From: Polyangium mundeleinium
Lineage (GTDB): Bacteria; Myxococcota_A; Polyangia; Polyangiales; Polyangiaceae
Assembly: GCF_028369105.1 (NCBI RefSeq)
Contig: NZ_JAQNDO010000001.1
Span: 8,650,501 to 8,714,500, forward strand
DNA length: 64,000 bases
Direction of reading: 5' to 3'
Both the position numbers and the translations under genes were made by a program. This document shows positions 1 to 64,000 of the stretch, in pieces. Numbering within the stretch: the stretch's first letter is position 1; each line of letters opens with the position of its first letter. The notes below the pieces were generated by a model, which did not search any database, had not been told where the DNA came from, and was given only the letters and a program-made list of their open reading frames with translations.

Positions 1-428
1 CGCGTTGCCGTGGGGTCAACTTGGCGAGCGCGCCCTGGAGGAACCGAAGGAACTCCGCGCGCTCGGCCGCAACCTCGGGCGAGACGTTGGGGGACACGAT
101 CTCCTCGGGGGAGACGTCCCCGCCTTTGGTGTGGCGTCGCTCGCGGCGTAGGTATTTGCAGGCCATCCGCGCCGTGATGACGAACAACCACGGACGCAGC
201 TCGTCCTCCGGGACGTCTGCGCCCGTGCGGCATGTCGCAGCCTCCCACAAAACGTCCTGCGTGACGTCGTCGCGATCGGCCGGGGAACTCATCCAGCGGC
301 CCGTCCATGCGAAAACGACGGGACGGAGCGCCGCGAGCGCAGCGAGGCGCGGAGGGGAACCGGAGGGCGGAGCGGGGGAGGCGTGGGCGAGGCTGGTCAC
401 GCTGGCTATATGTCGACCACGCGGGCAA
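1..428 (-). CDS. ECF-type RNA polymerase sigma factor, C-terminus cut by window edge
   Basis: The minus strand reads open from about 428 to the left edge. It contains a sigma-70 region 2 signature: an acidic DRDDVTQDVLWEA helix, then LRPWLFVITARMACKYLRRERR-like residues (aromatic and basic, the -10 recognition and melting face). After an acidic linker it enters region 4 at LTPRQR, where the window ends. ECF factors direct RNA polymerase to dedicated stress or envelope promoters. The start is uncertain: the TTG at 428 keeps the helix upstream of the DRDDV motif, while the ATG at 292 would delete part of region 2. No anti-sigma gene is visible. Family assignment is fairly sure; the target regulon is unknown. 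Confidence 0.6.
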   Translation of the reverse strand, partial: MPAWSTYSQRDQPRPRLPRSALRFPSAPRCARGAPSRRFRMDGPLDEFPGRSRRRHAGRFVGGCDMPHGRRRPGGRAASVVVRHHGADGLQIPTPRATPHQRRGRLPRGDRVPQRLARGCGRARGVPSVPPGRARQVDPTAT

Positions 429-495
429 ACATACCGACGGGGCCGGTCGATTTTTGCTGACCGTGGATGGTTCCTCACACAACGCTTGATCGGAC

Positions 496-819
496 GTGGT
501 GCGCATGGGCGGCACGAACGCACGCTTCCACATCTCGCATCGCATCACCCGCGGCGCTTCAACCGTTTCCGCCTCCGCTCCCGCCCCCGCGCCCGACGCT
601 TGGAAGCGTATAGAAGCAGGCGCACAAACCTTGCCGTTCGGTGATCTGAGCCAGTGCCCTCCTCTGAAGCTCGACGACGGGTTCATCGCGGTGACCGACG
701 AGACCGCGCCGACCGTGGAGCGCTTCGACGCGAAGGGCGAGCGCATCGAGGCGGTGCCGATGCCGGCGCCGATCTCGCCGACGGCGTCGCCGCGCTCCTC
801 CAGCGCTGATGGGTCCTAG
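496..819 (+). CDS. Hypothetical protein (107 aa), possibly a truncated gene
   Basis: This small open frame starts at GTG 496 (ATG at 505 is the alternative). The N-terminal third is Ala/Pro-rich. The middle (about residues 40-90) looks protein-like, with a WKRIEAGAQ stretch and an acidic segment ending in FIAVTDET. The tail is Ser/Pro-rich. It overlaps the end of the convergent LysR gene by 4 bases. I do not recognise a family. It could be the 5' remnant of a longer gene or a spurious frame in GC-rich DNA. Confidence 0.3.
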   Translation: MVRMGGTNARFHISHRITRGASTVSASAPAPAPDAWKRIEAGAQTLPFGDLSQCPPLKLDDGFIAVTDETAPTVERFDAKGERIEAVPMPAPISPTASPRSSSADGS

Positions 820-1718
820 CTTTCCTTCGACCTCGGGGCGCGCTGGTGCGGGAAAGCAGCGCAGAGGAGCTCGACAAAGGCAGACACCTTCGGACTGAGC
901 AACCTCCGCGATGTGTAGAGCGCCCAGATCTCGGTCCGCCGCTCGGGGACGCTACCCCAGCATATAAGCCTGCCCGAGCGCAGGTCCGCATCGACGAGCG
1001 AGCCCGGCAGCAGCGCGGCGCCCGCCCCGTTGCGAGCTGCCTGCCACGCCATCGACACCGAGGATGACCTGAGGACAGGCACGGGCGTGAAGGCCTCGAT
1101 CCCGTTCTTCCCTTCGACGAGCCACACCGGCATTCCTGCCGTCGTCGGCAGGATGATCGCTGGCACGCCGGTACTCGCCTCGTCGCCGGCTCGCCTTCCG
1201 GGCCTCTCGAGGGATGGCGGCGCGACGAGGAGGGTTTCCTCTCGCATGACGATCCTCCCGACGAGGCTCTCGTCGAGATGCGGATTGACGCGCACCACGA
1301 GATCGACGCCCTCGATCAGAGGATCGATCAGCCGGTTCTCGCTCAGGACCTCGAGAGCGATCTCGGGATAACGAGCCACGAAGCGCGCAGCGATCCGGCC
1401 CATGTAGAGGTCTGCGAACAGCTCCGGCACGCTCACTCTCAGGGGTCCGCGCGGACGGGAGAGCCCGCCGGCGAGGGCTTGGCCCACGTCCTCGATCTCG
1501 GCCAGCAAGCCGCCGGTTTGCCGGTGGAGCATCGCGCCCTCCTCCGTGAGCCGGAACGTCTTGGGACCACGCTCGACGAGCCGGACCCCCAGCGCGTCCT
1601 CCAGCTCCCTCAGGCGGCGTGACAAGGTCGTCTTCGGCTGCCCCGTGGCACGGCTCGCGCGGCCAATGCCGCCATGGCCGACGATCTCATGGAAGGCGAC
1701 GAGAGCGAGGAGGTCCAT
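816..1718 (-). CDS. LysR-family transcriptional regulator
   Basis: The protein has 300 residues, the usual LysR length. An N-terminal winged helix-turn-helix (about residues 2-60, with GIGRASRATGQPKTTLSRR followed by LEDALGVRLVERG) precedes a substrate-binding co-inducer domain (about 90-295) with the RGPLRVSVPELF and LVVRVN strands typical of the family. It is transcribed divergently from the NmrA-like reductase gene, with 116 bp between the starts, so control of that gene and of itself is the natural inference. No effector can be named. Confidence 0.88.
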   Translation of the reverse strand: MDLLALVAFHEIVGHGGIGRASRATGQPKTTLSRRLRELEDALGVRLVERGPKTFRLTEEGAMLHRQTGGLLAEIEDVGQALAGGLSRPRGPLRVSVPELFADLYMGRIAARFVARYPEIALEVLSENRLIDPLIEGVDLVVRVNPHLDESLVGRIVMREETLLVAPPSLERPGRRAGDEASTGVPAIILPTTAGMPVWLVEGKNGIEAFTPVPVLRSSSVSMAWQAARNGAGAALLPGSLVDADLRSGRLICWGSVPERRTEIWALYTSRRLLSPKVSAFVELLCAAFPHQRAPRSKES

Positions 1719-1834
1719 GGGTGTACCGTCAGTGGAACGCCGAGCGCCAAAGCAGCCACTATCACTCGACGGCAGGAGGATTCAACGTGCGACTCGGGAC
1801 GCGGCGTGCGTCCTGAGACGTCACGGAGGAACTC

Positions 1835-2707
1835 ATGGCAATTCTGGCGATCGGCGGTACAGGACAGATCGGCTCCCACGTGGTCGAGGCGCTGGCGAGG
1901 CGGGGTGCGGAGGTCCGCGCGTTCGGAAGTGAGCCGTCTCCACGTGGGGCGCCCGCCGGCGTCGAGGAGGTGATTGGCGACATCTTCGATATTGAGCTCA
2001 TGCGCCGTCTGCTCCGCGAGGCCAGCACGGTGTTCGTCCTGAACCCGGCCGTCGCGGACGAGCTCGCCAGGGTGCTCCTCACACTCAGCCTGATCGACGA
2101 GGCGAGGATCCAGCGCGTCGTCTACCTCTCGATGATGGGGGTCGACCGCTTTACCGACGCGTCGAGGGCGGCCGCAAAGCTCGCGGCCGAGCAGACGATC
2201 CGGCAGCTCGGCCTCCCCACCACAATCCTGAGGCCGAACGCGGTCTTCCAGAACGACGTTCCGTTGAAGGATGCGATTACCAGACACCATCGTTACACGA
2301 CCCCGCTCGGCAGCGTCGGCGTCACGGTGGTGGACCTCCTCGATGTCGCCGAGGTCGCGGCCCTCGAGCTCCTGCGACGCGAGCGGTCGGCCGCGCCACT
2401 CCCGACCGAGGTGATCGAGGTCGTCGGCCCGGAGGCGCACACGGGGCAGAGCATCGTTCGGTTGTGGTCCGACGTGCTCGGCGAGAACGTCACCTACGAG
2501 GGGGACGATCTCGATGCCGTGGAGCAACGGATGCGCGGCGTGATGCCGGCTGCGGGGGCGTATGATCTGAAGCTCGTGTTCCGTGGCATCCTTCGCGAAG
2601 GAGTGCTCGGCGCCCCTGGCGCCGCCGAGCGACTCGTCGCGATGCTCGGCCGCCCGTTGCGGACGTATCGCTCGTTCGCCCTCACGATGGCCGGCGCGTC
2701 CTCGTAG
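1835..2707 (+). CDS. NmrA/SDR-type NAD(P)-binding oxidoreductase
   Basis: A 290-residue protein of the atypical short-chain dehydrogenase type. The N-terminal Rossmann motif GGTGQIGSHV lies at residues 6-15. The VVYLSMMGVDRF and LPTTILRPNAVFQND stretches are typical of NmrA/ycdF-like NAD(P)H-binding proteins that act as redox sensors or quinone/carbonyl reductases. The classical YxxxK pair is not evident, as is common in NmrA-like members. A GGAGGA ribosome-binding site sits 7 bases before the ATG. Expression is probably controlled by the divergent LysR gene. The substrate is unknown. Confidence 0.82.
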   Translation: MAILAIGGTGQIGSHVVEALARRGAEVRAFGSEPSPRGAPAGVEEVIGDIFDIELMRRLLREASTVFVLNPAVADELARVLLTLSLIDEARIQRVVYLSMMGVDRFTDASRAAAKLAAEQTIRQLGLPTTILRPNAVFQNDVPLKDAITRHHRYTTPLGSVGVTVVDLLDVAEVAALELLRRERSAAPLPTEVIEVVGPEAHTGQSIVRLWSDVLGENVTYEGDDLDAVEQRMRGVMPAAGAYDLKLVFRGILREGVLGAPGAAERLVAMLGRPLRTYRSFALTMAGASS

Positions 2708-2734
2708 CCGTGCAGTTCGCTCGTCCAGCGTGCA

Positions 2735-3097
2735 CGACCGCTTCGACCGTCGCGCTCGGCGAGCTTCGTTCGAGGAGGTGGCGCGGAGGAGGGCGGCGAG
2801 CATGTCGGCCTGCTCCTGGGTGGCGAAGTCTTTCGTGCCGCGCGCCATGAGCTGCATGCTCTTCGCGTGGAGCTCGGCGATGCGCCGCAGGCTCCCGGCG
2901 TGGGCAACGTCGTCCTTCGAGAAGGCGACGTCGAGGCGGCGGAGCGTGGCCAGCGCCGAGGCGTAGGCGATGACGTCACCGTGGCGGGACTTGGCGATGC
3001 GCTCGATGTCGTCGTCGTAGACGCACGGCACCTCGGCGGAGCACTTAGGGCAAATAACCAGCAGCGAGAGTTGCCCCAGGGGCACACGCTTACGCAT
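2735..3097 (-). pseudogene. Chimeric zinc-ribbon ORF fused to a transposase tail
   Basis: On the minus strand an ATG at 3097 opens a frame whose first dozen residues (MRKRVPLGQLSL) are those of the C-terminus of an IS91-type transposase, identical to the copy near 7.6 kb. It then continues as VICPKCSAEVPCVYDDD and a helical segment rich in Lys, Arg and Ala. CxxC plus a further Cys suggests half a zinc ribbon. The frame has no stop near 2.7 kb and runs on antisense through the NmrA gene, so the natural 3' end is lost; protein-like composition ends around 2735. I read it as a remnant made by a mobile-element rearrangement, though a short functional product cannot be excluded. Confidence 0.4.
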
Positions 3098-3145
3098 CGG
3101 CGGTCCACGCGCCGAGAGCCCCGCGCGGGCCAACCCTTCGCGAAT
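3041..3145. repeat. Copy 1 of the 21-bp + 85-bp transposase-end duplication
   Basis: Positions 3041-3061 equal 7292-7312 and positions 3061-3145 equal 7555-7639 exactly. Here the two blocks abut with a one-base overlap; in the second locus they are 242 bp apart. The 85-bp block encodes the last residues of the IS91-type transposase on the minus strand. It marks a deleted or recombined copy of that element's end. Confidence 0.85.
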
Positions 3146-3530
3146 TCCTCCCGCTCGCGCGCTGGGCCCTCGATCCGTGGCTCCCCATCGTCGTCGCGCG
3201 CCCGAACCCGCACCGCCTCCTCTTCCCGCTCTCCTCGGGCGCGCGACGCCAAGCGAAGAAGGCCCCCGCCGAGTGGCCGGGCACCCCCGGCAGGAATCGG
3301 ACCTGCTTCTAGCAGCCCCCTCGAACCACACGGAGATCAGCAGCAACACAGCGGTGATCCCGGCCGTTCTGCGAGATCGAGGGGGCGAGCTGGAGATGAC
3401 CGCGACGAGACGTTCCGAGACCCTCCGGTGCGTGGGTTGGGGCAACAGTAGGGCAACGCTGGCGAGCGGACTTGGCAGGGTGGTTGGAGGGACGCGGTTC
3501 CAGCGTTGACGGTCGGATTTTACGATCGGT
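3146..3530. other. Intergenic stretch, no supported gene
   Basis: About 385 bases between the transposase-end fragment and the repeat-protein gene. All open frames here are Arg/Pro/Ser-rich and look like GC-bias artefacts. On the minus strand around 3283-3315 there is a short stretch resembling a tRNA T-arm (GCAGG, 7-nt loop, CCTGC), without a convincing tRNA body. Confidence 0.5.
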
Positions 3531-4349
3531 TCACTTCGCGCAAGCCCACGTGGCCGTCTTGTTGTTCTTGACGCTCAGCGACCAGTCCCCGCTGGCGGTG
3601 GAGGGAGCCGCGATCAAGGCGCCGTCGTTCCAGTCGTTCTGGTTGAGCGCGCCCGTGATCCCGGTGAGCGCGCAGCCCTTGATGCCCGTGCCCGAGGTGA
3701 TCGTGACGGTGTTCGTTGCAGAGGCTGCGGCGGACACAGAGCCCGAGGTGCACACCGTTCCTTGCGGGAAGTCCACGCACGTGCCGAAAACCCGCGCGTG
3801 CGAGCCATCGTAGGGGTCAGTAGGGAGATTGGCCTCGACGTACCATCCCGTTGTCGGGTGGGTTGCGTCCGTCGATGTCTTCTTGACCACGCGCGCGAAG
3901 TTGCTGCTGCTGCTCCACGCGCCGGTAATGCCCCAGATGCCGGAGAGGTAGCATTGCCGCAGGTTGTTCGGGTCGAGGTCGGTAATCTTGACGGGGGCGG
4001 CGACGCCGCTATCGCTCTTCCACGTGGCGTCGTCGCGAACGTTGCTGGGGAAGCAAGTGGCTTTGGCATTCACAGGATTGTTATCCCAGACCCTCTGGTT
4101 GTGCTGGTCCGTGTAGGCACCACCGTGCGCATACAGCCAAGTCCCGGTCAACGGATACTTGGCACCCACCCAGGCCATCGATTCCACGTCGTTGGACCAT
4201 TCTCCGCCGCGATTGAGGTTCCCTGCGACACCGCTGAGGACGCAGGTCTGGGGAGACGTCGAGGAGATGTCAATCCCGTCGTAGTCCGTCGTGGTCCCCC
4301 ACGCCCAGTAGCCCCATCCGGACAGCGCAGCCGCGCACCCAGAAGCCAC
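3531..4349 (-). CDS. Probable exported protein with three CxLSG two-cysteine repeats
   Basis: A 272-residue product from a GTG start at 4349. It is built of three units that begin C-x-L-(S/T)-G-(V/I)-x-G and end with a second Cys: Cys36-Cys99, Cys133-Cys191 and Cys226-Cys270. It finishes in CAK, two residues after the last Cys. The same units, and the preceding W-x-G-T-T...YDG stretch, occur in the extracellular part of the kinase encoded upstream on the same strand. Paired cysteines and an Asn/Thr/Trp-rich composition fit an exported, disulfide-bonded protein. No good signal peptide precedes this start; the next frame upstream has MKITMTVPMFRHL (ATG about 4415), so a single-base frameshift may hide the true N-terminus. 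I do not recognise the repeat as a named domain. Confidence 0.75.
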   Translation of the reverse strand: MASGCAAALSGWGYWAWGTTTDYDGIDISSTSPQTCVLSGVAGNLNRGGEWSNDVESMAWVGAKYPLTGTWLYAHGGAYTDQHNQRVWDNNPVNAKATCFPSNVRDDATWKSDSGVAAPVKITDLDPNNLRQCYLSGIWGITGAWSSSSNFARVVKKTSTDATHPTTGWYVEANLPTDPYDGSHARVFGTCVDFPQGTVCTSGSVSAAASATNTVTITSGTGIKGCALTGITGALNQNDWNDGALIAAPSTASGDWSLSVKNNKTATWACAK

Positions 4350-4720
4350 GCTGAAGTCATGCGGGTGAGGTGACGGAACATCGGAACAGTCATCGTGATC
4401 TTCATTCGTTTTCTCTCGCTTGCTTCACACGCATTCGGCGGCGCGTGACCTCTGAGGTAGAGCCACGTTCGCTCGCGTCGTGACCGTCGAAATCCTACTG
4501 GGACAAAAAAGGGCGGCGAGGGCGGGGATTGGGCCGCGTGGATCCTGTGCATGGTGCTGTCTGACAACGCCGGGCTCGACGTTTCGTTGAGCACGGGGAG
4601 CCACGCCTCGTCGTCGAGATCGTAGCGTGAGCCGCCGCCGCCCCGGGGCGGAGGTGCGCCACGGGCCCTCGATATCCGTCCTGTCGAGTGCGAACGAGCA
4701 GCACCCTCGCGGGTTGTCAT
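4350..4720 (-). CDS. Possible small ORF coupled to the sigma factor stop codon
   Basis: An ATG at 4720 overlaps the sigma factor's TGA (ATGA), a classic translational-coupling arrangement. The frame encodes a basic, Pro/Gly-rich head, an acidic segment (YDLDDEAWLPVLNETSSPAL), another basic region and then MKITMTVPMFRHLTRMTS. It stays open out of frame into the repeat-protein gene, as far as 4148. Either it is a short independent gene, perhaps a regulator of the sigma factor, or it is the N-terminal part of the repeat protein separated by a frameshift near 4350-4360. No known domain is visible. Confidence 0.35.
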
Positions 4721-5364
4721 TCCGACACGAGCTTCTCAGCGCGAGCCATCTCGTGCAGCCGCTCCTTGAGCCGTTCGAAGCGCTTGCGAAGCGCCGCGGC
4801 GCTGACCCCCCCCATCACGCTCGCCACGTCGGTCCAAGCGAGGTCCCGATCCACGCGGAGGATGAGCAGCATTTGGTCCTCCGGGTCGAGTCGTTCACGC
4901 AAGAGAACGAAGGCCGACTTGGCTTCGCTCTTCAAATGGGGCAGCGTCTCGGAGCTCAACTGCGCCGCGAGCTGCAGGATTTCCGCAATGTCCGTCATGG
5001 GCGTTCGACGCAGGTGGCGCCGCTCCCTCTTTTGCGTTCGATCGAATCGCCCAAGTTGATGTCGAGCGAGCGTGTAGACCCACGTTCTAAGCGAACAGCG
5101 CCACTCGAAGACAGTGATGCCCGCCCATAGGTCGAAGCTGAAGTCACCAAAGATGTCCGCTGCATCGTGCTCCGAGCTGACGATCGCGAGTAGGAAGCCG
5201 AAGATTTCTGGCCCATACGCTTGCAAAGTGCCTGTCACCACCTGCCTGAACTCACCGGCACGAAATAGGCTATGCATCTGGGCCTCGAATTCGCTCCTTT
5301 CTGCCGAATTTTCAGGCAACTTACATCGGACAAGTGTATCGGGCACGTTTCCAGCTCCTCCCAA
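4717..5364 (-). CDS. ECF-like sigma factor paired with a Ser/Thr kinase
   Basis: A 215-residue sigma-70-family protein. Region 2 includes LQAYGPEIFGFLLAIV, the segment SEHDAADIFGDFSFDLW in place of the usual DAEDLVQE-type core-binding helix, and FEWRCSLRTWVYTLARHQLGRF, the promoter-melting helix. Region 4 is at the C-terminus (RLDPEDQMLLILRVDRDLAWTDVA...ALRKRFERLKERL), a helix-turn-helix that would bind the -35 element. Its ATG lies 3 bp after the kinase stop codon, so the two are co-transcribed. No classical anti-sigma gene is adjacent; kinase control of the sigma factor is therefore the likely mode, as known for some STK-linked ECF groups. Confidence 0.85.
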   Translation of the reverse strand: MGGAGNVPDTLVRCKLPENSAERSEFEAQMHSLFRAGEFRQVVTGTLQAYGPEIFGFLLAIVSSEHDAADIFGDFSFDLWAGITVFEWRCSLRTWVYTLARHQLGRFDRTQKRERRHLRRTPMTDIAEILQLAAQLSSETLPHLKSEAKSAFVLLRERLDPEDQMLLILRVDRDLAWTDVASVMGGVSAAALRKRFERLKERLHEMARAEKLVSE

Positions 5365-5367
5365 GGT

Positions 5368-7023
5368 TTACTTGATGCAAACGTACGACAAGCGCTTTCC
5401 CTTCGTGGCATACACTTGCCACGCCTTCGTCTGCTTATCGTAGCGGATGCCCGCTCCATCGTACAACTCGTTCGTGCGAAACCTGCCGCCGACACCGGCG
5501 AGAAAACATACTGTTGCGTCGGGGGGCAGGTCCTGCTTCGGTACGCCGTTCTTCAATGGTGCCGCTTGACCCTCTAGGTTTCCGGACGTGAATTCACGAC
5601 CGATGTCCATGCACGCTGCGTAGGCGCGGAGCCCAAGCTTCCCCGAGCTCGCGCGGCTCCCCCCGAGCCACCAATTTTGCCCATCGTGCCAAACACGTAT
5701 GTCATCCAATTCGGATTCCAAACCGTCAACGCCGATGATTTCGGTGAGGAAGCATTGACGACGCGGCGTCACGGCCGCGAGCAGGGTCGGATGCGAATCG
5801 TTCGACGCGCTGTCCCAGCTCTTGACACCGGTATATCCGGCTGCGCTATCGATGCACGTCGATTCGGCGTGCACAATCGCTCCGCCGGGAGAGTCCACTT
5901 CCATCCGCCACCGCATGGTCTGTGGATCCTCGTAAAGACCCGCGCGCGCGGGCCTCGTCCAGTCTGCTCCCTCGAGGTCGCCGAAGAGCCCCGTAAGGAA
6001 GCACGTAAGATCGGCCGTCGCACCCAAGTCCGCATCCGACCCATCGTAGGTGGTGCCGGTCCACGTATGGGGCTCGACGACCAGCGCTTTGGGGCGCAAC
6101 GCGACGAGCCCGAGGGATGATGCCATTGCGATGGTGATGCCTAGCGCCCAAAAACGCCGCGAACTCGACCGGCGCGCGAGTTCGAGCTGCGTAGCCAGGG
6201 CCTCCATCGATTCCCAGCGACGGCTTGGGTCTTCTTCGAACCCGCGAGCGATGATTCGACGGATCCGGCTGGGGACGCGCGGAATGCCGGTAAGCGCTTC
6301 ACGAAGGGCGACACAATACGAGTATTGGTCGGATCGCGCATCCGTCATGCCTGTGCGCTGCTCCGGTGATGCGTACGCCGGTGTACCTGCAGGAACGTGG
6401 CTTTGACCGATGCCAAGCTGCTCCTCCTCGCTGGCCATCTGTGGGGAGATAACCCGAGCAAGCCCGAAATCTGCCACCCTCACTCGCGCGTCTTTGCCGA
6501 TGAGCACATTGTCCGGCTTGAAATCGTGGTGCACGAGGCCTGCCATGTGGGCCGCCGCAAGCCCCCGTGCTGCTTGCAAGAATTTATCGAGGATTTCCTG
6601 CCAGCTGCGGGGTCGTTCGTTCAACCAGCTCCGGAGCGTTCCCGCGTCCACGTACTCCATTGCAAGGAAGACCTGCCCTGCATGCGTTCCAACTTCGTAG
6701 ATGGTGACGACGTTGGGGTGAGTGCAGCGTGCCAGGACCCTTGCCTCACGGAGCATGAACTTTTCCGCACGCGCGTCGGCGAAACGTAGAAGCTTGAGCG
6801 CAACCGGCCGATCGAGCCGAATATCGCGCGCGAGGAAGACGATTCCCATTCCACCTCGACCCAGAGTTCGCTCGACTCGGAATGCATCATCGACGATGGC
6901 GCCCACTTCCAAGGAGACGGGGGGCTGCATCGCCGGCGCCCGAGCCACTTTGCGAACGAAGCTGTCTACAGACTCGCTTCTCGTCGCTGGATCCGCATCT
7001 CTCGACGCGTTGTTGTTCGTCAT
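5368..7023 (-). CDS. Transmembrane Ser/Thr protein kinase with CxLTG-repeat ectodomain
   Basis: 551 residues from ATG 7023 (an upstream ATG at 7077 adds a Pro-rich leader). The cytoplasmic Hanks-type kinase domain has the GRGGMG loop (about 55-60), VALK lysine (77), catalytic loop HHDFKPDN (165-172, with His replacing the usual Arg of HRD), DFG (185-187) and SPE (219-221). The C-lobe looks about 30 residues short: after SDQYSYCVALREALTG it jumps to VPSRIRRIIARGF. One membrane segment lies at about 291-309. The exterior part carries three repeats with Cys341-390, 424-471 and 506-549, ending in VCIK, matching the exported repeat protein downstream. It is probably a sensor kinase acting on the adjoining sigma factor. 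Confidence 0.88.
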   Translation of the reverse strand: MTNNNASRDADPATRSESVDSFVRKVARAPAMQPPVSLEVGAIVDDAFRVERTLGRGGMGIVFLARDIRLDRPVALKLLRFADARAEKFMLREARVLARCTHPNVVTIYEVGTHAGQVFLAMEYVDAGTLRSWLNERPRSWQEILDKFLQAARGLAAAHMAGLVHHDFKPDNVLIGKDARVRVADFGLARVISPQMASEEEQLGIGQSHVPAGTPAYASPEQRTGMTDARSDQYSYCVALREALTGIPRVPSRIRRIIARGFEEDPSRRWESMEALATQLELARRSSSRRFWALGITIAMASSLGLVALRPKALVVEPHTWTGTTYDGSDADLGATADLTCFLTGLFGDLEGADWTRPARAGLYEDPQTMRWRMEVDSPGGAIVHAESTCIDSAAGYTGVKSWDSASNDSHPTLLAAVTPRRQCFLTEIIGVDGLESELDDIRVWHDGQNWWLGGSRASSGKLGLRAYAACMDIGREFTSGNLEGQAAPLKNGVPKQDLPPDATVCFLAGVGGRFRTNELYDGAGIRYDKQTKAWQVYATKGKRLSYVCIK

Positions 7024-7554
7024 CGCAATGCTAGTATATCCGGCCGTCGGGTGCGGTGGAAGAGGGGGAACGCGCACACCGCTTCAAGCTCCCCGAACAA
7101 GCGCCCCGCAACCGCTGAGACCTTCTATGTCGTTCCAGACAGAGGTGGTGCCCCTCGACCGGACGCGGCCCGTGCGATGCCCCACCCATCGCCCCGTTCG
7201 TTGCCCCGCCCCTGCTGCGGCTCGCCGGGGCCCCTCGGGGGGATCCGGCAGGGCTCCCGGCGTCGACTTCAGCTCGGGCCGCACGAGAAGTGCACTTAGG
7301 GCAAATAACCAGCCCATTTCACCCTCGAGCAGGAACCGTCGCCCCGCCGCCCCCCGCCGCGGCCGTATCCCCGACTACGGCATGACGCCACCACACGTGG
7401 GCCTCGCGCGGAAAGTCGAGCTCGTCATCGAATTCTTTTGCACTGCGGGCACACGTACGCATCGGCGCCGGCAAACAGCAGCAAACAGCGAGCGCGAGAC
7501 GTCCACCAAAGGCGGCGCCTCAGGGCTGCTCTCGCCGGTGCGCTTTCGGGAATG
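7024..7554. other. Intergenic stretch with IS-end-like 21-mer
   Basis: 530 bases between the kinase start and the transposase remnant. The only clear landmark is the 21-bp sequence at 7292-7312 that is repeated at 3041-3061. Frames here are low-complexity Arg/Pro/Gly and I support no gene. The kinase promoter must lie in the left part, but I see no convincing -35/-10 pair. Confidence 0.45.
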
Positions 7555-7639
7555 GCAGCGAGAGTTGCCCCAGGGGCACACGCTTACGCATCGGCGGTCC
7601 ACGCGCCGAGAGCCCCGCGCGGGCCAACCCTTCGCGAAT
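7292..7639. repeat. Copy 2 of the 21-bp and 85-bp duplicated blocks
   Basis: Contains the 21-mer at 7292-7312 and the 85-mer at 7555-7639, both exact matches to the locus at 3041-3145, separated here by 242 bp. The 85-mer is the 3' end of the transposase reading frame on the minus strand. The 21-mer lies beyond that 3' end and may mark the end of the original element. Confidence 0.8.
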
Positions 7640-8327
7640 CGCATCCGGTGTAAGCGCAACGTTTCGCCACCGCATCGTGCTCGCACACTTCGGACACGCT
7701 GTGACATCGATGGCGAACACATGTCGCAAAAGCCACGCCCACGGCTTGCGTCGCGCCTTTCCTCCGGTGGCGTCGTCCCATCGAAAAGCTCACCGAATAG
7801 AGACAACTGCAATGGCGCTCGGGGTGGCGCGACCTTCGGCGCTGCCGATGACCGTGCCGACGAAACGACTTCTCTTCGCAATGCTGCATTCGGCGCGAGC
7901 ACGCCGTGAAACCGCACCCTATGAAAACGCGGCGGCGGCGCCATCGCGCATGCCCGAGCGAGAAAGTCGTAGGGATCCAGCACGACGCACCTCGTCCCGT
8001 CACGCCACACTTTTTGGAACTCGTACCGGACGTTCTCGCCGACAACCCCGAGACGCTCCGTCGCAATCGGCGGCCTCACCAGGTACCGGCACCCCCGCTC
8101 CACGCGTTTCCGATCCCGACCATCGATCGCCGCTCCCGCGTGGACGTTGAAACCCATACCCCATCCAGCACGAGCGTATGCGCATGCACGTTCAGCCGCA
8201 GCGCCGAGTCGAATCGCTGGATGACTGTCACGGCTCCGGGAAACGCATCTTCGACGCTCGAAAGGCCAAACATACGCCTCGCGCGCCATCGATACGATCT
8301 CAATAGCTCCTCCACGAACGCGCCCAT
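7520..8327 (-). pseudogene. Degenerate IS91-family (IS801/IS1294-like) transposase
   Basis: Three minus-strand frames together read as one IS91-type Y2 transposase. First comes EELLRSYRWRARRMFGL, VTVIQRFDSALRLNVHAHTL and VLDGVWV (from 8327). Then RPPIATERL, RYEFQKVWRDGT, VVLDPYDFLARACAMAPPPR and FHRVRFHGVLAPNAALR (about 7800-8070). Last is RHVFAIDVTACPKCASTMRW...IREGLARAGL to the stop at 7520. Frame changes between the blocks and loss of the N-terminal zinc finger and first catalytic region make it inactive. IS91 elements move by rolling-circle transposition. Confidence 0.75.
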
Positions 8328-8404
8328 GTTCTGCCTCCCTCGGAACGGTACACAAACAGATCCCTGTTGCCGCCTCCGCTCCCGCTTCCACCCTACGACG
8401 TCAC

Positions 8405-9030
8405 ATGTTCACCCTTGCCGGTAGCAGCAATGGGCGCGTAGGCTGTACGATCGTGACGAACACAGTCGCGTGCATACGATGCGGGGCGATCGTGCCGCAG
8501 AGCGAGACGGAGTTTACGAGCCGCGGCGACCTGGTCTGCGGGAAGTGCGCGATGTTCCTGGAGTGCACGCCCATGTCGAGCGGGCGCGGGCCGCTGCATA
8601 CGAGGAGGCCAGCAGGGAAAACAACGGGGACAAAGCCCGGGACGCGGACAACGTCGCCGCGCGGGACCATGCAACCTTCGCCGCCATCGAGGCGGCGGGA
8701 CCGGCTCGGGCGCCGGCGACCACGGTGTGCTTCCGTTGCGGGACGGCGGTCCCTACCGCGAGGATGACCTACGGGCTCAATGGGCAACTCATGTGTGTCG
8801 CATGCTCCGCCACCTACGACGATCGGGCAGAACGCCGGAAGATCGAGGGGAGCACGGCGGCGGGATTCTTGCTCGGTTTTTTCCTGTCAGTGTTCGGGCT
8901 GATGATCGTGAAATTCGTCCGAAAGAAGCCGGCCGAGCAAGATGGGGTCTGGATCGGGCTCATCGCGGGCTCGATCGTCATTTACATACCCCTGTTCTTT
9001 TTCTTGACGGCGAAGCTGGCGTTGAAGTGA
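8405..9030 (+). pseudogene. Double zinc-ribbon membrane protein, frameshifted
   Basis: Two frames together encode one sensible protein. From 8405 (or GTG about 8454) the first frame gives zinc ribbon 1 (CIRCGAIVPQ...LVCGKC). The frame that ends at 9030 gives HVERARAAAYEEAS, then zinc ribbon 2 (CFRCGTAVPT...LMCVAC) and two membrane segments near the C-terminus (GFLLGFFLSVFGLMIVKFV and WIGLIAGSIVIYIPLFFFL). The ribbons are clearly homologous duplicates, so the change of frame around 8548-8575 is a real indel or a sequencing error. The likely product is a small inner-membrane protein with an N-terminal cytoplasmic zinc-binding part. Function unknown. Confidence 0.6.
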
Positions 9031-9076
9031 CACGCCGCTCGAGAGCGCGTGAGCTTCCACGAGAAGCAGTACACAA

Positions 9077-9436
9077 ACCTCCTCTCGGAGGTCCCTCGAC
9101 CTCCGGCAGGAGGTCCCTCCACCTCCGACAAGCGTTCCTCCACCGTCCGTAGGCGCCCCTCCATCTCCGGCGGGAGGCCGACCATCTCCGCCAGGAGCTC
9201 GCCTGCCTCTCCCCAAACATCGCCCCCTTCCGCCACGAGGCCCCCCACCTCCGCCTGGGATGGCTCCAACCTCCGCCAGGAGGTGCCCCATCTCCCCCCG
9301 GAGCTCGTTCCTCTCCGACAGGACGTCCCCCGCCTCCGCCACGACGTCGCCCACCTCCGGCACGAGCTCCCGGATCCCCGGCAGGACCTCCCCCGCCTCC
9401 GCCAGGAGCTCACCCACCCCCGCCCGCAGGTCGCCG
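9077..9436. repeat. Tandem array of seventeen 21/22-bp units
   Basis: Seventeen head-to-tail units with approximate consensus ACCTCCGCCAGGAGCTCCCC plus one C; fourteen are 21 bp and three (units 1, 2 and 9) are 22 bp. The core CCTCC-n-GGAGG is an imperfect palindrome. Read on either strand the array gives heptads: minus strand GELLAEA, GEVLPGI, RELVPEV, GDVVAEA; plus strand LRQEVPH, LRHDVAH. The 22-bp units break any single frame. It fills the gap between two plus-strand genes. Confidence 0.85.
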
Positions 9437-9538
9437 CTCCCCCGCCTGTCCCGCCTCACCACCTTTTTGTAGCCAAGGTCCACCTACGCAAATGGTTCCG
9501 ACGTACGCATCCGGGACACACAAACCCAGGAGGAAATC

Positions 9539-10045
9539 ATGGCGCACGTACCCGCATCCCAATTTGCAGGGAAACTTCTCATCGATGCCACCACGGTGAA
9601 GGACATCCTCTTCGACCTGGCGCCGGGGGCCGGGCGAATGCTCAAGCGCGCGCAGGAGGGGCTCCCCGACGTCCTCACGGAGCTGCCCAGCGCCCTGCCG
9701 ACGTACGCCGCGACGCTCGGCGTCTCGGTCGAGATCTTCTTGCGCATTGCCACCTCCACCGCGAGCATCAAGCAGCTCGAGGAGCTGCTCGGGGATGCCC
9801 GCAAGCTGGTCGAGGTCCTCGAAGAGAGCATCGCTTATCACGAGGATCAGCGCGAAGCCGAGTTCTCGCAGCTCGCCGAGACCGTCAAGCGCACCGCGGC
9901 CCGGAAGGACCCCACCGTCGAGGCTGCATTCGAAAAACTGCTGAAATACGTCGCGCAGGTCGGCATCAAAGCCGCCGCAACCCGCCGCAAGAATGAGGAG
10001 GCGGCCCGCGCCGCGGCGGACAAGGCAAACGAGCCTTCGCTCTGA
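9539..10045 (+). CDS. Hypothetical alpha-helical protein (168 aa)
   Basis: The start is well fixed by an AGGAGG at 9528-9533, 5 bases before the ATG. The protein is predicted to be almost entirely helical. It has Lys/Arg/Glu/Ala-rich helices, a central Leu-rich segment (IKQLEELLGDARKLVEVLEESI) that could form a coiled coil, and a Lys/Arg/Ala-rich tail. There is no signal peptide, membrane segment or cysteine, so it is cytoplasmic. I do not recognise a family. It stands alone, between the 21-bp array and a strong convergent terminator. Confidence 0.75.
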   Translation: MAHVPASQFAGKLLIDATTVKDILFDLAPGAGRMLKRAQEGLPDVLTELPSALPTYAATLGVSVEIFLRIATSTASIKQLEELLGDARKLVEVLEESIAYHEDQREAEFSQLAETVKRTAARKDPTVEAAFEKLLKYVAQVGIKAAATRRKNEEAARAAADKANEPSL

Positions 10046-10053
10046 ATGCTCCA

Positions 10054-10077
10054 GGGGGCCCGACACGTCGGGCCCCC
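10054..10077. terminator. Hairpin terminator between convergent genes
   Basis: A perfect 11-bp stem GGGGGCCCGAC / GTCGGGCCCCC with a 2-nt AC loop, 8 bases after the stop at 10045 and 10 bases before the end of the helicase gene. The symmetry would let it work in both directions, although there is no long T-run. Confidence 0.75.
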
Positions 10078-10087
10078 GCTCCCCCCG

Positions 10088-13342
<3,255 letters not shown>

Positions 13343-13597
13343 GTTTGTCTTTCGGGAACCCCTTACGCCGCACTTAGCCGAGATCCACGGCTTCGTCAAG
13401 CCACGGGCGTTCGAAATGGTTTGGCGACCTGCAACCCCAGGTTTGGCCCCATGGAACCGGAGGCGGCGGAGGTTTTACCAGACGGACCGGTTGGGCCAGT
13501 CGTGGAGCGCGGCGAACGACGGCGACGTGGGCGTGCGGAGGCGCGACCCGAGCTTGTGAAAGGCTCGTTTCCCTGGTACGCACGAAAGCAGGTCCGG

Positions 13598-14806
13598 ATG
13601 AGCGACGATCGATACCACCGCCGCCTCTTCGTGTTCCTCGGCGTGGCGAGCTTCTTCGAGGGGTTCGACACGTTCGCCCTGACGCAGCTCCTGCCCGCGA
13701 TCCGCGCCGAAATGGGCCTGTCGCCGAGCGACGCGGGCTGGCTCGTCGGGGCCATCTGCGCCGGCTCGATCCTGTCCTACGGCCTCGTCCGGTACGCCGA
13801 CCGCGCCGGGCGGCGCGGCGTCCTCGCCATCACGATCCTCGGGTACGCCGTCTGCACCGCGCTCACCGCGCTCGCCCGCGGGCCGTTCACGTTCGGCGCC
13901 GCGCAGATCGCCGCGCGGTTTTTCCTCATCGCCGAGTGGGCCCTCTCCCTCGTCGTCGCCGCCGAGGAGTTCCCCGCCGATCGCCGCGGTCTTTACATCG
14001 GCGTCTTGAATGCGCTGACGGGCGTCGGCGCCATCGTCTGCGCGGGGATCACGCCCGCCGTGGTCCAATCGCCCCTCGGCTGGCGGGGCATCTACGTGCT
14101 CGGGACAGCGCCGCTCTTCCTGCTCGCCGTCGCCCGGCGATCCCTGCGCGAGACACGCCGCTTCACCGAGCAGGTCGAGGGCACGAAACTCGCGAAGAGG
14201 CCGTTCACGCAGATCCTGTCTCCGCCCCATCGAAACCGGATGCTCCTGCTCGCGGCCATCTGGATGCTCACCTACGCGTGCACCACGAACGCGATCATGT
14301 TCTGGAAGGAGCACGCGATGGGGGAACGTGGCTACACGGAGGGGCGCGTCGGGCTTTACATCTCCATCGCCGCCGTCGCCGGGCTGCCGCTCGCATTCAT
14401 CTCCGCGAAGCTGCTCGACACCCTCGGCCGGCGCGGGGCCGCCGTCCTCATTTACCTCTGGGTCGTGGCCGGCACGGCCGGTTGTTATCTCGCCGGCTCT
14501 TCTGCGCTCGTCCTGATCTCGCTCGTGTTCGCGATGGGCGGCATCACCGCGACGGGCTCCGTGCTCGCCGCCTACAACACGGAGCTCTTTCCCACGGAGC
14601 TGCGCAGCGACGCTTTCGGGTGGTCGAACCACCTCTTCGGCCGCACCGCGCAATGCGTCACCCCCGTCCTCGTCGGGTACGCCGCCGAATCTGTGGGATG
14701 GGCCAAGGCCGTGTCTTCCACCGTCGTCTTCCCGGTGCTCGCCATCGCCCTGATCCTGCTCACATTGCCGGAGACGCGCGGTCGCGAGCTGGAAGATATC
14801 GCCTGA
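13598..14806 (+). CDS. MFS transporter (12-TM permease)
   Basis: 402 residues from ATG 13598, chosen because the upstream in-frame residues are charged and unlike an MFS N-terminus. Twelve hydrophobic segments are predicted. The loop 2-3 signature has the DRAGRRG form (residues about 66-72), and an RAG/R-type repeat DTLGRRG appears in the second half. The segment FFEGFDTFALTQLLP at the start resembles aromatic-acid/sugar-type MFS symporters. It is divergent from the EndoQ-UvrD gene with a 255-bp gap. The substrate cannot be told. Confidence 0.85.
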   Translation: MSDDRYHRRLFVFLGVASFFEGFDTFALTQLLPAIRAEMGLSPSDAGWLVGAICAGSILSYGLVRYADRAGRRGVLAITILGYAVCTALTALARGPFTFGAAQIAARFFLIAEWALSLVVAAEEFPADRRGLYIGVLNALTGVGAIVCAGITPAVVQSPLGWRGIYVLGTAPLFLLAVARRSLRETRRFTEQVEGTKLAKRPFTQILSPPHRNRMLLLAAIWMLTYACTTNAIMFWKEHAMGERGYTEGRVGLYISIAAVAGLPLAFISAKLLDTLGRRGAAVLIYLWVVAGTAGCYLAGSSALVLISLVFAMGGITATGSVLAAYNTELFPTELRSDAFGWSNHLFGRTAQCVTPVLVGYAAESVGWAKAVSSTVVFPVLAIALILLTLPETRGRELEDIA

Positions 14807-14827
14807 ATCGCGTGCTATCGTGCACGC

Positions 14828-15724
14828 ATGGCCGACGCGCCCGATTCCCCCGTGGAGACGAGCCCCCCCGGGCGAGGTGAATTCAACGTCCATGCCTATG
14901 GTCCGGCCACGCGGGCGCTCGCCGTGGCGCTGCGCCTCGCCGCCCTCCTCAACGTCCTCTACGTCGCCGCGCACATCGCCACCGATATCGTGACCGGGTC
15001 GAGGACCGCGCCGCCGCTCGCCGTCGCGCTCGGCATCACCCTTTTCTCGGGCGGCCCCCTCCTCCTCGCGCTCCTGCTCGGCCGCAATCATCGCGGCAAC
15101 GTCGAGGTCGGGGACCACAGGCTCGCGCTCACGTTGCGCCGCGAGCGATTCGAGATTCCCTTCGATTCCATCCAGGCCATCTGTCCGTGGCGCGTGCCGC
15201 TGCCCGGCCCGGGTCTCCGGCTCGTCCTCGGCTCGAACCGCTCGTTCCGGTGCCGCCTCGTGCTCCGTGATCCCGCGCGCCTGCTCTCGGCCCTCGGCGA
15301 ACACCTCCCCGCGGCCCGCGCGGCGCTCGATCACCCCGCCATTGGTTTCGCCGAGGCGCGGCGCACGCACGGCCGGAGGAGCTGGCCCTATTTCGTGGTG
15401 AAATACGGGCTGATCCCGCTCAGCCTGGCGCTCATCCTTTTTCGCCTGCACCAGTACATCATGTATGGCGGGCCGTTCGGGCAATATCACCTCTTCGGCC
15501 TCGGCCCGTATCTCGGCGCCTTCCTCGTGCGATGGGTGGGCGTGCTCGGCGCGCTCGTCGTGTACGCGGGCCTCGTGCGTATCGTCGTGGAGGTGCTCGC
15601 GCTCGGCGTGACGTACCTGCTCCCGCGTCGCGCGATAGGCCTGCGCCGCGCCGCCGAGATCCTCGCGGACATCGCGTATTTCGTCCTGATCCCCGTGTAC
15701 GTCCTCGCGCACTTGCTCGCCTGA
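14828..15724 (+). CDS. Integral membrane protein with PH-like middle segment
   Basis: 298 residues with about two membrane segments near residues 30-85, a soluble middle (about 90-170: VEVGDHRLALTLRRERFEIPFDSIQAICPW) that looks like a bacterial PH-type beta domain, and two or three membrane segments in the C-terminal third. It starts 21 bases after the MFS stop, so it may share that transcript. No named family is certain. Confidence 0.72.
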   Translation: MADAPDSPVETSPPGRGEFNVHAYGPATRALAVALRLAALLNVLYVAAHIATDIVTGSRTAPPLAVALGITLFSGGPLLLALLLGRNHRGNVEVGDHRLALTLRRERFEIPFDSIQAICPWRVPLPGPGLRLVLGSNRSFRCRLVLRDPARLLSALGEHLPAARAALDHPAIGFAEARRTHGRRSWPYFVVKYGLIPLSLALILFRLHQYIMYGGPFGQYHLFGLGPYLGAFLVRWVGVLGALVVYAGLVRIVVEVLALGVTYLLPRRAIGLRRAAEILADIAYFVLIPVYVLAHLLA

Positions 15725-15755
15725 GCCGGCCATCCCTGATACCCTCGGGGGCTGT

Positions 15756-16145
15756 ATGGATGGAACGAGGGAAGGGCCGTACCGCGCAGCCTCGCCAGGG
15801 AGGCCACATGGGCCCGAGGCCGAGGCCGCGGCCGCGTCGGAGCTCGCGCGGCGGGCCATGCGCCTGAACAAGCTCGTCATCGTGCCCTGCATCTCCCTCG
15901 GGCTCGTGCTCGGCGTCGCGGGCTACTTCCTGCTGCGCCAGCTCCAGCTCGAGCTCATCGGGCGGCACGTCCCGTGGGTCACGGGCGTGCTCGGCGTCGC
16001 GGGGCCGCTGAGCGGGTCGTTTTACGTCGCCTCGCGCGTGTCGGCCTTCCTCATGGCGCGGCGGCGGGGCCCTTGGATCGAGGACGTCGCGGCGCGGTAC
16101 GGGGTTCCGGTCGAGGCGCTCGAGGATTACACGGCCTTGCTCTGA
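15756..16145 (+). CDS. Small membrane protein (129 aa), hypothetical
   Basis: The start is the ATG at 15756. A polar head of about 35 residues is followed by two hydrophobic segments (LVIVPCISLGLVLGVAGYFL and VTGVLGVAGPLSGSFYVASR) and a soluble tail ending DVAARYGVPVEALEDYTALL. It lies 31 bases after the preceding membrane-protein gene and overlaps the 3' end of the convergent lnt-like gene by 95 bases. No function is evident. Confidence 0.6.
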   Translation: MDGTREGPYRAASPGRPHGPEAEAAAASELARRAMRLNKLVIVPCISLGLVLGVAGYFLLRQLQLELIGRHVPWVTGVLGVAGPLSGSFYVASRVSAFLMARRRGPWIEDVAARYGVPVEALEDYTALL

Positions 16146-17784
16146 ACCACCACGCGTGTCCGAGGAAAAGCGCCGCGAGCGCGAGCAGCACGGGCGCGCG
16201 CAGGTGCCCGAACGCGACCATCGGCGTCACGATACGCGCGCCGCGCGGTACGTCGGCGGAAAGCGTGTCTTCCTCGTCGAAGCGCGTCCGCGCGAGGATG
16301 TCTCCGTCGGGCGAAACGATCGCCGAAATGCCGGAGTTCGTGGCGCGGACCTGCGGCAGGCGCGTCTCGATGCTGCGGAACGCGGCGGAGACGAGGTGCA
16401 GCCTGGGGGCGCGCCCGTCCGGGAACCACGAGTCATTGGAAAGCGTGACGATGAGATCCGCGCCTTTCGCGGCGGCCTCGGCGACGAACCCGGGGAAAAG
16501 GACGTCGTAACAGATGAGCGGCAGCGCGGTGATGGCTTCGTGCCCGGACGACCCCACCCGCACGACCTCCGGGCCCGGCCCCCGTTTCCAGTGCCCCGCC
16601 CAGGGCATCATGCTGCGCAGCGAGGGTGAATCGAGCACCGGCGGGACCCACTCGGTGAACGGAAACAGCATGCGCTTGCGATACGAAGCGCGCTGCACCT
16701 TGCCGTTCGCGTCGTTCGTCAGAAAAAACGCCGCATTGAACTCGTCGTCCCCTTCGCTCTCGTACGATCCGAAGACCAGCGGCACGCCCGTCTTCGCCAC
16801 GTACGCGCCGATTTCCTCGTCGAAGGCCGCGCCCGCCTCGCTCTTCGGCGCGCCGAACGTCGTCGGATAGACGGTCTCGGGCCAGACGAGGAGGTCGAGT
16901 CGTTTCTGGGTGCGAATCGTGTCGGAGAGCTTGACGTGCGCGTCGAGGATCGTGCGGACCGTCTCGAAAGCGCCCTTCTCGGCGCGAAGTTTGTCGTAGC
17001 TCGTGATGTTCGCCTGGACAATCCCGACCGTGATCGCAGGCTTTTCGTTCGCATCCGCGAGCGCCGCGCGCCGGGCGTGGCCATACCCCGCGCCGGCAAG
17101 GACGGCGAGGATCCCGAGCGCCGCGGGCACAGCCGGATGGTCGAATCCGCGCGCCTTGGGCGCACGCGCGAGGCGCACGATCGAGCGCGCGAGGCCCTCG
17201 TTCACGAGGAGCAGGAGGAACGAGAGCCCGTGCGCGCCGACGATCTCGGCCCCCTGGCGCAAGGATGCGGCCGGGTGGAGGCCGAGCCCCACGGTATCGA
17301 AAAAGAGCTTGGGAAAGACGAGCTCGACGCCGACGTACGCGGCGGCGGCCGCGAGGGCGGCCCGGAGCGCGGGGTGCGGCCGATCGGCGCGGCGCACGGC
17401 GAGGCGCACGAGGGCAAACACCACGAATTGGGGTTCGAGCACGGGCGCGAGGAGCAAAAAGAGAGGCCAGACGAGGCTCGGCGAGGTCCCCGCGTACGAG
17501 GCCGCGGTTTCGGGGAACCAGGGAAACACGAGCGCCACGGAAAACACGCTCATCACAAGGCCGGCGAAGAGGGCGTCGCGAAAACGCTCGGCGCGCTCGA
17601 GCGTGAGGAGCCAGGGCACGAACGTGACGAGACACGCGAGGTACGACGCGCCCGCCGTGCGGCTACAAACGCCGAGCAGATACGCCGAGGCGAACGCGCC
17701 GAGCGTGAGGACGAGGAGCCGATCCCGGAGGCGCTTCGAGGTCCAGAACCGGCGCAGGCGCTTCGGGAGGGAGCGCGCGCTCAT
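16051..17784 (-). CDS. lnt: Apolipoprotein N-acyltransferase-like membrane enzyme
   Basis: 577 residues. The N-terminal half has about seven to eight membrane segments. The C-terminal half is a nitrilase-superfamily domain with the catalytic triad placed as in Lnt: Glu303 (WPE), Lys370 (YRKRMLFPF) and Cys425 (LICYDVLFPG), followed by NDSWFPDGRAPRLHL. Lnt transfers a third acyl chain onto the N-terminal cysteine of lipoproteins at the periplasmic face of the inner membrane. The last ~30 residues are Arg/Pro-rich and overlap a convergent gene. The start overlaps the upstream gene's stop (ATGA). It may be one of several Lnt paralogues. Confidence 0.88.
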   Translation of the reverse strand: MSARSLPKRLRRFWTSKRLRDRLLVLTLGAFASAYLLGVCSRTAGASYLACLVTFVPWLLTLERAERFRDALFAGLVMSVFSVALVFPWFPETAASYAGTSPSLVWPLFLLLAPVLEPQFVVFALVRLAVRRADRPHPALRAALAAAAAYVGVELVFPKLFFDTVGLGLHPAASLRQGAEIVGAHGLSFLLLLVNEGLARSIVRLARAPKARGFDHPAVPAALGILAVLAGAGYGHARRAALADANEKPAITVGIVQANITSYDKLRAEKGAFETVRTILDAHVKLSDTIRTQKRLDLLVWPETVYPTTFGAPKSEAGAAFDEEIGAYVAKTGVPLVFGSYESEGDDEFNAAFFLTNDANGKVQRASYRKRMLFPFTEWVPPVLDSPSLRSMMPWAGHWKRGPGPEVVRVGSSGHEAITALPLICYDVLFPGFVAEAAAKGADLIVTLSNDSWFPDGRAPRLHLVSAAFRSIETRLPQVRATNSGISAIVSPDGDILARTRFDEEDTLSADVPRGARIVTPMVAFGHLRAPVLLALAALFLGHAWWFRARPCNPRAPRPEPRTAPRRPRSKGPAAAP

Positions 17785-18590
17785 GGCTCTTCGTCCGCGG
17801 GTTTCTCTTCCTCGACGCCGGTTTGTCCGGGGTCGGCATTCGAGGCGGGGCCCTGTTCGTCGCGGTCCGCGTAGGCGTCCGCCGGGACCTCCAGGGTGGC
17901 GAGGGGCAAACCTTCCGGGGCCATGTTCGGCGGGACGACACGATCAGGCGGAATGGGGAGCCCCTTGCCGCTCGCGTCGACGAGCTCGTAATCGGGGTGG
18001 TAGAGCAAGATGGCTTCGAGCATCTGGCCCTTGTCGGTCGCCTGGTAATGCCGCACGTAGCCGGGCGGCAACGGGAAATCGTCGGGGACGACGAGGCCCT
18101 GCTTGATCCGTTTTGTCCCGGGCGCGGGGAACGCGTGAATGCCCGTCTTGCCTTTCGCAGCGGCCCCCGCAGGCGCGGCGCCTTCCTCCGCGCCCTCGGC
18201 CGGGTCGTCGGAAGCGGAAGGCTCGTCCGGGAAATCCTCGCCTTCCGGATCCGGATCGTCGGCGCCCATCGCGCGGGCCTTCGGCGCGAGGTCCGCGGCG
18301 GGGGCGGACCGCGCGGCCAAGCGGAGCGTCGGCGCGCCCTGGGGTCGTGCAGGCGCGCGGGCCTCCGTGGTTTGTCCAGGTTTCGCTGTCGCGCCCGAAG
18401 CCACCTCCGCGGGCGTCTCCCTGGTCCATTTCCACGACAGAAATACGAGGATCCCTGCCGCGACGAGGCCAAAGGCGATCGGCCCGAGGGGAAGACCTCC
18501 CCGCCGGAGCTCGACGTGGACGACGCCGTCCCGGTCGACGGACCGGCGGACGGCTCCACGCGAGCGCTCGGCGGGGCGGTGTTTCGTCAT
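17781..18590 (-). CDS. Membrane-anchored hypothetical protein (269 aa)
   Basis: A basic N-terminus, one membrane segment (about 33-52, LGPIAFGLVAAGILVFLSW), a long Ala/Pro/Glu-rich low-complexity linker and a small ordered C-terminal part (about 175-235) with LPPGYVRHYQATDKGQMLEAILLYHPDYEL. This suggests an inner-membrane anchor with a periplasmic domain. It is co-transcribed with lnt (4-base overlap) and begins 7 bases after the SGNH hydrolase stop. No family recognised. Confidence 0.72.
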   Translation of the reverse strand: MTKHRPAERSRGAVRRSVDRDGVVHVELRRGGLPLGPIAFGLVAAGILVFLSWKWTRETPAEVASGATAKPGQTTEARAPARPQGAPTLRLAARSAPAADLAPKARAMGADDPDPEGEDFPDEPSASDDPAEGAEEGAAPAGAAAKGKTGIHAFPAPGTKRIKQGLVVPDDFPLPPGYVRHYQATDKGQMLEAILLYHPDYELVDASGKGLPIPPDRVVPPNMAPEGLPLATLEVPADAYADRDEQGPASNADPGQTGVEEEKPADEEP

Positions 18591-18597
18591 GGATCGA

Positions 18598-19704
18598 TCA
18601 GGGGGCGAGCGGATTGAAGAGCGCGTGCGCCCAGCCCGCGCGCTCGTGGCCGAACCGGTTCCAGACCGGGTTCTTTCCGCCCACGATCTGCGCGCCCGAG
18701 TACTCCGGCGCGCCCGAGCCGGAGCCCGTGCCGCCGAGGAGGCCCACGTAAATGGTGGCGCCCGAGTACGTGGGGTGCGTGTTGTCGGAGAGGATGTAGT
18801 CGAAGCTCGTGCCCGCGCTCTCGTAATGGCTGTTCGCGTCCCGGATCGTGCCGCGCAGCGTGCTCGTGATACGTTTCACATACGCTTCCTCGGTTTCGCC
18901 CGGGATGTAGCGGAGCCCGTCGACGTCGATCTTCCCGTCGCCGTTGGAATCGTAGTCGGCGCCCATGTACTCCGCGAACGCGTCGACGCACTCGAAGCCG
19001 TACTGCGCCGCGAACTTGCATGCGCGGTAATTGCTGCGCGCCAGGCGCGGGAACATGGCGTCTTGCTTGTTGATCTTCTGTCCCGTCGACGCCTCCGTGC
19101 AGCTCGACATGCCGTTGTCGGCGTCGTAGCCGGGATAGTAGAGGTTCATGATCATCTTCTTCTTCGTCGCGGCGTTCGCGTTCGCGTTGATGAACTGCAT
19201 CGCGAGCTCCTGGTACTTGGTACAGTTCGCGAGCGCCGTGTCGAGGACGCCGTAGCTACACGTGCCGCTCTGGTCGGCGAAGCTGTCGCGCGCCTGCAAG
19301 AAGTCGTTGCCGCACATCTCGAACGTGACGACGCGGGTGTTCGCCGCCTGCATGTGCGACTTCTCGTTGACGATCTTGTTGTTGTAGATGTCGTCGGCCT
19401 TCGCGCCCGACTTCGTGCGGCGGATGACCTCGATGTCGCTGTTCCAGCTATTCGAGAGATATTCACCCTGCACCCAGGTGGCGGCGCGCTTGTCGACGTT
19501 CGAAAGGCTTCCGTTGTAGCCGGCGAAGATGGAGTCGCCGTAGGCGACGACGCGATATTTTGCCGTCGTACCCGCGCGGTCGATCGTCCACGAGCTGTTC
19601 TGCGTCAATGTATTGGCCAACGCTTCGCGGCCAGCCAGCAAGATCCCGAGCGAAAGAACGGCCTGGCCGAGGCGAACGGCCGCGGAATTGCACAGGGTGC
19701 GCAT
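18598..19704 (-). CDS. Secreted SGNH/GDSL-type hydrolase
   Basis: 368 residues from ATG 19704, selected because AGGAGAGG lies just upstream and a signal peptide follows (cleavage near ALA-NT, residue 30). Block I is VVAYGDSIFAGY (GDS nucleophile). Block III is FEMCGNDFLQA (Asn). Block V is DNTHPTYSG (Asp...His). An EF-hand-like DYDSNGDGKIDVDG calcium loop lies about two thirds along. Such enzymes are lipases, esterases or acetyl-glycan esterases; the substrate is unknown. It heads an operon with the membrane-anchored protein and lnt. Confidence 0.85.
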   Translation of the reverse strand: MRTLCNSAAVRLGQAVLSLGILLAGREALANTLTQNSSWTIDRAGTTAKYRVVAYGDSIFAGYNGSLSNVDKRAATWVQGEYLSNSWNSDIEVIRRTKSGAKADDIYNNKIVNEKSHMQAANTRVVTFEMCGNDFLQARDSFADQSGTCSYGVLDTALANCTKYQELAMQFINANANAATKKKMIMNLYYPGYDADNGMSSCTEASTGQKINKQDAMFPRLARSNYRACKFAAQYGFECVDAFAEYMGADYDSNGDGKIDVDGLRYIPGETEEAYVKRITSTLRGTIRDANSHYESAGTSFDYILSDNTHPTYSGATIYVGLLGGTGSGSGAPEYSGAQIVGGKNPVWNRFGHERAGWAHALFNPLAP

Positions 19705-20023
19705 GACATTCCTCTCCTTGTTGTTCGTCGGCGTGTCGCCGACGAGCCTTCCCGGTGCGCCGCAGGCGGAACTTGCCGCCAGAGGTGAGGCGACCCTCGA
19801 AAAGGAGGCGAGCCCGCGCAAAACACGCGCAGGCGTCACCCAACGATTCACGCATGAATCGAACAAGAAAGCCGAGGAGCGCCGGCGCGTGGACACGGGA
19901 AACCACGGGCCGGCGTTCATTGAAGAACGAAAAGCCGGGATTGTCAACGCTCGAAATGCAATTGATTGCGTGAGGTTGCCATGGGCTCGCGCGACCACTG
20001 CGTAGCTCCCGACGCATTGCGAA
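19705..20023. other. Divergent promoter region
   Basis: 319 bases between the SGNH hydrolase start and the DUF4230 gene. The right half contains the most AT-rich part (around 19935-19980, with a CAATTG box). No palindrome strong enough to call an operator is visible, and the frames on both strands look non-coding. Confidence 0.4.
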
Positions 20024-20734
20024 ATGGAGCGGCGTCCCTTCGCTGCTACACTCCGCCGCGTGCCCGATCCCTCATCCGAGCGCTCGCCCCCTCCCCTGAA
20101 GAAGATCCTGGGCTCGCTCCTCGGCCCGTATCGGCTCCTCGCCTACCTCGTGGTCGCGACGCTCGCCGTCGCCCTCGTGGTGCTCGTGCCGAAGCTGCTC
20201 TTCCCGCCGCCGGATCACGTGATCACGGAGCGGCCCACGCCGTCCCTGCTCACGGCGATCCGCGAGGTGTCACGGCTGGAGACGGCCGAGGTGCACGTGG
20301 AGAAGGTCGTCGATCTGACCGACCGGCAGAGCGCGTTCTTCGGGCTCGTCGAGGCGAAAGACGCGCTCCTGCTCGTCGCGGTCGGGCGCGCGGTCGTGGG
20401 CGTGGATCTCGGCAAGATGCGCGAGACGGACGTGGCGTTCGACGCGAAGACCGGCGCCGCGCGGATCGATCTACCCGAGCCCGAGGTGCTCTCCGCGTCG
20501 CTCGACGAGGACGCGACGTACGTGTTCGCGCGATCGACGGATCTGCTCGCGAAGCGGAACGAGCAGCTCGAAGCGAGCGCGCGGAGGCAAGCGCAACGCG
20601 CGATCGAGGCCGCCGCGCGGAACCCCGACGTGATGCGCCGCGCGCGGGCGCAGGCCGAGAAGCAGGTCTCGGCGCTGGCGAGGGCGCTCGGCGCGAAACA
20701 GGTGGAGGTGCGGTTCCGATCCGGAGATCGGTGA
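20024..20734 (+). CDS. DUF4230-type membrane-anchored protein
   Basis: 236 residues with one N-terminal membrane segment (about 36-60, LLAYLVVATLAVALVVLVPKLLF). The body follows the DUF4230 pattern: an AIREVSRLETAEVHVEKVV strand-helix start, a VGRAVVGVDLGKM segment, an IDLPEPEVLSASLDEDATYVF segment, and a C-terminal long helix with regular Ala/Arg (AQRAIEAAARNPDVMRRARAQAEKQV) ending in LGAKQVEVRF. The biochemical role of the family is not known to me. The protein probably faces the periplasm. Confidence 0.78.
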   Translation: MERRPFAATLRRVPDPSSERSPPPLKKILGSLLGPYRLLAYLVVATLAVALVVLVPKLLFPPPDHVITERPTPSLLTAIREVSRLETAEVHVEKVVDLTDRQSAFFGLVEAKDALLLVAVGRAVVGVDLGKMRETDVAFDAKTGAARIDLPEPEVLSASLDEDATYVFARSTDLLAKRNEQLEASARRQAQRAIEAAARNPDVMRRARAQAEKQVSALARALGAKQVEVRFRSGDR

Positions 20735-20736
20735 TC

Positions 20737-22065
20737 TCAGGCCACGAGGCGCATGCTCGCCTCGAACGCTTCCTCACGGGCGATTCGCCCGACGTCGGCG
20801 GCGGGCACCCCGAACGCGCGCGCCTCGGCATCCTCCGCCCCGACCTCGACGTGCGCAGAGAGGCGCGCTTCCTCGATCGATCGCCGTCGCTCCACGCTCT
20901 CCACCAGCGCATCCCGGACCGGCTTGCCTCCGGCGGAGAGGCAAAACGCGACGATCCGCTCCGAAAGGTCCGCATGGCCCTGCTCGTCGCGGGCGATCAC
21001 GGAGAGCGCCTCGCGCGCGGGCTCGTCCGTCGTGTCGCGCAGCGCGCGCCGCGCCTCGGCCGCCGCCGCGCCCTCGCCGACGCAGCCGTCCCAGAACGAT
21101 TCGAGGGCGAGCTTGCGAAGGAGCGAGGCGAGGTCTCGATCGCTGCCCTCGGGAATGGATGGGAGCAAGGGCGAGAGGCGCGCCGGCGACCCTTCGTTCG
21201 CGAGCGCGGCGCAAAGCGCGGTGTGCGTCGCCTCCTCCTTCGCGGAGAGGAGCGCGCGCGAGACCAGGGCATCCGGCGCGCCCGCGCGCGAGAGGTCGCG
21301 GGCGAGCGCGCGGAACGCCGGGACCGACGCGCATTCGGCGCTCGTCGTGCGCGCCCAGTGGGAGAGCAGCCGCTCTTGCGCGCCGCGCGAGAGGGCGCGC
21401 CCCTTCGTCCTCGGCCGCGTGGGATCGGGCGGGCCGACGAGCAGCGGCGCGAGGGTCGCCTCCGCGTTCGGCGCAGGGCGCAGCGGGCGGCCCGAGACCA
21501 CCTGGAAGCACTGGAAGTAAACGCAGGGCCCCGGCGCCCGGATGTCGCCCCCGACGATGAACTCGCTCTGCATCCCTTGCGTGACGGCGATGCTCCCCCG
21601 GAACGTGGGGCCCGTCTCCAGGAGGAGGGGGTTGAAGAGCGGTGCGAGGCCGAGGTGGATCCCGACGCCGCCCGGCTCCTCGCCCACCTTCGACTTCGTC
21701 CGGATCGTGGCGCCGAACTCCGTGTCGAGGTCGAAGACCACGTCGGTGAGCATGTTCGCATGCGCGCCGAACGCGAAGCGACCCGCGCCGCCGATCAGAT
21801 ACGTGCCCTGAAAAAAAGCGCCGAGCCCGACGAACGAGCCGTGCGGGAGTCCATCCGGTGCGTCCTGGTAGTACGTGTACCGCAGGTCCCCACCAATGCC
21901 GAACGCAGCGCGCGCGCCGATCGAATACGACAGCGTGAGGCCCAACGACATGCCGTGCGCGCCGTCGCTGCCCAGCGCCGCGGCCGTGGACGGCACCAGC
22001 GTCACGGCGCCTGCCGCCACGAGCGCGCCGAGCGTGGAAGGAATCACGGGGAAAGAACGCTTCAT
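20737..22065 (-). CDS. Exported barrel-like protein fused to a ferritin-like di-iron domain
   Basis: 442 residues from ATG 22065 (GGAGG 7 bases upstream fixes the start). A signal peptide (about 1-30) is followed by an N-terminal ~170 residues of alternating Gly/aromatic strands that resemble an outer-membrane or autotransporter-like barrel. After a Pro/Arg linker, residues about 215-440 form a ferritin-like four-helix domain: Glu in SAECASVPAFRALA, EEATH, Glu in LALESFWDGCVGEG and DEQGH, i.e. two ExxH motifs plus two further Glu. That composition predicts a di-iron site outside the inner membrane. The function (oxidase, iron store, scaffold) is unknown. Confidence 0.72.
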   Translation of the reverse strand: MKRSFPVIPSTLGALVAAGAVTLVPSTAAALGSDGAHGMSLGLTLSYSIGARAAFGIGGDLRYTYYQDAPDGLPHGSFVGLGAFFQGTYLIGGAGRFAFGAHANMLTDVVFDLDTEFGATIRTKSKVGEEPGGVGIHLGLAPLFNPLLLETGPTFRGSIAVTQGMQSEFIVGGDIRAPGPCVYFQCFQVVSGRPLRPAPNAEATLAPLLVGPPDPTRPRTKGRALSRGAQERLLSHWARTTSAECASVPAFRALARDLSRAGAPDALVSRALLSAKEEATHTALCAALANEGSPARLSPLLPSIPEGSDRDLASLLRKLALESFWDGCVGEGAAAAEARRALRDTTDEPAREALSVIARDEQGHADLSERIVAFCLSAGGKPVRDALVESVERRRSIEEARLSAHVEVGAEDAEARAFGVPAADVGRIAREEAFEASMRLVA

Positions 22066-22073
22066 ACAAGCCT

Positions 22074-22114
22074 CCAAGGAAGTTCTGGTATCCAGGACAC
22101 CAGAGCTTTCTTGG
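22074..22114. promoter_or_regulatory. 41-bp hairpin upstream of the ferritin-like fusion gene
   Basis: Arms 22074-22089 and 22099-22114 (16 bp, 14 Watson-Crick pairs) with a 9-nt loop. It lies between the end of the spermidine-synthase-like gene and the start at 22065, and its edge touches the GGAGG ribosome-binding site. The two non-matching pairs are G-U in plus-strand RNA and A-C in minus-strand RNA. It could be a terminator for a transcript from the right, or a leader structure controlling translation. Confidence 0.55.
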
Positions 22115-22260
22115 ATAGCGGTCCGGGGGCATGGCTGTCGAGTGTTGCCCTACGGCTCACGCTCCGCCGTCTCCCCATCCCGACGTGACATTGACGAACG
22201 GCTGGCCAGCGCGTCTGTATGCCTGGCAGCACGCGGCGCGCGGCGCTCCCCCACCCTCCG

Positions 22261-22914
22261 TCAACCGGGTCGCCTCCCCACGTACGCCCGCGCGCGCACG
22301 ACGCCGCGCTCGTGGAGCGGCACGATCGAGGGCGCGAAGCCGGACTTGCGGAGCTCGGCGAGGAAGGCGTCGGCGGGATAGCCGCTCCACACGGCGTAGG
22401 CGCCGCCGGGCCGGAGCGCGTCCCAAGCGAGGCGCAGGCCCGCCTGCGTGTAGAGGCGCGCGTTCGTCCGGAACGACGCCCAGCCCGGGCCGTTGTCGAC
22501 GTCGAGCAGGATGGCGTCGAGGTTCGAACGACGGCCGATCTCCTCGGCGACGTCGGCGTGCACGAGCTCGACGCGCGGATCGTCGAGCACGCCCGGCGCC
22601 ACATGCGAGAGCTCGCCGCGCACGATCTCCGCCACGGCGTGGAGTTTTTCCACCACGATGACGCGCGTCTCGGGGCCCACGGCCGCGAGCGCCGCGGCGA
22701 GCGTCGCGCCGAACCCGAGCCCGCCGATGAGGATCGACGCGGGCGAACGGTCGTTCAGGGCGGCCCCGGCGAGGGCGCCGAACGCCCGCTCGGTTTCCAG
22801 GGCTTTGCTGGAAAGGATGGGAGTTTGGCCGAGCAGGAGCTCGTGATGCGTGCCGAGATCACGGAGCACGAGCGTTTGACCGGCCTCTTCGAGGACACGA
22901 ACGACGGCAACCAC
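22261..22914 (-). CDS. Spermidine synthase-like SAM-binding protein
   Basis: 217 residues. After a strand-rich N-terminus comes ILIGGLGFGATLAAAL, the glycine-rich SAM/dcSAM loop, then VIVVEKLHAVAEIV and DPRVELVHADVAEEI, the acidic residues that bind ribose and adenine. The segment LDAILLDVDNGPGW occupies the position of the aminopropyltransferase gate region. Length and motifs place it with spermidine-synthase-fold proteins lacking a full N-terminal domain. These are often methyltransferase-like or orphan aminopropyltransferases. Confidence 0.8.
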   Translation of the reverse strand: MVAVVRVLEEAGQTLVLRDLGTHHELLLGQTPILSSKALETERAFGALAGAALNDRSPASILIGGLGFGATLAAALAAVGPETRVIVVEKLHAVAEIVRGELSHVAPGVLDDPRVELVHADVAEEIGRRSNLDAILLDVDNGPGWASFRTNARLYTQAGLRLAWDALRPGGAYAVWSGYPADAFLAELRKSGFAPSIVPLHERGVVRARAYVGRRPG

Positions 22915-22963
22915 CCCCGGAGTTTACCCCGCGCGGACGATTTCTCGTACACTGCGCGCCGCA

Positions 22964-24637
22964 ATGGTCGAAGAAGTGAAGGCGGGCGCGAACGCGGCGC
23001 CTCCCGCAGAGCCGGCGAGCGGGGGGCAGAAGCCAGGGGGTTCGGTGAAGGACACCGGAGGGGAGCCGAAGGTTTCCATCGGCGTGCTGAAGGAGATCGA
23101 GCCACGCGAGCGGCGCGTGGCGGCAACACCAGCGTCCGTCGGGCGGCTCGTGAAGATGGGCCTCGCCGTGATCGTCGAGAGCGGGGCCGGCGCGTCCGCA
23201 GGGTTCGAGGACGCGGCGTACGCCGAGGCGGGCGCGCGGATCGTGCCGAAGCCGGCCGACGTGATCCACGAGGCGGACGTGATCACGAAGGTCCGCCCGC
23301 CGGGCGCGCACCCGGAGACGGGCGAACACGAGGCGGACCAGTTCCGCGCCGGGCAAAAGCTCATCTCGTTCCTCTGGCCCGCGCAGAACAAGGAGCTCGT
23401 CGAGCGTCTCGCCAAACGCAAGGCGACGGTGCTCGCGATGGACGCCGTCCCGCGCATCACGCGCGCGCAAAAGCTCGACGCGCTGAGCGCGACGGCGAAC
23501 GTGAACGGCTACCGGGCCGTGATCGAGGCGGCATCGCACTACGGGCGGCTGCTCGGCGGGCAGGTGACGGCCGCGGGGCGCATCAAGCCCGCGCAGGTCT
23601 TCATCATCGGCGCGGGTGTCGCGGGGCTCGCGGCGATCGGTGCCGCGCGCGCCTTGGGAGCGATGGTGAAGGCCTTCGACACGCGCCCCGTCGTGCGCGA
23701 GCAGGTCACGAGCATGGGCGCGGAGTTCGTCCCGTTCGAGTTCCAGGGCGAGACGGGCGAAGGCCAGGGCGGCTACGCGAGGGAGGTGAGCGACGCGTAC
23801 CTCGCGGCCGAGCAGCAGCTCATCGCGGAGCACTGCCGGACGAGCGACATCGTCATCACGACCGCGCTGATCCCCGGGAAAAAGGCGCCCGAGCTCATCA
23901 CGTCGGGCGCGGTCGTCGGCATGCACCGCGGCTCGGTGATCGTGGATCTCGCGGCCGAGCAAGGCGGCAACTGCGCGCTCACCGAGCGTGATCGGACGGT
24001 GGAGCGGTACGGCGTGACGATCGTGGGGCACACGGATCTCACGAGCCGGATGGCGCTCCAGGCGAGCGAGCTCTACGCCATGACGATCGTCAACCTGATC
24101 GACGAGATCATGGCCAAGAAGAAGACGTGGGAGCTCTCGCTCGACGACGAGATCCAGCGCGGGATGCTGGTCCTGCTCGACGGCGAGCTCAAGTGGCCGC
24201 CGCCGCGCCCCGAGATCCGGGGCGGCGCGCCCGCGCCCGCACCGAAGCCCCCCGCGCATGCGCCGAAGCCGGAGGTGCCCGAGAGCCCGTGGCCCGCGCG
24301 GATCGGCACGGGCCTCGCGCTCGCGTTCCTCACGCCCGTGGGCCTCTTCGGCAGCCAGGAGCTCGTGCAACACCTGACGGTTTTCCTGCTCGCGTGTGTC
24401 GTCGGATGGCACCTCGTCTGGAACGTCACGCCCGCGCTCCACACGCCGCTGATGAGCGTCACCAACGCGATCAGCGGCATCATCCTGATCGGCGGCATGC
24501 TACTCGCGGCGAACGGCGGCGGAGGCGGCGCGCCCGTCGCGGCGCTGCTCGGCGCGGTCGCGGTCTTGCTCGCGTCGATCAACGTGGCCGGTGGTTTCCT
24601 CGTGACGCAGCGGATGCTGCGCATGTTCCGGAAGTGA
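22964..24637 (+). CDS. pntA: NAD(P) transhydrogenase subunit alpha
   Basis: 557 residues. A Pro/Gly-rich extension of about 35 residues precedes the alanine dehydrogenase/PNT N-terminal domain (VSIGVLKEIEPRERRVAATP). Next is the NAD-binding Rossmann domain (VFIIGAGVAGLAAIGAARALGA), with RxxxREQVTSMGAEF and GYAREVSD. The C-terminus has a Pro-rich hinge and four hydrophobic segments (LFGSQELVQHLTVFLLACVV onwards). Dom I and the alpha membrane part are thus fused, as in E. coli PntA. The enzyme couples hydride transfer from NADH to NADP+ to proton entry. pntB follows 7 bases later. Confidence 0.95.
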   Translation: MVEEVKAGANAAPPAEPASGGQKPGGSVKDTGGEPKVSIGVLKEIEPRERRVAATPASVGRLVKMGLAVIVESGAGASAGFEDAAYAEAGARIVPKPADVIHEADVITKVRPPGAHPETGEHEADQFRAGQKLISFLWPAQNKELVERLAKRKATVLAMDAVPRITRAQKLDALSATANVNGYRAVIEAASHYGRLLGGQVTAAGRIKPAQVFIIGAGVAGLAAIGAARALGAMVKAFDTRPVVREQVTSMGAEFVPFEFQGETGEGQGGYAREVSDAYLAAEQQLIAEHCRTSDIVITTALIPGKKAPELITSGAVVGMHRGSVIVDLAAEQGGNCALTERDRTVERYGVTIVGHTDLTSRMALQASELYAMTIVNLIDEIMAKKKTWELSLDDEIQRGMLVLLDGELKWPPPRPEIRGGAPAPAPKPPAHAPKPEVPESPWPARIGTGLALAFLTPVGLFGSQELVQHLTVFLLACVVGWHLVWNVTPALHTPLMSVTNAISGIILIGGMLLAANGGGGGAPVAALLGAVAVLLASINVAGGFLVTQRMLRMFRK

Positions 24638-24644
24638 GAGGCCG

Positions 24645-26093
24645 ATGCGAATCACCCTCGTGAACGTCGCTTACCTCATCGCGAGCCTCTTGTTCGTGCT
24701 GTCCCTCCGCGGGCTCAGCGCGCAACAAACGGCCCGTCGCGGCAACCTCCTCGGCACGCTCGGCATGCTGCTCGCGGTCGCCGTCACGCTCGGCGCCGTC
24801 GTGGCGCCGGACAACAAGGCCCTCGCGGCCGGCCCCTCGGATCTCGGCCTTCTCGCCGCGTCGATCGGCGTGGGCGCCGTGATCGGCGCGGTGCTCGCGG
24901 CGCGCGTCGCCATGACGAGCATGCCCGAGCTCGTGGCGGTGCTGCACAGCTTCGTCGGCGCGGCCGCGGCGCTCGTGGGCATCGGGAGCGAGATGAACGG
25001 CGTGCGCGCCGGCGGGGCGCCGGATGTCGCGCACCACGTGGAGATCCACGCGGGCGTGTTCATCGGCGCCATCACCTTCACCGGCTCGGTCATCGCGTTC
25101 CTCAAGCTGCGCGGCACGATCGGATCGAAGCCGCTCGTGCTCCCGGCCCGGCACGCGCTGAACGCGTCCTTGGTGTTCGCGTGTATCTTCCTCGCCGTCG
25201 CGGCCTTCCGCGGGGGCGAGGCCGTGCGCGTGCCGTACCTGCTCGCGTCCACGGGCGTCGCGAGCGTGCTCGGCGCGCACCTCGTGCTCGCGATCGGCGG
25301 CGGCGACATGCCCGTCGTCGTCTCGCTCCTGAACAGCTACTCGGGCTGGGCGGCGTCCGCGGCGGGCTTCATGCTCGGCAACGATCTGCTCATCGTGACG
25401 GGCGCGCTCGTCGGCAGTTCGGGCGCGATCCTGAGCTTCATCATGTGCAAGGCGATGAACCGCTCCATCTGGAACGTGGTCTTCGCGGGCTTCGGCGAGC
25501 AGGGCGGCGTGGTGCCGGCGGCGAAGAAGGGCGAGCCGGCGAAAAAGGTGAACGAGACGAACATCGACGGCGCGGCCGATCTGCTGCTCGGGGCGAAGAA
25601 CGTGATCGTGGTGCCCGGTTACGGCATGGCCGTCGCGCAGGCGCAGCACGCGGTCAAGGAGATCACGACGCTGCTCGAGCGGCGCGGCACGAAGGCGCGT
25701 TACGCGATCCACCCCGTCGCAGGCCGCCTCCCCGGGCACATGAACGTGCTGCTCGCCGAGGCGAACGTCTCGTACGAGGCCGTGAAGGAGATGGAGGAGA
25801 TCAACGAGGAGTTCGAGGAGACCGACGTCGTCGTCGTCATCGGCGCGAACGACATCGTGAACCCGAGCGCGCTCGACGATCCCGGGAGCCCGATCTACGG
25901 CATGCCCGTGCTCGAAGTGTGGAAGGCCGGGCGCGTGATCATGCTGAAGCGCGGCATGGCCGCGGGCTACGCGGGCGTCGACAACCCGCTCTGCTACCTC
26001 GACAACACACTCATGCTCTTCGGCGACGCCAAGGCGAGCGTGCAGAAGCTGCTCCACGCCGTCTCCGCGCGCGCCGAACAACAAGCGGCCTGA
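24645..26093 (+). CDS. pntB: NAD(P) transhydrogenase subunit beta
   Basis: 482 residues. About nine membrane segments fill the N-terminal 270 residues (including LVLAIGGGDMPVVVSLLNSYSG). The NADP-binding dom III follows, with VIVVPGYGMAVAQAQHAV, YAIHPVAGRLPGHMNVLLAEA, VVVIGANDIVNPSA and VIMLKRGMAAGYAGVDNPL, all diagnostic of PntB. It forms the proton-translocating transhydrogenase with PntA in the inner membrane. Its ATG lies 7 bases after the pntA stop. Confidence 0.96.
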   Translation: MRITLVNVAYLIASLLFVLSLRGLSAQQTARRGNLLGTLGMLLAVAVTLGAVVAPDNKALAAGPSDLGLLAASIGVGAVIGAVLAARVAMTSMPELVAVLHSFVGAAAALVGIGSEMNGVRAGGAPDVAHHVEIHAGVFIGAITFTGSVIAFLKLRGTIGSKPLVLPARHALNASLVFACIFLAVAAFRGGEAVRVPYLLASTGVASVLGAHLVLAIGGGDMPVVVSLLNSYSGWAASAAGFMLGNDLLIVTGALVGSSGAILSFIMCKAMNRSIWNVVFAGFGEQGGVVPAAKKGEPAKKVNETNIDGAADLLLGAKNVIVVPGYGMAVAQAQHAVKEITTLLERRGTKARYAIHPVAGRLPGHMNVLLAEANVSYEAVKEMEEINEEFEETDVVVVIGANDIVNPSALDDPGSPIYGMPVLEVWKAGRVIMLKRGMAAGYAGVDNPLCYLDNTLMLFGDAKASVQKLLHAVSARAEQQAA

Positions 26094-26131
26094 TCCAGGC
26101 CGCGCGATTCACGAACACCACGTCGTCTCTC

Positions 26132-26920
26132 ATGCGCGAGATCGATCTCCAGCAAGCAGCCGCGACAGCGCGGGCCGCGGTGGAGGCCGCGGCCGCCGCG
26201 AGCCTCGTGCACTTCCGGCGCGGCGTCCGGGTGGAGACGAAGCCCGATCGAACGCCCGTCACGGCCGCGGATCGTGACGCCGAGGCGGCCATCTTCGGCG
26301 TCATCCGCGCGCGCTTCCCCGATCACGCCCTGCTCGGCGAGGAGACGGGCGCGCACGAAGGCGCGGACGCCGAGGCGCGCTGGATCGTCGATCCGCTCGA
26401 CGGCACGCGGGGTTTTACGCGCGGCGGTTCGTTCTGGGGGCCGCTCGTGGCCCTCGAGCATCGCGGCGTCGTCGTGGCGGGCGCGATGGCCCTGCCCGCG
26501 CTCGGCGAGACGTACTGGGCGGCCCGGGGCCTCGGCGCGTTCCGTCGCGTGGGCGGGGAGCCGCCCGAGCGCCTCGCCGTCTCGGGCATCACGGACCTCG
26601 CGGACGCGACGCTCTCCCTTGGCGAACCCCGCTGCTTGCTCGCCCCGCCCCTCGGCGAGCGCGTGACTCGCCTCGCGCTGTCCGCGGCGCAGGCGCGTTG
26701 TTACGGGGATCTGGCCGGCTGCGCGCTCGTGCTCACGGGCCGCGCCGAGGCGTGGCTCGAGGCGGGCGTGCAGATATGGGACATCGCCGCGCTCGCCGTC
26801 CTCGTCGAGGAGGCGGGCGGGCGGTTCACCGATTTCGAGGGCCGTCCGACCGTCGCCTCGGGCCATTGCGTGGCCTCGAATGGCAAGCTGCACGAGCGCG
26901 TCCTCGCCGCGCTCGCCTGA
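26132..26920 (+). CDS. Inositol monophosphatase-family phosphatase
   Basis: 262 residues from ATG 26132. The metal-dependent phosphatase motifs are in order: KPDRTPVTAADRDAE, GEETG, IVDPLDGTRGFTRG (metal-ligating DPLDGT) and IWDIAALAVLVEEAGG (WD). The family includes inositol monophosphatase, CysQ and the IMPase-type histidinol-phosphate phosphatase; the RGFTRG variant is common in the last group. It begins 38 bases after pntB and could be part of that transcript. Confidence 0.88.
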   Translation: MREIDLQQAAATARAAVEAAAAASLVHFRRGVRVETKPDRTPVTAADRDAEAAIFGVIRARFPDHALLGEETGAHEGADAEARWIVDPLDGTRGFTRGGSFWGPLVALEHRGVVVAGAMALPALGETYWAARGLGAFRRVGGEPPERLAVSGITDLADATLSLGEPRCLLAPPLGERVTRLALSAAQARCYGDLAGCALVLTGRAEAWLEAGVQIWDIAALAVLVEEAGGRFTDFEGRPTVASGHCVASNGKLHERVLAALA

Positions 26921-26958
26921 TCTTCCAGAATCCACGCCGCGGGGATACGATCGCGCGC

Positions 26959-27822
26959 ATGTCGGATGACGCTGGCTGGATCTTCGACCACGTGAAAACG
27001 CTCGTGCGCGCGGGGGCGTCGAAGAAGGAGCTCTTCGATTCGGTGAAGGCGATGTGCGCCGATCCGAAGTACGACGAGGTCGCCCCGAAGGTGCGGGGCT
27101 ACGCGGCGAAGGTATGGAACCAGGCCGAGGCCGAGGAGCGCGGGTGGAAGGACGTGAGCACGAACGACCGCATCGACGCGGCCTTCGAGGACCTCACGAA
27201 GCGCGGGCTCTTCTCCGCGCAGAACTTCACTTGCTGTAGCTCCTGCGGACACAGCGAGGCCTGGGGAGCGATGTCCGAGAGCCGCGCGCGCGGATACGTG
27301 TTTTACCACCAGCAAGACACCGAGCGCGGCGTCGTGGGCGGCGGGCTCATGCTCGCTTATGGAGCGCACGAGGAAGGGCCCGCCGCGGTCGAGGCCGTGG
27401 GCCGCGAGATCTGCGACGCGCTCGATCGGTTCGGTGTCCCCTGGACGTGGAACGGGAGCTCCGACACGCGGATCGAGGTCGAGCCGTTCGAATGGCGAAA
27501 GCGGCGCGCCTCGGCGCGGCCCCCGATTCCACTCGGCACGCGCGGAACCGTCCTTCCCCGCCCCGAACGTGGCCCCGCCGAGGCCGAGGATCCGGGCGGC
27601 GAGACCACCGAGCCCCCGCCCGTTCCCGCCGAACCTCCGCCCGCCGTCGCGCTGCGCCACGAGGACGGCCGCGAATGGTCGGCCTGGACCGAATTCAACG
27701 CCCTCCGCATCCGCATCAAGGACAGCGACGGCGACATCGTCGAGCGCAAGCGCGCCTGCCGCGACCCCCGCGCGGAGCTCGACGGGATCGTCGCCGAGCT
27801 CCGCGCCGACGGTTTTTCCTGA
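26959..27822 (+). CDS. DUF6891-like protein with Pro/Glu linker
   Basis: 287 residues from ATG 26959. After a helical N-terminus (about 1-65), residues 65-190 carry DRIDAAFEDLTKRGL, a CCSSCGHSEAW cysteine cluster, GYVFYHQQDTE and GVPWTWNGSSDTRI, which I associate with the DUF6891 domain. A Pro/Glu linker and a separate C-terminal module of about 55 residues follow (WSAWTEFNALRIRIKDSDGDIVERKRAC). No enzymatic function is known to me. The gene ends 4 bases before the convergent kelch gene. Confidence 0.72.
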   Translation: MSDDAGWIFDHVKTLVRAGASKKELFDSVKAMCADPKYDEVAPKVRGYAAKVWNQAEAEERGWKDVSTNDRIDAAFEDLTKRGLFSAQNFTCCSSCGHSEAWGAMSESRARGYVFYHQQDTERGVVGGGLMLAYGAHEEGPAAVEAVGREICDALDRFGVPWTWNGSSDTRIEVEPFEWRKRRASARPPIPLGTRGTVLPRPERGPAEAEDPGGETTEPPPVPAEPPPAVALRHEDGREWSAWTEFNALRIRIKDSDGDIVERKRACRDPRAELDGIVAELRADGFS

Positions 27823-27826
27823 ACGA

Positions 27827-29017
27827 TCATTCCGCCGGCTTGGGGAGGTGAATCTCGCAGCTCGCCCACGCCTCCGGCGGCGCCCATCCGCCCGTGAAGA
27901 GGACCGAGCCGTCGTCGAGCAGCGCCGCCGCCATCGCAGCGCGCGGGCTGCCCAGCGCGGGCGCGAGGAGCCACGTGTTCGCTTCGGGATCGTAGATCTC
28001 GACCGAGGCGAGCGTGCTGCCGTTGTCATTCTCGCCGCCGGCCACGAGCACGCGGCCGTCGGGCAGCCCGAGCGCCACGTCCCCGAAGCGCGTCTCGAGC
28101 ATCGGCGCCGCGCTCGTCCACGCATTCGTGGCCGGGCTCCACCGCTCGGCCGTCGCCACCGCGTGAATGCCGACGATCCCGCCCGCGACGAGGACGCCGC
28201 CGTCCGCGAGCAGCGCCGCGACGTGCCCGCCGCGCCGCGCCCGCAAGGGGCCCGTTTGTCGCCATCGATCGAGGCCGGCTTCGTAGATCTCGGCCGTCGC
28301 GAGCCGCGCCGAACCACCGACGCCCGCGGCGACGAGGACGTTTCCGTCTGGGAGCGCGGTGGCCGTGAATTCGGAGCGCGGCGCGGACATCGGCGCGGCG
28401 GGATGGAACACGCCGGTCTTTGGGTCGAACACGTCGACGAGCGCGAGCATCCGCGCGCCGTCGTGGCCCCCGGCGACGAGCACACGGCCGTCCGCGAGCA
28501 GGGCCGCGGCGTGGTCGATCCGCGGCGCCCGCATCGAGCCGACACGCTTCCACGCATTCGATGCCGGATCAAAGACCTCCGCGCTGTCGAGCGGTGCGCC
28601 CGGCGCGTGCTCGCCGCCGGCGACGAGCACGCGGCCATCGGCCAGACGGATCGCAATGTGATGCGCCCGCGCCTCCGACAAGGTTCCAACGGGAACGAAT
28701 TGCGCTGCGACGGGATCGTACACCTCGGCGGTGGCGAGGTACGAATCCCCGTCGAGGCCGCCGACGACGAGGACGCGGCCGTCGGGGAGCGTGGTGGCCG
28801 TATGCGCGCGCCGCGGCACCGTCATCGACGCTACGCTCCACAAGCGCCCCGCGTTATCGCGTGGGGAGCGAATACGAGGCCGAAGCAGGCGTGCAGGCAC
28901 GGGCAATCGGGGGGGCTGGAGTCCGACGGAACCGGAGGCGGCATCCGCAGGCAGAGCAGGATGGAGGAATACGAATCCGAGGGCGAAGATCAGGGAGCGA
29001 GCGTGTGGGTGTCGCAT
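27827..29017 (-). CDS. Exported kelch-repeat beta-propeller protein
   Basis: 396 residues from ATG 29017, chosen because it opens with a signal peptide (LIFALGFVFLHPALPADA). About seven kelch units of roughly 45-50 residues follow, each with a DGRVLVAGG-type strand, an A(T)AEVYDP strand and a W or F before the next turn. They should close into a beta-propeller. Such proteins are abundant in myxobacteria as secreted or surface binding modules. No catalytic residues are recognisable. Confidence 0.85.
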   Translation of the reverse strand: MRHPHARSLIFALGFVFLHPALPADAASGSVGLQPPRLPVPARLLRPRIRSPRDNAGRLWSVASMTVPRRAHTATTLPDGRVLVVGGLDGDSYLATAEVYDPVAAQFVPVGTLSEARAHHIAIRLADGRVLVAGGEHAPGAPLDSAEVFDPASNAWKRVGSMRAPRIDHAAALLADGRVLVAGGHDGARMLALVDVFDPKTGVFHPAAPMSAPRSEFTATALPDGNVLVAAGVGGSARLATAEIYEAGLDRWRQTGPLRARRGGHVAALLADGGVLVAGGIVGIHAVATAERWSPATNAWTSAAPMLETRFGDVALGLPDGRVLVAGGENDNGSTLASVEIYDPEANTWLLAPALGSPRAAMAAALLDDGSVLFTGGWAPPEAWASCEIHLPKPAE

Positions 29018-29211
29018 TTCTCTCGCCCCGCACGCCCTGGCAAGAGCCGCGCCCGTTCGCGGCAGCGCACACCGCGAGAAAGGAAGGCGCACGAGAACGG
29101 GGAGAGCGGTGATACGTGGAGGTCGCGAACTGTGCCTCTGGCTTGACCAAAGGCCGCGCAAGAGCGCATCGTCTTTTTTGGCGTACGAGTAAAGAGGAGG
29201 AGAGCGACGAC

Positions 29212-30036
29212 ATGCCGGCACGGGGAATGAAGGTGCTCGTCACGGGCTCGACGGACGGTATCGGGCGGGCCACGGCGAAGCTGCTCCTCGAGCGGGGCAA
29301 CGAGGTGATTCTCCACGGGCGATCCTCCGAGAAGGTGCGCGAGCTGGCGCACGAATTCGAGCTCGTCACGGGCACCCGCCCGCGCCACGTCGTCGCGGAT
29401 CTGAGCTCGCTCGCTTCGGTTGTGTCGATGGTCCGCGCGCTCGCCGCGGAGCTGCCCGCGCTCGACGTCATCATAAACAACGCGGGCGTGGGGCCGGGCA
29501 AGAAGGGCGACGCGCGGGAGGAGACCGAAGACGGGTACGAGAAACGTTTCGCCGTGAACTACCTCGGGCCGGTCGCGCTCACCGAGCTCTGGCTCTCGCT
29601 TTGCCAGCGCCCGCCGAAGGCCATCCTCAACGTGACCATCTCGGGGCAGGAGACGCTCGATTTCGAGGATCTCATGAGCACGCGAGGGTACGAGGGGCTG
29701 CGCGCCTATCGAAGGAGCAAGCTCGCGCTCATCCTGTGGACCTTCGATCTCGCGCAAAAATACCCCGACCTCGCGATCAACGCGGTGCACCCCGGGGCGA
29801 TGCTGGACACGAAGATCGTGCGCGAGACGTTCGGCCAGTCCTGGGGCAAGCCGGAGGATGGGGCCCGCGCGATCCGGGTCGTCCTCGAGCGCACGCTCGA
29901 CGAGCAGCTCACCGGCGAATACTTCGACGTCGAACGGCCCGCGCGCGCCAACGCGCAGGCCTACGACGACCGCGCCCGCGGCGCCCTCCGCCGCGCCACC
30001 GAGCCCCTGCTCGCGCACGTCCTCGCGGCGCGCTGA
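29212..30036 (+). CDS. Short-chain dehydrogenase/reductase (SDR)
   Basis: 274 residues. ATG 29212 is preceded by AGGAGG at 29196-29201. The cofactor motif is TGSTDGIG (residues about 10-17), with NNAG at about 92-95. The catalytic Ser lies in LNVTISGQE, and the active-site Tyr/Lys are in AYRRSKLA. An HGRSSEK basic patch after strand 2 suggests NADP(H). It is a classical SDR of unknown substrate, probably WWOX/retinol-dehydrogenase-like given the NAVHPGAMLDT tail. It is divergent from the kelch gene. Confidence 0.86.
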   Translation: MPARGMKVLVTGSTDGIGRATAKLLLERGNEVILHGRSSEKVRELAHEFELVTGTRPRHVVADLSSLASVVSMVRALAAELPALDVIINNAGVGPGKKGDAREETEDGYEKRFAVNYLGPVALTELWLSLCQRPPKAILNVTISGQETLDFEDLMSTRGYEGLRAYRRSKLALILWTFDLAQKYPDLAINAVHPGAMLDTKIVRETFGQSWGKPEDGARAIRVVLERTLDEQLTGEYFDVERPARANAQAYDDRARGALRRATEPLLAHVLAAR

Positions 30037-30342
30037 CCCCCGATCCAAGCCAGCCCATTTTCGTCCCCCCGGCCGCGGGCGGGAGCGACATCCGTCCGCG
30101 CGGGGCCGCCTTCGGGACGCCCCTGCCGATCGATCGTGCGCGTTCGGGAACCTTGGGTCCGAACGGCTGTCGTTCGAAGCGAGCAGGGAGGAAGCGCCGG
30201 TCGGATGTGGGGCTCGGGCCCCGTTCATCGGCTCCCTCACGAAGAAAATAGGCTCCGAGCACGAAAAGAAAACCCCCCGAGCCTCTCGCGGGGGCATTTG
30301 CCCGCCTCGGCGGGACGGCACGGCAGGAAAGGCTGGCTCACC
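30037..30342. other. Leader region with two GC-rich hairpins
   Basis: 305 bases without a supported gene. Near the 3' end are a hairpin of the form CCCCCGAG...CTCGCGGGGG (about 30276-30297) and another CCCGCC-tcg-GCGGG (about 30301-30314), just before the AGGAAAGG ribosome-binding site of the FHA/AgmX-like gene. They could act as a terminator for the SDR gene or as a translation-affecting leader. Confidence 0.4.
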
Positions 30343-32382
30343 ATGGAAGGCAAGCAAAAGGTCGCGCTCACGTTCGCGCTGTACCAGAATGACGCGCTCG
30401 TCCGTCGAGAGACGGTGACGCAAGACATCGTCAAGGTCGGAAAGGATCCGAAGAGCCACTTGCGGGTGGACGACGAACTCGCCTCGCGTATGCACGCGGT
30501 CATCGAGGTCGCGTCGCCCGAGGACATCACCCTGATCGATCTCGGCAATGAGCCGGGGACGCTCGTCAATGGCGCGCGCGTCAACAAGGTGAAGGTCAAG
30601 GCGGGGGATCAGCTCCAGATCGGCGGCACGAAGATCCTGCTGGAAAAGGCCGAGCCCGTGGCCGTCGCCGCCGGCGCGGCGAAGCCCGGGGCAAACCCGT
30701 TCGCGTCGCCCTCGGCGAACCCGTTCAGCGCCTCCGCGGCCCCCGCGGCGTTTGGCGGGGCGAACCCGTTTGGCGCGGCGCCCGCGGCGAGCCCGTTCGG
30801 CGGCGGCGATCCGTTTGGCATGCAGAACCCGTTCGCGCAGCCGAAGCCGCCCGCGCACGACGAGGTCCCGCACGACGCGCCCGAGGGTTCGTACACGTAC
30901 CAGCTCGTCAAGAGCGGCCCGGACGTCCCGTCGGACGAGGTCGAGTCGCCGTCCGCGTCGGTCGAGGTGATGGTGCTTTGGGATCAAACGGTCCTGAATG
31001 TCGCGCACCTGACGCCGCCGCGCTCGTATTACGTGGGCGAGGAGGAGACGAAGAACTTCAAGTGTGATTACTTCGTCCCGCAGGAAAAACTCGGCACGAC
31101 GCGCGCGCCCGTGGTGCTCGCGGATCGCGGCGGGGCGGTCTCGGTGGTGCTCCTGCCGCGGGCGAAGGGCACGATCGAAATCGCCGGTCAGCCGAAGATG
31201 ACGGTGCAGCAGGCGATCGACAGCGGAAAGACGCAGCCGTGCGCGGAGCTCTCGGGCGCATTCCAGATGACGCTGCCGCCCGGTTCGAAGGCGCGGATCG
31301 AGGTGGACGGGCTGATTTTCCAGGTGTCGACGGTGAACGCGGGCCGCGTGGTCGCGGGCCACGTGCAATTCGATACGCAGAATTACCTCTATCACGGCCT
31401 GTCGACGGCCGTGCACGTGGGCCTGCTCGCCGCGATGGCGTTTTTCATGCCGCCGATGGGCGCGACCGACGAGGACGGGGTCTCGGACGATCAAAAGTTC
31501 ATGATCCAGCAGTTCCTCAATGCCGCTGCGGAGAAGGAGCAGGAAGAGAAGCCGACCGAGATGACGGCGGAAAACAGCGCCGACAACAAGGAAGGCGGCA
31601 CGGGCACGAAGGCGAAGGGCGAAGAGGGTTCCATGGGGAACCCGACCACGAAGGCGTCGGGCAACCGATATGGCGTGCAGGGCCCGCAGGACAACACCGA
31701 TCCGCACATCGCGCGGCAAGCAGCGCTGCGCGACGCGGCCGAGTTCGGCATGATCGGCCTGCTCAATGCGGGCGCCGGCGGCGATCCGAATGCGCCGACG
31801 GCTCCGTGGGGCCGCGACGATTCGCTCGGCAATGACGCGCTCTCGGCGCGCGGCAACATGTGGGGCGACAACATCGGCGACTCGTTCGGCGCGGGCGGCC
31901 TCGGTTTGTCCGGTATCGGCGAGGGCGGCGGCGGCCGCGGCGAGGGCATCGGCCTCGGCTCGATTGGCACGATCGGGCACGGCGCGGGCACGGGCACGGG
32001 CCAGGGCTTCGGCTCGGGTCACGGCAAGCTCTCCGGCTCGCACCGCACGAAGCCCCCGCAGGTGCGCATGGGCGCCACGAGCGTGAGCGGCCGGCTCCCG
32101 CCCGAGGTCATCCAGCGCATCGTGCGCCAGAACTTCGGCCGGTTCCGCCTTTGCTACGAGAATGGCCTGCGGAACAACCCGAACCTCCAGGGCCGTGTCG
32201 GGGTGCGTTTCGTCATCGGTCGTGACGGCGCGGTGTCGAACGTAGGCAATGGCGGATCGGACATGCCGGACGGCGGCGTGGTGTCGTGCGTGGTCCGCGC
32301 CTTCTATGGTCTGTCCTTCCCGCAGCCGGAAGGCGGCATCGTGACGGTCGTGTATCCGATCATGTTCAGCCCCGGCGGCTGA
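30343..32382 (+). CDS. FHA-domain protein with AgmX/PglI-type C-terminus
   Basis: 679 residues. FHA-like domain at about 25-100 (VGKDPKSHLRVDD, SRMHAVIEV, GTLVNGARV), expected to bind phosphothreonine. An NPF/SPF/DPF-rich linker covers 118-165. A beta-rich domain spans about 205-345. One membrane segment lies at 352-370 (HGLSTAVHVGLLAAMAFFM). A long Gly/Asn/Glu spacer follows, then a TonB-like C-terminal domain at about 580-679 (RLPPEVIQRIVRQNFGRFRLCYENGL, GRVGVRFVIGRDGAVSNV). The C-terminal domain is known from gliding-motility protein AgmX and from PglI. The layout suggests an inner-membrane protein that links kinase signalling to a periplasmic envelope function. Confidence 0.82.
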   Translation: MEGKQKVALTFALYQNDALVRRETVTQDIVKVGKDPKSHLRVDDELASRMHAVIEVASPEDITLIDLGNEPGTLVNGARVNKVKVKAGDQLQIGGTKILLEKAEPVAVAAGAAKPGANPFASPSANPFSASAAPAAFGGANPFGAAPAASPFGGGDPFGMQNPFAQPKPPAHDEVPHDAPEGSYTYQLVKSGPDVPSDEVESPSASVEVMVLWDQTVLNVAHLTPPRSYYVGEEETKNFKCDYFVPQEKLGTTRAPVVLADRGGAVSVVLLPRAKGTIEIAGQPKMTVQQAIDSGKTQPCAELSGAFQMTLPPGSKARIEVDGLIFQVSTVNAGRVVAGHVQFDTQNYLYHGLSTAVHVGLLAAMAFFMPPMGATDEDGVSDDQKFMIQQFLNAAAEKEQEEKPTEMTAENSADNKEGGTGTKAKGEEGSMGNPTTKASGNRYGVQGPQDNTDPHIARQAALRDAAEFGMIGLLNAGAGGDPNAPTAPWGRDDSLGNDALSARGNMWGDNIGDSFGAGGLGLSGIGEGGGGRGEGIGLGSIGTIGHGAGTGTGQGFGSGHGKLSGSHRTKPPQVRMGATSVSGRLPPEVIQRIVRQNFGRFRLCYENGLRNNPNLQGRVGVRFVIGRDGAVSNVGNGGSDMPDGGVVSCVVRAFYGLSFPQPEGGIVTVVYPIMFSPGG

Positions 32383-32445
32383 TTGCGGCCCGGACGGGGG
32401 GCGAGGGTGACAGCGTAGAGCTCGCCTTCGCCCCCACGACCGGAG
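32374..32445. repeat. Hairpin element after the FHA/AgmX-like gene (copy 1)
   Basis: The sequence CCGGCGGCTGAT-GCGGCCC...GGGGGGCGAGGG, followed by GCCTTCGCCCCC, folds into a GC-rich hairpin at the 3' end of the gene. A related sequence with the same CCGGCGGCTGATCGCGGCCCC...GGGGGGCGAGGG opening occurs at 34816-34895, after the LysR gene. Probably a terminator-like dispersed repeat. Confidence 0.5.
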
Positions 32446-32467
32446 CACGCCACCCGGAGGAGGGTCG

Positions 32468-32553
32468 GACTGTCTCCGGAGACGGTTCGACCCTTCCCGA
32501 AGAGGGTCGTGACTGTCTCCAGAGACAGTTCGAACGGTCCCGAAGAGGGTCGC
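32468..32553. repeat. Two tandem 43-bp direct repeats with an internal palindrome
   Basis: Units 32468-32510 and 32511-32553 match at about 37 of 43 bases. Each begins with a palindrome (GACTGTCTCC followed by (A/G)GAGAC(A/G)GTTC; the second copy has 8-bp arms ACTGTCTC/GAGACAGT with a 2-nt centre) and ends with GAAGAGGGTCG. A partial third copy (GGAGGAGGGTCG) precedes them. The rest of the gap to 32867 has further short palindromes and no supported gene. Confidence 0.7.
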
Positions 32554-32867
32554 GAGGGGCGCGGGGGCGTCGTGAAGGTGCCTCGGCGAGGGGTGGATCA
32601 GGCCCGGGGGTCAGGTCGACGCCCGTCGTGAGGCGGTTCGAGGTGCGAAGGAGACAGGCGAAACCGGGGTGGAGCCGGGTCGAGAGGCGCTCGAAGGTGG
32701 CTTTCGGGTCACGTGGAGGCGCGTCGACCTGCCCGCGGAGATGGGTCGATCTCGCCGGGAGATGAGTTCGTGTGACCGGAAACACGGTCGGGACCCTGGC
32801 GCGGACGGTTCGATGTGTCTGCCGGCGCAGGCGTGACCCGGTCGGAGGCTGTCGCGACCCTCAGCGG

Positions 32868-33761
32868 CTAGGCGCCTGCCCCTCGAGGGTCCGCGTGCTT
32901 GGAGAGCCCGTCGAGCTCGGCCAGATCCTCGGGGCTTAAGGCGATGGAGGCGCTCGCGAGGTTCTCCCTCAGATGCCCGATGGACGACGTGCCGGGAATG
33001 AGCAGCACGTTGGGCGACCGCCGCAAGAGCCACGCGAGCGCTACTTGCATCGGCGTCGCCCCGACACGTGCGGCCACGGCGCTCAGCGTGCTCGATTGCA
33101 GCGGCGCAAACCCGCCGAGCGGGAAGAAGGGCACGTACGCCACGCCGAGCGCGGCGAGCTCGTCGATCACGGCGTCGTCGTGGCGGTGCGCCAGATTGTA
33201 GTAATTCTGCACGCACACGATCTCGGTGAGCTTGCGTCCCTCCGCGATCTGCGCGGCCGTGACGTTGCTCAAGCCGATGTGCCGGACGAGCCCGCGTCGC
33301 TGGAGCTCGGCGAGGGCCGTGAGCGGCGCTTCGATGGAGCCTTCCGCGGGGCCCGCGGCGCTGAACATCGCGCGAAGGTTCACGACGTCGAGCACGTCCA
33401 GGCCGAGGTGACGGAGGTTGTCGTGAACCGCGCGCTCGATGTCGGCGGCGGAGGACGCGGGCTCCCACGACCCCGTCGGGCCGCGCACGGCGCCGACCTT
33501 CGTGGCGATGACGAGGCCGTCGCGATACGGATGCAGCGCCTCGCGGATGATCTCGTTCGTGACGTGGGGGCCGTAGATGTCGCTGGTGTCGACGTGGTCG
33601 ACGCCCAGAGCGATGGCCTCGCGCAGCACGGCGACGGCGGCCTTCCGATCCTTGGGGGGACCGAAGGCGTTGGGGCCGGCGAGCTGCATGGCGCCGTAAC
33701 CGAGGCGACGAACGGTGTGAGAGCCGAGGCGGTAGGTGTCTGCGATGGGGAGGTCTTTCAT
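32868..33761 (-). CDS. Aldo/keto reductase
   Basis: 297 residues from ATG 33761. TIM-barrel AKR signatures: VDHVDTSDIYGPH (catalytic Asp/Tyr), VIATKVG (Lys), VVNLRAM in the strand that usually carries the catalytic His, IGLSNVTAAQI, and VLLIPGTSSIGHLRENLAS (NADPH 2'-phosphate binding). The VVNLRAM form lacks the usual LLHxHR histidine, so the active site deviates at that place. It is divergent from a LysR gene, its probable regulator. Confidence 0.88.
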   Translation of the reverse strand: MKDLPIADTYRLGSHTVRRLGYGAMQLAGPNAFGPPKDRKAAVAVLREAIALGVDHVDTSDIYGPHVTNEIIREALHPYRDGLVIATKVGAVRGPTGSWEPASSAADIERAVHDNLRHLGLDVLDVVNLRAMFSAAGPAEGSIEAPLTALAELQRRGLVRHIGLSNVTAAQIAEGRKLTEIVCVQNYYNLAHRHDDAVIDELAALGVAYVPFFPLGGFAPLQSSTLSAVAARVGATPMQVALAWLLRRSPNVLLIPGTSSIGHLRENLASASIALSPEDLAELDGLSKHADPRGAGA

Positions 33762-33813
33762 GTCGTGCTCCTTGGGAAGCGTGGAGTCGCCGCAGGATGT
33801 ACGCAGTGATTCG

Positions 33814-33862
33814 CTGCACGACAATCCGTCGCAATCTGCACGGCCTGTGCGATGATCTGCAC
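33814..33862. promoter_or_regulatory. Three phased CTGCAC repeats between the AKR and LysR genes
   Basis: CTGCAC occurs at 33814-33819, 33836-33841 and 33857-33862, spaced 22 and 21 bp (two helical turns). An inverted GTGC lies between the second and third. The last copy ends 5 bases before the LysR start codon. This looks like a LysR-type regulator array in the shared promoter. Confidence 0.55.
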
Positions 33863-33867
33863 AGCCG

Positions 33868-34767
33868 ATGGATGAACTCGCAGACCTCACCGCCTTCCTG
33901 ACGGTCGCCCGTGAGGGTGGCTTTCGCAGCGCCGCCCGTGCGGCGGGCACGAGCGCGTCCCGCATGGGCGACGCGGTTCGTCGACTGGAAGCCCGGCTCG
34001 GGGTTCGGCTGCTCCATCGCACCACCCGCAGCGTCACACCCACCGACGCAGGAGCGCGCCTGCTCGAGCGGATCGCCCCGGCGCTCGGCGAAGTGCGCGC
34101 GGCTCTCGACGTGGTCAACGACTTCCGCGATCGCCCCGCAGGTCGTCTGAGGCTCAACGTGCCGACCGTCGCTGCGCGGCTCGTCCTTCCTCGCATCGTG
34201 CCGCCCTTCCTCGCGAAGTACCCCGACATCTGTCTCGAGGTGAGCGCAGAGGAGCGCCTCGTCGACGTGGTCGCCGAAGGCTTCGACGCCGGCATCCGCT
34301 ACGAAGACTGGCTCGAGAAGGACATGGTGGCGGTGCCCATCGGCCCGCGCGTCCAGCGTTACGCCGCAGCCGCGTCGCCCGCGTACCTTTCCCGCCGTGG
34401 TACTCCCACACACCCACGTGAGCTGCTCGAACACGATTGCGTGCGGTGGCGCTTCACGAACGGCCCGCTGCATCCGTGGGAGTTCGAACGGGATGGTGAG
34501 ACCATCAAAGTCGACCCCAAAGGCACGCTGATCGTCCTTTTCGGCGGCGGTACGGAGTTCGCTGTGGAGGCCGCCGTGGCCGGGAGCGGGATCATCTATC
34601 TGTTCGAGGATTGGCTACGTCCCTTCTTCGACCGAGGAGAGCTTTTCCCCGTGCTCGAGCCGTGGTGGCTGAGCTTCCCCGGGCCTTTTCTCTACTACCC
34701 CGGTCGTCGGCACCTCCCGACGCCGCTGCGGGCCTTCGTGGACTTCGTCAAGTCGACGCAGCCGTGA
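33868..34767 (+). CDS. LysR-family transcriptional regulator
   Basis: 299 residues. The N-terminal HTH has FLTVAREGGFRSAARAAGTSASRMGDAVRRLEARLGVRLLHRTTRSV (residues about 10-56; quoted as the motif span). The effector domain includes GRLRLNVPTVAARLVLPRIV and the DAGIRYEDWLEKDMVAVPIGP strand of CrgA/DmlR-type members. It is divergent from the aldo/keto reductase gene by 106 bp with phased CTGCAC sites, so local regulation is very likely. The effector is unknown. Confidence 0.9.
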   Translation: MDELADLTAFLTVAREGGFRSAARAAGTSASRMGDAVRRLEARLGVRLLHRTTRSVTPTDAGARLLERIAPALGEVRAALDVVNDFRDRPAGRLRLNVPTVAARLVLPRIVPPFLAKYPDICLEVSAEERLVDVVAEGFDAGIRYEDWLEKDMVAVPIGPRVQRYAAAASPAYLSRRGTPTHPRELLEHDCVRWRFTNGPLHPWEFERDGETIKVDPKGTLIVLFGGGTEFAVEAAVAGSGIIYLFEDWLRPFFDRGELFPVLEPWWLSFPGPFLYYPGRRHLPTPLRAFVDFVKSTQP

Positions 34768-34815
34768 GTTCGTCGACGTGATGCGGGAAGGCCCACTCCG
34801 GCATGGACACGACCC

Positions 34816-34895
34816 CCCGGCGGCTGATCGCGGCCCCGGTGGGGGGCGAGGGCGGAGGCGCTTCGCTCGTCTTCGGTCCCCGACGGGAGCAGGTT
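34816..34895. repeat. Hairpin element after the LysR gene (copy 2)
   Basis: Related to 32374-32445: the same CCGGCGGCTGAT(C/T)GCGGCCC opening and GGGGGGCGAGGG core, then a weaker return arm (TCTTCGGTCCCC). It fills the space between the LysR gene and the convergent VOC gene. Confidence 0.45.
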
Positions 34896-35281
34896 CACCC
34901 CATCGGCGTGCACAACTCGACGAGGAACCCGTCGAGATCCCGCACGTAAGCGACGGTCTGCCCCCACGGCTTCGTCACGGGCGCGCTCACCCCCTGCGCG
35001 CCCGCGGCGACGGCGGTCTCGAAGGCCGCGGGGACGTCGGGCGTGGTGAACGCGACCTCGACCGCGGGCGCGGGCTCGCTCGGTCGGCTCGCGCGGAACG
35101 AAAAGCCGTGGGATCCGGCGAGGGATTCCGTGACGAACGCGAGCGCGGTCGCGCCGGTCTCCATCTCCGCATATTGGTTGGATTCGTGGACGAACCGCCG
35201 CGCGAGCCCAAAGGCCCGCTCGTAAAACGCAACGGCCCGCTCGACGTCCTGCACGTAGAGAATGACGTATCCGAGCTTCAT
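34895..35281 (-). CDS. VOC (glyoxalase/bleomycin-resistance fold) protein
   Basis: 128 residues from ATG 35281. A single vicinal-oxygen-chelate module: MKLGYVILYVQDVERAVAFYERAFGL at the N-terminus (quoted motif positions 1-26), ALAFVTES and VAFTTPDVPAAFETAVAAGA in the middle, and YVRDLDGFLVELCTP with the metal-ligating Glu at the end. The family includes glyoxalase I, dioxygenases and resistance proteins; this one is unassigned. It lies 48 bases after the MFS fusion gene and may be co-transcribed with it. Confidence 0.85.
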   Translation of the reverse strand: MKLGYVILYVQDVERAVAFYERAFGLARRFVHESNQYAEMETGATALAFVTESLAGSHGFSFRASRPSEPAPAVEVAFTTPDVPAAFETAVAAGAQGVSAPVTKPWGQTVAYVRDLDGFLVELCTPMG

Positions 35282-35329
35282 GGCGGCGGCTTGTATCACG
35301 GGGCCGGCGCGGGATTCAAGGGCGGTTTG

Positions 35330-36979
35330 TCACGGTTCTTCCTGGTGCGCGCGATCCGCGATTTCGAGGCCGCGCGCGCGGGCCGCGGCCGCCGAACGCG
35401 CGTCGACGAGGTGCACGACGCCGGCGTCCTCGGCGAGGGCGCGCATGCGTTCGAGGAGCGCCTTGTCGGCCGCGACGGCGCGGCGATGCTGGCGAAGATG
35501 CTCGGCCCACGAGGCGACGAGGAACGTCTCGACGAGCCGGTCCTTGCCGCCGAGGTCTTCATAAAGCGCCCAATCGATGGCCCCGTCGCGGCGCCGGAGG
35601 GATTCGAGATCCGCGGCGAGCGAGAGGAATTCGGCGCGTCGCTCCGGCCGGACGACATACCGGCGCTCGACGAGCACAGGGCCGGCGTCGATGTCGATCG
35701 GGACTTCGATCACGGGCTCGGGCCACGCGTTGAAGCTCGCGACGTCGTCCTTCCGCGCAGCGCCGAGCTTCCAGCGGAGGGCCGAGAGCAGGCCGAGGAG
35801 CACGCACGCAGCGGCCGCCGAGAGCGTCGCGGCGCTGCCGATGCGCCCGGCGAGTGTGCCCCATCCAAAGCTGCCGAGCCCGAGTCCGCCCTGGAACACA
35901 AGGAGGTAAAGGCCGAGCGCGCGCGATTGCACCCAGCCCGGCGCCGCCGAGCTCGCGGCGACGTTGAAGCTCGACATGATGCTGATCCACGCGACGCCCG
36001 TGGCGAGCATGGCCGCATAAAGCACGGCCTCGATCCGGACGTGCGCGAGAAGGCTCATCGCGCCGGCATAGACGACCGTGGCGATGGCGACGAGGCCATC
36101 GGAGCCGAGCTTCTGGCGCGCGCGAGGCATGACGGCGGCGCCGGCGAGCGCGCCCGCGCCAATACAACCGAGCAGGATGCCGAACCGGAGCGGGGTCATG
36201 TGGAGCTCGCGCCGCGCGACGACGGGGAGCAGCGCCCACAATGCGCTGCCCGCCACGATGAAGGCCGCCGCGCGAAAGAGGACGGCCCGGAGCGCAGGGG
36301 CCCGGCGCGCAAAACGAAGGCCCGCCACGATCGCGCCCACGACACGCTCGGGCGGCAGGGTCGCCTTCGTGATGGGCGGTTTCCAGCGGAGCACCTGAAG
36401 GACGACGACGAAAAACGCGAGCGCGTTGAACGTATACACAGGTCCGCTGCCCGCGAGGGCGAGACCAATGCCGCCGATGGCGGGGCCGAGCGCCCGCGCG
36501 ACGTTGACGGCGACGCCGCTCAAGGTGACGGCCGAAGCGAGCTCGGCCTTGTCGACGAGCGACGGGAGAATGGCCTGCCAGAGCGGCGCCGAGAGCGCGG
36601 AGCCAAGGCCGAGGGCAAACGTGAGCGCGAGGAGGCTCGTCGGGCCGAGGAGCCCCGCAAAAGAGAGCGCCGCGAGCAGGGCCGAGACCAGCACCATCCA
36701 CGCGGCGAACGACGCGAGGAGCTTCCGGCGATCGAAGATGTCGCCGAACGCCGCCGCGGGCAAACCGATCAGAAAGACGGGCAAGCTCGAAGCCGTCTGG
36801 AGCAGCGCCACGTACACGGGCGCCGTCCCGAACGACGTCATGTCCCAGCTCCCCGCCGCATTCTGGATCCAGAGCCCGACATTCGAGGCGAGTGCGCCGA
36901 ACCACAAGGATCGAAACACTTCGCGGCGTAGCGGCGCCCACGCGTCGGGCGCCACGGGTTCGCTTGTCCCTGCCATCAT
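35330..36979 (-). CDS. MFS_3-type transporter fused to a monooxygenase-like domain
   Basis: 549 residues from ATG 36979 (an adjacent ATG at 36976 is equally possible). The first ~410 residues are a 12-TM permease of the DHA3/enterobactin-exporter type (WFGALASNVGLWIQNAAGSW; GDIFDRRK loop 2-3). The last ~120 residues are soluble: VERRYVVRPERRAEFLSLAADL, then WALYEDLGGKDRLVETFLVASWAEH and a C-terminal helix, the pattern of an antibiotic-biosynthesis-monooxygenase (dimeric alpha/beta barrel) domain. The substrate is unknown. Confidence 0.85.
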   Translation of the reverse strand: MMAGTSEPVAPDAWAPLRREVFRSLWFGALASNVGLWIQNAAGSWDMTSFGTAPVYVALLQTASSLPVFLIGLPAAAFGDIFDRRKLLASFAAWMVLVSALLAALSFAGLLGPTSLLALTFALGLGSALSAPLWQAILPSLVDKAELASAVTLSGVAVNVARALGPAIGGIGLALAGSGPVYTFNALAFFVVVLQVLRWKPPITKATLPPERVVGAIVAGLRFARRAPALRAVLFRAAAFIVAGSALWALLPVVARRELHMTPLRFGILLGCIGAGALAGAAVMPRARQKLGSDGLVAIATVVYAGAMSLLAHVRIEAVLYAAMLATGVAWISIMSSFNVAASSAAPGWVQSRALGLYLLVFQGGLGLGSFGWGTLAGRIGSAATLSAAAACVLLGLLSALRWKLGAARKDDVASFNAWPEPVIEVPIDIDAGPVLVERRYVVRPERRAEFLSLAADLESLRRRDGAIDWALYEDLGGKDRLVETFLVASWAEHLRQHRRAVAADKALLERMRALAEDAGVVHLVDARSAAAARARGLEIADRAHQEEP

Positions 36980-37146
36980 CGCGTTTTTTCTCTCTCGACG
37001 CGGGGCGCGTCGAGCGAGGGCCGAGCCTAGCACGCCGCGGCGTTTCCGTGTGTTCGGTCGGACGATGCACTTCCTCGTGGACCCGGGGCGCGCGCTCGGA
37101 CAAACTGCGGCGCGCGTCAGGACGACGCACGAGGGAGGTCGAACAC

Positions 37147-37506
37147 ATGACCGAGGCGAAGACGTACACGGGCGGGTGTCACTGTGGGAAGGTTCGTTAC
37201 GAGGTGAAGGCCGGCATCCAGGACGTGGTGTCGTGCAATTGCTCCATTTGCATGAAGACAGGCTCGTTCCTGGCCTTCGTGCCGGCCGCGGCGGTCACGG
37301 TCCTCTCGGGCGGGGACGTCGTCACGGATTATCAGTTCGGCAAGAAACACATCCACCACCAGTTCTGCCCGTCCTGCGGGGTGCGCTCGTTCGCCCGCGG
37401 CGCGATGCCCGACGGCACCGAGATGTACGCGATCAACGTGCGCACGATCGACGACGTGGACCTCGGCGCGTTCAAGGTGAAGGAGTTCGACGGGAAGAGC
37501 CTCTGA
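37147..37506 (+). CDS. GFA/CENP-V-family zinc protein
   Basis: 119 residues. The GFA signature is complete: GGCHCGKVRYEV, SCNCSICMKTGSF, FCPSCGVRSF, i.e. seven cysteines for two zinc ions. The family includes glutathione-dependent formaldehyde-activating enzyme and many proteins without proven activity. ATG 37147 is chosen because the GFA fold begins at once. The gene is divergent from the MFS fusion. Confidence 0.88.
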   Translation: MTEAKTYTGGCHCGKVRYEVKAGIQDVVSCNCSICMKTGSFLAFVPAAAVTVLSGGDVVTDYQFGKKHIHHQFCPSCGVRSFARGAMPDGTEMYAINVRTIDDVDLGAFKVKEFDGKSL

Positions 37507-37625
37507 CGAGGCGCGAACGCCCGTACCGCCGACCACGCGCTGCAAGAGGCTCACGAAGAGCTCCTTTTCCGCCGCGCTGAAGCCGGCCATCACTTTCTGC
37601 TCCAACGGATCAGTGCCGCCTTCGC
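37507..37625 (-). pseudogene. Remnant of a MarR-type regulator C-terminus
   Basis: On the minus strand the segment DPLEQKVMAGFSAAEKEL followed by FVSLLQRVVGG matches the last helix of MarR regulators (dimerisation part), with no HTH attached. The frame continues without a stop antisense into the GFA gene. I read it as a decayed gene end; a chance frame is possible. Confidence 0.35.
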
Positions 37626-37705
37626 CTTCGGCCGTCGAAGGCGGCATTCCCTCCACGGTCTTCGAGCTCGACGAGCACGCTCTCGCAGGGCGGCTTTCGG
37701 CTTGA

Positions 37706-39061
37706 TCAGGCCGTGCGAGGCGCTCGGAGTGCGAAGGACGACAGGCAGGTGACGAGGCCAAAGCCCGCGATCGCGAGCCACGCGGGAGCATACTGAGAGG
37801 CCAGGGTCGCCGTCCCGGTGAGCGCCACGAAGAGCGCGACGCCGACGGCCCCGCCGAGCTGCCGCGCCGTGTTGAGGATGGCCGTCCCCGTCGCGTATTC
37901 GGACGCCGGGAGCGATGCCGTGCCTCCCGCGAGGAAGCCCGTCTGCGCGATCCCCGCGGCCGCACCAAACAGAATCGACGCGGGCAGGAAGTGCGTCGGC
38001 CATGCCGGTGCCTCGTCGAGCATTGCATACCACCAGAACGACGCGAGGACGAAGAGGCATCCCCCCAGGATCGTCGCATACCTCGGCGACACGTTTCGCC
38101 GGCCCGCGACGAGCGCGGTGACGGCCGCCGTCGCGGGTCCCCACGCGAATCCCGCGCCGGCGATAAGCGTGTCCCAGCGCCAGACCGAGGTGAGGAACAA
38201 CGTGCCTCCCAGGAGCATCATCGCAAAGCCGATGTAAAAGCAGCCCATGCCAATCGTGGCGACCGCGAACGTCGGGATGCGAAAGAGCCGCAAATCGAGC
38301 GCGGGGGACGAGGACGTCCGGCAGCGCCACACAAACCAGGCGAGCAGGACGACGCCGACGAAGGTCGTCACGACGAAGCTCGGGCTCGCGACGCCCCACT
38401 CCGGGGCGTAGGAAATAGCGGCGACGATCGCGCCGATGCCGAGCGCGAGCAAGGATGAACCCCAAAGATCCGGCGTATCCCCTCCGCCATAGTCGGCGTC
38501 GACGAGCCCTTTGCTCCGCCACGTCGCCACGGCAACGAACGGCACGTTGATCAGGAAAATCAGGCGCCAATCGAGGTGGACGAGCGCCCCCCCGACGACC
38601 GGGCCGAGCGCAGCCGCGACCGCGCCGGTGGCCGCCCACACGCCGACCATTTGCGTATGTTTGTCGCGCGGATAGGCCGCGAGGACGAGGCCGAGGCTCG
38701 TGGGAACCATCATCGCCGCGCCGACGCCCTTGATGGCGCGCGCCATCACCAGCATCGCGACGCTCGGGGCGAGCGCGCAAGCCGCACTCGCAATGCCGAA
38801 CACGACGAGGCCGAGGCGAAAGACACGCTTGCGCCCGTACCGATCCGCGAGTCGACCCGACGGGATCATCATGGCTGCAAAGAGGATCGAGTACGCGGAG
38901 AGGACCCAGGAGAGCGCCTGGTTCGTCGTGTCGGGGAAGCTCTCCTTGATCGACGAGAAGGCAATGTTGACGACGAAGAGATCGAGGGACGAAAGGACGC
39001 TCGCGGTCCCGACGACGAGCAACGTCTCGATGGGTCGAGGTTTCGAGGAGGAGGTCGTCAC
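37706..39061 (-). CDS. DHA2-type MFS drug efflux transporter
   Basis: 451 residues from GTG 39061, whose GTGA overlaps the stop of the hydrolase gene. The protein has 12-14 membrane segments. The DHA2 motif is LDLFVVNIAFSSI (TM1), with SWVLSAYSILFAAMMIPSGRLADRYGRKR as TM2 and loop 2-3 (positions about 49-77) and the motif-C-like GPVVGGAL. Typical substrates are hydrophobic drugs and dyes. It is the last gene of a MarR/hydrolase/efflux operon, so expression should respond to the MarR ligand. Confidence 0.88.
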   Translation of the reverse strand: MTTSSSKPRPIETLLVVGTASVLSSLDLFVVNIAFSSIKESFPDTTNQALSWVLSAYSILFAAMMIPSGRLADRYGRKRVFRLGLVVFGIASAACALAPSVAMLVMARAIKGVGAAMMVPTSLGLVLAAYPRDKHTQMVGVWAATGAVAAALGPVVGGALVHLDWRLIFLINVPFVAVATWRSKGLVDADYGGGDTPDLWGSSLLALGIGAIVAAISYAPEWGVASPSFVVTTFVGVVLLAWFVWRCRTSSSPALDLRLFRIPTFAVATIGMGCFYIGFAMMLLGGTLFLTSVWRWDTLIAGAGFAWGPATAAVTALVAGRRNVSPRYATILGGCLFVLASFWWYAMLDEAPAWPTHFLPASILFGAAAGIAQTGFLAGGTASLPASEYATGTAILNTARQLGGAVGVALFVALTGTATLASQYAPAWLAIAGFGLVTCLSSFALRAPRTA

Positions 39062-40233
39062 GGTGTGTCTCCTTCGAGCTCGGCAAGGAACGCGCCCATC
39101 CTTGGGGCCCATAACTCGGGGTGCGCTTGCGTGAAGTGGCCGAACGACGCGCTCGAGCCAGGCTGGATGACGTATTTCCCGCGGGGAACGCGCCGCATGC
39201 TCGATTCGAGGATGTCGAGCGTGACGGGATTGAACTCGTCGTCGGCGAAGTTGAGCGCGAAGACGCGGGTGCGAATGCGCTCCAGCGCCGGGCTCGGGTC
39301 GTAGTCGCGCGACGCTTCGAGCGCGTACAGAATGTCGTTCGCGTCCATACGAGCGGCCTGCGCGGACGCATCGCGGACGAACGCGTCGGCGGCGTCGCGG
39401 TCGGGCACGGTTTCGTGGAGGTGGGGGACGCCGTCGAGCATCATGCGGAAGACGGGGAATGCCTCGGTCCACCCGCGCGGCGGGCTCGTGTAATTGCCGT
39501 CGGCCCACGTGGGGTCCTTTCGGATGTGCAGGGCCACGAAGCGTCGCCAGATCAGGTTGCGTCCCGAGATGCGCGCCGGAAGGGCGACGATCGGGACGAT
39601 CGCGTCCATGAAATCGGGGTAACGCACGGCCCACTGCCACGCGTTCATCCCGCCCATGGAGAGCCCCACGATGGCGTGAAGATGGTCGAGGCCGAGCGCC
39701 TCGGTGACGGTGCGGTGCTGCAAGCCGACGATGTCCTCGTATCCGTACGAGGGGAATCGCGCGCGCATCCCATCACTCGGCTTGCTCGATCGTCCGTGCC
39801 CGAGCGCGTCGATGAAGACGAGGTAATGACGCGCGAGATCGAGCGGTTTGCCCGGCGCATACAGCGCGTCCGCGAAGGCGCGCCCCTGCAGGACATCGCT
39901 GCTCGAGCCCGTCCAGTGGAGCATCAAGACGGCGTTGACGATGCGCCCGCGGTCGTCGCGGCGAGGCGTGCCGGCCGTCGCGTAATGGATGCGGACCTCG
40001 TCGAGCACGCGGCCGTCGGCGAAACGCACGTCGTGGAACACGGCCGTGCCGTCGCTCGCCGCGATCACGCCCGCCGAGGTGAAAGGAGCGGCCGTCGTCG
40101 GCTGCGGCCTCGCCGGTGTCCGGGCCGGCGTTTCGGGAGGCGGAGAGGCCACGCACCCGGCGCCAGCGAGGCCCAGCGTGACCATCACCCATGTCGATAC
40201 GTGCATATACACTCTTTTGGAACGACGATTCAT
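39058..40233 (-). CDS. Exported MetX-like alpha/beta hydrolase
   Basis: 391 residues. A hydrophobic N-terminus ends in LAGAGC (Cys27), suggesting a lipoprotein, though the -3 residue is Gly rather than Leu. A Pro/Thr linker follows, then an alpha/beta hydrolase with the nucleophile elbow GLSMGGMNAWQWA, an Asp in FADDEFNP and a His in SFGHFTQAHPELW. These match the homoserine O-acetyltransferase (MetX) superfamily, but export argues for a hydrolytic role. It sits 24 bases after the MarR gene and overlaps the efflux gene. Confidence 0.84.
   Translation of the reverse strand: MNRRSKRVYMHVSTWVMVTLGLAGAGCVASPPPETPARTPARPQPTTAAPFTSAGVIAASDGTAVFHDVRFADGRVLDEVRIHYATAGTPRRDDRGRIVNAVLMLHWTGSSSDVLQGRAFADALYAPGKPLDLARHYLVFIDALGHGRSSKPSDGMRARFPSYGYEDIVGLQHRTVTEALGLDHLHAIVGLSMGGMNAWQWAVRYPDFMDAIVPIVALPARISGRNLIWRRFVALHIRKDPTWADGNYTSPPRGWTEAFPVFRMMLDGVPHLHETVPDRDAADAFVRDASAQAARMDANDILYALEASRDYDPSPALERIRTRVFALNFADDEFNPVTLDILESSMRRVPRGKYVIQPGSSASFGHFTQAHPELWAPRMGAFLAELEGDTP
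40201..40212. promoter_or_regulatory. Second MarR operator-like palindrome, inside the hydrolase 5' end
   Basis: GTGCATATACAC, matching the perfect palindrome upstream of marR at 10 of 12 symmetric positions. It lies within the first 12 codons of the hydrolase gene. Confidence 0.45.
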
Positions 40234-40257
40234 CGAGGTCCTCCTTGGGGGAAACCT

Positions 40258-40725
40258 TCAGGTGCGGACGGCTTCGACGGCTCGTGCGAGCTGCCGACGA
40301 AGCTCGGCGGCGTCTTCCGCGCCGTAAGCGTCTTCGAATCGGGCCTGCGCGCGCGCCCATGCGACGCGCGCCTCGTGGAGCTTCGCCGTTCCCGCCGGCG
40401 TGAGCCGGAGCTGCCGAACCCGACGGTCGTGCGCGGCGACGCCCATGACGATGAGGCCCTCGCGTTCGAGGGGCTTCAGGTTATGGGCGAGCGTGGTCCG
40501 ATCCATCACGAGCGCCTCGGCGAGGTCCTGCACCGTCGCCGGGGCGATACGCGAGAGGCGGGAGAGCACGGCGTACTGGGTGGCGCGAAGCCCCGTCCCT
40601 GCGAGCTCTTCGTCGTAGAGCTGGGTGATCTGGCGAGCCGCCTGGCGCACGGCGAGGCAGTTGCAGAGGCTCTCGCTGGAGGCGAGCTGTGCTTCCGTGG
40701 GCCGGCCACCCGTCGAGGACGCCAT
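40258..40725 (-). CDS. MarR-family transcriptional regulator
   Basis: 155 residues. Winged HTH: YAVLSRLSRIAPATVQDLAEALVMDRTTLAHNLKPLEREGLI (residues about 52-93), wing HDRRVRQLRLTPAG, flanked by dimerisation helices. It heads an operon with the hydrolase and DHA2 efflux genes. A perfect 12-bp palindrome lies 15 bases upstream of its ATG, the arrangement expected for autorepression. The ligand is unknown; hydrophobic aromatic compounds are typical. Confidence 0.9.
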   Translation of the reverse strand: MASSTGGRPTEAQLASSESLCNCLAVRQAARQITQLYDEELAGTGLRATQYAVLSRLSRIAPATVQDLAEALVMDRTTLAHNLKPLEREGLIVMGVAAHDRRVRQLRLTPAGTAKLHEARVAWARAQARFEDAYGAEDAAELRRQLARAVEAVRT

Positions 40726-40739
40726 GGCCCCTCATCTAA

Positions 40740-40751
40740 GTGCATATGCAC
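40740..40751. promoter_or_regulatory. MarR operator candidate GTGCATATGCAC
   Basis: A perfect 12-bp palindrome centred 20 bases upstream of the marR start codon, in otherwise GC-rich DNA. The short distance implies overlap with the -10 region or the transcript start. Confidence 0.65.
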
Positions 40752-40806
40752 GTGTCTGTCAAGCCAAGCGGAGGCGCTCGTCCCGCCCGAGGCGCAGGAG
40801 CCCTCG

Positions 40807-41838
40807 TCAGTAGCGGTTCTTTTCGTAGTCCTGCTCGAGCGCCCAGCCCACCACGGTCTTCGAGGCGAGCGCGCGCACCGCGGACGCCGCGAGGCCCTTC
40901 TGCTTGTTGAGCTTCAGGTGGTCGATGCAGATCTCGGCCATCTTCGGCAGCTCGCTGCGGGGCACGTGGCGCGACGTGTTCCAGAGCTCGGCGTCGCGCA
41001 CGGCCGCGCTGGGGACGAGGCGCGCGAATTCGACGTCGAGCAGCATCGACAGCTTCGGCGTCTTGTTCTCGACCGCCATCGACGAGAGCAAGGTCGGCTC
41101 GGTCGTGAGCGAGGCGCGGCCCGAGAGCTCCACCACGCGATCGTCGCCGGGCCGGAACGCGAGCAACGCAACGCGTGGCTGTTCGAGCAGGTTGTGGAAG
41201 GTGTCGGCGCGCCGGTTGCCCGGCCGATCCGCCACGGCGAGCCGGCCTTGGGCGTCGACTTTGAGGAACCCCGGCGGATCGCCTTTGGGGCTCGTGTCGC
41301 CCGCGCCCTGCGCGTCCCACGAGGTCAACGTCACGAAGGGTACGTGGGAGAGGAACGCCAGCACCTCGGCGTCGGCCAGCGGCCCCGAGCGCGCGGCGAG
41401 CAGCGGGAGCGAGGTTTCCACCGGCTTCTCCCACAACGAGGACCGCAGAATCGACTTCGCGCAGTGCATGAAGGCCTCTTCGACGGTGACCGTCAGCTCC
41501 GCGCCGTCGAGCGAGGGCCGGCCATTCACGCGCAGCGTCTCGCCCAGCCCCGGAACGAAGAAGAGGAGCGAGCACCCGGTGCGAACATCGATGGCCGCGG
41601 GCTCCGGCAGCGTGAAGCGCAGGTGCGTTCCCTCGATGGAGTGCGCAAAGCCTGGGGCGCCACCCACCGGCCACGCGCGCGCGCGGCCGTCGGCGTCCGC
41701 GAAGCCCAGCACAGCGAACGGCGAGCGCGCGAGGAGCCGCACGCAATGCACGTCGAGCGTGTCGATGGACTTCATCAACACCGGGAGTGGCCTGCTGCCA
41801 ACGACCTGCTCCAGCGCTTCGAGGGTCTTCAATTCCAC
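40807..41838 (-). CDS. PNPOx-like flavin-binding protein, double domain
   Basis: 343 residues with two split-barrel pyridoxamine-5'-phosphate-oxidase-like halves: SPFAVLGFADADGRARAWPVGG...GCSLLFFVPGLGETLRVNGR in the first, and HVPFVTLTSWDAQGAGDTSPKGDPPGFL...GNRRADTFHNLLEQPRVALLAF in the second (each quoted by motif). These bind FMN or a related cofactor. It is divergent from the TetR gene, and the TetR palindrome lies in the shared promoter, so co-regulation is plausible. Confidence 0.85.
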   Translation of the reverse strand: MELKTLEALEQVVGSRPLPVLMKSIDTLDVHCVRLLARSPFAVLGFADADGRARAWPVGGAPGFAHSIEGTHLRFTLPEPAAIDVRTGCSLLFFVPGLGETLRVNGRPSLDGAELTVTVEEAFMHCAKSILRSSLWEKPVETSLPLLAARSGPLADAEVLAFLSHVPFVTLTSWDAQGAGDTSPKGDPPGFLKVDAQGRLAVADRPGNRRADTFHNLLEQPRVALLAFRPGDDRVVELSGRASLTTEPTLLSSMAVENKTPKLSMLLDVEFARLVPSAAVRDAELWNTSRHVPRSELPKMAEICIDHLKLNKQKGLAASAVRALASKTVVGWALEQDYEKNRY

Positions 41839-41912
41839 GCCCTCATCCTGTGCTTCTTGATGATGACTTGCAACTTCATTTTACCATGACGCATTCGCCG
41901 CATTTTTCTTGC

Positions 41913-41931
41913 AGTTAGTGAATGACTAACT
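41913..41931. promoter_or_regulatory. TetR operator palindrome AGTTAGT-N5-ACTAACT
   Basis: Two perfect 7-bp arms separated by GAATG, in the 106-bp promoter shared by the PNPOx-like and TetR genes, 13 bases before the TetR start codon. The TTAGT...ACTAA form is typical of TetR-family operators. Confidence 0.75.
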
Positions 41932-41944
41932 AAGGATCGGGGCC

Positions 41945-42661
41945 GTGCCGCTCTCTGCCGAGTCCGAAGCGACGTTCACCCGCATCCTCGACGAAGCCGA
42001 GGCGCTGTTCGCGACGCGCGGCTATCGGCGTACGCGGCTCTCGGAGGTCGCGGCGGCCGTCGGGGTCAGCGAACCGGCGCTCTACCGTTACTTCCGCGGC
42101 AAGGACGCGTTGTTCGAGCAGGTGTTGCGGCGCGCCGCCGCCTCGCCGGGTCCTTACGAGCCCCCCCAAAAGCTCCCGGTGCCGAACCCCGAGCCCGGCC
42201 AGATCGAGTCCTTCCTGCGCGCCTTTTTCGAGACGAGCCGCCGCGTGGCAGCCCTCGAGGACGCGCTCCACGGGCCCGCTCCCGGCACCACGGCCGAAGC
42301 GCGCACGGAGCTCGCGGGCGTCGTCGGCGGGCTGTTCGACCTGGCGACGAGGTATCGGGCAGGAGCGCGTATCATGAATGCGAGCGCGCTCGAATCGCCC
42401 GAGCTCCGGCACATTTGGGACGAGAACGTCCGCGGATATTTGACGCATGCCGTGGAGCGCTACCTCGGCCAGAGGTCGGCCGAGGGCCTGCTCGTGTTGC
42501 CCACGGATTCGAGCGACGCGGCCTGCGTCCTCGCCAGCCTCGTGACGAGTTACGCGGTGCAAGAAGCCGATCTCGGGCTGCCTGGCTCCGTGGAGCACCG
42601 ACGCGAGGTCGTCGTCGCGTCCGTCGTCGCCATGCTCGAACCCAGAAAGGTCATCCGATGA
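41945..42661 (+). CDS. TetR-family transcriptional regulator
   Basis: 238 residues from GTG 41945 (AAGGA upstream). N-terminal HTH: ILDEAEALFATRGYRRTRLSEVA and VGVSEPALYRYFRGKDALFEQV (residues about 13-65), then a ligand-binding helical domain with MNASALESPELRHIW. Its TGA overlaps the ATG of the MpaB-like oxygenase gene (ATGA), so the two are translationally coupled. A perfect palindrome upstream suggests autoregulation. Confidence 0.9.
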   Translation: MPLSAESEATFTRILDEAEALFATRGYRRTRLSEVAAAVGVSEPALYRYFRGKDALFEQVLRRAAASPGPYEPPQKLPVPNPEPGQIESFLRAFFETSRRVAALEDALHGPAPGTTAEARTELAGVVGGLFDLATRYRAGARIMNASALESPELRHIWDENVRGYLTHAVERYLGQRSAEGLLVLPTDSSDAACVLASLVTSYAVQEADLGLPGSVEHRREVVVASVVAMLEPRKVIR

Positions 42662-43578
42662 AGCTGCCCATCCCCCTGCGCACGCACCGCTGGGACGACG
42701 AGATCGCCCGGCTCGATCCCGAGCGCGATTACGAGGCCATCATCTTCGCGCTCTCGAACCATGTCTTCCCGTTCGAGATCCTCCTCGCGATGGAGATCGC
42801 GCAGCTCAGGACCTTCACGATCCCGACCATCAGCAAGTTGCTCCACGCGACCGGGCAGTACGAGCGCGAGGGGCCGAAGCGGCTCGACGATACGAAGGCC
42901 ATCCTGAGCGAGATCCACCGGCCCGGCCTCGAATCACGCGCGAGCCGCGAGATGGTCGAGCACCTGAACCGCATCCACGGGCTGTACCGAATCTCGAATG
43001 ACGATTTCCTGTACACGCTGAGCACCTTCGTCTTCGATCCCATCCTCTTCATCGACAAATGGGGCCACCGGCCCATGACGGAGAAGGAAAAGGACGCCTT
43101 CTATTTCCTCTATCGACGGCTCGGCGAGCTGATGCACATTCGCGACGTGCCGGGGAGCCGCGCGGCGTTTTTCGCGTGGCGGCAGGACTACGAGCGCCGC
43201 GCGCAACGCTACGCGAGCGAGAACGAGGCCGTCGCGCGGGGTCTGCTCGTCGCCGTTCAGGGCCTCTTGCCGCCGATGCTCGTCCCGATCCTCGAACCTG
43301 CGGTCGTCTTCCTCACGGCGGACACCGGGTTCCGCAACGCTCTTGGTCTCCGCGAGCCCGACCCCGGCCTCGCTCGCTCCCTTCGCGTGTTCTTCGCCGT
43401 CTATCGCCGCGCTGCGCGCCACGTCTCGCTCTACGAGCACCGTAAATTCGAGGACAGCGATATCTATCGCAACTACCCCACCTACCCCGAGGGTTATGAC
43501 AGGCTCCGCCTCGGCCCCACCAAAGTGCTCGAGATTCTCGCAAAGAAGGGGGCCGAGCGAGCCGTCGCCGGGGAGTAG
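42658..43578 (+). CDS. MpaB/rubber-oxygenase-family (DUF2236) protein
   Basis: 306 residues, all-helical. Family features are the N-terminal HRWDDEIARLDPERDYEAI, MVEHLNRIHGLYRISNDDFLYTLSTFVFDP with the conserved His (possible heme ligand), and FFAWRQDYERRAQRY. The MpaB/latex-clearing-protein fold binds b-type heme and cleaves prenyl chains or acts as an oxygenase; this member is unassigned. It is coupled to the TetR gene. Confidence 0.82.
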   Translation: MKLPIPLRTHRWDDEIARLDPERDYEAIIFALSNHVFPFEILLAMEIAQLRTFTIPTISKLLHATGQYEREGPKRLDDTKAILSEIHRPGLESRASREMVEHLNRIHGLYRISNDDFLYTLSTFVFDPILFIDKWGHRPMTEKEKDAFYFLYRRLGELMHIRDVPGSRAAFFAWRQDYERRAQRYASENEAVARGLLVAVQGLLPPMLVPILEPAVVFLTADTGFRNALGLREPDPGLARSLRVFFAVYRRAARHVSLYEHRKFEDSDIYRNYPTYPEGYDRLRLGPTKVLEILAKKGAERAVAGE

Positions 43579-43596
43579 AGCTACACGCGGGCAGGT

Positions 43597-44388
43597 TCAG
43601 TCGAGGGCGAGGCGGATGGCCCGCTCCACCGGGGAGTCATGGCCGTCCGTCCGGCGGGGGTCGAAGGGCCCACGCGGCAACAAGGGGGGCTGGGCGAGGA
43701 ACCGTGGAACGCGGCCACGATGCGGCTGCGCCGCGTGCACCAGGAACGGGTGGCAGAGGTAGACGGTCCCCGCGCGGCCCGTGGCGAGCGCCTCGGGCAG
43801 GTGCGCGGATTCGCGAAATTCCGTGCTCGCGAGCTCGCGCAGCGTGAGGCCACGTTCTCCATGCGGCGCGAGCCGCCGTGCGATTTCGACGTGCGAGCCG
43901 ACGCGGAGGCGCGTGGGCGCGTCGTCGTCGCCAACATCGGAGAAGAGAAAGAGCATCAAGAGCGCTCGCCCTCTCGATTGGAAGTTGGCGCGCCATTCGA
44001 GAAAGTTCGGCTCGTTCTCCCAGCCGAAGCTCGGATCGATGTGCCATCCGCAATCCCCCGGATCTTCGGGCGACGGAAAGCGAATGGGGAACGTCCCGAG
44101 GCTCGCGCGGGGCAACCAGCGATCGACGCCGACGAGCGAATCGAAGGCGGCGAGGAGCTTCGAGGTATTCACTGCCGCGCGGAAGGGCGGAGCGGCGTAG
44201 TCGCCGAGACGAACGACGGGCTCCGTCCAGGTCGACGGCTCGTCGGGCGCACAGCCCGTTGCGAGCCACAAGATGGCGCGACACGCATCGGCGATGTCGC
44301 GGGGGAAGGCGTCGTCGATACGGACGTAGCCTTCGTGGACGAATTGATCAATTTGCGCTTCCGAAAGCGCAGCCTGACGATCGGGCAT
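43597..44388 (-). CDS. Phytanoyl-CoA dioxygenase (PhyH)-family oxygenase
   Basis: 263 residues. ATG 44388 has AGGAG 7 bases upstream. Double-stranded beta-helix 2-oxoglutarate/Fe(II) enzyme: the HxD pair is in GWHIDPSFGWE, the distal His in CHPFLVHAAQPHRG, and the following RVPRF Arg would hold 2-oxoglutarate. LMLFLFSDVGDDDAPTRLRVGSH links the two. The substrate is unknown. It ends 18 bases from the convergent MpaB gene. Confidence 0.88.
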   Translation of the reverse strand: MPDRQAALSEAQIDQFVHEGYVRIDDAFPRDIADACRAILWLATGCAPDEPSTWTEPVVRLGDYAAPPFRAAVNTSKLLAAFDSLVGVDRWLPRASLGTFPIRFPSPEDPGDCGWHIDPSFGWENEPNFLEWRANFQSRGRALLMLFLFSDVGDDDAPTRLRVGSHVEIARRLAPHGERGLTLRELASTEFRESAHLPEALATGRAGTVYLCHPFLVHAAQPHRGRVPRFLAQPPLLPRGPFDPRRTDGHDSPVERAIRLALD

Positions 44389-44593
44389 GACGATTCTCCT
44401 GCAAACGGCCAATACGTGGCGTGCACTCGTTCCCACGGCGGGCAAGCGCACACAGCGAGTCGCGCGGGCCTGGGGCCACGCTCAGCCGAGCAGGAAAACC
44501 GCGAAGCGCATCGTCATCGAGACGGAGGATGCCGCTCCGCTCGCCCCAACGCAAGCGATGAGCGCGATGAGCAGCAAGAGAACGCGGACGCGC

Positions 44594-46993
<2,400 letters not shown>

Positions 46994-47038
46994 CGTGTGT
47001 CGAGGTTTGTCGTGGGGCGATGCGGCCCGGTGGCTGGT

Positions 47039-47260
47039 TCAGTCCGCGCGTAGCTCGCTGCGCCGCTTGGCGGCATACGGCAGCACGAACAAGTACAGAC
47101 CGGTGAACAGGAGCACGGCGAGCGGGAGCAGCGGCGAGTAGGTGATCCAGGCGGGAGGCTGCTGCCCATGTCCCAGGGCCATGGCGACGAAGTTGCCGAG
47201 GACGGCCACCGTGAAGGCAATGGACACCCAGCGATGGGTCTGCCGAATCCCCCGGGTCAT
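47039..47260 (-). CDS. Small two-helix membrane protein
   Basis: 73 residues from ATG 47260, which overlaps the stop of the AHSA1 gene (ATGA). Two membrane segments: VSIAFTVAVLGNFVAMALG and LLPLAVLLFTGLYLFVLPY, with an Arg/Lys-rich end AAKRRSEL. It belongs to the small transmembrane proteins often found after ArsR-AHSA1 pairs. Function unknown. Confidence 0.78.
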   Translation of the reverse strand: MTRGIRQTHRWVSIAFTVAVLGNFVAMALGHGQQPPAWITYSPLLPLAVLLFTGLYLFVLPYAAKRRSELRAD

Positions 47261-47709
47261 GGCATCCTCGCGAGCAGGTCGACGAGCTTGCCGCCCATCA
47301 TCTTCCAGCCGTAGCGCGCACCGCCGAATGCCTGCTTCTGGCTCGGCTTGAAGCCCGACTGCACGAGGGACAGGCGCGTGCCCGACGCCGTGGGTGTGAG
47401 CGTGAAGGTCACGACGGTGTCGATCTCCATATCGCCGACGACCCACGCGTAGCTGAGCTTCCGCTGCGCTTCGATCTCGATGAACCTGCAATTCACGGTG
47501 CCGTCCCAACCGGGATACGGCTCCGTCTTGAACTTGAAGGCCGCCCCCGACGCGAGCTCGATCTTTTGCTCGACGACGGGCAGGAGCCATTCTGCGAGCA
47601 GTGTGGGGTCGGTGAGCGCGCGCCACACTTTCTGGGGCGAATGACGCAAATCGAATTCGAACGAAAGGGATTCGGTCTGCGCTTGTGTGGTCTTCTCCGT
47701 GAGAGTCAT
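47257..47709 (-). CDS. AHSA1/SRPBCC-domain protein
   Basis: 150 residues with the START-like SRPBCC fold: FEFDLRHSPQKVWRALTDPTLLAEWLLP at the N-terminus (positions 17-44), GTVNCRFIEIEAQRKLSYAW, and the long C-terminal helix containing YGWKMMGGKLVDLLARM. It is translationally coupled to the ArsR gene upstream (ATGA overlap at 47706-47709) and to the membrane protein downstream. ArsR-AHSA1 pairs are widespread; the ligand is unknown. Confidence 0.9.
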   Translation of the reverse strand: MTLTEKTTQAQTESLSFEFDLRHSPQKVWRALTDPTLLAEWLLPVVEQKIELASGAAFKFKTEPYPGWDGTVNCRFIEIEAQRKLSYAWVVGDMEIDTVVTFTLTPTASGTRLSLVQSGFKPSQKQAFGGARYGWKMMGGKLVDLLARMP

Positions 47710-48035
47710 TCGTCCATCTTCTCCAGCAGTTGTTCAAGACGATCGACGTGCTCCGTCCAGAAGGCGCGGTAGTGCGCGATCCAGTCGATGAGCGGCTTCA
47801 TCCCGCGCGGCTCCACCCGGTAGTACACGCAGCGCCCCTCGCGCCGGCCGTTCACCAGGCCGGCGTCTTTCAAGGCGGCGAGGTGCTGCGAGACCGCCGG
47901 CTGCGAGATGTCGAAGCGCGCCGTGAGGTCCTTCACCGCCGCTTCGCCACGTGTGAGCGACTCGAAGATCGCCCGGCGGCTGGGGTCCGCCAGCGCCTGG
48001 AAGATCTTGTTTTCGGCCACGACCGCGCTCTGCAT
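47706..48035 (-). CDS. ArsR-family transcriptional regulator
   Basis: 109 residues from ATG 48035; an upstream TTG would place the operator inside the gene and is less likely. The winged HTH reads FQALADPSRRAIFESLTRGEAAVKDL followed by FDISQPAVSQHLAALKDAGLV, with wing GRREGRCVYYRVEP. No cysteine-rich metal site is present, so it belongs to the non-metal subgroup. It heads the ArsR/AHSA1/membrane-protein operon that probably includes the UvrA-like gene. Confidence 0.9.
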   Translation of the reverse strand: MQSAVVAENKIFQALADPSRRAIFESLTRGEAAVKDLTARFDISQPAVSQHLAALKDAGLVNGRREGRCVYYRVEPRGMKPLIDWIAHYRAFWTEHVDRLEQLLEKMDE

Positions 48036-48044
48036 GCACAACTC

Positions 48045-48060
48045 ATAAGCCAACGCTTAT
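48045..48060. promoter_or_regulatory. ArsR operator palindrome ATAAGC-N4-GCTTAT
   Basis: Perfect 6-bp arms around CAAC, extendable with mismatches to AACTCATAAGC/GCTTATTGGTT, starting 10 bases upstream of the arsR ATG. It is an AT-rich island in GC-rich DNA, typical for ArsR autorepression. Confidence 0.7.
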
Positions 48061-48253
48061 TGGTTGTCAAGCACGTGGTCCTGCGCGACGAACGCGGACA
48101 GCGTTCGCCGGTGGAGAGAGAAGAGCGCGCGAACGCCGTTCCGAGCGCCCTCGACGAGCACGCGCACGCGCCCCCGGCGCTCTCTGCGCGAACGCCGCCC
48201 CGCCGCGCGCGCCGACGCGCAAACCCCAGGAAAATCAGGGGAGAAAAAGCAAA

Positions 48254-48281
48254 AGCCCCCAGGGCATGTGCCGTGGGGGCT
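48254..48281 (-). terminator. Rho-independent terminator after tRNA-Asn
   Basis: On the minus strand AGCCCCCACGGC...GCCCTGGGGGCT forms a strong stem, followed by TTTTGCTTTTT. It lies 44 bases past the tRNA 3' end and would end the tRNA transcript. It also separates it from the arsR promoter region. Confidence 0.88.
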
Positions 48282-48324
48282 TCGTTACCTGCGACTCACT
48301 GTGAAGTTCGCAAGATTGATAAAT

Positions 48325-48400
48325 TGGCTCCAGCTGCTGGACTCGAACCAGCGACCCGGCGGTTAACAGCCGCCTGCTCTACCGACTGAGCTAAGCTGGA
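48325..48400 (-). tRNA. tRNA-Asn (anticodon GTT)
   Basis: The minus strand reads TCCAGCTTAGCTCAGTCGGT...CTGTTAA...GGTTCGAGTCC...GCTGGAGCCA. The acceptor stem, D-arm (AGCTCAGTCGGTAGAGC), anticodon loop CTGTTAA (GTT), T-arm with GGTTCGAGTCC and an encoded 3' CCA are all present. It is 76 nt long and is followed by a strong terminator. Confidence 0.97.
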
Positions 48401-48536
48401 ATGGCGTCGAAACGGACCGCGAGGATACCCGCGGGGCTTCGTCCGTCAAGAACTTTTTTCGAACGCACGCGAAGACCATCGCCAGGCCCGGCAACGAGCG
48501 GTTGCCCTCCCGCGCGCGTTCTGCGAAGAAGCCGCC

Positions 48537-50129
48537 GTGCAAGAAGCCGCGCCCGCCCCCGCGACGAACGCCCCCGCGCCTGCCGCGAGCGGAGCGGCTC
48601 CCGCGCTCTCGACGCCGAGCGCCGCGCGCACCGCCGGGCGCGGCGGGCTCGCCATCGCCTTCGCGAAGGTCTCGTTCATCCTCTTCGGCTTCGCCCAGCA
48701 GCTCCTCCTCGAACGGCTGCTCGGCCAGGCCGGCTACGGGCAGATCTCCCGCGTGCTCGCGATCGTCGGCGTGCTGAACAACGTCGTCGTCTCGACCGCC
48801 CTCCAGGGCGTGTCCCGCGCGGTCTCGACGGCCTCCGCAGGCGAGGAGGGGGCCGCTTTCGCGCGCACGCTGCGTGTCCACGTGGTGCTCGCGGTCGTGC
48901 TTTCGCTCGGGTTTGCTCTCGCCGCGGGGACGATCGCGGCGGAGGTCGGCGCCCCGCACATCGCGACGCCGCTGCGCCTCGTCGCCGCCGTGGTGCTGCT
49001 TTACGGCATCTACGCGCCGCTCGTGGGGTCGCTGAACGGGCGCAGGCGCTTCCTCGACCAGGCCGGGCTCGACGTGGGCTACGGGCTGCTGCGCACGATC
49101 GGCATGGGCGTCGGGGCCTTCGTGCTCCTCCGGCTCGGCGGGAGCGGGACGCTCGGCGCGACGATCGGGTTCGTCTCCGCCGCCGCGCTCATCGTGCCGA
49201 TCGCGATCACCCGCTCGGGGCTGGGCCGCCTCGGCGCCGCGGGGCCGAGCGCGCGCGACTACCTCGGCTTCCTCGGCCCGCTCGCGCTCGGCCAGATCGC
49301 GCTGAACCTCCTGCTCCAGACCGACTTCCTCCTGCTCAGCCGCTTCGTCGGGCGCGAGGCCAGCCGGCTCGGGCTCGCAGAGACCGCGTCCGACGATCTG
49401 CTCGGGATCTACCGCGGCGTGCAGCTCTTCTCGTTCCTGCCCTACCAGCTCCTCATGTCCGTGAGCTTCGTGCTCTTCCCGATGCTCGCGAAGGCCCGGG
49501 CCGAAAAGAGCGAGCCGCTCGTCGCCGAGTACACGCGCGCCGGCGTGCGCATCGCGCTCGTGGTCACGGGCGCGGTCTCGGGGACGATCGCGGCGCTCGC
49601 GCCGCACGTGCTGCGGTTTGCCTACAAATCGAGCGCGATATGGGAACACGGCGGGCCGGTGCTCCGGGTGCTCGCGCTCGGGATGGGGTCGTTCGCGATC
49701 CTCGGGATCAGCTCGGCGGCGCTGACGGGCCTCGGGCGCGAGCGGATGAGCGCGGCGTTCAACGCGCTCGCGGTCTGCCTCGTGGCGCTCGGGTGCGTGG
49801 GGGTGACGCCGCGCCTCCCGTTTGGCCCGCCGATGCTCTTCGCGACGGCGATCTCGACCTCGGTCGCGCTCGGCCTCGTGGCCGTCGTGGCGGCGCTGGC
49901 GCTGCGGCGCGAGGCGGGCGCGTTCGTCGCGCCGCTCTCGCTCGTGCGGGTGCTCGTGGCCGCGGCGGTGACGGTGGCCATGGGGATGCAGCTGCCTTGG
50001 CTCGGCAAACCGGCCGTGCTCGCCCAAGGCCTCGTGACCGGCGCGCTGTATCTTTCGGTGCTCGTGGTGACGGGCGAGCTTGGCAAGAAGGACCTGTCGC
50101 TCGTCCGGAAGGTCCTCGGGAAGGCCTGA
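48537..50129 (+). CDS. Wzx/MATE-type polysaccharide flippase
   Basis: 530 residues from GTG 48537. A polar Ala/Pro-rich head of 35 residues is followed by about 12-14 membrane segments. The opening LAIAFAKVSFILFGFAQQLLLERLLGQAGYGQIS (positions about 38-71) and LNGRRRFLDQAGLDVGYGLLRT match the oligosaccharide flippase/MurJ-like superfamily. It probably moves lipid-linked glycans across the inner membrane. No glycosyltransferase neighbours are present, so the substrate is open. Confidence 0.82.
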   Translation: MQEAAPAPATNAPAPAASGAAPALSTPSAARTAGRGGLAIAFAKVSFILFGFAQQLLLERLLGQAGYGQISRVLAIVGVLNNVVVSTALQGVSRAVSTASAGEEGAAFARTLRVHVVLAVVLSLGFALAAGTIAAEVGAPHIATPLRLVAAVVLLYGIYAPLVGSLNGRRRFLDQAGLDVGYGLLRTIGMGVGAFVLLRLGGSGTLGATIGFVSAAALIVPIAITRSGLGRLGAAGPSARDYLGFLGPLALGQIALNLLLQTDFLLLSRFVGREASRLGLAETASDDLLGIYRGVQLFSFLPYQLLMSVSFVLFPMLAKARAEKSEPLVAEYTRAGVRIALVVTGAVSGTIAALAPHVLRFAYKSSAIWEHGGPVLRVLALGMGSFAILGISSAALTGLGRERMSAAFNALAVCLVALGCVGVTPRLPFGPPMLFATAISTSVALGLVAVVAALALRREAGAFVAPLSLVRVLVAAAVTVAMGMQLPWLGKPAVLAQGLVTGALYLSVLVVTGELGKKDLSLVRKVLGKA

Positions 50130-50292
50130 ACCTGCGGGAGAACCCGCACGTCGGGCGTGACGAATCGTCGGCTTTCAGTATCCTTCGCCGCCTCCCCAGT
50201 CCATTTGGCGCTTGGGGGCTTCGCTCGGACATGCCGAGCTGCGCCCCCAAACCCCCTCCCCTTCATCAACTCGCTAGAGCGGGAAAAGAAAC

Positions 50293-51972
<1,680 letters not shown>

Positions 51973-51993
51973 CGTTTCGTTCGAGAGTCAAAG

Positions 51994-52036
51994 AAAAACC
52001 GCCCCCGAATCCAGCAGGATCGGGGGCGGTTTTCTT
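51994..52036. terminator. Bidirectional terminator after ettA
   Basis: AAAACCGCCCCCGA and TCGGGGGCGGTTTT form a perfect 14-bp stem around a 10-11-nt loop. A-tract and T-tract arms let it end both ettA and the convergent MopE-like transcript. Confidence 0.9.
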
Positions 52037-52100
52037 TACCGGGTCACGTCAGGGCGGAGGAGATGGGGACGGGAGAAACCGCCCGGCCGCCGGACGTACG

Positions 52101-54149
52101 TTACTGGCAGCGGCGAATGACGATGTCGTCCAGGTTCCAGGACGACACGACGTACGCGTCGAGCTGGTTGACGCTGACGCCGAAACGGACGCGCATGGTC
52201 GCGGACTTGTAGGGGGTCAGGTCATAGTTGTAGTTGTTCCACGCCTGCTCCTGGATGCCCGGCATGGCGCCCGACTGCCAGATTACGGTCCAGGTCGAGC
52301 CATTGTTCGCGGAAACCTCGATCGTGTTGATCATGTAGGGGTCGTAGTCGCTGTTCAGCCACCGCCAGAGGTCCATCGTCACGAAGCCCGTCCCGCTCGT
52401 GTTGATGATGGGGCTCGTGAGGTAGTAGGCCGCGTGAACCACCGTGCTCGCATTGCCACCGAGTACGACACCAGCGACGCCGTTGTCCGCGGTCAGGGTA
52501 TGATCTGCGGCGGGATCCGGGTAGCCATACCCATGCCCGCTGGACACCTTGGCCGCGCCGATTTGCCACTCGGTCCCGAGCCCCCACCCAGCGGCGTTGT
52601 TCGCGAAGGTCTCGGAGAAAATCGAAACGATGTTCGGGACCGTCTCGTCGATCAGCCCATCACAATCGTTGTCCTTGCCGTCGCAAATCTCGGTTGAAGG
52701 CATGACGTTCTGCTTGCACGAGAGCGCCCCGCTCGTGCACGTCTGCGTGCCCGCGGCGCAGACCCCCTGAAGGCCGGTGGTGCACGCGGCGCCGCCGCCC
52801 GGGTTGCTCTCGTCCGCCTGGCCGTCGCAATCGTCGTCGACGCCATTGCAAATCTCGGCCACGGGCTGCGCATTCTGGTTGCAGACCGGCGCGCCGTTCG
52901 TGCAAGCCGTCGTGCCCGGCCCGCAGATGCCGGGTTTTCCGGTCGAGCACACGGCGCCGCCGCCCGGGTTGCCCTCGTCCGTCTGGCCGTCGCAGTCGTT
53001 GTCCTGGCCGTCGCACGTCTCGGCGCCGGCCATGGCCGTCGCCGTGCAGGTGAGCGAGCCGTTCTGGCAGTTGAGCACGCCCGCCGCGCAGACGCCCTGG
53101 AGGCCCGTGGTGCACACGCCGCCGCCGCCGGGGTTGCCCTCGTCCGTCTGACCATTGCAATTGTCGTCGACGCCATTGCACGTCTCGGTCGTGCCCATGC
53201 TGGGCACGCACATTTGCGCTTGTCCAGCGACGCAAGCCTGCACGGTCTTCTGACACACGCCCATGCCGCAGGTGAGCGTGCCGAGGCCGTCGTCGATGAG
53301 GAGATTGCAATCGTCGTCGACGCCGTTGCACGTCTCGGGGCTCGGCATACCGGGATTGCAAGGCTGGGGCATGCCGTTCACGCAGCTCTCGACGGTCTTC
53401 GCGCAGGCGCCGGCGCCGCAGGTCGTCTGCCCGAGATCCTCGTCGGACGTCCCATCACAATCGTTGTCGAGGCTATCGCAAGCCTCGGCGGCAGGAAGGG
53501 TCTCCCCTTCGCAGGGCCCCCAGGTGCCGCCGGCGCAGGTCTGCGTGCCGTCCTTGCATGCGCCGACGCCCTTCGTGGCGGCGCCGCCCGAATAACACGA
53601 TTGCGTTTGTCCGTCGACGCAGGTGCACCCCTCGTCGATCTGGCCGTCGCAATTGTCGTCGCTGCCGTTGCAGGTCTCCGTTTCCGAGGGAGGCGGGAGC
53701 GGGGTGCAATCGGGGACGGCTGCATCTTTGCAGCCATCGACGGTGACGGAGCAGGCGCCGAGGCCGCAGGTGACCTGCGGGATGGCGTCGTCGACCTGGC
53801 CGTTGCAATCGTCGTCCTTGCCGTCGCACGTCTCCGCGGCGCTCGGCAAGACCTCGCCGGCGCACGCGGACCACTGGCCACCGACGCACGTCGTGGTGCC
53901 GCCTTTGCATTCACCTTGGCCCTGGGTGCCCGCGGGGCCGGTATAACAGGGCTGGGTCTCCTCCTCGTTGCAAACGGCGGTTCCGCCCTCACCGCCCTGG
54001 CCGCCTGCGCCGCCGAGCCCGCCCGCGCCGCCGCTGCCGCCCGTGCCGTTGGAGGACGTGGCTCCGCCGTCGCTGCACCCGAATGCAGCGACGCCGACGA
54101 CGAGGAAGATTGCGCCCGCGAACAGCCTTTCGCGCATGAGGTTCCGCAT
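52101..54149 (-). CDS. MopE-like lipoprotein with eight Cys/Asp repeats (paralogue 1)
   Basis: 682 residues from ATG 54149 (AGGAG upstream). The signal region ends in AAFGC (lipoprotein-like), then a Gly/Ser linker. Eight units of the type C(D/N)GxDxDCxGxxDE occur through residues ~110-510; each has two Cys and five or six acidic residues, as in MopE (copper-binding) and related putative metal-binding motifs. The last ~180 residues form a lectin/MAM-like beta domain with YYLTSPIINTSGTGFVTMD, RWLNSDYDPYMINTIEV and SSWNLDDIVIRRCQ, shared with the second paralogue. Probably an outer-surface, metal-binding lipoprotein. Confidence 0.86.
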   Translation of the reverse strand: MRNLMRERLFAGAIFLVVGVAAFGCSDGGATSSNGTGGSGGAGGLGGAGGQGGEGGTAVCNEEETQPCYTGPAGTQGQGECKGGTTTCVGGQWSACAGEVLPSAAETCDGKDDDCNGQVDDAIPQVTCGLGACSVTVDGCKDAAVPDCTPLPPPSETETCNGSDDNCDGQIDEGCTCVDGQTQSCYSGGAATKGVGACKDGTQTCAGGTWGPCEGETLPAAEACDSLDNDCDGTSDEDLGQTTCGAGACAKTVESCVNGMPQPCNPGMPSPETCNGVDDDCNLLIDDGLGTLTCGMGVCQKTVQACVAGQAQMCVPSMGTTETCNGVDDNCNGQTDEGNPGGGGVCTTGLQGVCAAGVLNCQNGSLTCTATAMAGAETCDGQDNDCDGQTDEGNPGGGAVCSTGKPGICGPGTTACTNGAPVCNQNAQPVAEICNGVDDDCDGQADESNPGGGAACTTGLQGVCAAGTQTCTSGALSCKQNVMPSTEICDGKDNDCDGLIDETVPNIVSIFSETFANNAAGWGLGTEWQIGAAKVSSGHGYGYPDPAADHTLTADNGVAGVVLGGNASTVVHAAYYLTSPIINTSGTGFVTMDLWRWLNSDYDPYMINTIEVSANNGSTWTVIWQSGAMPGIQEQAWNNYNYDLTPYKSATMRVRFGVSVNQLDAYVVSSWNLDDIVIRRCQ

Positions 54150-54367
54150 GGCCCGCTCCTGAAAAGAATATTCCAAGCGAATGCTTGGTCGATTGATCCT
54201 CGCATGGATCACGAAGCGCTGTAAAGGCCGGGAGGACCGCGCGCCCCGTCGACATGCGACGCTGCGAAGCGGCCATGGATGGTTACGAACCTGACCATGC
54301 GCGGCGTCGTGAAGCGGAGAACGACGCGGGGCTTGCCGCGCAGGAATGGCGACGGGACACTGAGCGC

Positions 54368-55423
54368 ATGTTGCATGCTTCTTCTCGGTCTCAAGGCTCT
54401 CGTTTCGGTGGATGGACTTGCCTCGCCCGCGCGGGGAGGCTCACGGCGAGCGGCGCGCTCGTGTCCGCGCTGCTCGTGCTTTCGAGCGGCGGATGCGGGC
54501 AGGACGGCCGCGTCCGGGAGAGCTCGAGCGGCGATGCCGGCGGGAGCGGCGGGAGCGGCGGGACGGGCGGGAGCGGCGGAGCCGGCGGAGGGGCGCCGAA
54601 GGATCCGATGCCGCTGCGCGTGGCCAACTGGAACGTTCGCAATTATCTGAACGACAAGAACGATAGCGCGGCGGTGGACGAGGTGGTGAGGTCGACGGCG
54701 CAATACGTGAACCATCGAAAGGCCATCGGCGTGGTGCTTTCGGCGATCGACGCGGACGTGGTGGTGCTGCAGGAGGTGGAGAACGAGGCTTCGCTCTCGG
54801 ACCTCGTGCAAAGCGAGCTCGGCGGGAAATACACGAGCATCGGGATCGTGGACGGGAACGATCCGCGCGGCGTGGACATCGGAATTCTATCGAAGCTGCC
54901 GATCGACAAGGTGGTCTCGCACAAGGACGAGCAATTTCCGCTGAATGGGACGGTGGGGCCGACGTATCGATTCTCGCGCGATTGCCCCGAATACCACCTC
55001 ACCTACAACGGGCGAAAGCTCGTGCTCCTCGGGGTGCATTTCAAGGCGAAGGAGGACGACAACCCGAACAAGCGCCTCGCGGAGGCGCAACGCACGCGCG
55101 CGATCGCGAACGCGCTCGTGAAGGAGGATCCGTCACGCGCGGTGCTGGTGCTCGGCGATTTCAATGACGTGCCGGGCTCGCCGCCGTACCTCGCCATGCT
55201 CGGCGAGGGGGACGGGATGTACACGAATGCGCCCGATTTCGTTCCGGCGAACGTCCGCTGGACGTACGACTATCAGGGGGCGCTGGAGCTCGTGGACCAC
55301 CAGATGTCGCACCCGCTGCTCGCGGGGATGCTCGACCAAGCATCCGTGACCATTCGCCACGGCAACGACGTGGACGATGCAACGGATCACGCGCCAATCG
55401 TGGCCACGTACGGCGTAAAATAA
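54368..55423 (+). CDS. Endonuclease/exonuclease/phosphatase-family lipoprotein
   Basis: 351 residues from ATG 54368. Signal region LVSALLVLSSGGC (lipobox-like), Gly/Ser linker, then an EEP fold: NWNVRNYL (Asn), LQEVEN (metal-ligating Glu), GVHFKAKEDDN, LVLGDFNDVPGSP (Asp/Asn) and DHAPIVATY (catalytic Asp-His). All catalytic positions of DNase I/phosphodiesterase-type enzymes are present. A surface nuclease or phosphatase is likely; the substrate is unknown. It lies between the two MopE-like paralogues, on the opposite strand. Confidence 0.88.
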   Translation: MLHASSRSQGSRFGGWTCLARAGRLTASGALVSALLVLSSGGCGQDGRVRESSSGDAGGSGGSGGTGGSGGAGGGAPKDPMPLRVANWNVRNYLNDKNDSAAVDEVVRSTAQYVNHRKAIGVVLSAIDADVVVLQEVENEASLSDLVQSELGGKYTSIGIVDGNDPRGVDIGILSKLPIDKVVSHKDEQFPLNGTVGPTYRFSRDCPEYHLTYNGRKLVLLGVHFKAKEDDNPNKRLAEAQRTRAIANALVKEDPSRAVLVLGDFNDVPGSPPYLAMLGEGDGMYTNAPDFVPANVRWTYDYQGALELVDHQMSHPLLAGMLDQASVTIRHGNDVDDATDHAPIVATYGVK

Positions 55424-55445
55424 AATCGTCGCGGTGGCCGAAATC

Positions 55446-55569
55446 AGCAGAGGGCCGAGAAGCGCCGCGAGCGCCTCGAAACTAGGGAGGGCGACGCAGG
55501 AATACACATGTATTCCGAGGAGCCCGACCGACGATTCGAGGCGCGCAGCAAGCTTATCGGCCCTCTGCT
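55446..55569. repeat. 124-bp imperfect inverted repeat between convergent genes
   Basis: The element is centred exactly at 55507.5. The outer arms AGCAGAGGGCCGA.../...CGGCCCTCTGCT and the inner CGCCTCGAA/TTCGAGGCG match closely. The centre is GGAATACA-CA-TGTATTCC, an AT-rich palindrome with 8-bp arms. The right end overlaps the stop codon of the MopE-like gene; the left begins 23 bp after the EEP stop. Confidence 0.85.
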
Positions 55570-57286
55570 AGGGGCAGATGGTGGTCGAGACGATGACGTC
55601 GTCGATGTTCCACGAGCCCATCGGGTCGACCAGGGGCGAGGCGATGTTGAAGCCCCAGCGGATACGCATGGTGGCGTTCTTGTACTGGGAGATGTCGTAG
55701 GAGACCTTCGTCCAGGCGGAGGCCGTCGAAAGGGTGGGCCCGCTTTGCCAGACCTGGACCCAGGCGGTGCCGTTGAACACCTCGATGACGTTGTTCATGA
55801 ACGGCGTCGCGTCGCTGTTCAGCCAGCGCTGGAACATGAGGTAGACGCCGGGCGCCGCCGAGGTGTCGAAGATTGGGCTCGTCAGGTAGTAGTAGCCGTG
55901 CGTCGTCGCGCTCTGCGAGCTCGTCGAGCAGCCGCCGACGACGACGCCCGCGATTTTGTTGTCGGTCGAGGGCGAGGTGTCGGTCGCCGGATCGCTGTGG
56001 GTGCCGCTCGTGTTCAGGCAGGTGCCGCCGGAGACGGCCGCCTTGACTTCCCACTCGGGGCCGAGGGTCCAGTCGGGGGCGTCGCTGAAGTCTTCGTAGA
56101 GATAGACCGGCGGGCCGCCCGTGCAGAGGAGTTTGCCGTCCGTGCAGGCCGTCGTGCCGCCGCAGCCGCACGCGGCGCCGCTGCCCGGATTGCCCTCGTC
56201 GACGATGCCGTTGCAGTTCTCGTCGATGCCGTTGCACACCTCGGGGGTCGCTGACGAGTTCGGCTCGCAGATCAGCAAGCCGCTCGAGCACTTCCGCGTG
56301 CCGGTCGCGCAGGTGCCGGATTGACCTGTCTGGCAAGAGACGCCGCCCTCGGGGTTGTTCTCGTCGACCACGCCGTCGCAGTCGTCGTCGACGCCGTTGC
56401 ACTTCTCCGGCGATTGCGGGGTGATCGGGAAGCAGTCGATCGTGCTGTTCTTGCACTGGATCGCGCCGTTCGCGCAGACGCCGAGCAGGCCCGTGCCGCA
56501 CTGGCCGCCCGTGCCGGGGATGTCCTCGTCCAACGTGCCGTCGCAGTCGTCGTCGATACCGTTGCAGGTCTCGGGGACGGGCATGACGTCGGGGACGCAC
56601 TCCAAGGCGCCGCTGGTGCAGGCGTACTTGCCCTTGGAACAGGCGCCGATCAGCTCCGACGTGCAGGTCTTCCCCTTCTCGGGGAACGAGTCGTCGACGA
56701 TCTGATCGCAGTCGTTGTCGATGCCGTCACACTTCTCGAGCGTGGGCTGGAGCGGGATGCACTGGTTGAGCTGGGCGTTCTCGCAGGTGACGACCGTGAC
56801 CTGGCAGGCGCCGAAGCCGCAGATCGTCGGCGCCATATCGTCGACCATTCCGTTGCAGTCGTCGTCGATGCCGTTGCAGCTCTCCTGCGTCTTCGGCACG
56901 ACCTCGCCCTTGCACTTGCTCCACTTGCCATTCACATCACACGTCTGCTGACCCGCGGTGCAGGAGCCGACGCCCTGCGTGCCGTCGGCGCCCGAGTAGC
57001 AGGACTGCGTTTGTCCTTCGACGCAGGGGCAGTCCTCGTCGACCTCCTGATCGCAGTCGTTGTCCAGGCCGTCACACAGCTCGTCGGTCGGCGTGCACGT
57101 CGCGCCGCCCGCGCCCCCCTGGCCACCTTGGCCGCCAACGCCGCCGGTGCCACCGGTGGCGCCGGTGCCGCCGCCACCCGTCCCCGCGGAGCCGCCTTGC
57201 CCCGGGGTTTCGCCGCCCGCGCAGCCAAACGCATGAATTGCCAAGCAGCCAAGCGCCACCAGCGTGGCGGGGATCGTCGATCGCAT
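55568..57286 (-). CDS. MopE-like lipoprotein with six Cys/Asp repeats (paralogue 2)
   Basis: 572 residues from ATG 57286 (GGAGG 5 bases upstream). The signal region ends in HAFGC, followed by a Gly/Thr linker. Six C(D/N)GxD(N/D)(D/N)CxxxxD(E/D) units are spread through residues ~70-390. The C-terminal ~180 residues are the same beta domain as in paralogue 1 (YYYLTSPIFDTSAAPGVYLMF, RWLNSDATPFMNNVIEVF, MGSWNIDDVIVS). It is a surface, probably metal-binding lipoprotein. The 3' end lies inside the 124-bp inverted repeat. Confidence 0.86.
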   Translation of the reverse strand: MRSTIPATLVALGCLAIHAFGCAGGETPGQGGSAGTGGGGTGATGGTGGVGGQGGQGGAGGATCTPTDELCDGLDNDCDQEVDEDCPCVEGQTQSCYSGADGTQGVGSCTAGQQTCDVNGKWSKCKGEVVPKTQESCNGIDDDCNGMVDDMAPTICGFGACQVTVVTCENAQLNQCIPLQPTLEKCDGIDNDCDQIVDDSFPEKGKTCTSELIGACSKGKYACTSGALECVPDVMPVPETCNGIDDDCDGTLDEDIPGTGGQCGTGLLGVCANGAIQCKNSTIDCFPITPQSPEKCNGVDDDCDGVVDENNPEGGVSCQTGQSGTCATGTRKCSSGLLICEPNSSATPEVCNGIDENCNGIVDEGNPGSGAACGCGGTTACTDGKLLCTGGPPVYLYEDFSDAPDWTLGPEWEVKAAVSGGTCLNTSGTHSDPATDTSPSTDNKIAGVVVGGCSTSSQSATTHGYYYLTSPIFDTSAAPGVYLMFQRWLNSDATPFMNNVIEVFNGTAWVQVWQSGPTLSTASAWTKVSYDISQYKNATMRIRWGFNIASPLVDPMGSWNIDDVIVSTTICP

Positions 57287-57443
57287 CGGTCCTCCGAACA
57301 ACAGAAGATCGGGCGCACGTGCACCCGGACCTCGCACGCAAGAGCAGGATGTTTCCAGGATTCTCGGGCCGCGTAAAGCGCCGAAGGTGCATGCGGGACG
57401 GTGATCCCGGCACGGGGGACGGGGCTGAGGTAAGCTCGACGTC

Positions 57444-60400
57444 ATGGTTGCCGGGAGCGCACCGACGAACAAACGCACGCGAAAACGCGGGCGTCGTGAC
57501 GTCGGTCGCGCTTTCGCCGTCGCGCTCTGCGTGCTGTTTGCCCTCGTCGGCGCCATCCCGCTCGTCCTCGGGGCGCTCGTGCGCACGGGCACCGTGCGCG
57601 CGTGGGCTGCGCGAGAGACGGCCGCGCTCGTGCAGCGGGAGCTCGGCGTCGTCGCCCGCTACCGGGTCGCCGTGCAGGCGTGGCCGATGGCGATCGACCT
57701 CGAAGACGTGGTCGTCGACGCGACCGACGGCGGCGCGCCCGTGCTCGCGGTGGAGCGGATCAGCGTTCGTCCGCGGGTGTTCTCCCTGCTCGACGGAGAG
57801 CTCGACGTGGGCGAGGTCGAGGTGCTCGGGCCGCGGATCCGCGCCGTGGTCGAGGGCGGCGCGCTGAAGAACCTCTCGTACAAACTGCCGGCCTCGCAGC
57901 CTTCGGCCGAGAAGGCGCGGGCCCCGTTCTCTTCGCTCGCCGTGACGGACGCGCGCATCGACGCGCTCGTCGAGGGCGTGCACGTCGTGACCAGCGAGGT
58001 CGACGTCGACGTGTCCGCGGAAGACGACGGGGCCTTCGAGATCGCGCTCCGCGCAGGGAAATCGACGATCGTCCGGACGCACCCCATGCCCGGTCGGCCC
58101 GACGAGGACATGGTCGACGAGGACGTGATCTGCAGGCTCGACACGCGGGTGCGCGTCGACGCGGAGGGGCTGCTCGTGCGGCGGCTCCGCCTCCTCGGGG
58201 CGGCGGATCTCGATCCGGACGCGGAGACGAGCCCGGGGTGCGAGCTCGCGCGGGAGGACTGGCGCTCGGTGGAGCTCGAGCTCGGCGCGCTGCGCGTGGA
58301 GCTGCCCAAGAGCGGGACGCCGCTCGCCATGCCGGCGTTTCGAGGCCGCGTGCGGACGCGGCTGCCGGTGCCGCTCGCGCATCGCTTCGTGGATACGCCG
58401 TGGCTCACGGGCGCCGTGGGCCTCGACGTGGAGGTCGAGCACGACGGGAAATCCACGCTGCCGCGCGTGGCGGGGCGCATCGAGGCGGATCGACCTGGAC
58501 TCTCCGGCAAGGTCTTCGCGACGACGTTCGAGGGCGAGCTGTCGATCGCCGAGGACGTGGTGCGCGTGTCGAAGATCGAGCTCACGTGGGCCGACGGCAC
58601 CGCGACGATCGCGGACGTGAAGATCGAGCCGTTCGCGACCGGCGCGCCGCTCACGGCGGGCCCGATCGAGGTCCGCGACCTCCAGTTCCCCGGACTCCTG
58701 CGGGATCTCGGCGTGCACCCGCAGGCGCACGTGGCCTGGCACCTCGAACGAGGCCGCTTCGAGCGGTTCACCGGGACGCTCTCGCCGCTCTCGCTCGACG
58801 GGCCGATGGAGATCACGACGCGGAACTTCGAGGTCTTCGACAAACCGACGACGGATCCCGCGCGCGGCCACATGATGAGCGTGGCCGAGGGGACGCTGCG
58901 CGGCTTCTTCCGGGTGCGGCCGACGGGGATCGTGCTCGACGACGTCGCGATCGAGACGCCGAAGTCGGAGCTCCACACGACGGTGAAGCTGTTCTTCCGG
59001 AGCTACCTCGACATCGAGATCGCGAAGGGATCCCACGTCGATCTGTCGGAGCTCTCGCCGCTGCGGAACATCCCGATCGCGGGGATCGCGGACGTCGCCG
59101 CGGTCGCGCGCGGGCCGTTCACGCGGCCGAAGGTCGAGGCCGACGTGGCGATCAAGGGCTTCGAGTTCGCGGCGTTCTCGTTCGGCGACGTGGAGAGCGC
59201 GCGCGTGTTCTTCGAGCCCTTTGATCTGCGCCTCGCCGACGTGCATGTACGCAAGGGCGAGAGCAAGATCCGCGCGCCCGAGGTGCACGTCGATTTCGAC
59301 GCAGGGCCGAACGTCGTGGTGGACGCGGAGGTCGACACGCAGAGCGCGCCGCACCTCTGGCTCCACGACTTCTACCGGATCGTGCACCTCGACGACGATC
59401 CGCGCTTCGCCGAGATCGACGGCAACGCGAGCGGGACGGCGCGGGTGCATTTCGTGGTCGGCGGGCCCGAGGATCGTTGCGGCGCGGGCCGCTTGCGCGT
59501 GAAGACGAAGATGCACCTCGAGGAGGTGGCGCTCTTCGGCGAGAAGTACTCCGACGGCGACGTCGACGTCGATCTCGACTGGGAAGATCGTGAGGCGGGC
59601 GCGGCGGGGATGAACCTCGACGTGCACGCGGCGAGCCTGCGCAAGGGCGCGGGCTCGCTGCTCGCCACCGTGTCGGTTCGTCCGGGCGGGCGCGTGTCCG
59701 GGCAAGCGATCGCCACGGGGATCCCGATCGATCACCTCGACGCGCTCGGCCGCATGGGCAAACCGCTCGACGGATCGATCTCGGCGATCGCGAACATCTC
59801 GGGCACGGTGAGCGCGCTCGAAGCGCAGGCCGACGTGCAGATCTCGCCGATCCGGATCGGGCCCTCGTCGCTGCCGTCGTCGCAGCTCCGCGTGCTCATG
59901 GGCTCCGAAGGCACGCAGGTGAAGACGACCGGCTGGACGCGCTGCGGCAATCCACGCTCGGGGCCCTTCGATCGGGCCGAGTTCGACAGGGACACGTCCG
60001 CGGGCACGTTCCGCGTCGACGGGATGCTCGCGGGCGGGCAGCTCGCGCTCTCGGACGTGCGCATCACGCGGCAGAAGCACAAGGTCGTGACGGGCAAGCT
60101 CACGACACGCGGGCTCGATCTCGGTACGCTCGCGAACCTGATCCCGGGCGTCGCGTTCAGCGCCACGCCGCCGCATGGCAGCCTTGACGCCGCGCTCGAG
60201 ATCCGCCGGCTGCCGCTCGACGATCTCGCGAAGAGCGACGTGGTCGTCACGCTGACGGGGCTCGATCTCGATCGCGGCGGGCGTCGCGTGTCGCTGCAGG
60301 GGACGCCCGGGCCGATCGTCGTGCAGAACAACACGCTCGTGCTGCCCGACCTCGAGCTCGTCGTGCAGAGCGGCTCGGGTTTGTCGGCGCCGATCGCGCT

Positions 60401-61868
60401 CGGCGGCCGCGTGCAGCGCCTCGTGACCGCGCCCGAGTTCGACGTGGGCTTGCGTGTCGGGCCGCTCGATCTCGGGCGCCTGTCCGCCGACATGCAGCAG
60501 GTCTCGCGGGCGCGCGGGTCGCTCGAAGCGAACCTGCGCGTGCAAGGTACGACGAACGCGCTGCGGTACGGCGGTTCGGCGCGGCTGCGCGGCGGCGAGC
60601 TCGCGCTGCGAGGGTTGCCCGTGTCGCTCGACGACATCGAGGTGGACGTCGCGGTCACGAACAGCGAGGTGCGCATCCTGCGCGGCGCGGCCAAGATCGG
60701 CGGCGGCGAGGTGAGCTTGACGGGGCGCATGCCGATCCGCGGCTTCGAGCTCGGCACGGCCGAGGCGTCGATCCTCGCGCGGGGCGTGAAGATGCCGCTC
60801 GGCGAGGGGATCAACCTGACCGCGGACGCCGACCTCTCCGCGACGTTTCGCCCCTTCACGAGCGACGAGGAGCGCGCGGAGCGGAACCTGCCCGAGGTGA
60901 AGGGGACGGTGTCGCTCACGTCGTTCACGTACTCGCGGCCGATCGCGCTGAGCCTCGATCTGAACCAGCTCGCGGGTGGTCCGAAGCGCACGGCGGTCGA
61001 GACGTACGACCCGAAGAACGACGCGCTGCGCTTCGACGTGAACGTGGTCTCGCCGCGGCCGATGCGCTTCTCGAACGGGCTCGTCGACATGCTGCTCGAA
61101 GTGACGCCGCCCGGGCTCGCGCTCTCCGGGACGAACCAGCGCTACGGCGCGCGCGGCAACCTGCGCATCCTGCCCGACTCGAAGCTCCGGCTGCGGAACA
61201 GCGAGTTCACGGTGCGCGAGGGCTCGGTTCGGTTCGACGACCCGCTGCGTTTCGCGCCGCGGATCGATCTCCGCGCGCAGACCGAATACCGGCGGTATGC
61301 GGCGACCAGCGCCCCGGGCGCGGCGCCCGCTGACACGAGCACGAGCGCGGCGGCGACCGCGACGCTCGGGCAGCAGTGGCGCATCAACCTCTACGCCCAC
61401 GGCGATCAGGAGAACGTGAAGCTCGACCTCACGAGTGATCCGCCGCTCGGCCAGGAGGACATCGTCCTCTTGCTGACGCTCGGCCTCACGCGGGCCGAGA
61501 TGGATCGTGGTCTCGCCTCGTCCCTCGGCGAGACCGTGGGCCTCGAAGCGCTCGCCGCGCTCACCGGCGCGGACAAGGCCGTGAAGACGATCGTGCCGCT
61601 CATCGACGAGTTCCGCTTCGGGACGTCGTACTCGTCGCGCACGGGCCGCACCGAGCCGACGGTCACGCTCGGCAAGCGCATCACGGAGGACGTGCGCGCC
61701 ACCGTGACGACGGGCATCACCGAGAACCGCGAAGTCCGTTCGAGCATCGAGTGGCGCCTCGGCAAACGCGTCATCGTGCAGGGCGCGTACGACAACACGA
61801 ACGACGTCTCGAGCTCGCCGCTCGGCAACCTCGGCGCCGACTTGCGCTGGCGGCTCGAGTTCGAATGA
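57444..61868 (+). CDS. tamB: TamB-family inner-membrane/periplasm-spanning protein
   Basis: 1474 residues. One N-terminal membrane anchor (about 22-45, AFAVALCVLFALVGAIPLVLGALV) is followed by a very long beta-rich body (AsmA-like start VQAWPMAIDLEDVVVDATDG). The TamB/DUF490 C-terminal domain has the diagnostic LGQEDIVLLLTLGLTRAE, FGTSYSSRTGRTEPTVTLGKRITEDV and VQGAYDNTNDVSS. TamB works with the barrel protein TamA in outer-membrane protein or phospholipid transport. A BamA/TamA-family gene lies 0.9 kb downstream on the same strand. Confidence 0.9.
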   Translation: MVAGSAPTNKRTRKRGRRDVGRAFAVALCVLFALVGAIPLVLGALVRTGTVRAWAARETAALVQRELGVVARYRVAVQAWPMAIDLEDVVVDATDGGAPVLAVERISVRPRVFSLLDGELDVGEVEVLGPRIRAVVEGGALKNLSYKLPASQPSAEKARAPFSSLAVTDARIDALVEGVHVVTSEVDVDVSAEDDGAFEIALRAGKSTIVRTHPMPGRPDEDMVDEDVICRLDTRVRVDAEGLLVRRLRLLGAADLDPDAETSPGCELAREDWRSVELELGALRVELPKSGTPLAMPAFRGRVRTRLPVPLAHRFVDTPWLTGAVGLDVEVEHDGKSTLPRVAGRIEADRPGLSGKVFATTFEGELSIAEDVVRVSKIELTWADGTATIADVKIEPFATGAPLTAGPIEVRDLQFPGLLRDLGVHPQAHVAWHLERGRFERFTGTLSPLSLDGPMEITTRNFEVFDKPTTDPARGHMMSVAEGTLRGFFRVRPTGIVLDDVAIETPKSELHTTVKLFFRSYLDIEIAKGSHVDLSELSPLRNIPIAGIADVAAVARGPFTRPKVEADVAIKGFEFAAFSFGDVESARVFFEPFDLRLADVHVRKGESKIRAPEVHVDFDAGPNVVVDAEVDTQSAPHLWLHDFYRIVHLDDDPRFAEIDGNASGTARVHFVVGGPEDRCGAGRLRVKTKMHLEEVALFGEKYSDGDVDVDLDWEDREAGAAGMNLDVHAASLRKGAGSLLATVSVRPGGRVSGQAIATGIPIDHLDALGRMGKPLDGSISAIANISGTVSALEAQADVQISPIRIGPSSLPSSQLRVLMGSEGTQVKTTGWTRCGNPRSGPFDRAEFDRDTSAGTFRVDGMLAGGQLALSDVRITRQKHKVVTGKLTTRGLDLGTLANLIPGVAFSATPPHGSLDAALEIRRLPLDDLAKSDVVVTLTGLDLDRGGRRVSLQGTPGPIVVQNNTLVLPDLELVVQSGSGLSAPIALGGRVQRLVTAPEFDVGLRVGPLDLGRLSADMQQVSRARGSLEANLRVQGTTNALRYGGSARLRGGELALRGLPVSLDDIEVDVAVTNSEVRILRGAAKIGGGEVSLTGRMPIRGFELGTAEASILARGVKMPLGEGINLTADADLSATFRPFTSDEERAERNLPEVKGTVSLTSFTYSRPIALSLDLNQLAGGPKRTAVETYDPKNDALRFDVNVVSPRPMRFSNGLVDMLLEVTPPGLALSGTNQRYGARGNLRILPDSKLRLRNSEFTVREGSVRFDDPLRFAPRIDLRAQTEYRRYAATSAPGAAPADTSTSAAATATLGQQWRINLYAHGDQENVKLDLTSDPPLGQEDIVLLLTLGLTRAEMDRGLASSLGETVGLEALAALTGADKAVKTIVPLIDEFRFGTSYSSRTGRTEPTVTLGKRITEDVRATVTTGITENREVRSSIEWRLGKRVIVQGAYDNTNDVSSSPLGNLGADLRWRLEFE

Positions 61869-61878
61869 TCGCGCGCGC

Positions 61879-62691
61879 TCAGCCGAAGCCGGGAAGATCG
61901 TCGAGCGCGGCGCGCACCGGCGCGTAGCTCTGCTCGCGCCCGGGGACCCAGCGGCGCAGCCCCTCCATGTCGAGGAGCTTGCGGTGCTTGGGGTTCGCGT
62001 ACGCCATCTCCGAGAGGACGCGCTTGAACGTCTCGGCCTTGTCCGCGGCGAGCGTGGGCATCGCGTCGAACATGCGCAGGTCGAAGGTCGGCGTCGTCCA
62101 GAGCACGTCGACGATGCGCGGATCGACGTGCCCCGTCGCCTGCTCGGCCTGGAAGACGAGGCTCCCGACCGCGCCCGCGTGCGCCCGGCCTTCGTGCACG
62201 GCCGCGAGCACCGCGAGCTCGCTCGCGCCCGTGTCGCCGTGCTTGCCGACGTCGGAGTCGAACGCGAGGATCTTCACCTGGTTCAGATCCACGCCCGCTT
62301 GCTTCAAGTAGTAGAGCGGCAAGATCCTCGACTGCGCCGAGTCGCGCGTCCCCACGGCCAGCACCTTGCCGTGGAGGTCCGTGAGCTTGCGAACGACGAC
62401 CTCCCGACGGATGAGGATCTTCGCGCAGACGTCGCGGTCGCGGTCGCGCATGGCGATACCGATGGCCTTGCCTTCGGTGCGCCGCTTCACACGCACATGG
62501 GAGATGCCGGAGTTCCAGGCGATGTCGACGTGCCCGTGGAGCAGGGCCTCGATCTGCCGCTCGTAGCTGGAGAAAAGCGCGAAATCGAGGGACACGCCGT
62601 GCTCCTGGAAGTGCTCACGCATGCCCTCCCAGATGGTCACGACCTTTGGGTCGTATGCGACCGCCCCTATCAGGATCGTCGGATCAGCCAT
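61879..62691 (-). CDS. PhnD-like substrate-binding protein without signal peptide
   Basis: 270 residues from ATG 62691. The periplasmic-binding-protein type II fold of the phosphonate/phosphite family is visible in ILIGAVAYDPKVVTIWEGMREHF, DFALFSSYERQIEALLHGHVDIAWNSG, LHGKVLAVGTRDSAQSRILPLYYLKQAGV and LAVLAAVHEGRAHAGAVGSLVF (motif spans). The protein begins directly with the first strand and has no hydrophobic leader, so it is predicted cytoplasmic. No permease or ATPase genes adjoin. It lies between tamB and the tamA-like gene on the opposite strand. Confidence 0.83.
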   Translation of the reverse strand: MADPTILIGAVAYDPKVVTIWEGMREHFQEHGVSLDFALFSSYERQIEALLHGHVDIAWNSGISHVRVKRRTEGKAIGIAMRDRDRDVCAKILIRREVVVRKLTDLHGKVLAVGTRDSAQSRILPLYYLKQAGVDLNQVKILAFDSDVGKHGDTGASELAVLAAVHEGRAHAGAVGSLVFQAEQATGHVDPRIVDVLWTTPTFDLRMFDAMPTLAADKAETFKRVLSEMAYANPKHRKLLDMEGLRRWVPGREQSYAPVRAALDDLPGFG

Positions 62692-62789
62692 GCCGTACCT
62701 TTTGGCGAGCAACTCGGGCGGACGGTAGCATCGGGACGGGCGTCTCCAAAGGGCCGCGAGCCCCTCTGTGCCCCCATCCACCTCGGCCC

Positions 62790-64000
62790 GTGCCCATCCC
62801 GCGTTTTTCCCGGTCCCAACGAGCCCGCTGCCTGGCCGCAGCATGCTCGCTCGTCTGCCTGCTCGGCGCGGCGACGGCGGGGGCCGACGCCACGAACAAC
62901 CAGGGGACGAGCCCCGGCGAAAGCGCAGCGCTCGCCGGCGAGGAGCCGCAAGCCGCGCTCGCCGCGCCGCAGCTCGGGCCGCCGCCCGACACGAGCGCGC
63001 TCACGGGCAAACCGATCAAGCGCGTCGACGTCGTGACCGTGGGCTCGCGCTGGAGCACCTCGCCGCGTGTCACGAAGATCCGCACAGGCGAGCCGTTTCA
63101 GCCCTCGGCCGCGCGAACCGTGATGCGCGAGCTCACGGAGTCGGGGCAGTTCGCGCGCGTGACGGTCGAGACGATCGCCGAGGGAGATGGCGTCGTGCTG
63201 CGCGCGCATGTCTTGCCGCGGCGCATCGTGGCCTCGATCCGCCTTTCGGGCGCGACGCTGGATCGCGCTGCGACGCTCGACGCGGCGCACGTGCGGGAAG
63301 GCGGCGAGATCACGGCGCCGATGTTGACGGAGATGGGCCAGCGGATCCGCCGGTACTACGCGGATCACGGCTACCCCCAGGCGAACGTCATGTCCGACGT
63401 CTCGGACACGGACGATCCGGGCCGCGTCGTCTTGCGCATCGACATCGACGCGGGCACGCCGCGCACCGTGTCGCGTCGCTCCTTCGTGATCACGCCCGGC
63501 ATGGAGCGCGAGCTCGGCGGCCTCGAAGAACGCTATCGGTTCGGGGTCGGCGCGCGCATCGACGAGCCGCTGCTCGAAGAGGCCGATCGGGAGCTCGCCG
63601 AGGTGCTGCGCGAAAGCGGCTTCTACCGCGCCGACGTCAAGCACGCGGTGCGGCTCTCGGCGTCGAGCAGCGAGCTCTTCGTGTACGTCACACCGGGGCC
63701 ACGCATCGTCCCGGTCTTCGAGGGCAACCGCTCCGTCGACGAGGTCGAGCTCTCCGCCGCAGTCGCGCCGAAAAAGGGCCTCGAGCAGAAGACGCAGGAG
63801 CTCATCGAGAGGCTCACCCGCTTCTACGTGCAGCGCGGCTTCCTCGACGCGCGTGTCGTCGCCGAGGAGCGCGGCGGCCCGAACGATCCGGTGCACCACC
63901 TCGTGCTCCGGATCGACGAGGGTGATCAGGTGCGGGTCGTGCAGCGCATCTTCCCGTGCCTGCCGAAGACCTGGAACGCCGAGCAGGTGCGCGGCGAGAT
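62790..64000 (+). CDS. TamA/BamA-family outer-membrane protein, C-terminus cut by window edge
   Basis: From GTG 62790 the frame stays open to the right edge (403 codons seen). The signal peptide is ACSLVCLLGAATAGADA, followed by a Pro/Ala linker. POTRA-type domains follow: IKRVDVVTVGSRWSTSPRV with VMRELTESGQFARVTV, then IRRYYADHGYPQANV, then LAEVLRESGFYRADV and LTRFYVQRGFLDARVVAEE. The beta-barrel would follow beyond the window. Given tamB upstream, TamA is the best reading; another Omp85 member is possible. Confidence 0.82.
   Translation, partial: MPIPRFSRSQRARCLAAACSLVCLLGAATAGADATNNQGTSPGESAALAGEEPQAALAAPQLGPPPDTSALTGKPIKRVDVVTVGSRWSTSPRVTKIRTGEPFQPSAARTVMRELTESGQFARVTVETIAEGDGVVLRAHVLPRRIVASIRLSGATLDRAATLDAAHVREGGEITAPMLTEMGQRIRRYYADHGYPQANVMSDVSDTDDPGRVVLRIDIDAGTPRTVSRRSFVITPGMERELGGLEERYRFGVGARIDEPLLEEADRELAEVLRESGFYRADVKHAVRLSASSSELFVYVTPGPRIVPVFEGNRSVDEVELSAAVAPKKGLEQKTQELIERLTRFYVQRGFLDARVVAEERGGPNDPVHHLVLRIDEGDQVRVVQRIFPCLPKTWNAEQVRGE

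Follow-up and report, generated by a model that had tools for sequence, protein, structure and literature searches.

The locus discussed here raises the question of what, apart from their position, joins a membrane Ser/Thr kinase, an ECF sigma factor and a cysteine-repeat protein in the soil myxobacterium Polyangium mundeleinium. The window, i.e. the whole stretch of DNA analysed, is 64,000 nucleotides long, and its open reading frames contain the three minus-strand genes that an earlier note had described as one cluster. We give a probability of about 0.5 to the reading that the kinase gates the ECF sigma factor in a circuit whose sensor domain is also the domain of most candidate target products. 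To judge from the sequences, a shared promoter-like element is a better-founded link between the kinase and the repeat than adjacency.

The kinase (551 aa, 5368..7023, minus strand, start ATG 7023) has its kinase domain inside, a single transmembrane segment (hydrophobic peak at about residues 291-309) and three Cys-pair units at the C-terminal end. Pfam family Pkinase (PF00069) matches it with an E value of 1.3e-35, and the motifs GRGGMG, VALK, HHDFKPDN, DFG and SPEQ are present. Two features of this domain count against a circuit, i.e. HHD stands in place of HRD, and the Pkinase match ends at profile position 198 of 263. The exterior (5371..6093, minus strand) is a three-unit, six-cysteine domain with cysteines at 341/390, 424/471 and 506/549 counted from ATG 7023, exactly where they had been placed before; its ortholog in P. 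fumosum is 78% identical.

The sigma factor gene (4717..5346, minus strand) had been said to follow the kinase gene after 3 bp. This is true only of the first TTG, at 5364, and GTG 5346 behind GGAGGAG is the likelier start. Both criteria tested for ECF sigma factors gave scores above the cut-offs, namely region 2 (Sigma70_r2, PF04542, 28.7 bits, cut-off 24) and the superfamily model (TIGR02937 sigma70-ECF, 48.5 bits, cut-off 42.9); no Pfam match to region 4 was listed. The P. fumosum ortholog is 86% identical, and the kinase and sigma genes are adjacent in both genomes that have such an exterior. As the earlier note proposed, the kinase adjoins the sigma factor where an anti-sigma gene is usual, and of the further places with a related sigma, 54 of 60 of which were covered, 33 have a kinase match within 400 bp of the sigma gene (the kinase matches are single tblastn stretches, and several loci end at contig ends). 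One genome has up to five sigma factors of this type. In the related family the fourth residue of the region 2.2 motif is acidic in 56 of 56 rows, and the motif is DAAD in both the window and P. fumosum, meaning that the phosphorylatable residue of EcfP is absent, which also counts against the circuit.

The third gene is not the intact exported protein that it was taken for. The repeat body (3531..4349, minus strand) has three Cys-pair units, and the remaining 5' part of the lipoprotein gene (4334..4405, minus strand) runs from ATG 4405 to a deletion at about 4333, where 67 bp are missing in comparison to the paralog, the lipobox is gone and the frame is shifted. ATG 4405 and the signal peptide do not read into the body, so that the window copy lacks an in-frame signal peptide with a lipobox cysteine and is not classed as a lipoprotein. 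The intact paralog (L006:7994-8938) is 2.9 Mb away, and its body is 89% identical. An N-terminal hydrophobic segment ending in Cys was seen by eye in all 12 intact stand-alone rows, this paralog included, and these proteins look like lipoproteins from their sequences. Several of the 12 lipoboxes differ from the textbook LAGC type.

The claim that the kinase exterior and the exported protein share a repeat is borne out by profile searches. A profile built from 13 lipoprotein rows without kinases finds the window exterior with an E value of 6.1e-33 (among 11,184 six-frame ORFs) and the second exterior, that of P. fumosum, at 1.1e-30. When the exported protein is used as a query, the exterior of the kinase in the same genome comes up at 1.9e-4 (29% identity). 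In the other direction, the exterior as a single query recovers none of the lipoproteins encoded alongside it in the genome at E 0.01, therefore the pairwise similarity is weak; it does find stand-alone repeat proteins of other genera (2.9e-15 in G009, 4.8e-15 in G019). Profiles of units 1, 2 and 3 score 20, 25 and 13 of the 30 other units, respectively, above about 99% of 600 shuffles, and among the window's own units the second one of each protein stays below this level when scored against the unit-3 profile. The details given by the earlier note hold for the most part: the cysteines of the exported protein are at 36/99, 133/191 and 226/270 (counted from GTG 4349), C-x-L-[STA]-G-x-x-G opens five of the six units (kinase unit 2 deviates, CFLTEIIG), and in each protein the last Cys is followed by just two residues. 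The W-x-G-T-T...YDG lead-in is present only approximately and is not a conserved feature of the 15-row alignment. In two of these 15 rows both unit-1 cysteines are lost together, and this suggests that the cysteines pair within one unit; one disulfide per unit is thus probable. In a tree of 21 repeat domains (E 1e-15 or better, about 200 or more model positions; L049, L053, the second of L050 and L161 dropped out as partial or split) the two kinase exteriors group in a separate branch and are not recent sisters of the adjoining lipoprotein. No tight co-evolution is visible, since the exterior branches separately and finds no lipoprotein of its own genome at E 0.01.

The domain was found in 17 of the 108 genomes of the host's family, and kinases make up two of its 25 places (the split G039 gene is counted twice). 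Only part of the first-look candidates was scored in each genome (6 in one search, at most 22 in the domain census, 8 in the island search), so that absences are to be read as a lower bound. The description of the repeat as unrecognised stands for the libraries tried, and identity with a known domain was rejected: 15 rows matched nothing in Pfam at E 0.1, six rows at E 10 gave a single match below its cut-off (Prok-RING_2, 0.14), and the best values for the domain were 0.27 in NCBIfam and 1.1 and 0.37 among PDB sequences. The titles and abstract openings searched name neither the repeat nor the regulon, and no description of the domain was found among them. Of the two AlphaFold models, made for the kinase and the lipoprotein, one reached a pLDDT of 42.4 and the other 48.0, a low confidence that is probably due to the three-row alignment input. 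On these low-confidence models the Cys/His-rich domain of PCSK9 heads both VIA lists with a best Z of 4.6, where Z below 8 may mean merely a common arrangement. PCSK9 modules have three Cys pairs per unit, as opposed to one pair per unit here. The same match is first in Foldseek for the kinase model and 10th for the lipoprotein model (E 0.087 or more). The resistin-like PCSK9 domain (PMC9816786) has a similar period of about 75-80 residues, and the resemblance is kept as a lead only. An initial guess of a beta-trefoil made of three times four strands was dropped.

It could be argued that the domain is simply a common surface module, reused without any circuit, and that a duplicate lipoprotein gene landed beside the kinase and sigma genes by recombination or IS91-type movement. 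On this view the similarity of the repeats would have nothing to do with the neighbourhood of the genes. We regard this as a rather unlikely but serious explanation, and the gene order speaks for it. Conservation of the order kinase, sigma, repeat protein had been proposed as a check; in P. fumosum the kinase and sigma genes are followed by the gene of a secreted serine hydrolase of the beta-lactamase family, L041, and a conserved three-gene cluster was rejected. The third gene of the window is a recent broken duplicate that differs from its paralog by 6 synonymous and 33 nonsynonymous changes (over 189 and 603 sites), with no evident constraint. Just upstream of the kinase gene there is an IS91-type transposon remnant (7292..8400, minus strand; Y2_Tnp PF04986 in ORF 7375-8391, E 1.7e-16) with pieces 93-98% similar elsewhere in the genus, and an 85-bp sequence at 3061..3145 (plus strand) is identical to 7555-7639 within the remnant, so that the two copies bracket the whole block. 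Some kinase match lies within several kb at 8 of 21 other stand-alone repeat loci, and a match to this sigma at one; from the kinase-domain matches and candidates counted below we estimate that 3-7 loci with a kinase are expected by chance, i.e. there is at most a weak enrichment. Among the other loci of the repeat-profile search only L049 of G039 has a repeat gene beside a kinase and this sigma; the repeat gene is divergent and read in two frames, and the kinase exterior has no repeat match and looks TPR-like by eye. What speaks against mere reuse is that a promoter-like island lies downstream of the sigma gene in both species and also before repeat genes elsewhere in both genomes.

The island of the window (4438..4538, minus strand) contains the blocks TTTTTTGT-(C)CCAG, TCGACGGTCAC, CGTGGCTCTACC and GTCACGCGCCG. 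It is identical at 88 of 101 aligned bases to DNA downstream of the kinase and sigma genes in P. fumosum, while the DNA from the sigma stop to the island aligns between the two no better than shuffles. The island precedes four genes, i.e. the window repeat gene, the L006 paralog, the P. fumosum gene beside the pair and a distant repeat lipoprotein there (L042), always in sense and 76, 77, 113 or 187 nt before the start. The host genome and P. fumosum contain two copies each that are nearly full length (89 to 116 of 116 bases), and with eight candidates scored in each of the other 106 genomes no further copy was found. When six genomes of the genus were searched with the motif, the same four came up together with a match in G093 whose spacing differs and which does not lie at the lipoprotein of that genome; the reversed control gave 0 matches, as did 100 shuffles of the window. 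The island is absent at the repeat lipoproteins of G093 (79% identical) and G077, and no kinase exterior of this type was found in either genome. A second ECF-like gene lies beside L006, with orthologs of at least 81% in five of the six genus genomes; since three of these have no island, the island tracks the kinase-linked sigma, and the second gene is disfavoured as its reader. Several points count against the circuit: one of the four targets lacks the repeat and another is broken; no more than three islands are independent, since those of the window and of L006 arose by recent duplication; the pair is known from two related genomes only; and raw matches to the motif with 4 mismatches are seen before one other repeat gene, L047. 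The kinase gene itself has no island upstream, which likewise counts against the circuit, and autoregulation of the kinase via the island was dropped.

The island might also be something other than a promoter of this sigma: a different regulator may act there, or it may be an RNA leader or a repeat that has spread. Its length of about 75-100 bp exceeds that of a simple ECF promoter, and it holds two GTCACG direct repeats. The RNA leader was set aside when Rfam gave no match at E 1, the distribution of the ECF-like gene beside L006 does not follow the island, and the near-full-length copies are just four, all in sense before exported-protein genes; these readings thus appear quite unlikely. No sigma-70 promoter was found in 3400-7300. 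Alternatively, the kinase exterior may have a repeat lipoprotein as its ligand, presented by the same cell or by a neighbour. Both partners carry the same domain, and the exterior (dN/dS 0.41) and the lipoproteins (0.56 and 0.87) change faster than the kinase domain (0.14; sigma 0.36), as recognition surfaces may. However, the exterior does not cluster with its own genome's lipoproteins, and the rates are crude (NG86, strong codon bias), so we find this improbable. A wider reading seems just as doubtful, namely that an undescribed disulfide domain is both the receptor ectodomain of the switch and the body of the surface lipoproteins under its control, and that the two meet directly, so that cells would gauge their own or a neighbour's repeat lipoprotein by self- or kin-sensing.

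We therefore return to the kinase-gated circuit as the preferred reading. In such a circuit the exterior would bind something at the cell surface, and the kinase activity would switch on the sigma factor, probably by phosphorylation. The sigma factor would then read the island and raise the repeat lipoproteins, and in P. fumosum also the beta-lactamase-family exported protein. Given the domain that they have in common with the exterior, the lipoproteins would most likely recognise a similar ligand and in this way be both the working arm and a feedback that withdraws ligand from the kinase. Because the copy beside the pair is broken, the working product in P. mundeleinium would be the intact L006 lipoprotein.

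Kinases are numerous in these bacteria: 508 are reported for one Sorangium (PMC3696898), and at least 151 kinase-domain matches were found here (150 of 357 candidates scored). Most such kinases and sigma members have no assigned inputs or targets. One pair with a sensor domain of a kind that no Pfam or NCBIfam model matched, a few-copy candidate promoter and candidate targets of the same domain makes input and output jointly testable.

It is instructive to compare this locus to known systems. PASTA kinases (PknB/Stk1 type) have the same plan, with the kinase inside, one transmembrane segment and repeated units outside, but the exterior here is a different repeat: neither the whole kinase (at E 1) nor the exterior (at E 10) had a PASTA family among the matches listed, weak ones being lost to the filters of HMMER, and NF033483 covers residues 41-246 only, within the kinase domain (190.7 bits, cut-off 450). 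The pairing of a kinase with an ECF sigma factor is as such already known. In ECF59, 61, 62, 217 and 283 the kinase adjoins the sigma, which retains an acidic motif of the DAED type; the representatives listed in PMC8999054 are planctomycetes and Nocardioides, and the likeness is one of adjacency and motif only. The ECF sigma factors that are activated by phosphorylation (EcfP/PknT of Vibrio parahaemolyticus, EcfK/PknS of Xanthomonas citri, group ECF43) are also similar, with an ECF sigma beside a transmembrane Ser/Thr kinase and an anti-sigma gene not recognised next to the sigma; PknS phosphorylates EcfK directly (PMC13147305, PMC8999054). The present pair differs from the ECF43 type in that EcfP has STTA where DAAD is found here, and in that its sensor is a new repeat.

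The block lies on the minus strand of a 13.25-Mb genome whose genus group takes in Polyangium sp. 6x1 and P. fumosum, and it holds genes for a kinase (7023-5368) and for an ECF-type sigma factor (likely 5346-4717), followed by the body of a repeat protein gene (4349-3531). The earlier note had described six repeat units in the kinase exterior, i.e. the part beyond the transmembrane segment, and in an exported protein, and they are indeed present in both. Its observation is largely right; the proposed cluster does not hold, and the functional link survives through new evidence. The catalytic Lys, Asp, Asn and DFG motifs are present in the kinase, with HHD where HRD is expected, and its match to the Pkinase profile ends at position 198 of 263. 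By eye, the C-lobe seems shortened near helix G compared to this profile in both the window species and P. fumosum (residues 232-262 of the kinase).

The exported protein finds the kinase exterior of its own genome with 29% identity (E 1.9e-4), while the reverse search, with the exterior as query in the same genome, did not reach E 0.01. A profile built from 13 lipoprotein rows, with the kinases left out to avoid circularity, matched the window kinase with E 6.1e-33 and the P. fumosum kinase with E 1.1e-30 among 11,184 six-frame ORFs, and when each single-unit profile was run on 30 other units, 20, 25 and 13 of them scored higher than about 99% of 600 shuffles. The cysteine pairs of units 2 and 3 are invariant across the 15-row alignment, and both unit 1 cysteines are lost jointly in two rows (L048 and L050), which argues for one internal disulfide in each unit. 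The domain received no name from any library searched. It is found in 17 of the 108 genomes of the bacterial family (25 places, two of which are kinases) and, with six first-look candidates scored per genome, in at least 7 of 377 genomes across the phylum, one of them outside the family. All 12 intact non-kinase rows have an N-terminal hydrophobic stretch that runs up to a Cys, so these proteins look like lipoproteins.

As to the fold, the three-module Cys/His-rich domain of PCSK9 came first in both VIA lists, obtained with two low-confidence models of proteins that are 29% identical. In the low-confidence kinase model, residues 1-77, 1-155 and 1-218 map onto PCSK9 456-531, 456-602 and 456-673, respectively, in register with the modules M1 453-529, M2 530-603 and M3 604-692 (PMC9816786). 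With Foldseek this domain ranked first (E 0.087) when the kinase model was the query and 10th with the other model, and unrelated beta proteins follow PCSK9 at nearly equal Z. A PCSK9-like fold is a lead only.

In P. fumosum the kinase and sigma genes are also adjacent (identities: exterior 78%, kinase domain 88%, sigma 86%), but the kinase-sigma-repeat order of the window is not kept, as the third position is taken there by the gene of a 752-aa protein that has a signal-like N-terminus and carries a beta-lactamase-family domain (E 2.3e-10). The kinase-sigma link is of an established kind, since across the family the same sigma type has a kinase match within 400 bp in 33 of 54 other places examined, the three sigma paralogs of the window genome among them, and within 1 kb in 37. 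The repeat exterior is found in one such pair, in two species. In another genome (G039, L049 2781-7202) a repeat protein gene in divergent orientation adjoins a kinase-sigma pair; it is split over two frames by a frameshift or a sequencing error.

The third gene in the window is broken. Its paralog 2.9 Mb away, at 11.53 Mb (L006:7994-8938), is 89% identical, and the duplicated stretch extends from about 4518 to 3305. In this paralog and in the Polyangium sp. 6x1 copy (L004/L045) the signal peptide ends in ALSLGC, and some 20 linker residues separate it from the repeats. In the window copy 67 bp of this region are missing, lipobox included, its ATG at 4405 reads out of frame, and the GTG at 4349, previously taken as the start, falls inside the former signal peptide. 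Given 6 synonymous differences from the paralog over 189 sites and 33 nonsynonymous ones over 603, no constraint on this copy is visible. The lipoprotein family is prone to decay, as P. fumosum holds just a short fragment (L005/L056 233-313) at the seemingly orthologous place.

Upstream of the broken gene there is a promoter-like island (4438-4538, minus strand), identical in 88 of 101 bases to a P. fumosum stretch located 106-207 bp downstream of the sigma gene. Its alignment scores 72 against at most 13 for shuffles, whereas the DNA between the sigma stop and the island scores as shuffles do (10.0 vs a mean of 9.98). The island also precedes the intact paralog and a repeat lipoprotein at another P. 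fumosum place (L042), and all four copies share the identical blocks CTTTTTTGT, CCCAG, TCGACGGTCAC, CGTGGCTCTACC and GTCACGCGCCG. Near-full-length copies (89 to 116 of 116 bases) number two each in the window genome and P. fumosum and were found in no other of the 108 genomes searched; 11 of these others have a single short match each (E 1.2e-4 to 0.0097). A motif search of six genus genomes returned the same four islands and one differently spaced match elsewhere in Polyangium sp. 6x1 (reversed control 0); a looser motif gave ten places in three of the six, namely these four plus six whose spacers differ (reversed control 1). Where a genome lacks the pair, its related lipoproteins lack the island too; the sequence that comes closest, before L047, has 4 mismatches. 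Because of its position, orientation, copy number and co-occurrence with the pair, we read the island as a candidate target promoter of the kinase-linked sigma factor.

Just upstream of the intact paralog lie an ECF-like sigma gene (L006:6414-7412), whose product is much extended at the C-terminus and whose family scores are below the cut-off, and a small gene (about 7512-7830) that by eye resembles a helix-turn-helix regulator. Orthologs of this ECF-like gene occur in five of the six genus genomes, three of them without the island, and further pieces of it lie at 6.39 Mb in the window genome.

An IS91-type transposon remnant (7292-8400) lies shortly upstream of the kinase. Within it, 85 bp (7555-7639) are repeated exactly at 3061-3145, beyond the other end of the three-gene block, and the same 85 bp, inside longer element pieces, are paired 3-6 kb apart at 7.80 Mb of the window genome, in Polyangium sp. 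6x1 (G093:C25) and in G056:C47. A putative minus-strand ORF (8887-9483) contains imperfect 21-bp tandem repeats (9122-9442; 11 registered copies), which correspond to a seven-residue repeat. The window also encodes a UvrD helicase whose N-terminal part is PHP-like (10088-13399); the counterpart of this helicase in G077 (L044), 89% identical, has a repeat lipoprotein about 2.6 kb away, with the relative orientation reversed.

In a 21-row tree the two kinase exteriors share a single branch (support 100/100), which is separate from the lipoproteins found in their genus. By a crude method, the exterior changes more quickly than the kinase domain to which it is joined (dN 0.113 vs 0.057); dN/dS is 0.41 for the exterior, 0.14 for the kinase domain and 0.36 for sigma, and higher still in two lipoprotein pairs (0.56 and 0.87). 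The low value for the kinase domain suggests a working kinase.

Systems in which an ECF sigma factor is reported to be phosphorylated by a neighbouring kinase are EcfK/PknS (PMC13147305) and EcfP/PknT (PMC8999054). The window sigma differs from EcfP in that the switch residue is absent, the motif being DAAD. By analogy with the EcfK linker, it is possible that the window sigma is phosphorylated at another site.
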